This document shows positions 1 through 45,318 of a DNA stretch of 45,318 bases, piece after piece; the stretch's first letter is position 1, and each line of letters begins with the position of its first letter. This DNA is from Lachnospiraceae bacterium (GTDB lineage: Bacteria; Bacillota; Clostridia; Lachnospirales; Lachnospiraceae). The stretch spans positions 1 to 45,318 of the forward strand of contig JAFZRH010000007.1 of the NCBI GenBank assembly GCA_017619975.1. Direction: 5' to 3'. A model generated the notes under the pieces. It searched no databases, had not been told where the DNA came from, and worked only from the letters and a program-made list of their open reading frames with translations. The translations under genes and the position numbers were made by a program.

Positions 1-78
1 ACCCTGACCGAAGAGGAAGGCCGGAACTTAAGAGACGCGCTGATCGCGCTCTTCGCCGGGAAGGAGGGGTCACAGTGA
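1..78 (+). CDS. 3' end of an unidentified mobile-element gene (partial)
   Basis: An open frame enters from the left edge and ends with TGA at 76-78. Only 25 residues are visible, rich in Glu and Leu (TLTEEEGRNLRDALIALFAG is the main part), so no family can be named. The stop overlaps the GTG start of the next gene (GTGA, 75-78), which implies translational coupling and one transcript with the TnpW-like gene and the recombinase. By position it should be a small accessory protein of the same mobile element, but that is inference. Confidence 0.6.
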   Translation, partial: TLTEEEGRNLRDALIALFAGKEGSQ

Positions 79-260
79 AGAAAGCATTGTCAGAGATCTT
101 CGGAACGGATGTGATCGATCCGGAGAAACCGTTCGAGATGGTGATCGGCGGGACCCGCTACGAGGTGTCCTGTCATTTCGATCCGGAAGGCAGCAGAAGC
201 ATCTGGGATCAGTTCCGCGATCTGATCCTCATGCAGGAAAAAGACGCGGCGCAGAATTGA
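75..260 (+). CDS. TnpW-like small transposon-encoded protein
   Basis: A 61-residue protein starting with GTG; the upstream AAGGAGGGG is a strong ribosome binding site. The core (FEMVIGGTRYEVSCHFDPEG, then WDQFRDLILMQEK) resembles the short TnpW family found beside TnpX-type serine recombinases in clostridial mobilizable elements. These share an I-G-x-T-x-Y-x-V-x-x-x-F-type strand pattern and a C-terminal helix ending near K-x-L-I. The role of TnpW is not well established; it is assumed to assist or regulate the recombinase. It lies 69 bp upstream of the recombinase. The family call rests on recalled pattern similarity, so it is probable rather than certain. Confidence 0.65.
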   Translation: MKKALSEIFGTDVIDPEKPFEMVIGGTRYEVSCHFDPEGSRSIWDQFRDLILMQEKDAAQN

Positions 261-268
261 CAAGGTGC

Positions 269-2030
<1,762 letters not shown>

Positions 2031-2050
2031 AACGAAAAAGCCGGCAAAAT

Positions 2051-2090
2051 GACAATAAAAAACGGAGCAGCCTGTAAAGACTGCTCCGGA
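2051..2090 (-). terminator. Intrinsic terminator of the PHP-domain gene
   Basis: The stem CGGAGCAG (2063-2070) pairs with CTGCTCCG (2081-2088). On the minus strand the stem is followed by TTTTTTATTG. It lies 39 bp past the stop of the PHP gene. The plus strand has no T-run, so it serves the minus-strand transcript. Confidence 0.85.
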
Positions 2091-2126
2091 TTTCCGGAAA
2101 TACCATCCTTGTTCAAGCAAGGGGTT

Positions 2127-4853
2127 TCATTCGTTTGCTTTCTCCGCCGCCTTCTCTTTTCTGCTCTTTACCAGCAAAAAGACCGCGATCCCGATCCCGG
2201 CGGCCGCGAGTACGAGTCCCACGATCAGCAGCCAGTTCGGTCCGGACGCCTGCGCGGCAGCGGGCTCCGCCGGCTCCGTTCCCGTTTCGGCCGGCTCCGC
2301 CGAAGCCGTCTCTTCGCTCCCGCTCGGCGTCCGGATGATCAGCTGCGTCGATCCGGCGACCGTATATTCAACGCCGTCCTGTTCTACGAGCGCCGTCACC
2401 GTCACATCGCGGTAGCCGGCCGCCTCCGGAATAAAACTGAACAGGATTACATTTTCCTGCCCTTCTTCCAGTTTATAAACTGTTTTGTCTTCGCCGACGG
2501 TCCCCGCACCTTCCAGCGTATACGTCAGCGATTTGATCTTCGCAGAACTGCCGGCCGGCGCCGTGAAGCTGACTGCCATATTCAGCTTCGCTCCCGTTTC
2601 CGCCTGCGGGCCGAGGAAGAGCACCGAAGCAACCTGCACCGCGCCGCTCGTATCCACCCAGACAGGCGCCGTGACCGCCAGGTCACCGTCCTGCTGCGTC
2701 ACGCGAACGTAGTAATACGAATACGCGGGCTCCAGACGGCAGCTGAAAAAACCGCCTTTCAGCTGAGCCGCGTCATCCCAGACGTAAACCGTCTTACCGC
2801 CATCCGCGATCAGCTCCGCCTTGCGGAAACCGTCCTCCAGATCCGGGTCATACAGCTGCAGCTCGATCTCCAGCGCGCCGCCCAGCGTCTGCACCGGCAG
2901 GACGGATCCCAGCGGCGCTCCGTTTACGGTATAAGAAATTTCTAAATTCTGATCCTCCGTCGCATAGACCCGGTACGCGCGGATCGCCTCGAACAGGCTC
3001 TCCAGACTCAGGTCCTTTGCCAGGACCACGTCCCGGCCGGTATTTGCGTTGCCCCAACGGCCGCTGTGATTGTCCTGATTGTTTGACGGCGCCAGGTGCC
3101 AGCCCTGATCCAGCGCCAGCGTATACATCTCATAGCTCGGATAGTACCCGCCACTGCCGATCTGCCCGCTGCCGTTGCCGACCTCGACCAGGAAGACGCG
3201 CTCGTCGATGAGCGGATCCCGGTAGGCAAAATCCGCAAAAGTCCCGAATTTTTCGCTCGGATGATTGAACTGGCTGACAGAGCCTTCTCCCTCCGGCTGG
3301 CTTAAAAGCTTGTAATACGCCTTCAGTCCCGCGTCGCCGTCCTTCTGATTCAGCGCGGCATTGTTGCGTGAGACGATGCCCGGCGTCCCGAACGTGTTCA
3401 TGTGCCCCGGCCCGCCGGACCAGGTCATCTCAAAGCCGCCGATCGCGAGGATTCCCTCATGCGTCGCGTTAAAATCCGCAATTTCCTTCTGATAAGCCGC
3501 CCAGCGCTGCCGGCTGGCTTCCGAGGCCAGGCTCATATCGTAGAGCGCACCGGCCGGGTTGGCGTTCGTAGTGCTGTCAAAATAGTTGGAATGATCCGTA
3601 AAGGCCACAAACTGGATATTGTCGGCCTCCGGCAGGAGCGCGATATAATCCAGCGCCTGCGCAAGCGTGCCGGCGCCGTCCGAATAGGTGGTGTGCGAGT
3701 GCAGCTGGCCGAAAAGCAGCCTGTATTCCTGCTCCCCGGGCGTAAAGCTCCAGCTCTCCCGCTTTGTTTTGCCGTCCGCCCGCACGATCGTAGCCGATAC
3801 CGTTACCTTCCGGTCTTCCAGCGGACCCTCCGGTCGGTAGGAATATCGGTACTCGCCGTTTCCCAGCGCTTCCAGCTCGCCGAACACGTCCTCTCCGTTT
3901 AAGCGCAGGTAGACCATCGGCTCTTCCCCGCCGTTCGCAAAATGAAGGCTGATCAAAGGCGACAGATCGGCGCCGGTCGCGCTGCCCCGGGCCGGACTGA
4001 CGTCCAGCACCGCCGGAATATCCCGGACCGTGATCTCCTTCTCACCGGAGAACGAAACCCCTTCGCTGTCCGTACCGCGCGCCGTCAGCAGGATCGTCTC
4101 TCCCTGAACGAATTCCGCCGGCAGCGTATAAACGCCGCGGGCATCCGCTTCGAGCGGGACGCCGGCGCCTTCCACGCGCAAGCCTTCTCCGTTCAGTCCG
4201 AACAGACTGTCCGTCTGAACCGTAAAGGAAAACGGCTGTCCCGGAATGCATTCGCTGAGCGCCTTCAGTGTGACTGACGGTTTATCGACCACGCCGCGGG
4301 CGACGGGTTCCTCTTCCGCGAGCGGCAGGATCTCAAATTCATAGATCGACGCGCTCTCGCTGTGGTAGGTCCAGCCCGAAAAAACGCTGCTGTAATATTC
4401 GATATTGATCGCCCGGTCCTTGTAGCGGGCGGTTTTGCTGTTGAAGACCAGATGAGAGCCCGATTCCGTAAAATACCAGAAGCCGCAGTTTTCCGTCGTG
4501 TCCGAAAGCGCCGGCGACAGGAATACTTCCTCGGCATTGTTCGTTGCCAGATACCCCTGCTCGGTCCGGAACCAGAAATATCCGTTCTCCCCGCCGATCT
4601 CAAAGACCAGTGCGCCGTTCTCGCAGACCGCCGTACCGTCCGCCCGCACCTCAGTCTTCGCCGCCGTAAGGGCCGATCCGATCAGCTCCGGCACGCCGAA
4701 GCTCGCCCCGGCACGGGGGCTGTAGATCACGTAACCGCCGCCGGTCGGGATCTGCCGGTCCTGCGCGGCAAAGCCCGGCACGGAACAAAGACCGGCTATA
4801 AGACCGGCCAGCAGCAGGCACAGGATCATCCGGAATATCTGACTCTTTTTCAT
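2127..4853 (-). CDS. Exported, membrane-anchored PHP-domain metallohydrolase (CehA/McbA-like)
   Basis: A 908-residue protein with an N-terminal signal peptide (basic MKKSQIFR, hydrophobic core, cleavage near GFAA). A C-terminal transmembrane helix (NWLLIVGLVLAAAGIGIAVF) and a Lys-rich tail point to a surface-exposed anchored enzyme. The N-terminal third holds beta-sandwich-like segments. The PHP metal site starts near residue 385 with QLHSHTTYSDG and continues with FTDHSNYF, QFNHPSEKFGTF and SNNQDNHSG, as in CehA/McbA-type metallo-esterases and phosphohydrolases. Ig-like regions and a Glu/Pro/Ala-rich spacer precede the membrane helix. The substrate is unknown; phosphoesters are typical of the fold. 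It sits 33 bp after the DXP reductoisomerase gene on the same strand, so co-transcription is likely. AAAGGTGAG precedes the ATG. Confidence 0.88.
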   Translation of the reverse strand: MKKSQIFRMILCLLLAGLIAGLCSVPGFAAQDRQIPTGGGYVIYSPRAGASFGVPELIGSALTAAKTEVRADGTAVCENGALVFEIGGENGYFWFRTEQGYLATNNAEEVFLSPALSDTTENCGFWYFTESGSHLVFNSKTARYKDRAINIEYYSSVFSGWTYHSESASIYEFEILPLAEEEPVARGVVDKPSVTLKALSECIPGQPFSFTVQTDSLFGLNGEGLRVEGAGVPLEADARGVYTLPAEFVQGETILLTARGTDSEGVSFSGEKEITVRDIPAVLDVSPARGSATGADLSPLISLHFANGGEEPMVYLRLNGEDVFGELEALGNGEYRYSYRPEGPLEDRKVTVSATIVRADGKTKRESWSFTPGEQEYRLLFGQLHSHTTYSDGAGTLAQALDYIALLPEADNIQFVAFTDHSNYFDSTTNANPAGALYDMSLASEASRQRWAAYQKEIADFNATHEGILAIGGFEMTWSGGPGHMNTFGTPGIVSRNNAALNQKDGDAGLKAYYKLLSQPEGEGSVSQFNHPSEKFGTFADFAYRDPLIDERVFLVEVGNGSGQIGSGGYYPSYEMYTLALDQGWHLAPSNNQDNHSGRWGNANTGRDVVLAKDLSLESLFEAIRAYRVYATEDQNLEISYTVNGAPLGSVLPVQTLGGALEIELQLYDPDLEDGFRKAELIADGGKTVYVWDDAAQLKGGFFSCRLEPAYSYYYVRVTQQDGDLAVTAPVWVDTSGAVQVASVLFLGPQAETGAKLNMAVSFTAPAGSSAKIKSLTYTLEGAGTVGEDKTVYKLEEGQENVILFSFIPEAAGYRDVTVTALVEQDGVEYTVAGSTQLIIRTPSGSEETASAEPAETGTEPAEPAAAQASGPNWLLIVGLVLAAAGIGIAVFLLVKSRKEKAAEKANE

Positions 4854-4886
4854 GAAAAGCTCTCACCTTTGTTCCTTTTCGGCGAT

Positions 4887-6071
4887 TCAGTCTTTCGTCC
4901 GTCTCACTTCTTCTTCCGCCGCCAGGATCTCCTCCAGCGAAGGATTCTCTGTGACCCGGTGCCTGGCCATCGCGTTTTCGATCCGGTCCGCGATCCCGAG
5001 ATACGGCAGTTTTCCCTTTAGAAAATCCGCGACCGCGGTCTCATTCGCCGCGTTGAAAACGGTCGGCATGGTCCCGCCGATGCGCCCTGCCTCATACGCG
5101 AGCCGAAGAGCCGGGAAGGTTTCGGGGTCAGGCTTTTCGAAATGCAGATCCGGCAGATCCCAGAAATCCAGTTCCTCCGTCATCTGCGTTCTGCGATCCG
5201 GATAGTTTAAGGCATATTCAATGGGCAGCCGCATATCCGGCACACCCAGCTGCGCTTTGACGGCTCCGTCGGAAAATTCCACCATGGAATGAATGATGCT
5301 CTGCGGATGCACCACCACCTGCACCTGATCGTATGAAACCCCGAACAGATGGTGCGCCTCCATGACTTCCAGTCCCTTGTTCGCCAGCGTGGCGCTGTCC
5401 ACCGTGATCTTGGCCCCCATGGACCAGTTCGGATGCCGCAGGGCCTGGGCCGGTGTGATATCTTTCAGTTCATCCCTCGTCTTTCCCCGGAACGGTCCGC
5501 CCGAAGCCGTCAGCAGGATCTTTTTGATCCGGTTCTGCCGTTCGCCTTCCAGACACTGAAAGATCGCGCTGTGCTCGCTGTCCACGGGCAGGAGCTCGGC
5601 GCCGTTTTCGCGCACGGCCGGCATCATGATGTGCCCCGCCGTGACGATGGATTCCTTGTTTGACAGCGCGATCCGGGCGCCGGTCCGGATCGCCCAGAGC
5701 ACCGGTCTGAGCGCGATCATGCCGGAAATCGAGATCGCGTAAACCCCGCAGCGCCAGTCTTCGATCAGGCGCTTCATGCCTTCCATCCCGGACAGGACGG
5801 TGACCGGCAGGTCTTTGACGCGAACAGTCAGATCCTTCGCGGCCGCCGGATCCATCAGGCAGACCGCCTCCGGCCGGAGCAGACGGATCTGCTCTTCCAG
5901 GCCCGTCACGTTCTTCCCGGCCGCCAGCGTCTTGACACGGAAGCGCCCGCCGCTTCTCTGTACAACGTTCACGGTCTGCCGGCCGATCGAGCCGGTCGAG
6001 CCAAGAATACTCAGGCTGCGCGGAACCGTCGTCTGTTCGTTCATGCTGTGTTTTTCCTGCTCTTTCATCAT
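4887..6071 (-). CDS. dxr: 1-deoxy-D-xylulose 5-phosphate reductoisomerase
   Basis: This enzyme converts DXP to 2-C-methyl-D-erythritol 4-phosphate with NADPH and a divalent metal, the first committed step of non-mevalonate isoprenoid synthesis in the cytoplasm. Diagnostic motifs are LGSTGSIGRQT (NADPH fold), LSNKESIV, LPVDSEHSAIFQCL (metal and substrate site), TASGGPFRG, HPNWSMGAKITVDSATL, KGLEVMEAHHLF and HPQSIIHSMVEF. All expected blocks are present. The length of 394 residues is normal. The first ATG (6071) has little room for a ribosome binding site; ATG at 6042-6044, behind GAGCAGGA, gives 385 residues and is a reasonable alternative. The gene begins 4 bp after the potassium channel stop, indicating an operon. 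Confidence 0.97.
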   Translation of the reverse strand: MMKEQEKHSMNEQTTVPRSLSILGSTGSIGRQTVNVVQRSGGRFRVKTLAAGKNVTGLEEQIRLLRPEAVCLMDPAAAKDLTVRVKDLPVTVLSGMEGMKRLIEDWRCGVYAISISGMIALRPVLWAIRTGARIALSNKESIVTAGHIMMPAVRENGAELLPVDSEHSAIFQCLEGERQNRIKKILLTASGGPFRGKTRDELKDITPAQALRHPNWSMGAKITVDSATLANKGLEVMEAHHLFGVSYDQVQVVVHPQSIIHSMVEFSDGAVKAQLGVPDMRLPIEYALNYPDRRTQMTEELDFWDLPDLHFEKPDPETFPALRLAYEAGRIGGTMPTVFNAANETAVADFLKGKLPYLGIADRIENAMARHRVTENPSLEEILAAEEEVRRTKD

Positions 6072-6075
6072 TCCG

Positions 6076-7029
6076 TTACAGTCTCATATTGATCAGAATA
6101 TCGCCTGCCCTGACCCGGATCTGATCCTCCGGCAGAACAGCCATGCCGCCGCGGATCAGTGCCGTCACCACGATATGGTCCATCTCTTCCACCTCACGGA
6201 TCGTGCGGGACACATAAGCTGAGGAAGCGTCGATCAGCAGCGCGCCGGTGTTCTTTTTGTATTCTTCCGTTTCCGTGCTGCGCTGGAGACGGCTGTAATG
6301 CTCCACGAAGCCAGCGGAGAGAATGCCGGTCGGGATCGCGACCGCGCCGACGCCGAGGAAGGTGATGATCACCCCCATGATGCGTCCCAAAAGCGTGACA
6401 GGATAGATATCGCCGTAGCCGACCGTAAAAACAGTGGAAACGCTCCACCAGATGCCGGACAGAGCGTTTTTAAAGGCCTCCGGCTGCGCGGCATGTTCCA
6501 CACTGTACATGCAGAGCGAGGCCGCGAGGATCAGGACCAGAATAATAAAAACGGCGTACAGGATCGCGCTGCGCTTTTCCTTAACGACCGAGGTAATGAC
6601 CTGAAAGGAATCGTAGCGCGTATTGATTCGGAAAAGATGCAGGATCCGCGCCGCCCGCAGGATCCGGAAGGCCCCGAAACCGGAGAGGAAGAAGAAGGGC
6701 AGGATCGTCAGAAGATCCACGACGCCGTCGAAAGAAAACAGGAAATGCAGGATCGCCTTTCCGCGCTTTTCTCCGGGATAGAGCAGATCCGCCGTCCAGA
6801 TCCGCAGAAGATATTCTACGCAGAAGATCAGAACCGTCACGATCTCGACGGTCTCAAAGAAAGGCCGCCAGGCTTCCAGTTTATCAAAAGTCTCCAGAAA
6901 CAGAACGGAAATGTTGCAGAGGATAACGGTCACGATAAAATAGTCGAACGCGCGGCTCGGCGCGTCTTCCTTGTTGCCGATCTGAATGATCTCAAAGATC
7001 CGTTTTCTTGTCTTTTCCGATATTTTCAT
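6076..7029 (-). CDS. Voltage-gated-type potassium channel, 6-TM
   Basis: A 317-residue membrane protein with six transmembrane segments. The fourth segment is Arg-rich (FRILRAARILHLFR), the mark of a voltage sensor. A pore loop carries the selectivity filter TVGYGD near residue 203. A short cytosolic tail ends in GGMAVLPEDQIRVRAGDIL, which resembles the end of a TrkA-C ligand domain, so gating may respond to a small ligand. I chose ATG 7027-7029 because AGGAGG lies eight bases before it; a longer open frame reaches 7092 but has no such signal and would run through the predicted promoter. It is first in a likely operon with dxr and the PHP gene. Confidence 0.92.
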   Translation of the reverse strand: MKISEKTRKRIFEIIQIGNKEDAPSRAFDYFIVTVILCNISVLFLETFDKLEAWRPFFETVEIVTVLIFCVEYLLRIWTADLLYPGEKRGKAILHFLFSFDGVVDLLTILPFFFLSGFGAFRILRAARILHLFRINTRYDSFQVITSVVKEKRSAILYAVFIILVLILAASLCMYSVEHAAQPEAFKNALSGIWWSVSTVFTVGYGDIYPVTLLGRIMGVIITFLGVGAVAIPTGILSAGFVEHYSRLQRSTETEEYKKNTGALLIDASSAYVSRTIREVEEMDHIVVTALIRGGMAVLPEDQIRVRAGDILINMRL

Positions 7030-7048
7030 GACCGCAGCCTCCTCGGAT

Positions 7049-7077
7049 ATTTTACACGCTTTTCCCGGAATCGGCAA
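7049..7077 (-). promoter_or_regulatory. Promoter of the potassium channel-dxr operon
   Basis: On the minus strand, -35 TTGCCG (7072-7077), a 17-base spacer and -10 TAAAAT (7049-7054) resemble a sigma-A promoter. It lies 20 bases before the chosen channel start, a very short leader. Confidence 0.5.
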
Positions 7078-7131
7078 GATATATCGCCGCACAGGCGACC
7101 GCCTTTTTCTTGAAAAAACGTCTTCAGGGGC

Positions 7132-7160
7132 TTCTCAAAAGCGCCGAATACCGTTACAAT
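7132..7160 (+). promoter_or_regulatory. Possible promoter of the ABC pair
   Basis: TTCTCA (7132-7137), 17 bases and TACAAT (7155-7160) form a moderate sigma-A match in front of the ABC ATPase. It is divergent from the channel promoter. Confidence 0.35.
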
Positions 7161-7180
7161 AACGCTGTGCAAAGCTGCAG

Positions 7181-7206
7181 GCGGCCTGCCCGGCCGCTTT
7201 CTTTCA
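7181..7206 (+). promoter_or_regulatory. GC-rich leader hairpin, possible attenuator
   Basis: GCGGCC (7181-7186) and GGCCGC (7192-7197) form a tight stem followed by TTTCTTTC. It lies between the possible promoter and the ribosome binding site of the ABC ATPase. The form is that of a weak intrinsic terminator inside a leader, which could attenuate transcription. Confidence 0.4.
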
Positions 7207-7238
7207 AGCAGACGCAGCCTTGCCAAAGGAGCACACAG

Positions 7239-8114
7239 ATGGAAGCGATCCTGACAAAAGAACTGACAAAGTATTACGGAAAAGTCCGGGGCATTACCGG
7301 CCTTAATCTTTCGGTGGCGGAAGGGGAGTTTTTCGGTTTTATCGGACCGAACGGAGCCGGAAAATCCACTACCATCCGCAGCCTTCTTGGGCTGATCTCC
7401 CCGACTTCGGGAGAGGCAAAGATCTTCGGCCGGGATATCCGGACGGAAAAGGAAGCGATCCTCGCGGAATGCGGCTATCTGCCGTCCGAAGCCATCTTTT
7501 ACCCCGGCATGCGGGTGAAGGACGCCATCAGGCTGTCCGCCGATCTTCGCCGGAAAAACTGCAGCGAAGAAGCGGAGCGGCTCTGCGAACGCTTAAAGCT
7601 TGACCCGTCCCGGAAGATCGACGAGCTCTCCTTCGGAAACCGTAAAAAGGTCGGCATTGTCTGCGCGCTGGAAAGCAACCCCCGGCTGCTGATCCTGGAT
7701 GAACCGACCGGCGGCCTGGATCCCCTCATCCAGCATGAGTTTTTTGAGATCCTGCGGGAAAGAAACGAGAAAGGAACCACCGTTTTCCTCTCCAGCCACG
7801 TACTGTCCGAGATCCGCCGCTACTGCCGGCGGGCTGCCGTGATCCGCGAAGGAAAGCTCATCGCCTGCGACAGTGTGGAAGCCCTCTCAAAAACCAATGC
7901 CCGCCGCGTATCGGTACGGGGGCAGGTGGATCTGGAAGGTCTGGACGGCCTTCGTGACGTTACCCGGACGGAGGGCGGCGTCAGCTTCCTGTACAGCGGG
8001 GACATGCATCCGCTGCTGCAGCGTCTGGCCGGCAGCGAGATCGCGGACCTGAACGTGACCGAGCCGGATCTGGAAGAGATCTTCCTGCATTATTATCAGA
8101 AAGAGGAGGCCTGA
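7239..8114 (+). CDS. ABC transporter ATP-binding protein (ABC-2 exporter class)
   Basis: A 291-residue ATPase expected to energise export through the adjacent permease. Walker A is GPNGAGKST near residue 37, Walker B is LLILDEPTGGLDP, and the H-loop is SSHVLSE. The signature is the divergent LSFGNRKK rather than LSGGQ, as is common in ABC-2 drug and peptide exporters. The C-terminal stretch (about 215-291) is the usual accessory domain ending in EPDLEEIFLHYY. I chose ATG 7239-7241 because AAAGGAG precedes it; the open frame extends upstream to 7110 but would include the leader hairpin. The permease starts two bases after the stop. The substrate is unknown. Confidence 0.93.
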   Translation: MEAILTKELTKYYGKVRGITGLNLSVAEGEFFGFIGPNGAGKSTTIRSLLGLISPTSGEAKIFGRDIRTEKEAILAECGYLPSEAIFYPGMRVKDAIRLSADLRRKNCSEEAERLCERLKLDPSRKIDELSFGNRKKVGIVCALESNPRLLILDEPTGGLDPLIQHEFFEILRERNEKGTTVFLSSHVLSEIRRYCRRAAVIREGKLIACDSVEALSKTNARRVSVRGQVDLEGLDGLRDVTRTEGGVSFLYSGDMHPLLQRLAGSEIADLNVTEPDLEEIFLHYYQKEEA

Positions 8115-8116
8115 GG

Positions 8117-8902
8117 ATGATTATCGTAAAACATGAATTAAAGCAGGGTCGGACGGCCTTCTGGATCTGGGCCGGGTCCATTGCCGCGCTGCTGGGGATC
8201 TGCATTTTTCTGTTCCCGGAAATGAAGAGCGAGATGGATACGGTGAGCGATATGTTCGCCTCCATGGGCGCTTTTACGGCGGCCTTCGGCATGGACAAGC
8301 TGAATTTCGGCACGCTGATCGGCTATTACGCGATCGAATGCGGCAACGTGCTGGGACTCGGCGGCGCTTTCTTCGCGGCGATCTGCGCCGTGGATATCCT
8401 CAGCAAGGAGGAACGGGTCCACACGGCCGACTATCTCCTCTCTCACCCCGTCAGCCGCGTCCGGATCATGACGGAAAAACTGGCTTCCGTCGCGCTGCGG
8501 ATCCTTGTGATGAACGGGCTGATCTATCTGATCTCGATCGGCTCCATGGCAGCGGTCGGCGAGAGCGTGCCGTGGAAGGAAGTCAATCTGCTCCATCTCG
8601 CGTATTTCCTGCTGCAGCTGGAGATCGCCGGGATCTGCTTCGGCCTTTCCGCGTTTCTTACACGGGGCAGCGTCGGCATCGGCCTGGGCCTGGCCGCGCT
8701 TCTGTACTTTATGAATCTGATCGCCAACATCACCAAATCCGCGGAATTTCTGAAGTATTTCACACCCTTCGGCTTCTGCGACGGAGCGACGATCGTTGAC
8801 GAAGGGAAGCTGGACGCCGGCATCCTGGCCGCGGGCCTCGCGCTCGGCGCACTCGGCATCCTGGCCGCCTATCTGAAATATCCGAAAAAGGATATCCGCT
8901 GA
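8117..8902 (+). CDS. ABC-2 type permease
   Basis: A 261-residue integral membrane protein with about six hydrophobic segments, starting with MIIVKHELKQGRTAFWIW as in ABC-2 family permeases. A hydrophilic stretch holding SKEERVHTADYLLSHPVSR is typical of the cytoplasmic coupling region of these exporters. It follows its ATPase with a 2-bp gap, and AGGAGG at the ATPase end supplies its ribosome binding site. Together they form a half-size exporter of unknown substrate. The closest functional analogues are drug, lantibiotic or lipid exporters; the sequence alone does not decide between them. Confidence 0.9.
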   Translation: MIIVKHELKQGRTAFWIWAGSIAALLGICIFLFPEMKSEMDTVSDMFASMGAFTAAFGMDKLNFGTLIGYYAIECGNVLGLGGAFFAAICAVDILSKEERVHTADYLLSHPVSRVRIMTEKLASVALRILVMNGLIYLISIGSMAAVGESVPWKEVNLLHLAYFLLQLEIAGICFGLSAFLTRGSVGIGLGLAALLYFMNLIANITKSAEFLKYFTPFGFCDGATIVDEGKLDAGILAAGLALGALGILAAYLKYPKKDIR

Positions 8903-8923
8903 AATTTTCTTTCCGCGAAAGAA

Positions 8924-9067
8924 GCTGTGAAAAAACACGCTGCAGTGTCATTCCGAGCAAAGCGAGGAATCCTTGCCGCAAAGCGGCAAAATGCGCCTTA
9001 CAGGCGCAGGATCCTTCGACTCGCTTCGCTCGCTCAGGATGACACAAAAAGCGTGTTATTTCACAGC
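8924..9067. repeat. MITE-like palindromic repeat, copy 1 (144 bp)
   Basis: Terminal inverted repeats GCTGTGAAAAAACACGC (8924-8940) and GCGTGTTATTTCACAGC (9051-9067) match at 16 of 17 positions. Inside them a second inverted pair runs from GTGTCATTCCGAGC to CGCTCAGGATGACAC, and two small hairpins sit in the centre (TTGCCGC/GCGGCAA and TGCGCC/GGCGCA). There is no open frame. The repeat fills the gap between convergent genes and may act as a bidirectional transcription end. A second copy lies at 30229-30372. Confidence 0.85.
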
Positions 9068-9071
9068 CCCT

Positions 9072-9746
9072 TCAGCGCCACATCCAGCAGATAAGACGTT
9101 CCGAGCGCACCATTCCAAGCTTTTCCTGCAGAAGCAGGGAGGCGGTATTGCTCTTCTCCACCTGTCCGAAGGGGATATATCCTTTTTGGAGCGTTCTGGC
9201 GACAGCTTCTTTTTCCAGCGCCGCCGCATAGCCGCGGCGTCTGAATTCCGGAAAAATATAGAGCAGACCCAGACTGCCTTCCAGATGCTCTCCGATAAAG
9301 CCGACCAGACAGTCCTGACGGTATCCGAGCAGGAGCGTTTTCCGCTCCACGATCTGTGCCATTTCTTCCGGGCTGACCAGATGATAGGTCCGGATCAAAA
9401 GATCCAGATCCTCCGGCCGGGCGGTCCGGACGCGGATCCGGCTGTCCAAAGCCGGCGGCGCGCCGTACCAGGCCAGCTGCCAGCATTCCAGCTTTTCCGC
9501 AAAGCCGTATTGCCTGAAAGCGCTCTCCCCCAGTTCGCAGTCGGGGACCATCAGCAGGCGGCAGCCGTCGTCAAGATGCTTTTCCAGCAGAGTTCGGCCG
9601 GCCTCCCTGTTTTCACAGGCCAGAAGAAAAGCGCCGCTGATGCTGTCCCGGACCAGGACCGCGTCTTCCCGCTCTTCCAGGATCTCTCCGCTGCCGCGTC
9701 TCAGCACCCGGTCGACCCCCAGGTATTCGATGTCCGAAAGCCTCAT
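9072..9746 (-). CDS. GNAT-family N-acetyltransferase
   Basis: A 224-residue protein. The C-terminal half is a GNAT fold with the acetyl-CoA loop in LLYIFPEFRRRGYAAALEKE and the late conserved segment QVEKSNTASLLLQEKLGM. The N-terminal half (about 1-100) is also GNAT-like but lacks a clear acetyl-CoA motif, so it may be a degenerate second domain. The substrate cannot be predicted. It is last in a same-strand run after D-lyxose isomerase (67-bp gap). AGGAG precedes the ATG. The MITE-like repeat begins 5 bp beyond its stop. Confidence 0.85.
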   Translation of the reverse strand: MRLSDIEYLGVDRVLRRGSGEILEEREDAVLVRDSISGAFLLACENREAGRTLLEKHLDDGCRLLMVPDCELGESAFRQYGFAEKLECWQLAWYGAPPALDSRIRVRTARPEDLDLLIRTYHLVSPEEMAQIVERKTLLLGYRQDCLVGFIGEHLEGSLGLLYIFPEFRRRGYAAALEKEAVARTLQKGYIPFGQVEKSNTASLLLQEKLGMVRSERLICWMWR

Positions 9747-9813
9747 GCCGCTCCTTTCTTTGACTGTCTCTGCCGCTTCTTTCTCCGTTCCGCCGCTTTT
9801 AAGTCTCTTCCCT

Positions 9814-10503
9814 TTATGGCCGGTACGGCGGATATTCGCTCACCAGCAGACGGTACGGCGGCTCATCCTCCTCGACCGTCGGAAAGCGTCCCATCGGCGG
9901 GTCGAAATGATTGTCCGTTTCGTCGTCGTTGCATTCACTGACTTCCCCAATCAGGACGGGACCGGTCCCGGGTTCCACCAAAAAGTCGTGATAGAGACGC
10001 CGCGCGATATGGATGCTCTCTCCGGGCACAAGGCGGATCTGCCCGCCCGCCGGGACCGTAAGAAGGCGCCCGTCGCAGTGCACGGCAACGGCTGAAGATT
10101 CATCCACGCTTTCGTCCGGCAGCGACCAATTGACGCGGATCAGCAGATTCCCGCCGCCGCGGTTGATGATGTCTTCCGTTTTGTGCCAGTGAAAATGCCT
10201 GGGAGCGTACTGCCCTTCTTTTAAATACAGCAGTTTTTCCGCATAGACCTTCGGATACTTTTCCGCCAGAGCGCGGTTTCCGTTGCGGATCGTGATCAGC
10301 GAGAAGCCGATCCGGTCAAAGTCGCCCTGTCCGTAGTCGGTGATGTCCCAGCCCAGCCTGCAGTCGCGGATCTCATCGAATTCGGGGCCTTTCCGCGGCC
10401 ACTCCTCCGGTGAAAAATAACAGAACGGCGGAAGATAGCAATGCTCCCGCGCGCACACGGCTTCCATTTCCCGGATCGCCCGGTTGATCTCGGATCGTTT
10501 CAT
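9814..10503 (-). CDS. D-lyxose (D-mannose) ketol-isomerase
   Basis: A 229-residue cupin-type sugar isomerase that interconverts D-lyxose with D-xylulose and usually D-mannose with D-fructose, using a divalent metal. The call rests on an N-terminus of the family type (MKRSEINRAIREM), PPFCYFSPEEW, WDITDYGQGDF and the metal-binding block APRHFHWHKTEDIINRGGG, whose histidines and glutamate sit as expected. VPGESIHIARRLYHDF and IGEVSECNDDETDNHF complete the cupin barrel. Length is normal for the family. AAGGAG lies just before the ATG. It would feed pentulose or fructose into central metabolism; no kinase lies beside it. Confidence 0.92.
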   Translation of the reverse strand: MKRSEINRAIREMEAVCAREHCYLPPFCYFSPEEWPRKGPEFDEIRDCRLGWDITDYGQGDFDRIGFSLITIRNGNRALAEKYPKVYAEKLLYLKEGQYAPRHFHWHKTEDIINRGGGNLLIRVNWSLPDESVDESSAVAVHCDGRLLTVPAGGQIRLVPGESIHIARRLYHDFLVEPGTGPVLIGEVSECNDDETDNHFDPPMGRFPTVEEDEPPYRLLVSEYPPYRP

Positions 10504-10540
10504 TTTTTCTCCTTTTCGTCAGGCAGCCTTTTCTTCCGAT

Positions 10541-12028
10541 TTATGGCTTTTCCACTTTTCGGAACAGTCTCGCGCTCCAGAAATCCATGCCGAGCTCCTC
10601 CAGATAGAAATGCAGGATGGCTTTCCAGTTTTTGGTTGCCGTGCTCAGCAGGATATAATCCGCTTCTCCGGCCACGGCGCGCTCCGCAAAACGAAACAGC
10701 GCCTGTCCGATGCCCCGGGAGCGAAGCCGGGGCTTCACGTACAGCTCTTCGACCTCAAAAAACGGGGTACCGTCCGGCATGACCGAGCTTGCATTTTTTG
10801 CGAGCTCCCGATGGCCGAACAGATAGCCGACGGTCTCCTCTCCCTCTTCCGCCAGAAAAACGCGGTTTCCTTCGATATCCGCCGCCTCGTTCCGGCGGTA
10901 TCCGCGGCAGCTGTTTTCGGCTTCCCAGTCTTCGGAGAGCCGGATCAGCTCTTCCAGAAGGGCCGGGGAAAGCTCCGACTCCCGGCAGGAGTAATCCTCC
11001 GGATACTCAAAGCGGATGCACTGTTTTTCGGCGTCCGCGACCGCCGGGACGCCGAAGGGGATGATGCAGCGCGGCGTCGCATGACCGACGTTGACGTTGA
11101 AGAGGATCGGAAGCTCGGGCCTGTCAATCACCCGCACCAGCAGCTTCTTATATTCTTCAGCATATTTCTCGTCCATGGGCTTGCCCGCCAGAACGCCGGC
11201 GACCCGATCGAACAGGCCGAAGCGCTTTAAGGCCAGCAGCATTTTTTCGTACAGAGCGGGGTCCGGCTGCTCCTGGCTGGTTTCCAAAAGCAGGATCCGG
11301 CCCTCCCAGTCTTCCGGCGACGGGAACAGTCCGTACTGCCCGCAGAGACTGACCGTGTCCGGATAGCGGTCGTTATTGAAGATATCGTACATTGATTCCA
11401 GGCAGCCGCCCAGAATCTTCCCCCGGAAAACCGGCGCTCCCTGCAGCAGCTCAAAGCCCCGGTTCGCATGGCGGATCCGCGGGATCCCGATCTGGCTCTC
11501 GTCGAAAGCCTTTCTTTCCTCGTACCAGACCTCGCTCGGCCGGATCTCCCGGATGCGGCCCGCGGTGATCAGTTCCTCCAGAAAGTGCCGGCTGTAGGGG
11601 AGCATATCGTTTTCCAGCTCGCAGACATCCGCCAGGAAGGACTGGCCGTAAAAAGTCTTCAGCCCCAGCTTGTGCAGCATCAGATGGTTTATCGTGCTGT
11701 CCGAAAAGCCGAGAAAGACCTTGTCGCAAAGCGCCTGCTGCAGCCGCCCGCCGTCAAACAGATAGGGCAGCAGGCGATAGGTGTCGTCTCCGCCGATCGC
11801 GCAGAGGATCATATCGACGTCCGGATCCGAAAACGCTTCGATCAGGTCTGCCGCCCGGTCCTCCGGATGCGCCTTTATATAGTCCCGCCCCTTCAGCGCA
11901 TGGGCGCCGAAGCTGACGCGAAGCCCCATGTCCTCCAGACGCTTTACCCCTATCTTCACCTCGTGCGCCACGAAAGGCTCGCCGATGGTTCCGGCGGACA
12001 AACTGACGATTCTTACCGTTTTTACCAT
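10541..12028 (-). CDS. S66 LD-carboxypeptidase/MccF-like peptidase fused to a GNAT acetyltransferase
   Basis: A 495-residue two-domain cytoplasmic protein. Residues about 1-340 are an S66 serine peptidase, the family of LdcA (muropeptide L,D-carboxypeptidase) and MccF (hydrolysis of microcin C-type toxins). Visible marks are CAIGGDDTYRLLPYL, the nucleophile elbow GFSDST with Ser109, the Glu in LLLETSQ and the His in NVGHATPRCIIPFG, so the Ser-Glu-His triad appears complete. Residues about 345-495 are a GNAT domain with EVEELYVKPRLRSRGIGQAL and a late STATKNWKAILHFYLEELGM. GGAGG lies close before the ATG. The two domains could detoxify one substrate in two ways, or the GNAT part may have an unrelated target. 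Confidence 0.88.
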   Translation of the reverse strand: MVKTVRIVSLSAGTIGEPFVAHEVKIGVKRLEDMGLRVSFGAHALKGRDYIKAHPEDRAADLIEAFSDPDVDMILCAIGGDDTYRLLPYLFDGGRLQQALCDKVFLGFSDSTINHLMLHKLGLKTFYGQSFLADVCELENDMLPYSRHFLEELITAGRIREIRPSEVWYEERKAFDESQIGIPRIRHANRGFELLQGAPVFRGKILGGCLESMYDIFNNDRYPDTVSLCGQYGLFPSPEDWEGRILLLETSQEQPDPALYEKMLLALKRFGLFDRVAGVLAGKPMDEKYAEEYKKLLVRVIDRPELPILFNVNVGHATPRCIIPFGVPAVADAEKQCIRFEYPEDYSCRESELSPALLEELIRLSEDWEAENSCRGYRRNEAADIEGNRVFLAEEGEETVGYLFGHRELAKNASSVMPDGTPFFEVEELYVKPRLRSRGIGQALFRFAERAVAGEADYILLSTATKNWKAILHFYLEELGMDFWSARLFRKVEKP

Positions 12029-12044
12029 TTCGCCTCCCGGCTTT

Positions 12045-12665
12045 TCAGCCTTTCTTTAAGGGGACCCAGATACCGACGCGCATCTCACCCTCGCCGTCTT
12101 CCGGCGGAAGATAGACCTCGATATCGTAGTCGCCCGCCAGCGTATAACCCTGAAGGGCCGGCAGCCACTCGGACCAGATCCGGGTATTCGTATCCTGCAG
12201 CGTTTCGATCGTACAGGGAAACTGCGCCCACAGGCTCCCGGGGATCACGCGGGTCCCGCAGCCCTCCGGGATCTCCTCCCAGGGGAAATACAGATCCGCG
12301 ATCCAGTAATCAAAGTTTTTCCCTTCCGTGCCGATGCAGACGCCGAAGGTCCCCATGATGGAGCGCTTTTCTCCCTGCGCCATCCATTCGTCCCAGAATT
12401 TCGGGATTTCCTGATAGCTGGTATCCGAATGAAACGGTCTTTTCACGCCGACGATCGTAAACGGTGCTTTTTCCACGATGCTATACTCTAACATGCTTCC
12501 ACCCTCCATGGTGATTTTGATATGCAGCGGCGCGAAGGAACGGATCGGGGCCCCCGCTTCTTTGGCCTGGGACGGCGTGATGCCGTGAAACTTCTGGAAA
12601 GCTTTCGCAAAGCTGTCCGGAGAATCATAGCCGTACTTCAAGGCGATATCGATCCAGCCCTGCAT
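12045..12665 (-). CDS. N-terminally short AraC-type regulator with GyrI-like effector domain
   Basis: A 206-residue protein. It begins in the second helix-turn-helix of an AraC-type DNA-binding domain (IALKYGYDSPDSFAKAFQKF, then HGITPSQAK) and continues with a complete GyrI-like small-molecule binding domain (about 55-206, with VGVKRPF, FGVCIG and WAQFPCTIETLQDTNTRIW). The first helix-turn-helix, about 70-90 residues in full-length relatives, is absent. No matching frame was seen upstream, and the ATG has its own AGGAG and an extended -10. It is either a remnant that found a new start or a short regulator or ligand-binding protein. It lies 16 bp before the S66-GNAT gene. Confidence 0.8.
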   Translation of the reverse strand: MQGWIDIALKYGYDSPDSFAKAFQKFHGITPSQAKEAGAPIRSFAPLHIKITMEGGSMLEYSIVEKAPFTIVGVKRPFHSDTSYQEIPKFWDEWMAQGEKRSIMGTFGVCIGTEGKNFDYWIADLYFPWEEIPEGCGTRVIPGSLWAQFPCTIETLQDTNTRIWSEWLPALQGYTLAGDYDIEVYLPPEDGEGEMRVGIWVPLKKG

Positions 12666-12698
12666 CCCGGTAAGCTCCTTTCGCTTGTTGCGGTTTCA

Positions 12699-12707
12699 AG
12701 TATAGCA
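12699..12707 (-). promoter_or_regulatory. Extended -10 promoter of the short AraC-type gene
   Basis: On the minus strand TGC-TATACT (12699-12707) is an extended -10 element, 34 bp upstream of the ATG. No convincing -35 hexamer is seen at 17 bases, which is usual for extended -10 promoters. Confidence 0.5.
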
Positions 12708-12740
12708 CGGTTTCAAAACGGCGCCCGACTTTTTGTGCTC

Positions 12741-13619
12741 TCATAAGTCGAACAGGCTGATCTGCCGGAAGCACTCCGGCAGCTCGTACAGAAAGCGGAA
12801 GCATTCGTCCGGATCCGAGAGGATCCCGTTCTCTTCACAGATTTTGCGGAAGATCCGCTGCAAGGCCGCCGCGTTGGGGCTCGGCAGTTCATAGGCATTG
12901 CCGTAGCGCTCGATATAACGCTGCTTTAAGCCCGGAAAATGCCTGTCCAGTGCCGCGTAGTAATACTCCCGGTCGCCTTCCCGCAGCGTCATCCCCATGC
13001 CGAAGTCGATGACGCCCTTTACGCCGACCCGGACGCATTCTTCGAGGATGCTGCGAACATTCTCTTCGGTGTCGTTGATGAAGGGCAGGATCGGGGTCAG
13101 CCACACGACGGTCGGGATGCCTCTTTTCTGCATCTCCTCCAGGACTTCGATGCGGCGCTTCGTATTGCACACGTTCGGCTCCAGGATGCGGCAGAGTTCG
13201 TCGTCGTAGGTGGTGAGCGTCATCTGCACCACACATTTCGCGGAGCGGTTGATCTCGTCCAGCAGATCGATATCGCGCAGGATGCGGTCGGATTTGGTCT
13301 GGATCGCCGCGCCGAAGCCGTATTGCAGGATGATCTCAAGGCAGCGCCTTGTCAGCCCCAGCTGCTCTTCGCAGTGCATATAGGGGTCCGACATCGAGCC
13401 CGTGCCGATCATGCTTTTGCGCCGTTTGGCCTTTAATTCTTTTTCCAGAAGCTCCGGCGCGTTGCGCTTTACTTCGATATCTTCAAAGGGATGCGTGAAC
13501 TGATAGCATTTGCTGCGGCTGTCGCAGTAAATGCAGCCGTGCGAACAGCCCCTGTAAATATTCATGCCCAGCCGGCCGCCGCTCCCGTGAAGGATCCCCT
13601 TTGCTTCCGTAAAATGCAT
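12741..13619 (-). CDS. Radical SAM protein of the spore photoproduct lyase-like family
   Basis: A 292-residue iron-sulfur enzyme. The [4Fe-4S] cluster motif is CSHGCIYC (C-x3-C-x2-C) within GMNIYRGCSHGCIYCDSRSK, the layout of SPL-like proteins of the Rv2578c group. Further blocks are GTGSMSDPYMHCEE, QTKSDRILRDIDLL, TLTTYDDELCRILEP, VVWLTPILPFINDTEEN and a C-terminal helical region. The reaction is unknown; this group is widespread and mostly uncharacterised, and should not be equated with true DNA photoproduct lyase. I chose the ATG at 13617-13619 because relatives start with the equivalent of MHFTEAKGIL and an AGGAA precedes it. The frame stays open to 13700. Confidence 0.88.
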   Translation of the reverse strand: MHFTEAKGILHGSGGRLGMNIYRGCSHGCIYCDSRSKCYQFTHPFEDIEVKRNAPELLEKELKAKRRKSMIGTGSMSDPYMHCEEQLGLTRRCLEIILQYGFGAAIQTKSDRILRDIDLLDEINRSAKCVVQMTLTTYDDELCRILEPNVCNTKRRIEVLEEMQKRGIPTVVWLTPILPFINDTEENVRSILEECVRVGVKGVIDFGMGMTLREGDREYYYAALDRHFPGLKQRYIERYGNAYELPSPNAAALQRIFRKICEENGILSDPDECFRFLYELPECFRQISLFDL

Positions 13620-13756
13620 ACGCTGCTTTCCTGCTTTTTGATGTTTTCGCGCGGTCGCTTCTATACGCTCGTTCCTGCACTGCCTTTCCTGTGCATTCAT
13701 TCCCGAGCGCTTGTCCCCGTGCGTTTTTATGGTTTCTTTACGTGTTCCGCCCGCGC

Positions 13757-14860
13757 TCAGCCGACCAGATAGTCCTTCGGATCCGTCTCGGGGCAGAGTC
13801 TCGAGCAGATTTCGCAGACCTCATGGAAGTTTTCGAGCGCGATCTCGACCGATCCGGCCGCCAGATTTTCCTCATAGTGCAGAACTTCCGGCTCGCCCGG
13901 CATGTAGATGCGCTCAAAGCCCGGCGCCAGCGGCGCCGCCTTCAATTCGTCGATATAAGCGTCCAGCCGGCTCTTGAACTCCTCCGGATCCATGTAGTAC
14001 GAGATATCGATGGCCCCGAAGGCGTGGCAGATGCCGGGGCCTTCATGCAGGCGTTCCGGCGCGATGCTCGTGATGGGCCGCACTTCCAGCCCGGAGCAGC
14101 CTCCGCTCAGGAGCCCGCAGAGGATATCGATGGCCAGGCAGATGCCGGAGCCCTTGTAGTTGCGGTCCGCGCCGAGCGGCAGGCAGTAGCCGGTGAGGGC
14201 TTTGTTCGGGTCCGTGGTCGGATAGCCGTCCCTATCGCAGGCCCAGCCGAGCGGGATCTCCTTGCCCTCGCGGGCGCAGTTGACGATATTGCCGCGCGCC
14301 ACGACGCTGGTCGCCATGTCCAGCACGAAATCGTGATTCTTCGCGCAGGGGAAGGCGATCGAGAGCGGATTCGTGCCGGTGCAGGCCTTCATGGAGCCGT
14401 AATGCGCCACGAACGGCAGCGTATTCGTAAAGGCCAGGCCGATCATGCCTTCCTTCAAAGCCATCATCGAATAGTAGGCCGCAACGCCGTAGTGCGAGCT
14501 GTTCCGTACCGTGCAGAAAGCCATCCCGCCCTTTTTCGCCTTCTCGATGGTCTTCTTCATCGCGAAGGTGGAGGTGTGGGCGCCGAGCCCGTTGTGACCG
14601 TCGATCACCAGCGCGCCGCCGCGCTCGCTCACGATTTCCGGCTCGCCCTGTGCCAGGATGAATCCCTTGCCGACCTGCGTCGTATACTGCTTCATCCGGG
14701 CCATGCCGTGCGAATTGGTGCCCCGCAGATCCGCGAACAGCAGGTTGTCGGTCACTTCCGCCGCGCAGGCGTCCTTCATCCCGAGCGCCCGGAAGGCGGC
14801 CATACAGACCTTCTTATACCCTTCCAGCGAGATCCTTACACTTTCAAACTGAACTGCCAT
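13757..14860 (-). CDS. Malate/L-lactate dehydrogenase family oxidoreductase (Ldh_2)
   Basis: A 367-residue NAD(P)H-dependent 2-hydroxyacid dehydrogenase of the family that includes ureidoglycolate, sulfolactate, 2,3-diketo-L-gulonate and delta-1-piperideine-2-carboxylate reductases. Typical blocks are LLFADLRGTNSHGMARM (conserved S-H-G), VDGHNGLG-like DGHNGLGA, VRNSSHYGVAAYYSM with the SSHYG site, and TGTNPLSIAFP. DMATSVVARGNI and GSGICLAIDILCGLLSGG close the family pattern. Length is normal. AAGGAGG precedes the ATG. The specific substrate cannot be read from sequence, and neighbours do not decide it. Confidence 0.9.
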   Translation of the reverse strand: MAVQFESVRISLEGYKKVCMAAFRALGMKDACAAEVTDNLLFADLRGTNSHGMARMKQYTTQVGKGFILAQGEPEIVSERGGALVIDGHNGLGAHTSTFAMKKTIEKAKKGGMAFCTVRNSSHYGVAAYYSMMALKEGMIGLAFTNTLPFVAHYGSMKACTGTNPLSIAFPCAKNHDFVLDMATSVVARGNIVNCAREGKEIPLGWACDRDGYPTTDPNKALTGYCLPLGADRNYKGSGICLAIDILCGLLSGGCSGLEVRPITSIAPERLHEGPGICHAFGAIDISYYMDPEEFKSRLDAYIDELKAAPLAPGFERIYMPGEPEVLHYEENLAAGSVEIALENFHEVCEICSRLCPETDPKDYLVG

Positions 14861-14948
14861 ATTTTCCTCCTTGTCAGACGGCTTCCGGAACCGCCTGATT
14901 CCCTGTTGTTTTTCCTTGAAATCCTGCCGGGCTCCGTCCCGATGCAGG

Positions 14949-15752
14949 TCACAGTTTTTTCAGTTCTTCCTTCGCCGTGTCGGCGATCTCGGTGCGGTAT
15001 TCCCAGCTTCTGGTCCGGGAAGCATTATCCACCAGCTGCGCCAGATGTTCTTTTACCTGTGCACTCTTAAACCTGGGCAGCATCTTTGTGAGCCGCTTCG
15101 CCTGCTTCCACCATTGAATATTGCCGACGCCGCCGTAGGAGCAGCGGGCCAGAAAGCCGAAAATGACGGCTTCCGCGGCATCGCCTTCCGCCAGCAGCTT
15201 CTTTTCCATTTCATCCAGTTCGGATTCGTCCAGACTCAGGCTGACGTAAGAAGCAAAGTCGGCCACCGTTCGGTTCAGATCCACCCCGGGCTTGTAGCCG
15301 CAGTATTCACAGACACCGTTTGTATAGAAATGTTCGGAAAATTCTATCTTGCCGCAGATCGTGCAGACGCCTTTATGCTTCGCGGCGCGCGGCGTGTATG
15401 TGTAATCATAGACGTGGCCGAAATCCTTGACAGTATCGACCCAGCCGCAGTCCGCGCAGGTACAGCTGCGGTGCTCCTTCGATCCGACGGTCACGTGCGG
15501 GTCGAAAACATACGGGAAGCGGTGTCCATTCAGGTCCAGAACCGTCCGCGTTGCGCCGCAGACTTCGCATTTGCAGCCGCGTCCGACGTGATTCCATGTA
15601 TGGCGGACAGGCCCTTCCGCCCCGCAGCGGGAACATATGCTCTGACAGCTTCCCTCAACGGATTTAAAATCATGTCCCTCATTCCGAACCGCGCCGCAGC
15701 GTTCGCAAAGGCAGCCGTTCCATTTATGACCGAACAGACAACTCAGCTTCAT
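14949..15752 (-). CDS. Protein with six His...CxxC (zinc-ribbon-like) modules and a helical C-terminus
   Basis: A 267-residue protein of unrecognised family. The N-terminal 155 residues hold six repeats, each with His-aromatic or Gly-His followed by CxxC-G: CLCERCG, ICSRCG, CKCEVCG, CTCADCG, CTICG and CEYCG. Each could bind zinc. The spacing between modules varies (about 14 to 40 residues). The C-terminal 110 residues are helical and Leu/Lys-rich (LDEMEKKLLAEGDAAEAVIF, then AKRLTKMLPRFKSAQVKEHL). No signal peptide or membrane helix is seen. AGGAGG precedes the ATG and a sigma-A promoter lies about 95 bp upstream. Function is unknown; a nucleic-acid or protein scaffold is possible. Confidence 0.8.
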   Translation of the reverse strand: MKLSCLFGHKWNGCLCERCGAVRNEGHDFKSVEGSCQSICSRCGAEGPVRHTWNHVGRGCKCEVCGATRTVLDLNGHRFPYVFDPHVTVGSKEHRSCTCADCGWVDTVKDFGHVYDYTYTPRAAKHKGVCTICGKIEFSEHFYTNGVCEYCGYKPGVDLNRTVADFASYVSLSLDESELDEMEKKLLAEGDAAEAVIFGFLARCSYGGVGNIQWWKQAKRLTKMLPRFKSAQVKEHLAQLVDNASRTRSWEYRTEIADTAKEELKKL

Positions 15753-15846
15753 GGCAGGATCCTCCTGTATTTATTTTCATGATTACGATATGGCCGAAAC
15801 CGATCGGAGCCTGTGTCAGATCGTTCTGCCCCGCCTCGCTGAAAAC

Positions 15847-15876
15847 ATTATACAACGGACCGGCGGCGCGGGGCAA
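15847..15876 (-). promoter_or_regulatory. Promoter of the six-module Cys-rich gene
   Basis: On the minus strand, -35 TTGCCC (15871-15876), an 18-base spacer and a consensus -10 TATAAT (15847-15852). The predicted leader is about 90 nt. Confidence 0.6.
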
Positions 15877-15899
15877 GGAGCAGATCGTATCGCCTGATC

Positions 15900-16334
15900 C
15901 TATATTGCTTTCCTGAAGCAGATGATCCGATTGGCTTCTTCAAATCCCAAAGACAGATGGAACCGTAAGCTGTCTTCATTGTCCAATTCACAGTCGCTGG
16001 CAAATTCTGTGCAGCCCTTCTCTTTCGCCCACTTTTCACATTCCGCAAGCAGCGCGGACGCATATCCCTTCCGCCGATACGGACCCGACACAAAAATTCC
16101 CTCGAGATATCCGACCGGAGAGCTGTCGGTTCCTTCCACATAATCGTGCCGCAGCTGACATTGAGCGAAGGCAATCGGCTCCTTTTCAGCCCATTCGATA
16201 AAGCAGGCCGTCTCATCATTCCTTACCAGTTCGTGGAACTCTTCTGCCAATTCCTTCGGATCATGGTCCGTCCACATTTGAACGGCCAGGCCAGCCAGCA
16301 CTTCCGCATCTTCCGTTGTCGCTTTTTTGATCAT
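15900..16334 (-). CDS. Aminoglycoside 6'-N-acetyltransferase-like GNAT protein
   Basis: A 144-residue single-domain GNAT. It follows the pattern of the AAC(6')-I group represented by AAC(6')-Iy: an early MW..HDPKEL, then FIEWAEKEPIAFAQ, RHDYVEGTDSSPVGYLEGIF, the acetyl-CoA loop YRRKGYASALL and the ending ASDCELDNEDSLRFHLSLGF. The RHDYVxGxDSSPVxxLEGIF block is very distinctive of that group. It would acetylate the 6'-amino group of kanamycin- or tobramycin-type drugs, but many chromosomal members act on other substrates and resistance cannot be assumed. I chose ATG 16332-16334 behind AGGAGG; the longer frame to 16388 lacks this. It follows the methyltransferase gene by 50 bp. Confidence 0.85.
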   Translation of the reverse strand: MIKKATTEDAEVLAGLAVQMWTDHDPKELAEEFHELVRNDETACFIEWAEKEPIAFAQCQLRHDYVEGTDSSPVGYLEGIFVSGPYRRKGYASALLAECEKWAKEKGCTEFASDCELDNEDSLRFHLSLGFEEANRIICFRKAI

Positions 16335-16384
16335 CCGTGACCTCCTGTCCTGTACGTTCCGCTGCACAATCCGCCTCTGTGATT

Positions 16385-17158
16385 TCATCCTTTCTCAGCC
16401 TGATGTTTCCGGGCGATGAGCCGGTACCACTCGATCTTATGAAAGTCCGTTTCGGGAACGGAACAGGGGAAGGGACGCACGCACACCGATCCGTAGCCGA
16501 GTGCGGAAAGCTTGTCCGTGACCAGTTTCAGCGGGAACGGGTGATAGTGTTCCTCAAAGATCTCCTTCTGAACGATCTTATTCTCCTGTTCAAAGGTGTA
16601 CAGCAGATTGAAGGTGATCGAACCGTCCGCGTTGTGATCCCAGACCTGGACCAGATTGATCCTCGTTCCGTCGCGGAAGAAGGGGTTGTAGACATAGAAG
16701 CGCTGCTTTTCCTGCAGGATCATTTCCCAGTTTCGGGAGTCAAAGCAGAAGTATCCGCCCGGTCTGATCAGCGCATCCATTTGTTCGATCGTTTTCAGAA
16801 CGTCCCCGTTGGACACGTATCCCAGCGCATTCCCCGTGCTGGCCACGCAGTCAAACTGCATGCCCTTCCAGCAGGCAAGATCCCGAAAATCGCTGCCTTC
16901 CAGCCGGACCGGCTTTTGCTTTGCCAGGGCCTTTTTTCGGCATCGGGAAAGCATTTCTTCGCTGAGGTCGGATCCGAAGACCTCGATGCCAAGCTCCTGC
17001 AGCGGCAGCGTCATGCCGCCCGTCCCGATGCTGACGTCAAGAAAAGTGCGTATCTGCCTGTCTCCGAGGAACTGTTTCCAGTCCTCCCGGATGATCTCGG
17101 TTCTTTTTTCGCTTTCGATCAGATCGTAAATATCTGCCCGTTCATACAGACTGCTCAT
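16385..17158 (-). CDS. Class I SAM-dependent methyltransferase
   Basis: A 257-residue Rossmann-fold methyltransferase. Motif I is FLDVSIGTGGMTLPL, the acidic end of strand 2 is FGSDLSEEML, motif II is EGSDFRDL and motif IV is FDCVASTGNALGYV, with GGYFCFDSRNWE following. These match the Methyltransf_25-like group of small-molecule methyltransferases; the substrate is unknown. Start choice is uncertain: ATG 17156-17158 (MSSLYERADIYDLI) has GAGAG upstream and fits family starts, while ATG 17174-17176 and the first in-frame ATG at 17215 are alternatives. It is followed 50 bp later by the AAC(6')-like gene, probably on one transcript. Confidence 0.87.
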   Translation of the reverse strand: MSSLYERADIYDLIESEKRTEIIREDWKQFLGDRQIRTFLDVSIGTGGMTLPLQELGIEVFGSDLSEEMLSRCRKKALAKQKPVRLEGSDFRDLACWKGMQFDCVASTGNALGYVSNGDVLKTIEQMDALIRPGGYFCFDSRNWEMILQEKQRFYVYNPFFRDGTRINLVQVWDHNADGSITFNLLYTFEQENKIVQKEIFEEHYHPFPLKLVTDKLSALGYGSVCVRPFPCSVPETDFHKIEWYRLIARKHQAEKG

Positions 17159-17382
17159 TTCCGGCTCTCTTTTCATAGCGTTCTTTCTCGTCCATGATAT
17201 CATAGATCTTGTCACAATTGAGCAGGATCCGGAAAATATTGTCTGCTGTCAGCTGATCATACCTTTTTCATATGACCTTCTTGAAGAGAAGAGCGATTTT
17301 ATGCTGTCTTTTGAGTACAGAAACGGATTTTTACCGTACGTGTCAGGTTTCCTGACGGCCAGGCGGGTTGCCCGTTTCTTTT

Positions 17383-18240
17383 TCACGTTGTATCTCCCTG
17401 CGGAAGCAGCGGCAGCGAAGCGGTGCTGACCGAAGCGAGCGTCCGCATCTGCCGTATCGCCAGATCCCTGAGAAGAATCAGGCGCTCCGACATCAGCTTG
17501 CCCTGCTCGATCAGGATAGCGTTATAGCTTTCCATATTGGCCAGGACAAGCAGCTGTTTCAGCTCGGCCTCATCCCGGATATTTCCCTCTTTGCCCGGGT
17601 TTTCATCCCGCCACTGTTTGGCGGTCTTGCCGAACAGTGCCACGTTCAGCAGATCCGCTTCGCTGGCATATTTGTATGAGATCTGCTCCGGCGTCAGGTC
17701 CGGCGGGATCAGGTTTTCTTTGATGGCGTCCGTGTGGATCCGGTAATTCAGCTTGGCGATTTCCCGGTTCAGGTTCCATCCTAAAGACAGGCGGCTGTTC
17801 TCGTCGGACTTCAATCTTTGATAGTCCTTGATGATATACAGCTTAAACTCAGGGGAGATCCAGGACGCAAATTCAAACGCGATGTCGATATGGGCATATA
17901 TGCCGCCGCCATAGCGTCCGGACTTTGTCAACAGCCCAATCGCCCCGATCTTATCCGTCCAATCCTTTATTGAAAAGACAAAGGCATTCGCCCCTGCATT
18001 CTTTTTAAACGTATCGAAATCGATACGTTTGAACTCCGGATTATGAAGAGTTTCCCATAAACCCAGAAATTCGATGACATCCCTGCCCCGCAACCAGTTA
18101 TGTATGGTAATTCTGGGATCAATACTTCTGTACCTCGCAATATCTGTCAAAGATATATATTCATTTTTGAAATCTGTCGTGTAAATCCCTATATCGATCC
18201 CGCCGGCATGGATTGTTTCCTGCCTGATGGTTTTGACCAT
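17383..18240 (-). CDS. KilA-N domain protein with an SOS-type promoter
   Basis: A 285-residue protein. The N-terminal part (about 1-110) is a KilA-N DNA-binding-like domain with YISLTDIARYR, DPRITIHNWLRGRDVIEFL and WTDKIGAIGLLTKSGRYGGG leading to HIDIAFEFASWISPEFKLYI. The C-terminal half is helical and includes DLLNVALFGKTAKQWRDENP and a repeated Glu/Leu pattern. KilA-N proteins occur in large DNA viruses, phages and scattered bacterial chromosomes; the bacterial role is unclear, with phage defence or DNA-damage response suggested by context in some cases. Local base use is more AT-rich than the neighbours, consistent with transfer. I chose ATG 18238-18240 behind AGGAGG; the frame is open to 18333. 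Confidence 0.88.
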   Translation of the reverse strand: MVKTIRQETIHAGGIDIGIYTTDFKNEYISLTDIARYRSIDPRITIHNWLRGRDVIEFLGLWETLHNPEFKRIDFDTFKKNAGANAFVFSIKDWTDKIGAIGLLTKSGRYGGGIYAHIDIAFEFASWISPEFKLYIIKDYQRLKSDENSRLSLGWNLNREIAKLNYRIHTDAIKENLIPPDLTPEQISYKYASEADLLNVALFGKTAKQWRDENPGKEGNIRDEAELKQLLVLANMESYNAILIEQGKLMSERLILLRDLAIRQMRTLASVSTASLPLLPQGDTT

Positions 18241-18380
18241 GATCAGTTTTCCTCCTGCTTCTTTTTTCTTTATAATTTGTCCCAACACTTGTAGAAATAT
18301 CGCTCCATTCGGATTAACCGCCTCAAATAGCACACGGATAAGGGTCAGATGTCATGCTGGGCTAATTTTGACACATCGGC

Positions 18381-18405
18381 ATGATTAATCAAATTCATTA
18401 ATCAT
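18381..18405. promoter_or_regulatory. Perfect inverted repeat at the KilA-N transcription start
   Basis: ATGATTAAT (18381-18389), 7 bases, ATTAATCAT (18397-18405). The palindrome overlaps the -10 edge and the expected start of transcription, the usual place of a repressor operator. The cognate regulator is unknown and could be the KilA-N protein itself. Confidence 0.65.
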
Positions 18406-18432
18406 AGTAGAACAAATGTTCGGCTTTGTCAA
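18404..18432 (-). promoter_or_regulatory. Sigma-A promoter of the KilA-N gene with embedded LexA-like box
   Basis: On the minus strand, a consensus -35 TTGACA (18427-18432), exactly 17 bases, and -10 TACTAT (18404-18409). The spacer contains GAACAAATGTTC (18410-18421), which fits the GAAC-N4-GTTC core of the Bacillota LexA (DinR) box. The 316 bp between 18241 and 18556 hold this promoter, the adjacent palindrome and the terminator of the ABC operon; no gene was found there. Confidence 0.75.
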
Positions 18433-18492
18433 GTGCTTTTTCTGCTTGTCACGAACCATGCCCTGAGACCTGTCTGTTTTGCCTAAAAAAGT

Positions 18493-18542
18493 CAAAAAAA
18501 GACACCTCTGGGAAGGCATCAACGTAATTCCCGGAGGTGTCT
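18493..18542 (-). terminator. Intrinsic terminator of the BlaI-M56-ABC operon
   Basis: AGACACCT (18500-18507) pairs with AGGTGTCT (18535-18542), and GGGAA pairs with TTCCC further in. On the minus strand the stem is followed by seven T. It lies 14 bp after the stop of the last ABC gene. Confidence 0.85.
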
Positions 18543-18556
18543 GTTTCCTGTTGTGT

Positions 18557-20521
18557 TTATGTTGTAATAAGCCGAGTTATACTTCTCCGAAGGAAGACGA
18601 CCGCGCTCAGCCAGACAGTCAGCAAATGCATCAGTGCCAAAACTCCGATCATGCGGCCCAACTGTACGGGATCCGGCAGCGGGAAGCTCCCGCCCAGGGA
18701 AAGCGCATACACGGCGGCAAGCAGGAGATATACCAACACAGCCAGCAGGAGTGAGCCCAGCATTTTCACCGTATATTCCAGCAGGATCAGCCGACGGATG
18801 CGGCCTTTTGACAGCCCGAAGATCTGCAGATAGCCCAGCTCCCGGCGCCGGTAGAACAGCTCCAGCCGGATCACGGACACCGTGTAGAGACAGGCGATGA
18901 AAAAGAGGGCCAGCAGCACGATGAAGGCGATGCGGACGTAGAAATCGGTCTGGGCTTTCAGCTGCCGGATGTACTGCAGATAGCGGTTCAGGGAATCACT
19001 GTCATTGTATTTCAGGCGGTCCTGCAGATCTTCATCGTTCCAGATACCAGGCGCGCTTGCCATGACGATGCCGCCATAGCTTTCTTTTTTCGTGCCGATC
19101 GTCTGAAGCAGCGAATAGGCCAGGAAAAGATGCTGATCTTCCGCCCGGAGAGGCCGGTTGTCCTTCCCGTAGGCATAATACCAGTCGTTGCGAAAATCTC
19201 CCCGGTATCCTTCGTTGCTCACAATCCCGCTGACGCTGAGCTTCAGGCCGCAGAAAGAAAAGTCCTGACCGAGACAGTTTTCGGGATGTTCCGGATCGCC
19301 GCTTAAAACCGTTGCCAGTGAAATATTGACCAGTACTTCCGTTTCTTTTTCCGGGAAGCGGCCGTAGCTTAAGGCGCCCGCAGTGCCTAAAACACTGTAC
19401 TCTTTCGGAAGCAGGTAATAGGCGGTCACTTCGCCTTCTTCAGCGAAATAACAGTCGTAGATCGTCAGGCGGCTCTTCGTCTTTTCGCTCATGGATGCCA
19501 CGACGGAAGGCTGAAGCTCGATCAGATCGACTGGCCGGTCCTTTCGGTACAGACGGATAGCTTCCTCGGTCACGTTCTTCTGCAGGGCGGATCCCAGCAG
19601 AATGATCAGGAAAAAGAGGCCCGTCAGGAAGAGGTTTTTCAGCTTTAAGAGGCCCGGGCGGCGCTTGAAGACGTAGGTGAGAGAAGGGAAAAACTTCCTG
19701 CTCCTGCTATGTGCAGGCCCCCCCTGCCCTCTCCCGCGTAAAGCGGGGGAGGGTGTCGCTGAAGGCGACGGGAGGGGGCGACTGGCCAAGAAGGATTCCT
19801 CTGCTCGCCCTTCTCTGCCTTCACAAAGTTGATTGCTTTGCAATCCTTGAACCTCGTGCTTCGCGCGAGGAGGTTGCTCAGGCACCTCTTCCCGCATTCC
19901 CGGGGGGAGGCAAGGCCCTGCATTCTCCCGGGGCGGGCAGGGCTGCAGCACCCCGTAATCCAGGCGCCAGATCTCATCCGCAGCTTCGTCAAAGTAATCT
20001 TCATGCGTGGCGACGATCACGATGCGGTCATCGGCCTTTAACGCTGCGATCTTCTCCGCGATCTTCCGGGAGTTTTCATCGTCCAGCGACGCGGTCGGTT
20101 CATCGGCAAGCAGAAGTCGCGGATCCCTCAGCAAAGCGCGTTCAATAGCCGCTCTCTGCCGCTCCCCGCCGGAGAGCGTACCGGGCAGCTTATCCAGTAA
20201 ATCCGCTATCCCCAGCGCTCCCGCCTGCGCCGTGACGGCTTCCTTGTCATGGCGGATCAGCTCCAGGTTTTCCCGGACCGTGAGAGTGGAAAGCAGCAGG
20301 CTTCGCTGAAAAATATAAGCACTGTGCAGTTTTTCGGGGCTGCGGACGATCTTTCCTTCAAACTCTTTTTCCACGCCGCCGAGGATATTGAGGAGCGTGC
20401 TTTTTCCGCAGCCGCTGACGCCCTTGATCACATAAAGCTTTCCGCCTTCAAAGCGGCAGCTGATCTCTTTCAGGACCGGGCGGTCGTAGCTCTTTGAAAC
20501 GGCTTCAAGAATCAGTTCCAT
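18557..20521 (-). CDS. ABC transporter ATPase-permease fusion (second of the pair)
   Basis: A 654-residue fusion of an ABC ATPase and a MacB/FtsX-type permease. The ATPase (about 1-205) has Walker A GVSGCGKST, signature LSGGERQRAA, Walker B RLLLADEPTASLD and H-loop ATHE. A linker of about 85 residues follows, coded largely by a palindromic DNA repeat (19725-19912). The permease has a first membrane helix (LTGLFFLIILLGSAL), an outside domain of about 225 residues and three C-terminal helices, the four-helix MacB/FtsX plan. Such fusions act as pairs in peptide resistance or lipoprotein extrusion. The gene starts 12 bp after its partner behind AAGGAGGGCGGG. The substrate is unknown; regulation by the BlaI/M56 pair suggests response to a cell-wall or peptide stress. 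Confidence 0.9.
   Translation of the reverse strand: MELILEAVSKSYDRPVLKEISCRFEGGKLYVIKGVSGCGKSTLLNILGGVEKEFEGKIVRSPEKLHSAYIFQRSLLLSTLTVRENLELIRHDKEAVTAQAGALGIADLLDKLPGTLSGGERQRAAIERALLRDPRLLLADEPTASLDDENSRKIAEKIAALKADDRIVIVATHEDYFDEAADEIWRLDYGVLQPCPPRENAGPCLPPGMREEVPEQPPRAKHEVQGLQSNQLCEGREGRAEESFLASRPLPSPSATPSPALRGRGQGGPAHSRSRKFFPSLTYVFKRRPGLLKLKNLFLTGLFFLIILLGSALQKNVTEEAIRLYRKDRPVDLIELQPSVVASMSEKTKSRLTIYDCYFAEEGEVTAYYLLPKEYSVLGTAGALSYGRFPEKETEVLVNISLATVLSGDPEHPENCLGQDFSFCGLKLSVSGIVSNEGYRGDFRNDWYYAYGKDNRPLRAEDQHLFLAYSLLQTIGTKKESYGGIVMASAPGIWNDEDLQDRLKYNDSDSLNRYLQYIRQLKAQTDFYVRIAFIVLLALFFIACLYTVSVIRLELFYRRRELGYLQIFGLSKGRIRRLILLEYTVKMLGSLLLAVLVYLLLAAVYALSLGGSFPLPDPVQLGRMIGVLALMHLLTVWLSAVVFLRRSITRLITT
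19725..19912. repeat. Palindromic repeat inserted in frame in an ABC gene, copy A (188 bp)
   Basis: It runs from TGCCCTCTCCCGCG to CGGGGGGAGGCA and holds nested hairpins (GTCGC/GCGAC, CCCTC/GAGGG type). It matches copy B (21831-21967): one 43-base block starting at 19742 has only two mismatches. It is longer than copy B by 51 bp, a multiple of three. On the minus strand both copies are read in the same frame, giving a SRPLPSPSATPSPA-type peptide in the linker between ATPase and permease. Confidence 0.85.
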
Positions 20522-20533
20522 CTCCCGCCCTCC

Positions 20534-22585
20534 TTATAAAAGATCCCTGGATGCGATCAGAAGATCGTACCAGCTTTCGCTTTGATAACGCCTGAACGTC
20601 AGCAGCAGGACCAGAAAAGCCATGCCGAAGAGCAGCAGGCAGAAGGCAAGGATCAGCCAGGGATTATAGCTGAAGACCTCCAGCGGCAAAAAGAAGCGGC
20701 TCCGGTTGATCCTGTTTCCCGCCACGGTCAGCACTGCGGTCAGGGCCGCCGCGATCAGCAGCTGTTTGGCGAGTTCCCAGAGAGAAAGGCCCGTCAGCTG
20801 CCGGAGAAGCTTTCTTTTTTCAAAACCGGCATATTCAAAGACAGCTACAAAACGGCTGTTATATAAGAACTCTGTTTTTCGCAGCACTCCGTAAAACAGA
20901 CCGGTCAGGAGAGTTACGAGGGCCGCCGAAGGCAGCAGGATCCGGGAAATCAGCGGCCAGCGCAGCGAGTAATTGATGGGCAGGCCGGCTTTCTCCAGTG
21001 TAAAGTCTGAGCCGTATTTTTCCTTTAAGGCAGCCGCGTAATCCCGGTAATACGCGTTCATCTGGGAATAATTGTCAAAGTACAGATACCAGACCTGCTG
21101 CCAGCCGCCGCTGTTTGTATGGAAACTTTCGTCATTCCGATAGCTGTCTGTCGTCGATGCGCTGACGAAAAACAGATCCCGTTCGTTTTCCGGGTCCACG
21201 TCCTTTCCGTAACGGATCTGTGAAACGCCGGCGGCATCCAGATATACACGCTCCGCATCATCCATATCGTCCGTGATGCCGACGATGGTCAGTTTTACCT
21301 CGCCCCGCTTATACATCTTTTTGAAGATCGTGGTGCCGACCAGCTTTTCCGCCCGCTTCCCGGCCAGCTTTTCCGCCATGGCCGGAGACAAAATGACCTG
21401 ATCCGGACCGGTGAACCAGCTGCCGTAACGAAGGCTTTCACTGATACGGCAAAGCGACGGGTCGTCCGGGAGCCCATTTAGGGTCACAATGTAATCAGGC
21501 AATTCATACACGAGGACGTCCGGAGAATAGGTAATGCCGTCCGGACAGTTCGAATATGGGAGAACCAGGGAGCGAAGGCGCGGATCCTCCGGCAGCACTT
21601 CGTTGATGTCCAGAGCGCCGTGGAGCGTCAGTTTCAGCATATTCAGATGATACATCTTGTCCATGGTCGCGTCGCTTTTGTGAGAAGGCGTGTCTGCCAG
21701 ACAGACCAGGCAAAGGACCAGGGTGAGGAAGAAAATAAAGCAGATACGGGAAAAGCGCTCACGTTTTCCCGAATGAAACCATTTTTTGAGAAAAGGACGG
21801 GGGTCACGGTTTTTTTCAAGTTGAGAGACTTGCCCTCCCCCGGAAGCGGGGGAGGGTGTCGCCGAAGGCGACAGGAGGGGGCGACTCGTCAGAGGAGTTT
21901 CCTCTGTTCGCCCCCCTCCGCCTTCGCTTCGCTCAGGATCCTCCCCCCGCGTTCCCGGGGGGTGGCAGGCGCCTACCTTTCCCGTCCCTTTTTCAAACCT
22001 TATCACTTCATCCGCATAGGGCAGAGCATCTGCATCATGCGTCGCGCAGAGGATCAGGACCTTTCCCGAAAGATTCTTCAGCAGTTCAAAGATTTGTCCT
22101 TTATTCTTTTCATCCAGCGCGGCCGTCGGCTCATCCAAAAGCAGGATCTTCCGTCCTTTTAAGAGGGCCCGCGCCAGAGCCAGCCTTTGCCTTTCCCCGC
22201 CGGAAAGCGTGGGCGGCAGCTGTTCTGCTTTCTCTCCCAGACCGAAACGGGCCAGGCTTTCCCGAACCGTCTCATCGGAAGCACCGAGCAGCTTCAGATT
22301 GTCAAAGACGCTTAGAAAATCCGCAAAGAACGGATCCTGCGTAATGTATTCCGCCTCACCGTTCAGCATTTCCGGCAGCTGGCAGTCAAAGCTTTTGTCC
22401 TGCCATACGATGCTCCCCTCCTCAAACGGCAGCATCCCGGCCAGGATGTTTAAGAAGGTCGTCTTCCCGCTGCCGCTCTCACCTAAAAGCAAGGTAAAGC
22501 CGATATCCGCCAGACACAGACTGACCTCCCGCAGCGTCGGCGGCTGACCTGAATAGCTTTTCCACAGATTTTTTATCGTAATCAT
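20534..22585 (-). CDS. ABC transporter ATPase-permease fusion (first of the pair)
   Basis: A 683-residue partner of the next gene. The ATPase (about 1-200) has Walker A GESGSGKTT, signature LSGGERQRLA, Walker B ILLLDEPTAALD and H-loop CATHD. A linker of about 70 residues is coded by palindromic repeat copy B. The permease has a helix at ICFIFFLTLVLCLVCLAD, an outside domain of about 250 residues, and three C-terminal helices, as in MacB/FtsX. I chose ATG 22583-22585: it overlaps the stop of the M56 gene by four bases (ATGA) with GCGGAG ahead of it. The longer frame to 22657 lies wholly inside the M56 gene. The two ABC proteins differ strongly outside the repeat, so they likely form a heterodimeric transporter rather than a recent duplicate. 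Confidence 0.9.
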   Translation of the reverse strand: MITIKNLWKSYSGQPPTLREVSLCLADIGFTLLLGESGSGKTTFLNILAGMLPFEEGSIVWQDKSFDCQLPEMLNGEAEYITQDPFFADFLSVFDNLKLLGASDETVRESLARFGLGEKAEQLPPTLSGGERQRLALARALLKGRKILLLDEPTAALDEKNKGQIFELLKNLSGKVLILCATHDADALPYADEVIRFEKGTGKVGACHPPGTRGEDPERSEGGGGRTEETPLTSRPLLSPSATPSPASGGGQVSQLEKNRDPRPFLKKWFHSGKRERFSRICFIFFLTLVLCLVCLADTPSHKSDATMDKMYHLNMLKLTLHGALDINEVLPEDPRLRSLVLPYSNCPDGITYSPDVLVYELPDYIVTLNGLPDDPSLCRISESLRYGSWFTGPDQVILSPAMAEKLAGKRAEKLVGTTIFKKMYKRGEVKLTIVGITDDMDDAERVYLDAAGVSQIRYGKDVDPENERDLFFVSASTTDSYRNDESFHTNSGGWQQVWYLYFDNYSQMNAYYRDYAAALKEKYGSDFTLEKAGLPINYSLRWPLISRILLPSAALVTLLTGLFYGVLRKTEFLYNSRFVAVFEYAGFEKRKLLRQLTGLSLWELAKQLLIAAALTAVLTVAGNRINRSRFFLPLEVFSYNPWLILAFCLLLFGMAFLVLLLTFRRYQSESWYDLLIASRDLL
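21831..21967. repeat. Palindromic repeat inserted in frame in an ABC gene, copy B (137 bp)
   Basis: It runs from TGCCCTCCCCCGG to CGGGGGGTGGCA. It contains CCCTCCCCC/GGGGGAGGG, GTCGCC/GGCGAC and CCCCCCG/CGGGGGG pairings and a CTTCGCTTCGCTCAGGAT segment that also occurs in the MITE-like repeats of this window. It codes SRPLLSPSATPSPA and flanking residues in the linker of the first ABC gene. Confidence 0.85.
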
Positions 22586-24537
22586 CTTGTCTCCGCAGGC
22601 ATTGTGTCCGGATGCGGCCCGGGAGCATCTTCCGGCTCTGTGTTTTCTCCGGTCCATTCAATGACAGGCATGCTTTCACCCGGGACGTCCTGTCTCGGCA
22701 GGTAGTAGTCTGTCGGCCACATGATATTCATCAGATCGTTCGTCATATCGTACAGCCGTCCGAAATCGATCCCGCCGATCACGGTATCCTTGTAGGACTC
22801 CGAGCCGTAGTTCGGTTCAAACTCCCGCCCTTTCAGACTTTCCGAGATCTGCCGCAGCAGGGCATAGGCTTCCTGCTGCTCAGCTGTCGCCTTTCCTTCT
22901 TCAACAAGATCAGAAAGCAAAACGAAGTTATCCGCGTCGCCGTAAGCCACGTCGATGAACACCTCATCCATGAAGCCCCAGCATTCCAGCATCGCAAAGC
23001 GGAACACGTAACCGTCCAGAAAACTTCTTTCCCGGAAGTAATCGGCCCCGTAGAACGGGCCGTCGAAGCTTCTTTGCCGTTCCGGCCAGCGCGGTGTCGC
23101 CGTCAGAGCGGCTCTCATCAGACGGAAGAACTGGTCTTTATCCAGTACTTCGAACTCAACCGAAGCCGGATCCAAAGCAAGAAGATCCTCCGGCAGGGTG
23201 CCCTCTTTCACGAGTATACTTGTAATAACTGCCAAATCCCGCTCCAGGCCCTCTATATTCTCACTGAAGCCCGCATATTTATACTGTCTTGACTTGATAC
23301 CTTCCTGGTAATTAGATTGTCCGGTTCCGATCTGCACCGGGTCATCATCCCAATGACGGATATTATTAATCTCGAAGCTGTATATGGGGGTTCGATCCCA
23401 TATGCTTCTATCCATATAATCTTCATATATAAAGCTGACTATCCACCCATCTCCAGCCGCATCTCCTTCCCGGGCCGCGATTCGGTATCTGTTTTTCCCT
23501 CCGAGCAGTGTACTCTCCGGGATGTCTGTCTCGGACTGCGCCCCAGTCGGATTCGTCAGTGCGCAGCCGGCGGCGACAAGAGAAACAATCCCCATGGCTG
23601 CCACAATCCACACAGCGGGCTTTTTGTAATACAGGGCTGCTCTCACCCGTTCTTTGATCCCGACCTCCCCGAAAGCCACCGGGCAGGCACTGATCCAGCG
23701 CTTTGGGGCACTTAAGGCTAAGAGAGAAGAGGAATAAGACTTTCTGTATTCCAGCGACTCTCCCCGGATCGCCCGCTCATCGCAGGCTTTTTCGATATCC
23801 CGGCAAAGCAATCCATAACTGATCCACAGAATCGGATTGAACCAGTGCAGGGAAAGCAGCAAAAAGCCAAGAAGCTTCCAGCAGGGATCTTTTCGGGCGA
23901 TATGCGCGTGCTCGTGCGCCAGCACGCAGCCCAGAGCCTCTTCGGAAAGATCGGAAGGAATATAAATGCGGGGCCGAAGCAGCCCGAAAACAAAGGGCGA
24001 GCCCGGTTCATCGCAGAACCAGACATTTTCCTCCTGGTGCACCGAGAGACGTGACTTTTGCCAGACTTTGAAATAACTGAAGGCCATGTACAGGAGCATC
24101 AGCAGCGCACCGCCCGCCCAGAAAAGAGACAGGACCGGCAGGAAACGCTCTCCCAGCGTCTTCGACGCCGTCAGGCTGTCTTTCGTTACCAGCACATACG
24201 CCTGACCGTCACTGTCCCGGTGCAGCGCGGTATCCCGGCGCTCAATGATCTCCATAAACGCCGGATCTTCCGATTCGATTCTGACGACCTCTTCCGGAAC
24301 GGACTGCGCCAGCTGCGTTACGGCGCTGCCGCTGCTGAGGGCTTCCGGCACTGCCGAGACCCTGCTTACCGGTAATTGCCAGATGAGAAGACGAACAGCG
24401 ACCAGCAGCCAGAGCGCGCAGATAAGGCCCCGCGGCGCTTTTCGAAAGATCAGGCGGAGCGTCATCACGATCAGCGCCGCAAACGAGGCGGAAATACTGA
24501 TTTTCAGGATCTGTAAGAAAACTTCCTGCAGATTCAT
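22582..24537 (-). CDS. M56-family (BlaR1/MecR1-type) membrane sensor protease
   Basis: A 651-residue integral membrane metalloprotease. Hydrophobic helices near residues 10-35, 40-58, 135-155 and 222-245 surround a cytoplasmic zinc protease loop with H208-E-H-A-H212 in VLAHEHAHIARKD and the downstream DIEKACDERA. A fifth helix (about 308-326) leads to an outside domain of about 325 residues. That domain has no penicillin-binding S-x-x-K/S-x-N/K-T-G set that I can see, so the signal is probably not a beta-lactam. In BlaR1/MecR1 systems ligand binding activates the protease, which relieves BlaI repression. Four-base overlaps join it to both the BlaI gene upstream and the first ABC gene downstream. 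Confidence 0.92.
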   Translation of the reverse strand: MNLQEVFLQILKISISASFAALIVMTLRLIFRKAPRGLICALWLLVAVRLLIWQLPVSRVSAVPEALSSGSAVTQLAQSVPEEVVRIESEDPAFMEIIERRDTALHRDSDGQAYVLVTKDSLTASKTLGERFLPVLSLFWAGGALLMLLYMAFSYFKVWQKSRLSVHQEENVWFCDEPGSPFVFGLLRPRIYIPSDLSEEALGCVLAHEHAHIARKDPCWKLLGFLLLSLHWFNPILWISYGLLCRDIEKACDERAIRGESLEYRKSYSSSLLALSAPKRWISACPVAFGEVGIKERVRAALYYKKPAVWIVAAMGIVSLVAAGCALTNPTGAQSETDIPESTLLGGKNRYRIAAREGDAAGDGWIVSFIYEDYMDRSIWDRTPIYSFEINNIRHWDDDPVQIGTGQSNYQEGIKSRQYKYAGFSENIEGLERDLAVITSILVKEGTLPEDLLALDPASVEFEVLDKDQFFRLMRAALTATPRWPERQRSFDGPFYGADYFRERSFLDGYVFRFAMLECWGFMDEVFIDVAYGDADNFVLLSDLVEEGKATAEQQEAYALLRQISESLKGREFEPNYGSESYKDTVIGGIDFGRLYDMTNDLMNIMWPTDYYLPRQDVPGESMPVIEWTGENTEPEDAPGPHPDTMPAETR

Positions 24538-24959
24538 TTGGCACCTCCTTCCGTGCCGGATCCGCTTTGCGGCATCTTTTGCGGCGTTTCTTCCACACAG
24601 GCGTCGATCAGACGGCGGATCTCGTCCGCTTCCTGTGCGTTCAGTTTTTTGCCTGCCGTAAAGGCCGCTATAAAAGCCGGCAGAGATCCCTCGAAGGTCT
24701 CCGCCATAAAGGTTTCACTCTGCACGGCTTTAAAGGCCTCACGGTCAAGCACGGCGCTCACGCAGCCGTCGTCCACCTTAAAAAGGCCCTTATCGCACAG
24801 ACGGCGCAAAACTGTATAAGTGGTAGAACGTGCCCAGTTCAATTCACTTTTGCACAGCTTCACAAGCTCTCCCGTAGAAAGCGGCTCATGATCCCAGACG
24901 ATCTGGGCAAATGCGTTCTCTGCCGCCCCCAGTCTGATTTCCGTATTTATCAGGCTCAT
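24534..24959 (-). CDS. BlaI/MecI/CopY-family transcriptional repressor
   Basis: A 141-residue winged-helix repressor. The DNA-binding domain (about 8-75) shows GAAENAFAQIVWDHEPLSTG, the recognition helix region NWARSTTYTVLRRLCDKG and the wing VDDGCVSAVL. The C-terminal part (about 80-125) is the helical dimer domain where BlaI/MecI proteins are cleaved. It is expected to bind the TACA/TGTA palindrome in its own promoter and to control the whole four-gene operon. Cleavage would follow activation of the adjacent M56 protease. AGGAGG precedes the ATG. The operon order repressor-sensor-ABC-ABC replaces the usual beta-lactamase target gene. Confidence 0.93.
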   Translation of the reverse strand: MSLINTEIRLGAAENAFAQIVWDHEPLSTGELVKLCKSELNWARSTTYTVLRRLCDKGLFKVDDGCVSAVLDREAFKAVQSETFMAETFEGSLPAFIAAFTAGKKLNAQEADEIRRLIDACVEETPQKMPQSGSGTEGGAK

Positions 24960-24980
24960 AACGTGATCCTCCTCAAAAAT

Positions 24981-25025
24981 GCCTACAAGCTGTAAACATT
25001 CACTGGTAGTTTACAGCGTGTAGGC
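24981..25025. promoter_or_regulatory. BlaI-type operator, 17-base inverted arms
   Basis: GCCTACAAGCTGTAAAC (24981-24997), 11 bases, GTTTACAGCGTGTAGGC (25009-25025), with 16 of 17 positions paired. Each arm itself holds the TACA...TGTA core expected for BlaI/MecI. The right arm lies between -35 and -10 of the operon promoter; the left arm covers the early transcribed region. Confidence 0.85.
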
Positions 25026-25036
25026 ACCTCTGTCAA
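25008..25036 (-). promoter_or_regulatory. Promoter of the BlaI-M56-ABC operon
   Basis: On the minus strand, consensus -35 TTGACA (25031-25036), 17 bases, and -10 TAAACT (25008-25013). The operator arm occupies the spacer, so repressor binding would block RNA polymerase directly. Confidence 0.75.
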
Positions 25037-25075
25037 GGGTTTGCAGGAAACCGAGCTTATTCTTTTTCGGAGCAA

Positions 25076-25252
25076 TCAAATCATTTGAAACGTTCGCAAG
25101 GCTTCTTCGATCGCCTTTATCTTTTCCTCCGGGCATACAGGCTGTTTTGAGCCCGGCGATTTCGGCTTGTTGTAATTCTCCCGCCCGATGATCCCGTGCA
25201 TCTGCTTGACCTGTGCGATATTCAGATGCGTTACATGGAATCCGTATTTCTC
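25076..25252 (-). pseudogene. C-terminal extension of the RlmD-like gene, cut off by TAG
   Basis: Directly after the TAG (25253-25255), the same frame stays open for 58 codons and ends with TGA (25076-25078). The predicted residues (EKYGFHVTHLNIAQVKQMHG, then RENYNKPKSPGSKQP, CPEEKIKAIEEALRTFQMI) match the conserved tail found on clostridial RlmD-type methyltransferases, where this stretch continues without a break from the TSAESKATYEEL segment that ends the open gene. No start codon or ribosome binding site is seen for it alone. It therefore looks like the lost tail of the upstream gene, separated by one nonsense change. Confidence 0.75.
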
Positions 25253-26539
25253 CTATACCCATTTCTGGAGCTCTTCGTACGTAGCTTTGCTTTCGGCGCT
25301 CGTCAGATCCAGTTCGTCCATGTCGATCGTCACGTCGATATGATGCTTTGCGGCTTCGAGTTTGGATAATAGGGCGACCGCTTCACAATTGTCTGTCTTC
25401 GGGAACAGATCCGCGAAGACCATCTTCTCGACGTGATAGCCGGCCCAGAAGAAGGCGGGCAGGTCCCGCGCCAGCGAGGCCGGCTTGCAGGAAACGTAGA
25501 CGATGCGCTTCGCACCGCAGCCGGCCAGACGGCCCAGCGCTTTCGGGTTCACGCCGTCGCGCGGCGGATCCAGGATGACGTAGTCCGGCTCCGGCGGAAG
25601 CTCCTCCAGCTTCTTTAAGACGTCGCCGGCAATAAAATGACAGTTCGCAAGACCGTTCATCCGCGCGTTTTCGCGCGCGGCCTCCACTGCTTCCTCCACC
25701 AGCTCGACGCCCCAGACCTCGCCGGCCACCGGCGCCAGGATCTGCGCAATGGTGCCCGTGCCGCTGTAGAGATCGTATACCAGCGAATCCGGCGTCACCG
25801 CGATATACTCCCGCACCTTTTCGTAGAGCTTTTCCGCCGCGCGGGTATTGGTCTGGAAGAAGGAGAAGGGGGAGATCTGAAAGTCCAGGCCGCAGACCTG
25901 CTCGCGCAGCCGCGGCTCGCCGTATAAGAGATGGACCGCCTCCGGCACCACGGCGTCGGAGAGCGAATTGTTTTCTGTGTGCAGAATGCCGGCGATCCGC
26001 CCCTCGAGCGGCAGCGCTTTCAGGCAGTTCACGAACGCATCCTGCGCGGCAAAGCCGCTCTGCGTCACCAGATTGATGAGAAGACTCCCGTCGGTCTCGC
26101 TGCGGCGCAGCACCAGATGCCGCAGCAGGCCCTGATGCGACTTTTTATGACAGAAAGTCAGTCCCATCCCGCGGAAAAGCGCCTGTACGGCATCGACGAT
26201 CTGCCTGAAATCCGGCGGCGCGATGCGGCAGCAGCCGGCCGGGAGGATATTGAAAAAGCTTCCCTTCTGATGCAGGCCGAGCGTTAAGGGGCCGTCCTTC
26301 GTCTCGTTGCCGAAGGAAAACTCCATTTTATTGCGATAGCCTTCTTCCTTCGGGGAGGGGATGATCCCTTCAAAGGCCGGGGAGGCAAAGAAAGCCTCCG
26401 GCAGCGGGCCTTCGCCGGCCTTCCCGCCGGTGAAAAGGCTTTTCAGTTTTTCTTCCTTCTGCTTCAGCTCGGCGGCGTAATCGGTACCGTCGTAGCGGCA
26501 GCCGCCGCAGCGGCCGTACAAAGGACAGAGATTCGTCAT
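25253..26539 (-). CDS. 23S rRNA (uracil-C5)-methyltransferase, RlmD/TrmA type, truncated tail
   Basis: A 428-residue SAM-dependent RNA m5U methyltransferase. The N-terminal cysteines (C5, C11, C14 in CPLYGRCGGC, plus a later Cys near GCCRIAPP) form the [4Fe-4S] site of RumA/RlmD. There is no clear TRAM domain. The catalytic half has SPFSFFQTNTRAAEKLY, VYDLYSGTGTIAQIL (SAM site), VILDPPRDGVNPKAL and VYVSCKPASLARDL with the catalytic Cys. It ends DLTSAESKATYEELQKWV, then TAG. Relatives in Clostridia carry about 58 more residues, and these are present in frame after the stop. The catalytic domain is complete, so activity may be retained. Confidence 0.9.
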   Translation of the reverse strand: MTNLCPLYGRCGGCRYDGTDYAAELKQKEEKLKSLFTGGKAGEGPLPEAFFASPAFEGIIPSPKEEGYRNKMEFSFGNETKDGPLTLGLHQKGSFFNILPAGCCRIAPPDFRQIVDAVQALFRGMGLTFCHKKSHQGLLRHLVLRRSETDGSLLINLVTQSGFAAQDAFVNCLKALPLEGRIAGILHTENNSLSDAVVPEAVHLLYGEPRLREQVCGLDFQISPFSFFQTNTRAAEKLYEKVREYIAVTPDSLVYDLYSGTGTIAQILAPVAGEVWGVELVEEAVEAARENARMNGLANCHFIAGDVLKKLEELPPEPDYVILDPPRDGVNPKALGRLAGCGAKRIVYVSCKPASLARDLPAFFWAGYHVEKMVFADLFPKTDNCEAVALLSKLEAAKHHIDVTIDMDELDLTSAESKATYEELQKWV

Positions 26540-26595
26540 GGTCGTATCCTTCTTGTCGTAAAATGGTTCCGGGCAAAAGCGGGCCGGAAAACAGG

Positions 26596-26620
26596 GCCAA
26601 AAGGAACCGTCCCCTTTGGC
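26596..26620 (-). repeat. Imperfect hairpin, first of two adjacent to the RlmD-like gene
   Basis: GCCAAAAGGAA (26596-26606) and TCCCCTTTGGC (26610-26620) pair over 11 positions on the minus-strand RNA if two G-U pairs are allowed. It is followed on that strand by CCTGTTTTCC. It lies 57 bp upstream of the RlmD-like start and may be a second terminator or a leader structure. Confidence 0.5.
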
Positions 26621-26635
26621 ACCCTCGGTTTACAC

Positions 26636-26661
26636 AAAAGGGGACGAGAATCCGTCCCCTT
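26636..26661 (-). terminator. Terminator of the small membrane protein gene
   Basis: AAGGGGACG (26638-26646) and CGTCCCCTT (26653-26661) form a perfect 9-base stem. On the minus strand it is followed by TTTTGTG. It lies 26 bp after the stop of the small membrane protein gene. Confidence 0.75.
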
Positions 26662-26687
26662 CTGCCGTCGTATTTGGTTTCGCCGTG

Positions 26688-26894
26688 TTATGCCTGAGCC
26701 GGGGCAGCTTCTGCCGGTTCGGCGGCAGGCTCTTCCTGTTCCCCGTCGGCCTTTTCTTCGTCTTCGAAGAAATCATCGTCCAGCTCTGCTTCATCTTCCG
26801 CAAAGAAGAAATAGTAAACACCGTAAGCGATGGCGGCCAGCAAGGCCAAAATGCCGATCCAGGTGCAAAGTCTTTTCCAGTTTTTCTTTCCCAT
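26688..26894 (-). CDS. Small single-pass membrane protein with acidic tail
   Basis: A 68-residue protein: a basic start (MGKKNWKRL), one transmembrane helix (about 10-31, IGILALLAAIAYGVYYFFF) and a strongly acidic outer or cytoplasmic tail (DEAELDDDFFEDEEK) ending in Glu/Pro/Ala repeats. No family is recognised. I chose ATG 26892-26894 because AAAGGA lies before it; the upstream ATG at 26918 has no ribosome binding site. It has its own promoter and terminator, so it is a separate transcription unit. The layout is that of small envelope-associated proteins, but no function can be named. Confidence 0.75.
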   Translation of the reverse strand: MGKKNWKRLCTWIGILALLAAIAYGVYYFFFAEDEAELDDDFFEDEEKADGEQEEPAAEPAEAAPAQA

Positions 26895-26930
26895 GTTTTT
26901 GATCCTTTCTTCCGTCATTCAGCGTACTTG

Positions 26931-26959
26931 AGTATAGCATAAACGAACGGGCTTGTAAA
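26931..26959 (-). promoter_or_regulatory. Promoter of the small membrane protein gene
   Basis: On the minus strand, -35 TTTACA (26954-26959), 17 bases, and extended -10 TGC-TATACT (hexamer 26931-26936). One of the best sigma-A matches in the window. Confidence 0.75.
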
Positions 26960-26985
26960 TGGGGTGATTGACGCTTCGGCACGGC

Positions 26986-29900
26986 TTACGCGTTCTGCTC
27001 GTTTTCTTTGATCTTTCTGCTCCTGACAACAAACAGGGCCGTCAGCAGAATGCAGCTCATCAGCAGCGTGATCCAGACGCCTATACCGCTGTGATCCCCC
27101 ATGTCCGGCGTCACAGGCGGTTCCTGACCGGAAGCGGTCGTCGAAGCGGCGCTCGTCGGAACTGCGCTCGTCGGAGCTGCAGTCGTAGGCTCTTCGGTTG
27201 TCGGCACCTCGGTCGTAGGCTCTTCGGCTGTCGGCACCTCGGTCGTGGGTTCTTCGGCTGTCGGCACCTCGGTCGTAGGCTCTTCCGTCGTAGGCTCTTC
27301 CGTCGTCGGTGCCTCGGTCGTTTCTTCCGGGATCTCTTCCCAGACAGCCGTAAAGGCATGGGCTCCTTCAACTAAATAGCTGGCTCCCGCCTGATACTCC
27401 GAACCTCTCCAGTACAGGAAGCGGAAGTTTTCCTTCATCGGAGCATCCGGCAGCATTACAGTGGAACCGTATTTGGCACGGATCGTAACCGTTCCGGTCT
27501 GTCCGTTCAGTGTGCCGCCGTCAAGATCAAAAGTCAGATCATATTGATTGATCTCGGCCAAAAAGATCGCGGTATAAGTCGCGTCGCCGTTTACAGGCAC
27601 GATTTCCGGTGTCCAGCCCGCGAAAGTATAGGTGTACTGCGCGGTCGCCGCCTTAGTCGGCGTTGCGCCTTCATACGCGGGCGTCTTACCGTATTCGACT
27701 TCACTGCTTTGCAGCTCGGTGCCGTCCTCGTTCACGAATTTGATCGTATATTTGTTGAGCGTGCCGTCGTAGGTTGCGGTATAGGTCGCCTCGCCTTCCA
27801 CCGGAGTAATTTCCGGCGTCCAGCCCGCGAAAGTATAGGTATATTGTGCATCAGCCGCCTTGGTCGGCGTTGCGCCGTTATAGACAGGCGTCTGGCCGTA
27901 TTCGACTTTGCCGCTCTGCAGCTCGGTGCCGTCCTCGTTCACGAAGGTGATCGTATATTTGTTGAGCGTGCTGTCGTAGGTCGCGGTATAGGTCGCATTG
28001 TCGGTGACGCTTGTAATTTTCGGCGTCCAGCCCGCGAAAGTATAGGTGTATTGCGCGTCAGCCGCCTTGATCGGCGTTGCGCCTTCATACGCGGGAGTCT
28101 TACCGTATTCGACTTCACTGCTCTGCAGCTCGGTGCCGTCCTCGTTTACGAATTTGATCGTATATTTGTTGAGCGTGCTTTCGTAGGTTGCGGTATAGGT
28201 CGCGTCGCCTTCCACCGGAGTAATTTCCGGCGTCCAGCCCGCGAAAGTATAGGTATATTGTGCGTCAGCAGGCTTGGTCGGCGTTGCGCCTTCATACGCG
28301 GGAGTCTTACCGTATTCGACTTGACTGCTCTGCAGCTCGGTGCCGTCCTCGTTCACGAAGGTGATCGTATATTTTTTGAGCTTGCCTTCGTAAGTTGCGG
28401 TATAAATCACATTATCGGTAACGCTTGTAATTTCCGGCGTCCAGCCCACGAAAGTATAAGTATATTGCGCATCGGCAGGCTTGGTCGGCGTCTCACCGTT
28501 ATAGACAGGCGTCTCGCCATAGGCCACGGAACTGCTCTGCAGCTCGGTGCCGTCGTAGTTTACGAACTGGACCGTATAACTCAGTACGCTGAGTTCCATC
28601 GACAGCTTGACGGCGCCGCCCTTGGGAACGATCAGATAATAGCGGCCGGCCGGATCGTTCTCGTCCACCTGAAGTAAAGTTTCGCCGTTGTAGGCGGCCG
28701 AGACTTTATATCCCGCACTAAGAGTCGGGGTCAGGTAGATCTTGTCGCCTTCATGTGCGACGAGATATCCATGGCTTTCCTTAAGCGGATTTCCCGCTTC
28801 GTCAGTCGGCGTAAAGGTGCCGCCCGCGGAAGGCTGCTGCGTTTTAACGATATAGTTGATAGCCTTCTCAAGATTCACGGCGGCCGTCCCGGACGGAGCA
28901 CCGTCATCATCTTCTATCTCCGCCACGTTGCTTCTCGCATTTAAATCGATCTTCCAGACCGTGATCAGCGTCTGGGGCCCGTCAGAGTTCTCGCCGCCCT
29001 CATCGCCGCCGTCATCGGAATCTCCGCCATCTCCTTCAGGGAGCGGAAGGTCCTGTGCTGCCAGGATGCCGACCTTCCCGCCCGAGATACTGTCCGGCAC
29101 GAAAATATCGTGGCCGATGTCATAGCTTGCGATATGGAGTCCGACCTGACCGCCCTGCACATAGGAGCCGACGGAGATCTTATTGATTGCCGGGGTCGCC
29201 AGCGCAACTTCCGAAAAGTCCAGCGCAGAGAGGATACCGGTGCCGCTGCTTTTGATATACTGACCGACGTCAATATTGATCGTTCCGCCGTGGTTCATCG
29301 CCCGCACCCCGTAAGTCCATCCATTGTCTTTTCCGGTGGCCTCTACATACTTCGTAACTTTGACGGTGGCGGCCGAATCCGCGGAGAATTCGGTATTGGC
29401 AAGCACGCCGTCTGCATCGCCGTAAGTGCTGTAAGCAGCAATATAGTCCTTAACGGTGACCGTTGCCTTGCTCCCGCTGGCTGCTCCGACGCTTACACCG
29501 CAGGCCCAGTCATAATAATTCTCTGCAACAATACTTTTCGTTACCGTAATATCGCTTTGACTGTAGGAATTGACCCGGATCCCCTGGGCTTTACCGTGAA
29601 TACTGGAAACGTAAACATGTCCTGTGATGTCTGCGAAAGTACTGGACCCCTGTGAAGTATCGTAAGCATACACGCCTGTAAATTCATCAAATGATCCTTT
29701 GCTGGATGTGCCATCTACTAATCCAGAAACATAGACCGCCTTCCGGCTCGGGCCGTTGGAAGCATTGACCTCGACCACGGTAGCATCCTCGCCTGAATAC
29801 TCTTCGGATATATCAAGCGATACACTTCCGATTACATGGAGCTCGGCGTCCACATCCCCGGGGCCCCAATAGGAACCGACAAGAACCGCCCGCCTCTTGT

Positions 29901-30066
29901 TTGTTACTTCTACTTTGCCGACGGTTTGCGTACCGCTGTAAAGTTCAACGGGCTCCGTCGTATCTTCCGCACCTTCCGCGAAAGCCGAGACGCCGCAAAG
30001 CCCCATGAACAGCATGCCGATCAAAAGGCATACCCATATGCTTTTTCCGAACCGCTTTTCTTTCAT
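26986..30066 (-). CDS. Large repeat-containing surface protein, membrane anchored
   Basis: A 1026-residue secreted protein with a signal peptide ([20 protein letters not shown], ending near AFAE). Residues about 30-330 are Gly/Ser/Thr/Val-rich with repeated short strands, resembling a beta-helix adhesin. Five 69-residue repeats follow (pattern [44 protein letters not shown]), plus one diverged copy ([10 protein letters not shown] to FTAVWEE). They belong to the InlB B-repeat-like bacterial repeat group. A Thr/Glu/Pro stalk and a C-terminal helix ([20 protein letters not shown]) with a basic tail end the protein. There is no LPxTG; PDMGD stands at that position. ATG 30064-30066 follows AGGAGAG. 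Likely role: surface adhesion or structure; the ligand is unknown. Confidence 0.87.
   Translation of the reverse strand: [1026 protein letters not shown]
27182..27316. repeat. 30-bp tandem repeat coding the Thr/Glu/Pro stalk
   Basis: Units beginning GTCGTAGGCTCTTCGG recur at 27182, 27212, 27242 and 27272, a 30-bp period, followed by 15-bp half units. They code [10 protein letters not shown]-type residues in the surface protein stalk. The period is a multiple of three, so copy-number change would keep the frame. Confidence 0.8.
27545..28580. repeat. Five tandem 207-bp coding repeats in the surface protein
   Basis: Equivalent sites (TTGAGCGTGC or TTGAGCTTGC) recur with a 207-bp period, near 27751, 27958, 28165 and 28372. 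The copies are close to identical at DNA level in long stretches such as GTCCAGCCCGCGAAAGTATA. This favours recombination between copies and possible mis-assembly. Confidence 0.85.
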
Positions 30067-30135
30067 TTTATTTCTCTCCTGCCAAAGAATCTTCCGGGTC
30101 ATACAGGCGCCCGGGGACGATACCGATTTGGATTT

Positions 30136-30164
30136 ATTATATTATATAGAAACGATAGATGCAA
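30136..30164 (-). promoter_or_regulatory. Promoter of the repeat surface protein gene
   Basis: On the minus strand, -35 TTGCAT (30159-30164), 17 bases, and a consensus -10 TATAAT (30136-30141). A second TATAAT sits at 30141-30146. The 339 bp between 30067 and 30405 hold this promoter and the MITE-like repeat copy 2; no gene was found. Confidence 0.7.
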
Positions 30165-30228
30165 GTTTTTCGAACCGTTTTATGCAGATTCAGCCTGATT
30201 TCCGTCCTGAAAAAGAATGCACAAAAAT

Positions 30229-30372
30229 GACTGTTGAAAAAGGATAAACGTGTCATTCTGAGCGAAGGAGGCGCAGCCTCCGAAGTCGAAGAATCTTATG
30301 AAATATAAATTTTTTAGATCCTTCGACTCGCTTCGCTCACTCAGGATGACACAAGCATCCTTTTTCACAGTC
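30229..30372. repeat. MITE-like palindromic repeat, copy 2 (144 bp)
   Basis: It has the same length as copy 1 at 8924-9067. The ends GACTGTTGAAAAAGGAT and ATCCTTTTTCACAGTC are inverted, with one extra T on the left. The inner pair GTGTCATTCTGAGCGAAG and CGCTCACTCAGGATGACAC matches copy 1. The centre differs (an AT-rich stretch replaces the two small hairpins). There is no coding content. Confidence 0.82.
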
Positions 30373-30405
30373 CCTATACTGTATGCATGATCTGATGGCT
30401 CGCCT

Positions 30406-32757
30406 TTATTCCCGCGTAAAGGCGGCGAAGGCTGCCATCATGACCTTGCGGCCGTACTTGTCAAAATCGACGGTCACCAGAAGATCGTTTTTGCCCTGCT
30501 CGGTTTTTACCACGGTGCCGGCGCCGAAGCGGCGGTTTACGACGCGGTCGCCCGGGGCAAATTCGCGAAGGATCTCCTGCGAAGAACTCTGCCCGCCGGC
30601 AGGGCTGCCCGCCGGCGTCTTTCCGCTGCCAAAACCGAAGGTGCTGCCAAAGCTGCTTTCCTTCCCGTTTCGCCCCGCGGACGGCGGCGTTCCGAAATCA
30701 TTCTCATAATCCGGGAAAGGAGAACGGCGCGGCTCCGCTCCGGAACCGCTCCCACGTCGGCCGAAGCGGCCGGATCCGCTGTAGTAATCCTCCTGCTCCC
30801 GCCGGTTTTCATACTGCGCGTACGACATCATGATGCCGCTTCTTTCCCGCTTTAAGTTTTCCGCCGGGATCTCGTCGATGAACTGGCTGATCAGGTGCGT
30901 CGTATACTGACCGTTCACCATGCGCCTGGCCGCGCCGGTCAGGACCAGCTTTTTCATGGCCCGGGTAATGCCGACGTAGCAAAGGCGCCGCTCCTCCTCC
31001 AGGTCGCCGGAATCGCCGGAATAGATGGCTTTATCGCCCGGGAAAAGCTGCTGCTCCATCCCCGCCATGTAGACCTTCGGGAACTCCAGCCCCTTCGCGC
31101 TGTGAAGCGTCATCAAAACCACTTTGCCTTCATTATCCGGCAGTTCATCGATATCCGACACCAAAGACGTCTCGGAAAGGAAGGAAGAAAGCGCATCCAG
31201 CCCCACTTCGCCGCCGAAGTCCGCGGCTTTGTTCACCAGCTCGTCCAGGTTGTCGCGGCGCGCCTCCGCCTCAATAGGGTCCTCTGTCTCCAGCGATTCC
31301 AGATAGCCGCTTTTACGCAGCGTCCGCTCAATCAGCGCTTCCACGCTCACGGAAAGCGCCTCGATCCGAAGACCGATGATCAGGTCCATAAAGGCCTTCA
31401 GCTTGGCGGCGCTGCGGGCCAGCTCCGGCGCGTGCTCCGCCTCGTCGATCGCTTCCAGCATCGAAAGTTCCTTCTCCGCGGCAAAGACCGCCAGCTTTTC
31501 CAGCGTCGAATCCCCGATGCCGCGGCGCGGCACGTTGATGATGCGGCGCAGCGAAACGTCGTCCCGCGGGTTCGCGATCAGTCTTAAGTAGCACAGGCAG
31601 TCCTTGATCTCGCGCCGCTCGTAGAAGTTCACGCCGCCGATCAGCCGGTACGGGACGCCCATCGCCACCATCGTCTCTTCCAGAAGACGCGACTGGGCGT
31701 TGGTGCGGTAGAGCACCGCGCAGTCGCCGTACGGGAAGCGGTCCTTTTCCTTCAGAATATCCCGCACGATGCCCCGCGCTTCCTCGCGGGCTTCTTCATA
31801 TTCGCGGAAAACGGGCTTTTCGCCCTCTTCCTTCGCAGTCCAGAGCGTTTTGACCTTCCGTTCCTTGTTGTGCGCGATGACGCCGTTGGCCGCCGCGAGG
31901 ATATTTTTCGTGGAGCGGTAATTCTGCTCCAGCCGGATGACCTTCGTCTCCGGAAAAACACTTTCAAATTCTAAAATATTTTTGATCTCCGCGCCGCGGA
32001 AGCGGTAGATGGACTGATCGTCGTCGCCGACCACGCAGAGGTTCCGGTGCTCCTTTGCGAGCAGCTCCACAAAACGGAACTGGGCCGGGTTCGTATCCTG
32101 ATACTCGTCCACCAGCACGTAGCGGAAGCGGCTCCGCCAATAGTCCAGTACGTCCGGGTTTTCTTCGAACAGCTTCACCGCATTTAAAAGCAGATCGTCG
32201 AAGTCCATCGCGTTGGCGGCCATCAGGCGCTTCTGATATTCCCGGTAAATGTGCGCGATGCGCTTGTCCCGGAACTGTCCGGCGGATTTCTCGTTGTCCT
32301 CCACGGAGATCATTTTGTTTTTAAGCGTGGAAACGATGCGCTGCATTTCGCGCTCGCGGTACTGCTTCGGATCGAAATCCAGTTCTTTTAAGAGGCGGCG
32401 CATCACCACACGGGAGTCGTCGGTATCGTAGATGCTGAAGTCCTTTTCATAGCCCAGACGATCCGCGCCGCTCCTAAGGATCTTCAGACAGGTGCTGTGG
32501 AAGGTCGCGACCCAGACCTTGTCGCCTTCCGGAGACGAGGCGCTGACCCGGGTTTTCATCTCCTCGGCCGCCTTGTTCGTAAAGGTGATGGCCAGGATGT
32601 TCCAGGGTCTGACGCCCTGTTCCAGCAGGTAGGCGACCCGCGCCGTTAAGGTGCGGGTCTTGCCGGAACCGGCGCCGGCCAGGATCAGGACCGGTCCTTC
32701 CGTGGCTAAAACCGCCTCGGTCTGAGGCGGATTTAAGGACATGTCATCGAGAATCAT
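30406..32757 (-). CDS. pcrA: ATP-dependent DNA helicase PcrA/UvrD
   Basis: A 783-residue superfamily 1A 3'-5' helicase used in repair, replication restart and removal of recombination intermediates. Motifs in order: LNPPQTEAV (Q motif), AGAGSGKT with Lys33 (Walker A), AITFTNKAAEEM (Ia), LVDEYQDTN (II), VGDDDQSIYRFRGA (III), LEQNYRST (IV), LMTLHSAKGLEF (V) and CYVGITRAMKKL (VI). The C-terminal end has the Tudor-like FAPGDRVVNRRFGAGTVV, typical of PcrA where it binds RNA polymerase. Length is slightly above the usual 720-750 because of a Gly/Ser/Arg-rich linker (about 665-730). AGGAG precedes the ATG. It starts only 11 bp after the GH36 gene, so it may be read from the glycosidase promoter. Confidence 0.96.
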   Translation of the reverse strand: MILDDMSLNPPQTEAVLATEGPVLILAGAGSGKTRTLTARVAYLLEQGVRPWNILAITFTNKAAEEMKTRVSASSPEGDKVWVATFHSTCLKILRSGADRLGYEKDFSIYDTDDSRVVMRRLLKELDFDPKQYREREMQRIVSTLKNKMISVEDNEKSAGQFRDKRIAHIYREYQKRLMAANAMDFDDLLLNAVKLFEENPDVLDYWRSRFRYVLVDEYQDTNPAQFRFVELLAKEHRNLCVVGDDDQSIYRFRGAEIKNILEFESVFPETKVIRLEQNYRSTKNILAAANGVIAHNKERKVKTLWTAKEEGEKPVFREYEEAREEARGIVRDILKEKDRFPYGDCAVLYRTNAQSRLLEETMVAMGVPYRLIGGVNFYERREIKDCLCYLRLIANPRDDVSLRRIINVPRRGIGDSTLEKLAVFAAEKELSMLEAIDEAEHAPELARSAAKLKAFMDLIIGLRIEALSVSVEALIERTLRKSGYLESLETEDPIEAEARRDNLDELVNKAADFGGEVGLDALSSFLSETSLVSDIDELPDNEGKVVLMTLHSAKGLEFPKVYMAGMEQQLFPGDKAIYSGDSGDLEEERRLCYVGITRAMKKLVLTGAARRMVNGQYTTHLISQFIDEIPAENLKRERSGIMMSYAQYENRREQEDYYSGSGRFGRRGSGSGAEPRRSPFPDYENDFGTPPSAGRNGKESSFGSTFGFGSGKTPAGSPAGGQSSSQEILREFAPGDRVVNRRFGAGTVVKTEQGKNDLLVTVDFDKYGRKVMMAAFAAFTRE

Positions 32758-32768
32758 TTAAACTCCTG

Positions 32769-34421
32769 TTATTTCAAAGGTACGTCATAGGTATACTCGG
32801 TCTCGCCGAGGCGGTAGAGGACGGTGAGCTTTTCCTTCCCCTTCTCGTCCAGCGTATGCGTCACCCGCACGTCTTTCGCTTCCGTCGCGATCTGCCTGAG
32901 GCGCGCCCAGGCATCACGCTTGGCATCGTTAAAGGTGCCCATATCGTCCGAGCACAGATGCATCGTGCCGAACAGCGCGCAGTTGATGGCCAGCAGCTTC
33001 TTTTCGTCGCTGCTCAGTTTGATGTTCTCATCGCGCAGATAGAACACGTCCGGATCCGCGCCGAAGGCGCGGCCGTCCAGCTGGCGGCGGTAGATCGCAT
33101 TTTCGATCGCCTGCTTGGTGGAAACGCGCTCCCGGTGGATCTTCTGCATCACGATATTATCGTTCCAGTCCAGGCCCACGTCGCAGCTGATGCGGCAGTA
33201 ATCGAACAGTCCGAAGATCGGCATCAGCGGCACGCCGCAGCCGATGATCAGCTTGTCGCCGCAAAGCTCGCGGATAAAGCGCATGGCGCGGATCTGCCGG
33301 CCGGCGCGGGTCTCCTTCGCGCTGCCGTAAGGGGCGGCGGCGTACAGGAAATCCAGTTTCACCAGATCAAAGCCCCACTCGTCAAAGACGCGGCGGAAGG
33401 TTTCTTTCAGATAATCGCGGACTTCCGGATGATCCAGATCCAGCGCGTAGAAGCCGCCCCAGTTGATGCCGGCATACCAGGGTTCATGCTCATGGAAGTA
33501 GAACCACTGCGGATGCTCTTCGTAGAGCGCGGACTTCTTCGCGGCCGCGAAAGGCGCCAGCCACAGGCCGGCTTTGAAGCCTTTTTCGTGGATCACGTCC
33601 GCCATCGCCTTCATGCCGTCCGGGAACTTGACCGGATCCGGCTCCAGCCAGTCTCCGACCGCCGGTTCCCAGCCGTCGTCGATCTGGAAAAGATCGCCCG
33701 GCTTAAGAAGCTTCGCCGCACCTTCCAGATCCGACAGGATCGTTTCCTGCGAGATGTTTTCATAGCGGTTGTACCAGCTCGAGTAGCCGAAGACCGGCTC
33801 CTTTGTGCGCGGCGCGATATCCATCGCGTCGAACCAGCCGTCGAAGACTTCCTGCTCGCTGCCAACCGCGAAATACAGATCAAAAGCCTTATACTTTCCA
33901 TCCGCTTTCAGCCCGGCGCAGTCGCGGCAGACGGTCAGCTTGTTCAGCTTCGCGTTGTAGGTAAAATGCGTATAGCCCGGCTCCTCGTCCAGCGAGGCGA
34001 TCAGGCGGTATTTGTCCCCGTCGCGGAAATAGCAGTAGGAAACGCCCTGCATGAGGCCCGCTTTGTTGGGATATTTTACATAATGATAATCCGCGTAGCG
34101 GTCCAGGCCGTAATGATTGACCAGGGGTTTCGGCAGACCGTTCAGGCCGCGCGTCTTTCCGTTTTTCGTCTGTTCCGGGCTGTAGCTCCAGGCCTGCCAG
34201 CCGTTCATATACAGGAATTCCTCTTCCCCCATCTGGATCGGCAGCTCGGCCGTCACCTCCTGAAGGACGCAGGCCGGCAGTTCCGGCTCTGCCTTTAAAA
34301 GCATAAAGCGGAAGCTGTCCCTGCCGCCGCCGGGAATCTCCCAGACGCCGTCGGCGGCGCCGGCTACGGAGACGGGGCCTTCCGCGCCGTCCGCCAGGAT
34401 CGTATAATACAGTTTCGGCAT
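32769..34421 (-). CDS. Alpha-galactosidase, GH36 (clan GH-D)
   Basis: A 550-residue glycosidase without a signal peptide, so cytoplasmic. The N-terminal beta-sandwich contains NGWQAWSY. The (beta/alpha)8 barrel has FGYSSWYNRYENISQ, QIDDGWE, GFKAGLWLAPF, the nucleophile Asp357 in LVKLDFLYAA and the probable acid/base Asp414 in RISCDVGLDW. A C-terminal beta-sandwich closes it. This is the clan GH-D pattern; raffinose-type oligosaccharides, melibiose or other alpha-galactosides are likely substrates. It lies 19 bp after the GH2 gene on the same strand, so both enzymes probably act on products of the nearby sugar importer. The length is short compared with 700-residue GH36 tetrameric enzymes. Confidence 0.9.
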   Translation of the reverse strand: MPKLYYTILADGAEGPVSVAGAADGVWEIPGGGRDSFRFMLLKAEPELPACVLQEVTAELPIQMGEEEFLYMNGWQAWSYSPEQTKNGKTRGLNGLPKPLVNHYGLDRYADYHYVKYPNKAGLMQGVSYCYFRDGDKYRLIASLDEEPGYTHFTYNAKLNKLTVCRDCAGLKADGKYKAFDLYFAVGSEQEVFDGWFDAMDIAPRTKEPVFGYSSWYNRYENISQETILSDLEGAAKLLKPGDLFQIDDGWEPAVGDWLEPDPVKFPDGMKAMADVIHEKGFKAGLWLAPFAAAKKSALYEEHPQWFYFHEHEPWYAGINWGGFYALDLDHPEVRDYLKETFRRVFDEWGFDLVKLDFLYAAAPYGSAKETRAGRQIRAMRFIRELCGDKLIIGCGVPLMPIFGLFDYCRISCDVGLDWNDNIVMQKIHRERVSTKQAIENAIYRRQLDGRAFGADPDVFYLRDENIKLSSDEKKLLAINCALFGTMHLCSDDMGTFNDAKRDAWARLRQIATEAKDVRVTHTLDEKGKEKLTVLYRLGETEYTYDVPLK

Positions 34422-34440
34422 GATCGTATTTCCTTTCTGT

Positions 34441-36774
34441 CTATTTCACTAAGAACGAGATCTGCACCGGGGCGAGGCCGGGCGCGGACAGAGTCAGCGT
34501 CCCCTCTCCCTTTTCGCCGGCAGTTTTCAGATAAAGACCCGTGCTTCCGCCTTCGGCCGTCATGAGGGACGGCCCCGCGATTTCGAGCGGACCGCTCACC
34601 GAAGCTTCCAGCGGCAGCTGTCCGTAGACCGCAAGATTCCCCAGCTCGTCTTCCAGACGGATCCGGACCGCGGCCATATCGTAGCCGTCTCCTTCGCTTA
34701 AGACCCGCTTGCTGGGCTTCGCGCTGATATGCAGCCGGGCGGACGGTCCCTTCTCCACACGGGAGACGACGATACCGTCCTTTTTGCCTTCAAAGCGCCA
34801 TTTGCTCATGGCGCCGCCCCAGCCGCCGACGTACTTGCCGTAGAGCCGCACGCCCTCGGCATAGCTTAAGCGATAGCGGAACATGCACCAGCCGAGCCGC
34901 ATTTTTTCCTTAAACGGGATCGCGTTCGCGCCGTATTTGGCCATGGCGTTCAGTGCTTTCCGGACGTTTTTGGCCTTGCCGCCCGTAAAGCCCTCTTCGC
35001 TCTCCAACAGCTCGCCGACCGTATCCTCCACCAGGATCGGCTCGTGCGGCAGGCCGAAAAGCTCCTTCGGCGTCACCGTCGCCACAAAGGCGTCGTTGCG
35101 GTAGATATCCACCTCGTCCGCGTTGGTAAAGAGATAAAAGCTGCCGATCTGCCCGCCCGGATAGTCGCCGATATCCATGGAGGAACTGACCTCCAGCACC
35201 GGCTCTTCACCCTGACTGGCATAGACCGCGGCCGCAAGCTTCGGATTGCGGAAGGAATCCATGACGCCGTGATAGCAGATCCGATCGCCCGAGCCGAATT
35301 CCGCGTGGGTCGCGTAGTCGAACATGCACCAGCCGAAGCAGCCGGCATGTTCTTCACTCGTAAAAGCCGCCCCCTGGACGCGGGCATGCCTGAGCGCGTG
35401 CTCCTGCCGCTTCTCCCAGGGATCATACGGCTTGGTCGGGAACATGTGGCCGTTCATCTCACTGATGAAGAAGCCCTTTTCGATCTCCTTCGTCACCGCC
35501 TTCTTTTCCTTGACCGGCGGCGTCTTGCCGTTGTGCGAGAAATCGTTGTAGGCGTAGACGTCTTCCAGCAGATGGCTGTTTTCGATATACCGCACGCCGC
35601 TGGTCTGGCGCGACGGATCGAGCGCGTGCGCCGCCTTGTTCGTGCGGCGGTAAAGGTCGTCATCATCCTGACTCTCGTTGATACGCACGCCCCAAAGGAT
35701 GATACTCGGGTGATTGCGGTACTGCAGCACCATCTCGCGCGTGTTCTCGACGGCCTGATCCTTCCAGGCTTCGTCGCCGATATGCTGCCAGCCGGGGATC
35801 TCGGTAAAGACCAGAAGGCCGATGCGGTCGCATTCATCTATAAAATACTGGCTCTGCGGATAGTGCGAGGTGCGCACCGCGGTGCAGCCCAGCTCTTCTT
35901 TTAGGATCCTGGCGTCCTCCCGCTGCAGGTGCTCCGGCGCAGCATAGCCGATGTATGGGAAGCTCTGGTGGCGGTTCAGGCCGCGCAGAAAGACTTTTTC
36001 GCCGTTCAGGAAGAAGCCGTCCTGGTTGAAGACGGCCGTGCGGAAGCCGAAGCTGACTTCCTTCGTGTCTCCCGGATTGCCTTCTTCATCCAGCAGCGTG
36101 ACCTGGCAGGTGTAAAGATACGGATCCCCGACCGACCAGCTGTGCGCATCCTGAAGCGTTAAATCAAAGACCGTTCCCGGTCCGGAAAGCTGATAGGCCG
36201 TCAGCCCTTCCGCATCGTTTATGCGGATGTAGGCGCCGGCGGCTTCGCCGTCCAGCGTCAGTTCCACGTGCGCCTGATCCGTCTCCGGCGTGGTGAGGAA
36301 GATATCTTCGATATACGTCTTCGGGCGGATATCCAGCCAGACGTCCCGGTACAGGCCGCCATAGGTCAGGTAGTCGATCACAAAGCCGAAAGGCGGGATC
36401 CCCTCGTTTTCGGAAGTATCCAGACGGACCGCGATCTCACATTCCTGCCCCGGCGTCACGAAGGACGTGATCTCCGCCCGGAACGCGGTATAGCCGCAGC
36501 TATGCTGCGCGACAGCCTGCCGGTTCACATAGACCGTCGCGATATGCGCGGCCGCGTCAAACTGCAGAAAGACGCGTTTGCCCGCCGCTTCTTCCGGGAT
36601 AAAAAGCTTTCTGCGGTAGCCGATCATCCCTTCATACCGGTCCGGCGAAGCATAGTGCAGCGGCAGCTCGCCCGCATTATGCGGCAGACGGACCGGCTCC
36701 GCTTCTCCTTCAAAATGCATAAACTCCTCGGACCAGCGAGGCGTATATTCCCAGTTGTTATTGATCTTCTGCAT
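34441..36774 (-). CDS. GH2-family beta-galactosidase/beta-glucuronidase-like glycosidase
   Basis: A 777-residue cytoplasmic GH2 enzyme. The N-terminal sugar-binding domain holds RYEGMIGYRRKLFIP and YVNRQAVAQHSCGYTAFRAE. An Ig-like domain follows, then the barrel with LRGLNRHQSFPY, TAVRTSHYPQSQYFIDECD, the acid/base Glu367 in WGVRINESQ and the nucleophile Glu439 in GFFISEMNGH. A C-terminal sandwich region follows. The exact sugar (beta-galactoside, glucuronide or mannoside) cannot be fixed. ATG 36772-36774 is chosen since GGGAG lies seven bases ahead; ATG at 36792 is less likely. The gene ends in TAG, showing TAG is an ordinary stop here. It is first in the GH2-GH36-pcrA run. Confidence 0.92.
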   Translation of the reverse strand: MQKINNNWEYTPRWSEEFMHFEGEAEPVRLPHNAGELPLHYASPDRYEGMIGYRRKLFIPEEAAGKRVFLQFDAAAHIATVYVNRQAVAQHSCGYTAFRAEITSFVTPGQECEIAVRLDTSENEGIPPFGFVIDYLTYGGLYRDVWLDIRPKTYIEDIFLTTPETDQAHVELTLDGEAAGAYIRINDAEGLTAYQLSGPGTVFDLTLQDAHSWSVGDPYLYTCQVTLLDEEGNPGDTKEVSFGFRTAVFNQDGFFLNGEKVFLRGLNRHQSFPYIGYAAPEHLQREDARILKEELGCTAVRTSHYPQSQYFIDECDRIGLLVFTEIPGWQHIGDEAWKDQAVENTREMVLQYRNHPSIILWGVRINESQDDDDLYRRTNKAAHALDPSRQTSGVRYIENSHLLEDVYAYNDFSHNGKTPPVKEKKAVTKEIEKGFFISEMNGHMFPTKPYDPWEKRQEHALRHARVQGAAFTSEEHAGCFGWCMFDYATHAEFGSGDRICYHGVMDSFRNPKLAAAVYASQGEEPVLEVSSSMDIGDYPGGQIGSFYLFTNADEVDIYRNDAFVATVTPKELFGLPHEPILVEDTVGELLESEEGFTGGKAKNVRKALNAMAKYGANAIPFKEKMRLGWCMFRYRLSYAEGVRLYGKYVGGWGGAMSKWRFEGKKDGIVVSRVEKGPSARLHISAKPSKRVLSEGDGYDMAAVRIRLEDELGNLAVYGQLPLEASVSGPLEIAGPSLMTAEGGSTGLYLKTAGEKGEGTLTLSAPGLAPVQISFLVK

Positions 36775-36825
36775 ACGGGATCTCCCTTCCATGACAGAAA
36801 TAATCGAACCGTTCCTTGTCAGGTA

Positions 36826-36855
36826 ATTATATCACAGCCGGGCGTCCGGACGCAA
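36826..36855 (-). promoter_or_regulatory. Promoter of the GH2-GH36-pcrA run
   Basis: On the minus strand, -35 TTGCGT (36850-36855), an 18-base spacer and extended -10 TGA-TATAAT (hexamer 36826-36831). The leader is about 45 nt. Confidence 0.7.
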
Positions 36856-37032
36856 GGAAAATAAAACGCCGGGGCCGTCTGTCTATTTTGCCGTTCCCGC
36901 CGAATTAGCTGCGCCTAAACCGCCGCCGAAACCCTGTTTTTTTCTTTGGCGATCCTTTATACTGGAAAACAGAAAGGAAAGCCGCTCCGCTTCAGACGGA
37001 CGGCAGAAGACTAAGAAAGAGAGGAAAAAGTC

Positions 37033-37218
37033 ATGAAAAAGATCGTGTACAAAGTGGATTCCTTCAAGGTCACCTGGTCGACCTGCCGGGAATTTGCGGA
37101 AACGCTGGAAAATTTCATCAACGAGCATGCCGCTCAGGGCTGGCGTTTCGAGGGCGTGGAAGATCATGCCTTCTTCGGGGAGTGGTGCTGCGTGATCTTC
37201 TCGAGGGAAGAAGAATAA
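37033..37218 (+). CDS. Small DUF4177-type protein
   Basis: A 61-residue soluble protein. The pattern YKVDSFKVTW, then a helix ending in FINEHAAQGWRFEGVE and a strand CCVIFSREEE, is that of DUF4177: a short alpha/beta protein with a conserved A-x-x-G-W-x-x. The function of the family is unknown. GAGAGGAAAAAGTC precedes the ATG. It is the only plus-strand gene in the right half of the window, between two minus-strand blocks, and shares a two-way terminator with the lipoprotein gene facing it. Confidence 0.85.
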   Translation: MKKIVYKVDSFKVTWSTCREFAETLENFINEHAAQGWRFEGVEDHAFFGEWCCVIFSREEE

Positions 37219-37230
37219 GTCTTCGGATCA

Positions 37231-37270
37231 AAAAACGGGGAGGGCCCGAAAGCTCTCCCCGTTTTGCTGT
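37231..37270. terminator. Bidirectional intrinsic terminator
   Basis: AACGGGGAG (37234-37242) pairs with CTCCCCGTT (37255-37263). The plus strand continues TTGCTGTTT after a TT, and the minus strand continues with a T-run (TTTTTTGATCC). It separates the convergent DUF4177 gene and the five-repeat lipoprotein gene. Confidence 0.85.
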
Positions 37271-37279
37271 TTCATTTCC

Positions 37280-40200
37280 TTACGGTGCCAGTGTCTCGGC
37301 CAGCTCTTCCGCGGAGGATACGACCGTGATGCTGCTCACGTGCGGCTGCGGGCCTTCGTACCAGTACAGGAAGCCTTCCACATCCACCTTGTCGCCGATC
37401 TGCAGCGTCTTGACGGTCTCATAGACCTCGCTGCCGGCCGGGAACTCATCCGTTTCCACCGTCAGGGTGTAGGTCACGCCGTAGGCTGTCACGTTGAAGT
37501 AGATGTCATCGCCGTCGGTGCCTGCGCCGTTCCACTTGTACAGGAAAGGCTGCTCGTTGCCGTCCGCATCCTTGGAGGCCGCGATCACGGCGCCCTTGCA
37601 GGAGATCAGGCGGTTCATGTACGCTTCGGCCGCTTCCACGTTCGGGATATTCACGATATCAATCGGAGCCGCCAGGTACGGGAAATACAGATCGGACAGC
37701 TCGAAGCCTTCGGCATCCGTCACTTCGATCTCGCCGCTCCAGGTTCCCCTGAAACCGCTGACGCGGATATAGGCGCCGGGGATCAGCGCGGCATATTCTT
37801 CGGGAGTGACCTTCAGGCGGTAGATATAGTAGCCGCCGGCCACGTCATCCAGGAACACGGAGCAGGTGCCGTATTCTTCGTTGTAGGAGGTCACCAGCTG
37901 CACGAAACCTTCCACGGTCACGGGCGTCTCATCTTCCGCCGCCGTAAATTCCGCATGGGTCATGACGTCTTCCGGCTTCTCCATGACCTTTTCCACGAAG
38001 GTGATGTGCGGCTGCGGGCCTTCGTACCAGTACAGGAAGCCTTCCAGATTGACGACGTCGCCGATCTGAAGTTCCTTCACCGCTTCGTAGACCTCGGTGC
38101 CGGCGCCGAATTCATCGCTTTCCACGACGACCGTATAGATCCGGCCCTCCAGCATGACCTTGAAGTAGAGGTCGTCGCCGTCGGAACCGCTGCCGTTCCA
38201 CTTGTACAGGAAAGGCACTTCGTTGCCGTCCGCATCCTGGGAGGCCAGGACCGCCGCCGGATACAGGTAGATCGGGCTGTTGATGAAGGAAGCCAGCCGG
38301 TCTTCCTCCGCGGCCAGATAGCTGAAATCGATCAGATCGGCAAAGAACTCACCGTAGCCGTCCGGGAACTGGAAGTCCTCTACGTCCTGAATCTCAACCA
38401 GGCCGCTCCAGACGGTCTTATGGCCCGTGATCTCCACATACTGGCCGGGCACCAGGTTCTCCATATCCAGTTCGTCGACTTCCATGCGGTACACATAGTA
38501 GGCGCCGATCCTGTCGTGCAGGAAAATGCTGGCATTGCCGTGTTCGGCATTGTAGGCGATCAGCTGGATGTAGGCGCCGATGGTCACCAGCGGTTCATCG
38601 GCCGTATCCAGATCCCGGTATTCGCCGTAATTGAGGACGTCCTCCGAGGTCTTGGCATAGATCTCGGTCTCGATCTCACAGACGTGCGGCTGCGGACCTT
38701 CGTACCAGTACAGGTAGGCATAGACCGCCACGCCCTGACCGATCTTCAGTTCCTTGACCGCTTCGTAGACGTCGCTGCCGGCGCCGAATTCATCGCTTTC
38801 CACCACCATGGTCCAGGTACGGCCGAGGCAGCTGACCTTGAAGTAGATGTCGTCGCCGTCCTGGCCGGAGCCGTTCCACTTGTACAGGAACGGAACCTTT
38901 TCGCCGTTCTCGTTTTCGGAGGCTTCCACAATGGCATCTTCCACCAGGATGCCCTGGTTCATAAGATTCGGCAGAAGCTCTTCTTCCAGATTTTTGACGT
39001 TGTTCCAGCCAAAATCATAACCTTCTTCGGAATCCATGATCTCGAAGGTCGCGTCGGTGATCTCCAGCTCGCCGCTCCAGACGTTCTTATAACCGCGCAC
39101 GCGGACCTTGACGCCGGGTTCAAGCGCGGCCGCTTCTTCTTCGGTCACGGCCATGCGGTATACGTAGTAAGCGCCGTCCTTGTCCGCCAGGAACAGGCTG
39201 ACGTTGCCGTGTTCGGCATTGTAAGCCGCCAGCTGCACATACGCGCTGATGAGGACTTCGGATTCGAGCTCCGCCTCCATGAACTGCTCATAGCTCATGG
39301 TCACGTCGCTCGGCGCGTCGGACTTGGCGACCGCGCTTACGTGCGGCTGCGGTCCGTTGTACCAGTATAAGAAACCGGTCAGATCCACGACTTCGCCGAT
39401 CCCGAGCGCTTTCACGGCTTCGTAAACTTCGCTGCCGCTGCCCCATTCGTCGCTCTCCACGACCATCACGTAACGGCCTTCGCCCTTGGCGACGGTGAAA
39501 TACAGATCGTCGCCTTCCTCACCGGAGCCGTTGTACTTATACAGGAAAGGCAGCTCGTTTCCGTCCGCATCCAGGGATGCCACGACCGTCATGCCGATCA
39601 GGCTGATCTGACGGTTCATCCGGGCTTCCAGCTCCTCTTCCTGATTCATCAGGTCGGTGATATCTTCCGCTTCCGCCAGGAAAACGCCGTCCTCCAGCAG
39701 TTCAAAGCTGGCATCCTCGATTTCCACCTGACCGCTCCAGGCCGTCTTCATGCCGTTAATACGGACCTTGCTGCCCGGCGTTAACGCCGCGGCCTCCTCC
39801 GGCGTCACACTCATGCGCCAGACGTAGTAGGCACCGTCCGGATCCGCCAGAAAGAGGCAGATGTTTCCGTTGGCTTCATTGTAGGCGCCCAGCTGGATCC
39901 AGCCTTCGACAGAGACTTTCGTATCCATCTCCGCTGCCGCGAATTCTTCGTAGCTCAGCACGCCTTCGCTCTTGGCCGCCATGTTCGTGATCTTATGCAC
40001 GTGCGGCTGCGGGCCTTCATACCAGTACAGGAAGCCTTCCAGTTCAAGGACCTGACCGACCTCGATTGCCTTGACCGCCTCGTAGACTTCGCTGCCGGCC
40101 GGGCACTCATCGCTTTCCACCGTCAGGGTATAGACCTGACCGCCCAGACTGACGCTGAAATACAGGTCGTCACCGTCCTGACCGGAACCGTTCCACTTGT

Positions 40201-40810
40201 ACAGGAAAGCCTGCTCGTTCCCGTCCGCATCCTTGCTCGGAACCACCACGGCTCCGCTGACGCGGATCTTCTGATTCATCCGTTTCGCCAGCTCCTCGCT
40301 GCCGAAGATCTCCGTCACGTCAACGGGATCGGCCACAAAAACGTCCCCGTCCGCGGCCTCGAAGGTCGCTGTGCCTTCCGCAAACTCGATCTCGCCGGCC
40401 CATTCGCCTTTAAAGCCGTGGACCCGGATCCGGGCGCCTTCCGTCAGCTTCGCCGCTTCTTCCGGCGTCACATTCATCCGATACACGAAATAGGCGCCGT
40501 CTGCATCCGCCAGGAACAGACTTACGTTTCCGTATTCCGCGTTGTAGGCAGCAAACTGGACATTGGCTTCAATGGTCACTTCGCTGTCCTTTTCCGCTGC
40601 CAGATACTCTTCATAGGAAAAGATCTTTACTTCCGGGACCGGCTCCGTGGTCGGTTCCGCCGTGGTAGGCTCCGCCGTTGTCGGCGCAGCAGTGGTAGTC
40701 GGCGCAGCCGTGGTCGTCGGTTCCGGCGTCGTTTCCACGGGCTGCTGCCCGCAGGCGGCCAGAGACAGGACCATCACCAGAGACAGGCCTAAGGCAAAAA
40801 GTTTCTTCAT
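37280..40810 (-). CDS. Giant lipoprotein with five OB-fold-like double-module repeats
   Basis: A 1176-residue lipoprotein: signal peptide with lipobox LSLAAC (lipidated Cys20), a Thr/Pro/Ala/Glu linker (about 27-65) and five repeats of about 220 residues. Each repeat has a first module (SYEEY-AAE-, -QLAAYN-E-GN-SLFLAD-DGAYYVYRM, then R-HGFK--WSGEIE) and a second (MN--I-V-GA-V--S-DADGNE-PFLYKWNGSG-DGDDLYF-V, VESDE-G--SEVYEAVK, ending LEGFLYWYEGPQPHV). The alternation of strands and the R-x-x-G-x-x-x-x-W pattern suggest paired OB-fold domains. No catalytic motif is seen. AGGAG precedes ATG 40808-40810. It follows a sugar importer and has its own promoter. Function unknown; extracellular carbohydrate or polymer binding is possible. 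Confidence 0.85.
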   Translation of the reverse strand: MKKLFALGLSLVMVLSLAACGQQPVETTPEPTTTAAPTTTAAPTTAEPTTAEPTTEPVPEVKIFSYEEYLAAEKDSEVTIEANVQFAAYNAEYGNVSLFLADADGAYFVYRMNVTPEEAAKLTEGARIRVHGFKGEWAGEIEFAEGTATFEAADGDVFVADPVDVTEIFGSEELAKRMNQKIRVSGAVVVPSKDADGNEQAFLYKWNGSGQDGDDLYFSVSLGGQVYTLTVESDECPAGSEVYEAVKAIEVGQVLELEGFLYWYEGPQPHVHKITNMAAKSEGVLSYEEFAAAEMDTKVSVEGWIQLGAYNEANGNICLFLADPDGAYYVWRMSVTPEEAAALTPGSKVRINGMKTAWSGQVEIEDASFELLEDGVFLAEAEDITDLMNQEEELEARMNRQISLIGMTVVASLDADGNELPFLYKYNGSGEEGDDLYFTVAKGEGRYVMVVESDEWGSGSEVYEAVKALGIGEVVDLTGFLYWYNGPQPHVSAVAKSDAPSDVTMSYEQFMEAELESEVLISAYVQLAAYNAEHGNVSLFLADKDGAYYVYRMAVTEEEAAALEPGVKVRVRGYKNVWSGELEITDATFEIMDSEEGYDFGWNNVKNLEEELLPNLMNQGILVEDAIVEASENENGEKVPFLYKWNGSGQDGDDIYFKVSCLGRTWTMVVESDEFGAGSDVYEAVKELKIGQGVAVYAYLYWYEGPQPHVCEIETEIYAKTSEDVLNYGEYRDLDTADEPLVTIGAYIQLIAYNAEHGNASIFLHDRIGAYYVYRMEVDELDMENLVPGQYVEITGHKTVWSGLVEIQDVEDFQFPDGYGEFFADLIDFSYLAAEEDRLASFINSPIYLYPAAVLASQDADGNEVPFLYKWNGSGSDGDDLYFKVMLEGRIYTVVVESDEFGAGTEVYEAVKELQIGDVVNLEGFLYWYEGPQPHITFVEKVMEKPEDVMTHAEFTAAEDETPVTVEGFVQLVTSYNEEYGTCSVFLDDVAGGYYIYRLKVTPEEYAALIPGAYIRVSGFRGTWSGEIEVTDAEGFELSDLYFPYLAAPIDIVNIPNVEAAEAYMNRLISCKGAVIAASKDADGNEQPFLYKWNGAGTDGDDIYFNVTAYGVTYTLTVETDEFPAGSEVYETVKTLQIGDKVDVEGFLYWYEGPQPHVSSITVVSSAEELAETLAP

Positions 40811-40876
40811 GTCTTTTCTCCTCTTGTTCAAAAATAGCTTTTACCAGAAACAGGGTCTTTCAAAAAGGCCGAAAAT

Positions 40877-40904
40877 ATTATACCGAATTTCCGTGAAAAA
40901 TCAA
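40877..40904 (-). promoter_or_regulatory. Promoter of the five-repeat lipoprotein gene
   Basis: On the minus strand, -35 TTGATT (40899-40904), 16 bases, and a consensus -10 TATAAT (40877-40882). The -35 overlaps the stop codon of the solute-binding protein gene (40901-40903). Confidence 0.65.
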
Positions 40905-42763
40905 TGTTTTTGCGCGTTTTTCCCTGATTTTATCCGTTGGATCAGGGCAATCAGCCCCAAAACGACCCAGGCGGCCGCCAAAATGCCCAGCAGCCAGACC
41001 GAAGTGGCCGGCAGCGGCCCCAGATCGCGGAAATCTTTGCTTTCCTTCGTGGGGGTCTCCGCTGTTTTTCCGCCCGGGTTTTCACCGCCCGGCGTCTGAC
41101 CGCCCGGCTGCTCCGCACCGGTTTCCGCCGGATCCGTTTCCTCCGGCTCGATCACGGTGACTTCGATCTCGTTCAGTTTGTAGAGCTGGCGGACCTCCTT
41201 AAAAAGATTCTCCAGATACGTTTCGTCCAGTGCCGTCCCGTCCGCATTCAGCTGGATCTGCTTGCGGCGCGTCGCTTTGGCGACGTTCTCGATCAGTGTG
41301 CCGGCCGCGTCGCGCACGGAAGCGGAGCCCGCGAAAACCGGCGTGATAAAGGTGTTTTCCATGTTGTCGATGACCATCTGCGAGACGGCGATCTTGACGT
41401 CGTAGTAGGTGTCGTTGTCTTCGCCGGCGCGGGCCACGTAGTCCTTGTATTCCGCGCTGTCCTGCGCCTTGTAGGTCACCGGGACGTAGCCTTCCGTCTT
41501 CGCATAGGCCACCTGGACGTCATTGGTCAGCAGGTACTGCGCAAAGAGCCAGGACGCGAGGACCTCCTGCTCATCCGACTTGTTGAAGATGCACAGCGAA
41601 GGTCCCTGCGAGATCATCTGCGGATGTTCCGTGTCGAACTGCGGAATCGGCCGCACCGCGGTCTCGAACTGCACGACGTCCGAAGCATGGATATCCAGCA
41701 GCGGGGCGTTCGAGCCCAGCCAGGTCGCGCCGGCCGTCGAGTCGATGGCGAAGAGGCAGCGGCCCGCGTTGAAGAAATTGCCGGGATAGCTGTCGATCTT
41801 AAAGGTGGAGAAAGCGCGCGTGAGCACGTGCTCGTAAATCGTATAGAGCAGTTCCTTCGTCGTGTCGTTGAAGAGCTGCACCTCGCCGGTCTCGAGCGCA
41901 TAGCCCGCGCCTTTCTGCTTTAACATCTGGATCATCATGTTGTCCGTGGACTTGTAGATGAAGGGGATCATGATCTTCTGGCCGTTGACCTTAAAGAGAT
42001 CTCCGTCCTTCTCCATCGCCTTTTCGGAAACTTCCCAGATCCAGTCCCAGCTCACGACGTCCGGGATCGCATAGCCCATGGCTTCCACGTAGGTTTTATT
42101 GATGTAGAGCGCCTCGGAGGAGCGCATGAAGGGCAGATCGTACTGATGGCCGCTGAAGAAGCCTTCCTCCAGGAACTTGCCGATGACCTCGTCGTACGCC
42201 GGGCTGTCAAAGAGGAGCTTTGCGCCGCCGAAGCCGTAGTCCGGATCGGCCATATAGTCGTCCAGCGCGACGACCATGTCCCGGCCTTTTAAGTAGGTCG
42301 CGATATGGTCCGGGTAGGAGATGCACACGTTCGGCGTGGTATTCGTCGCGATGTTCGTGATCACGTCCTGATAGATCTTGGCGTAGTCCGAATAAAAGCG
42401 GATCGTCACCGTCACGTTCGGGTACAGGGCTTCGAAATCGGCCTTTGCCTTGTTATAGATCTTGATCTGCGTCGGGTTCGAGTCGTTTTTCGCCCAGAAT
42501 TCGACCGTGATCTTCTTGTTCGTGTCAAATTCGATGCCGAGACCGGCCGGCTCGGTCTGAGCGGGCTCCGTCGGCTTTTCGCTGCCCTCTTCCGCGCTCT
42601 GCGCAGGCTGTCCCTCCGTGGAAACGGCCGCCGTTTCCGTAACGGCCGGCTTGGTCGGCGCGGCCGTCGTCTCCCGCCCCGCGATCTGCCCGTGGCAGGC
42701 GGAAAGGATCAGCAGCAGGGCGGTCACAAGGGCCGAAAGTCTTGTCAATACACGCTTTTTCAT
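40901..42763 (-). CDS. Sugar ABC importer solute-binding lipoprotein with C-terminal membrane helix
   Basis: A 620-residue family 1 extracellular solute-binding protein. The lipobox LILSAC gives lipidated Cys23. A Thr/Glu/Pro linker (about 30-85) leads to the periplasmic-binding fold with KITVEFWAKND, YPNVTVTIRFYSDY, WDWIWEVSEKAMEKDG and FPFIYKST-like PFIYKSTDN. A Pro/Gly spacer and a C-terminal helix (SVWLLGILAAAWVVLGLIAL) with a basic tail follow, giving anchors at both ends. That is unusual for this family, which normally has only the lipid anchor. I chose ATG 42761-42763: it overlaps the permease stop (ATGA) and has GAGGAGGG upstream. It would capture a sugar or oligosaccharide for the adjacent permeases. 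Confidence 0.9.
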   Translation of the reverse strand: MKKRVLTRLSALVTALLLILSACHGQIAGRETTAAPTKPAVTETAAVSTEGQPAQSAEEGSEKPTEPAQTEPAGLGIEFDTNKKITVEFWAKNDSNPTQIKIYNKAKADFEALYPNVTVTIRFYSDYAKIYQDVITNIATNTTPNVCISYPDHIATYLKGRDMVVALDDYMADPDYGFGGAKLLFDSPAYDEVIGKFLEEGFFSGHQYDLPFMRSSEALYINKTYVEAMGYAIPDVVSWDWIWEVSEKAMEKDGDLFKVNGQKIMIPFIYKSTDNMMIQMLKQKGAGYALETGEVQLFNDTTKELLYTIYEHVLTRAFSTFKIDSYPGNFFNAGRCLFAIDSTAGATWLGSNAPLLDIHASDVVQFETAVRPIPQFDTEHPQMISQGPSLCIFNKSDEQEVLASWLFAQYLLTNDVQVAYAKTEGYVPVTYKAQDSAEYKDYVARAGEDNDTYYDVKIAVSQMVIDNMENTFITPVFAGSASVRDAAGTLIENVAKATRRKQIQLNADGTALDETYLENLFKEVRQLYKLNEIEVTVIEPEETDPAETGAEQPGGQTPGGENPGGKTAETPTKESKDFRDLGPLPATSVWLLGILAAAWVVLGLIALIQRIKSGKNAQKH

Positions 42764-43641
42764 CCTTTGGTCCCTCCTCTCGAAACACCGGCCATGATCT
42801 TCTTCCGGAAGATCAGGAACAGGACCACGAGCGGCACCGAGATCACTACGACCGCCGCCATCATGGCAGGGATATTGTCGCGGCCGAAGCCGCTCTCGCG
42901 GATCTGCTGGATGCCGTTCGAGACCAGGAAGTAATTCTGATCGGTCGTGATCAGGCGCGGCCACACATAGGAGTTCCAGCATTCGATGACCTTCAGGATC
43001 ACGACCGTCACGATTGTCGGCCGGCAGATCGGCACCATGACTTTCAGCAGGAAGCCCATGTCCGAACAGCCGTCGATCTTCGCGGCCTTATACAGATCAT
43101 CCGAGACCTGCGCAAAGTTCTCCTTCAGCAGGTAGATATAGAAGACGGACGTTACCGACGGCAGGATCAGGCCCCAGAAGGTGTTGCGCATATTCCAGTT
43201 GGTGATGGTAACGTAATTCGTGATGACCACGAGCTCGCCGGGAATCATCATCAGGGCCAGGAACAGGGTGAAGACGAGATTTTTTCCCTTGAATTCCAGC
43301 TTTGCGAAGGCATAGGCCGCCAGAATGATCACGACCAGCATGATTCCCGTCGTCGCCAGCGTGAAGATCACCGTGTTCAGGAAATATTTCGCCAGCGGCA
43401 CGGCCGTAAACGCTTCCTGGTAGTTTTCCAGCGTCGGCGCCAGGGTATAGAACTTCGGCACGGACTCCGCATTGTAGGCGCCGGTCGTTTTAAAGGAAGT
43501 CAGGATCATCCAGTAAAAGGGGAAGAGCACCATCAGCCCCCAGAAGATCAGGAAGGCGTAGGTAAAGATCTTTCCGACGCGGCGGCGGATCCGCGCGGAA
43601 CGCTCGATCTCCGCATAGGTTTTCTGTGTATTCGAACGCAT
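42760..43641 (-). CDS. Carbohydrate ABC permease, MalG/UgpE type
   Basis: A 293-residue inner membrane protein with six transmembrane helices, the second permease of a CUT1-type sugar importer. The start region (IFTYAFLIFWGLMVLFPFYW, then MILTSFK) and the EAA loop with LYKAAKIDGCSDMGFLLKVM and VPICRPTIVTVVIL are typical of MalG-like subunits. The C-terminus is short. It lies 11 bp after the first permease and overlaps the solute-binding protein start by four bases. Substrate specificity resides in the binding protein and cannot be read here. Confidence 0.93.
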   Translation of the reverse strand: MRSNTQKTYAEIERSARIRRRVGKIFTYAFLIFWGLMVLFPFYWMILTSFKTTGAYNAESVPKFYTLAPTLENYQEAFTAVPLAKYFLNTVIFTLATTGIMLVVIILAAYAFAKLEFKGKNLVFTLFLALMMIPGELVVITNYVTITNWNMRNTFWGLILPSVTSVFYIYLLKENFAQVSDDLYKAAKIDGCSDMGFLLKVMVPICRPTIVTVVILKVIECWNSYVWPRLITTDQNYFLVSNGIQQIRESGFGRDNIPAMMAAVVVISVPLVVLFLIFRKKIMAGVSRGGTKG

Positions 43642-43652
43642 CGCAGCCCTCC

Positions 43653-44543
43653 TTAATAATGTACCGTCTTCCGGCTCACCATCAGGTTGATGCAGGTGAT
43701 GGTCAGCACGATGACGAAGAGGATGATGGCCGCCGCCGACGCGTAGGAGGGATACCCGCCCGCCGTGCCGTAAAGCATGTCGTAGACATAGCCCACGATG
43801 GTGTTCATGCCGGCGCCGTTTAAGTCGGTTCCGAAGAGCGCGACCTCGTCGCTGTAGGCCTTGAACGCGCCGATGAAACCGGTGATGATCAGATAAAAGA
43901 GCATCGGCGAGATCATGGGCAGCGTGATGCGGCGGAAGATGCGGCCTTTCGAGGTCCCGTCGATCTTCGCCGCATTGTAGTAGTCCTGATTCACCGAGGC
44001 CAGCGCGCTGGTTAAGATCAGCACCTTAAAGGGCAGCACGACCCAGATGGTGTAAAAACACATGACGAACATCTTCGCCCAGTAGGGGCCTTCAATGAAG
44101 TCCACGCCTTCGCCGCCGAAGAACTGGATCAGCAGGTTGATCATGCCGTCGGTGTATGCCGTTTTCTTGAACAGGATCATGAAGACCAGGCCGACCGCCA
44201 GCGTATTGGTCACGTAAGGCAGGAAATAGACGGTCTGGAAAAGATCCTTCAGCTTCTGGATCGAATTCAGAGCCAGGGCGATCAGCAGGGCAAAGCCCGT
44301 GGAGAGCGGCACGGTGATCACCACGATGATGAAGGTGTTCCGGACCGCCTGCATGAAGTACGGATCATGCAGGACGTAGGAATAGTTATACAGACCGTAG
44401 CCGTAGGCGGTCTGGGAAACGAAATTGTAACCTTCTTCCGCCGAATAGATCAGTACGTCGATCAGCGGATAGACCATAAAGACCCCTAAAAAGAGGATCG
44501 CCGGCAGCAGGTAGAGCCAGCCTTTGTGCTTGCTGTGTTTCAT
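43653..44543 (-). CDS. Carbohydrate ABC permease, MalF/UgpA type
   Basis: A 296-residue membrane protein with six helices, starting KHKGWLYLLPAILFLGVFMV. Its EAA loop is NQDYYNAAKIDGTSKGRIFR followed by RITLPMISPMLFYLII, which docks onto the ATPase. It pairs with the next permease to form the translocation channel of a CUT1-type importer. It is 15 bp downstream of the ATPase gene. Length matches UgpA/MsmF-type subunits rather than the longer enterobacterial MalF. Confidence 0.93.
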   Translation of the reverse strand: MKHSKHKGWLYLLPAILFLGVFMVYPLIDVLIYSAEEGYNFVSQTAYGYGLYNYSYVLHDPYFMQAVRNTFIIVVITVPLSTGFALLIALALNSIQKLKDLFQTVYFLPYVTNTLAVGLVFMILFKKTAYTDGMINLLIQFFGGEGVDFIEGPYWAKMFVMCFYTIWVVLPFKVLILTSALASVNQDYYNAAKIDGTSKGRIFRRITLPMISPMLFYLIITGFIGAFKAYSDEVALFGTDLNGAGMNTIVGYVYDMLYGTAGGYPSYASAAAIILFVIVLTITCINLMVSRKTVHY

Positions 44544-44558
44544 AGTCCTGCTCCTGTA

Positions 44559-45317
44559 TCAGACCTCAAAACGGATGCGTTCTTCCGTTTCGCGGTCGAA
44601 AAGATGAACTTTCAGAGGATCCAGACGGAAGGCGACCCGGGTCTCGGTCTTTGCCGGCCGCTTGCCGGAGCCGACGATGGCCCGCAGGTTCTCGCTGACC
44701 GCGCCGTCGTGCGTAAAGACGACGCTGGTGTCGCGGCCCATGACTTCCACATTGACAAGGCCGCAGCGGAACGCGCCGTTCGGATCGGGTTCCATGCCTT
44801 CCGGGCGGATGCCGACGAAGACGGCCTGCTCCGGAACGCCGGGGACTTCCATCACCGCTTCGCCGCCGATGACGAGCCGGCCGTCTTTTACCTCGCCCTC
44901 AAACACGTTGATGGCGGGCGTGCCGAGGAATTTTGCCACGAAAAGGTTCACCGGATCGTCGTAGACGTTCTGCGGTTCGTCGATCTGCTGGATCATGCCG
45001 TCCTTCATGACCACGATCAGATCGGAGATGCTCATGGCTTCTTCCTGGTCGTGCGTCACGAAGATCGTCGTGATGCCGGTCTCCCGCTGGATGCGGCGGA
45101 TCTCCTCTCTCGTCTGCAGCCTGAGGCGCGCGTCCAGGTTGGAAAGCGGCTCGTCCAGCAGGAGCACGCGCGGGATCTTCACCAGGGCGCGCGCGATGGC
45201 CACGCGCTGCTGCTGGCCGCCGGAGAGCTCACGCGGCTTGCGCTCCATGAGCTGGTCGATCTGCACGAGCTTGGCGACCTCCAGGGCCTTGGCGCGCATG
45301 GCTTCCCTGCTCATGCG
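44559..45317 (-). CDS. Sugar ABC importer ATPase, MalK/UgpC/MsmX type (partial)
   Basis: The C-terminal 252 residues of an ABC ATPase whose start lies beyond the right edge. The signature [16 protein letters not shown], Walker [17 protein letters not shown] and H-loop VTHDQEEAM are present; Walker A is outside the window. The remaining part (about 120-250) is the OB/TOBE regulatory domain with [12 protein letters not shown] and VGIRPEGM, as in MalK-like CUT1 ATPases. The in-frame ATG at 45312-45314 is internal, not the true start. It is first of the visible importer genes: ATPase, two permeases, binding protein. Confidence 0.93.
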
Positions 45318-45318
45318 G

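Follow-up and report, generated by a model that had tools for sequence, protein, structure and literature searches.

Two neighboring ABC transporter genes of a Lachnospiraceae genome each carry a copy of the same palindromic DNA repeat, and we consider it very probable that both copies are inverted dimers of a genus-specific, REP/MITE-like repeat that, when inserted in frame, persists at places where a protein can tolerate an additional linker. Comparison of the sequences establishes the repeat family and its predicted hairpins, frames that stay open through the copies inside genes, a linker position for most of these sites and recurrent insertion at shared linkers in sister species. The window referred to below is the whole stretch of 45,318 nt that was analyzed.

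Two neighboring ABC transporter genes share an in-frame repeat

A sequence-only reading of the window had placed the two copies at 19725-19912 (copy A) and 21831-21967 (copy B). Both are present there, and both would be translated in one shared frame to an SRPL(P/L)SPSATPSPA-type peptide located between the ATPase and the permease of a fused ABC protein. The region contains the following features:

18557..20521, minus strand: gene A, an open reading frame for a fused ABC ATPase-FtsX permease of 654 aa (Pfam ABC_tran at 17-144, FtsX at 534-646)
20534..22585, minus strand: gene B, an open reading frame for a fused ABC ATPase-permease of 683 aa with orthologs in the genus (start chosen by script; the longest open reading frame extends to 22657)
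19724..19783, minus strand: repeat unit of copy A, AGTCGCC...GGGCAG (covariance-model match, 59.6 bits; translation)
19806..19917 (approximate), plus strand: putative inverted partner unit of copy A, split by a 48-nt block (alignment to copy B; BLAST matches elsewhere in the genome)
19825..19872, plus strand: 48-nt (16-codon) piece of a second dispersed family inside copy A (alignment gap; BLAST)
21830..21886, minus strand: repeat unit of copy B, 57 nt (covariance-model match, 81.9 bits; translation)
21908..21971 (approximate), plus strand: putative inverted partner unit of copy B (alignment; BLAST relatives)

Translated in the sense direction, the unit of copy A gives SRPLPSPSATPSPALRGRGQ and that of copy B gives SRPLLSPSATPSPASGGGQ. 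The covariance model calls one unit per copy and leaves the inverted partners uncalled; these were placed by alignment and by their BLAST relatives, which for copy B (on contigs C42, C27, C71 and C28) are weak units by the model. On this evidence, each copy consists of two double-hairpin units in inverted orientation. The inverted arrangement recurs on contig C5 (C5:32575-32716 and C5:33787-33924), with model matches on opposite strands.

As had been read from the window, a 43-base block (19741-19783 versus 21844-21886) differs between the copies at two positions. The core motif has two matches in the window versus none in 100 shuffles. The strong divergence of the flanking sequences is equally evident: the two proteins share 38% identity across the 276 positions of an alignment that spans the ATPase and ends in the repeat-coded linker, and the permeases give short, weak matches alone (best, 25 bits). 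The difference in length between the copies does consist of exactly 3 plus 48 bases, but the 48 bases, which had been attributed to the same repeat, are foreign to it. They match a second dispersed family at ten other places in the genome, all of which match this 48-nt part of the query alone, so that copy A combines sequence of two families. The second family is itself palindromic, of the GTGTCATTCCGAGC...CTCAGGATGACAC type, and occurs in the window (19825-19872) and at loci L003, L004, L006, L007, L009 and L015. HPERS-like peptides in the PurL or DUF2344 linkers of sister genomes may derive from it, on a likeness that we assume.

The AlphaFold model of gene A (mean pLDDT, 41.2) is too poor to reveal disorder. 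On the 5′ side of the ABC pair and in the same direction (window 22582-24959) lie a BlaR1/M56-like gene, which scores 43.9 bits, far under the NCBIfam cut-off, and a small gene that matches nothing in NCBIfam.

Structure, abundance and distribution of the repeat unit

Each unit opens with a few bases, mostly AGTCGCC, which are followed first by a hairpin of variable sequence and then by one that is rich in G/C and ends in GGGCAA or GGGCAG, with a length of 55-65 nt in 155 of 176 model matches (range, 37-132). We built the covariance model from 12 of 29 units, the alignment of all 29 being out of register in hairpin 1. Among 32 extracted units, 24 start with AGTC, three with AGCC, two each with CGTC and GTTC, one with TTTC and none with GTAG, counts that are biased towards AGTC because the extraction pattern allowed at most two changes from AGTCGCCC.

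Using this model, we found at least 70 copies in the source genome (G000, 2.12 Mb) at E ≤ 0.01, which is a lower bound because 150 of 2,780 first-look candidates were scored. The copy count that the sequence-only reading had proposed, made here with the covariance model, reveals a genome-wide repeat. With at most 92 candidates scored per genome, 13 of the 16 genomes of the genus matched at E ≤ 0.001, compared with none of 45 other relatives; the source genome contributed at least 65 matches, G001 at least 54 and G007 at least 46, and G002, G005 and G015 had none among the candidates scored. Across the order, with at most 16 candidates scored per genome, one of 344 genomes, the source genome alone, matched at E ≤ 1e-6. 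A strict pattern search of the GTDB collection identified six stretches, all in Lachnospiraceae metagenome-assembled genomes (MAGs) with RUG isolate names, from which we read a rumen origin; these MAGs are the sister genomes G001, G010 and G011. There was no match in viral contigs searched with the strict pattern or in phages and plasmids searched with copy B.

In G008 and G014, one model match each was counted at E ≤ 0.001 (at most 92 candidates scored per genome). The single G014 match sits in gene A, and the score of the single G008 match fits the unit in gene B; genic copies may outlast intergenic ones.

Paired hairpin changes and placement between genes

The two hairpins covary strongly. 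In a model-fitted alignment of 71 matches, 94.2% of pair cells were paired and 153 cells had changed on both sides (shuffle mean, 36.3; none of 500 shuffles as high) versus 14 with one-sided changes. An unfitted alignment of 12 units gave 16 double changes versus 3.9 in shuffles, again with none of 500 as high. Between co-directional genes, sense copies often lie close behind the upstream stop, with 23 of 73 ending 12-16 nt before the next start, and sense copies slightly outnumber antisense ones (73 versus 53, p = 0.09; source genome, 30 versus 16, p = 0.054).

Covariation, position and sense bias are what would be seen if the repeat were kept for a function in mRNA, with intergenic hairpins stabilizing, processing or attenuating operon transcripts and genic copies arising as by-products. 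We regard this as possible but doubtful. The orientation bias is weak, and four of the units counted in it stand in tandem in a single array; copies inside genes score no lower by the model and appear no more decayed (median, 64.1 versus 54.5 bits, p = 0.12). Moreover, the predominance of double changes suggests correction of the palindrome at the DNA level, and the scarcity of one-sided changes is explained no less well by such correction, by selection at that level or by a hairpin substrate made of DNA than by a role of the RNA.

Searches of five sources for known RNA families gave no match at the repeats. A lysine riboswitch (Rfam RF00168, 72 bits) lies at L174:2318-2490. In G011, the space behind metG (L307:2693-2921) is taken up by four tandem units, and the gene that follows is, to judge from its first residues, probably secA.

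Copies inside genes mostly occupy poorly conserved linkers or loops

We defined a copy as internal if its frame was open and a predicted gene extended at least 60 bases beyond it on either side. By this definition, 15 of the 70 copies in the source genome, in 11 genes, are internal and in frame, as are 15 of 106 sampled sister copies (11 in G001, three in G007 and one in G010), so the ABC pair has company. For the sister sample, regions surrounding listed matches were fetched from eight genomes, and three of 109 copies were dropped as overlaps; a further G010 copy, in HtpG, was counted as an edge copy, the contig beginning there. The in-frame rule partly reflects the method, since the gene finder was home-made and the search covered copies in open frames.

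Host genes in the source genome encode the two ABC proteins, HtpG (two copies), PurL (two), MetRS, Mfd, a Cu-type P-ATPase (two units), a DUF2344 protein (two), an acetyl-CoA-synthetase-like enzyme, an EF-G-like protein that includes a NYN domain and, at a contig end, a fragment without a Pfam match that we take to be PrmC-like. Sister hosts include MutL, PGK-TIM, a CobW-like GTPase, a DUF1385 protein, a PYC/OadA-like protein and a radical-SAM protein. Several of these genes look intact, as their scores are well above the curated equivalog cut-offs (HtpG, 662.1 bits versus 371; PurL, 1752.8 versus 1057.05; MetRS, 885.1 versus 598; Mfd, 1064 versus 800).

According to Pfam boundaries, many inserts fall between domains: ABC ATPase and permease, MetRS and tRNA_bind, PurL and GATase, EF-G and NYN, P-ATPase and HMA, the N- and C-terminal parts of MutL, and PGK and TIM. 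Others lie within a domain (AMP-binding enzyme, CobW and DUF1385), and the two inserts in HtpG occupy the two gaps that open when the protein is aligned with a solved E. coli-type HtpG. Conservation of the insertion flanks has a median at the 2.8th percentile, with 10 of 14 sites below the 10th and so in the least conserved tenth of their protein; some insert limits were set by hand and three low-identity rows were left out of the ABC alignments. Outside the least conserved tenth are PurL site 1, EF-G, PrmC (three rows) and Mfd (four rows).

In many sister genomes, the linkers at these sites are variable and unrelated to one another, as would be seen if hypervariable, low-complexity linkers had simply converged on Ser/Pro-rich sequence without a mobile repeat. 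The DNA of the inserts nevertheless matches a dispersed family with both hairpins, and the units in HtpG and MetRS are identical over 56 nt, which leaves convergence with a negligible chance. An artifact of MAG assembly or binning is scarcely more credible. Repeats often cause misassembly and G001, G010 and G011 are MAGs, but the frames are open across all 11 host genes of the source genome, the HtpG site and frame are the same in the separate assembly G010, and similar insertions occur in G001 and G007.

Phosphoglycerate kinase and triosephosphate isomerase form one fused gene in several genomes of the genus and separate frames in G014 and G006. In G001, a repeat unit lies at the PGK-TIM junction (L247:1252-3294). 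We rejected a repeat-made fusion in this genome: the genes are also fused in G004, G008, G010 and G012, where, judging by match coordinates, the junction has no room for a unit.

Reading frames of genic copies are used unevenly

Frame use of the genic copies is non-random, which answers the test for frame bias that had been proposed. The 30 internal copies are distributed over sense frames 0, 1 and 2 as 10, 0 and 3 and over antisense frames 0, 1 and 2 as 5, 3 and 9. From frame openness, 5.8 copies were expected in sense frame 0 and 6.4 in sense frame 1. The bias has a simulated p of about 0.004, which rises to 0.012 when two tandem partners in G001 are left out, in a test that treats copies across species together, shared ancestry included. 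The favored sense frame has the highest content of P, S, A, G and T (0.69). Arg plus Lys is highest in sense frame 1 (0.22) and antisense frame 1 (0.27), the least used of each orientation (0 and 3 copies). The favored frames are not simply uncharged, since the much-used antisense frame 2 is acidic (Asp plus Glu, 0.16).

The same linkers are filled repeatedly in sister species

Several linkers carry a unit in different orientations or frames in different genomes of the genus. The EF-G-like linker holds an antisense unit in the source genome and a sense unit in G010; the DUF2344 gene has sense units in the source genome and two antisense units in G001. PurL site 1 is antisense in the source genome and G007 and sense in G001, and PurL site 2 is antisense in the source genome and sense in G001. 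MetRS uses different sense frames in the source genome and G007, and ABC gene B of G008 carries a unit at the same linker in another frame than the source genome. Since the same linkers are filled in opposite orientation or in another frame in sister species, insertion has recurred independently. The G008 gene B (L091) has an internal TAA near its N-terminus and may be decaying or contain a draft error. In gene B of G010 and G014, the units are decayed, with several broken pairs, and still encode an SRPL-type peptide in the same frame.

These comparisons bear on the origin of copies A and B. The sequence-only reading had favored two independent insertions, or gene conversion, over one ancient insertion before duplication, and had proposed a search for orthologs without the insert, which do exist in the genus. 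For gene A, two of seven genomes (the source genome and G014) have the unit, and five of six orthologs lack it by the model; the closest ortholog, in G010 (86% identity), is empty, and the one in G014 (75%) is filled. Descent of both copies from a single insertion before duplication, or gene conversion between the neighbors, would agree with their shared orientation and frame, their equivalent position and the decayed same-frame units in gene B of G010 and G014. Furthermore, the nearest unit to A is B (88%; next, 86%). However, the proteins are 38% identical over their aligned part while the units are 88% alike, and the closest units to B (93-96%) are dispersed copies, with A only sixth. Descent would also need same-frame units in most A and B orthologs, against which the empty gene A orthologs and the other-frame unit in gene B of G008 speak. 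A single insertion before duplication fails to explain this pattern of units among the orthologs, and shared origin by either route is improbable. Independent insertion is thus favored, as proposed, with conversion between A and B as a less likely alternative.

A bolder view would have the repeat supply interdomain linkers again and again. In essential proteins, sister species would independently re-colonize the same linkers, selection would remove Arg/Lys-rich frames, and old copies would lose the hairpin and keep the Ser/Pro/Ala/Gly linker, as may have happened in gene B of G010 and G014. Taken furthest, this view would have hairpins of the mRNA slow ribosomes where domains meet and so aid the folding of successive domains. 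We offer this view as speculation, more likely wrong than right by a good measure.

A proposed model for spread of the repeat

Our preferred reading, of insertions that survive where a linker is tolerated, implies a non-autonomous element that would spread through the genome. Most copies lie between genes; genic copies make up 15 of 70, far under the 87% coding share of the fetched regions, and most genic hits would presumably be lost through selection against damaging insertions. Surviving hits would lie between genes or, in frame, at poorly conserved interdomain linkers and loops, where, judging by the open frames, they would be read as Ser/Pro/Ala/Gly-rich linkers with a role that may be neutral or mildly useful.

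Features of two known modes of transposition were sought. Among the 171 of 176 copies with full flanks, target-site duplication was absent as a rule, which argues against a MITE defined by a constant-length duplication. In a single case, in the AMP-binding gene, a perfect 9-bp repeat flanks the unit exactly at its ends (57-nt unit + 9 = 66 bases); other near-repeats are few, and the best excess (2 versus 0.04 expected) comes from one tandem array. Y1_Tnp (PF01797), the sole transposase searched for, is present in seven of the 16 genomes, with none in the source genome and none in copy-rich G007, both counts being from incomplete drafts. A RAYT as the mobilizer is therefore unsupported.

Comparison with known repeat families

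BIMEs and REPINs are inverted pairs of units separated by a short spacer, and A, B and other copies have the same organization. In contrast to such systems as described, the incomplete draft of the source genome has no match to a Y1 tyrosine transposase.

The GTAG/CGTC REPs are dispersed palindromes of 20-40 bp that occur singly and as inverted dimers, mostly between co-directional or convergent genes, with some intragenic copies, including in tRNA synthetases (Di Nocera et al. 2013, PMC3733652). The same survey names flexible linkers or loops as tolerated places, reports genes hit twice and notes that the recB genes of two Xanthomonas species carry REPs at roughly one site; its main text contains no occurrence of 'Firmicutes' or 'Clostridi'. 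Our repeat resembles these REPs in its short dispersed palindromes, inverted dimers and intragenic copies in linkers, and differs in its start, which is mostly AGTC in place of their terminal tag (PMC3733652). Assignment to the GTAG/CGTC REPs fails on the unpaired terminal tag (GTAG in none and CGTC in two of the 32 units, in an extraction biased towards AGTC) and on the single 20-40 bp stem-loop, as the unit here has two supported helices and is mostly 55-65 nt long.

The comparison with the palindromic elements (RPE) of Rickettsia that the sequence-only reading had drawn holds as an analogy and does not establish membership. Like RPE as described (PMC2229807, PMC10969869), the repeat is palindromic, dispersed between genes and present in frame in conserved protein genes (at least 70 copies, 15 internal), where it would add an extra peptide to unrelated proteins. 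In contrast, Rickettsia belongs to another phylum, RPE measure 105-146 bp versus 55-65 nt for the two-hairpin unit, as compared by description, and the Lachnospiraceae repeat, unlike RPE, uses five of six frames in both orientations. ERIC and other enterobacterial MITE-type elements are also small mobile repeats that can be fused in frame to genes (Delihas 2007, PMC2229807); they are longer (127-168 bp), and ERIC has target duplications, which were not found here as a rule.

Searches of the open-access literature met known kinds alone and not this family itself, which does not imply its absence from print. The best-known in-frame palindromic insertions in core genes are those of Rickettsia and of the REP-bearing bacteria surveyed in 2013. 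The Lachnospiraceae genus offers enough copies for frame counts and, in 15 sister genomes, a comparison of empty, filled and decayed linker states, so that the supply of linkers by a selfish repeat becomes directly testable. As a caution, what looks like a Ser/Pro-rich linker in a predicted protein may in fact be repeat DNA. The kind of element described here is already known, as Rickettsia RPE and as intragenic GTAG/CGTC REPs; it differs from these in its two-hairpin unit, its lineage, a measured frame bias and the fact that sister species reuse the same linkers with the unit in different orientations.
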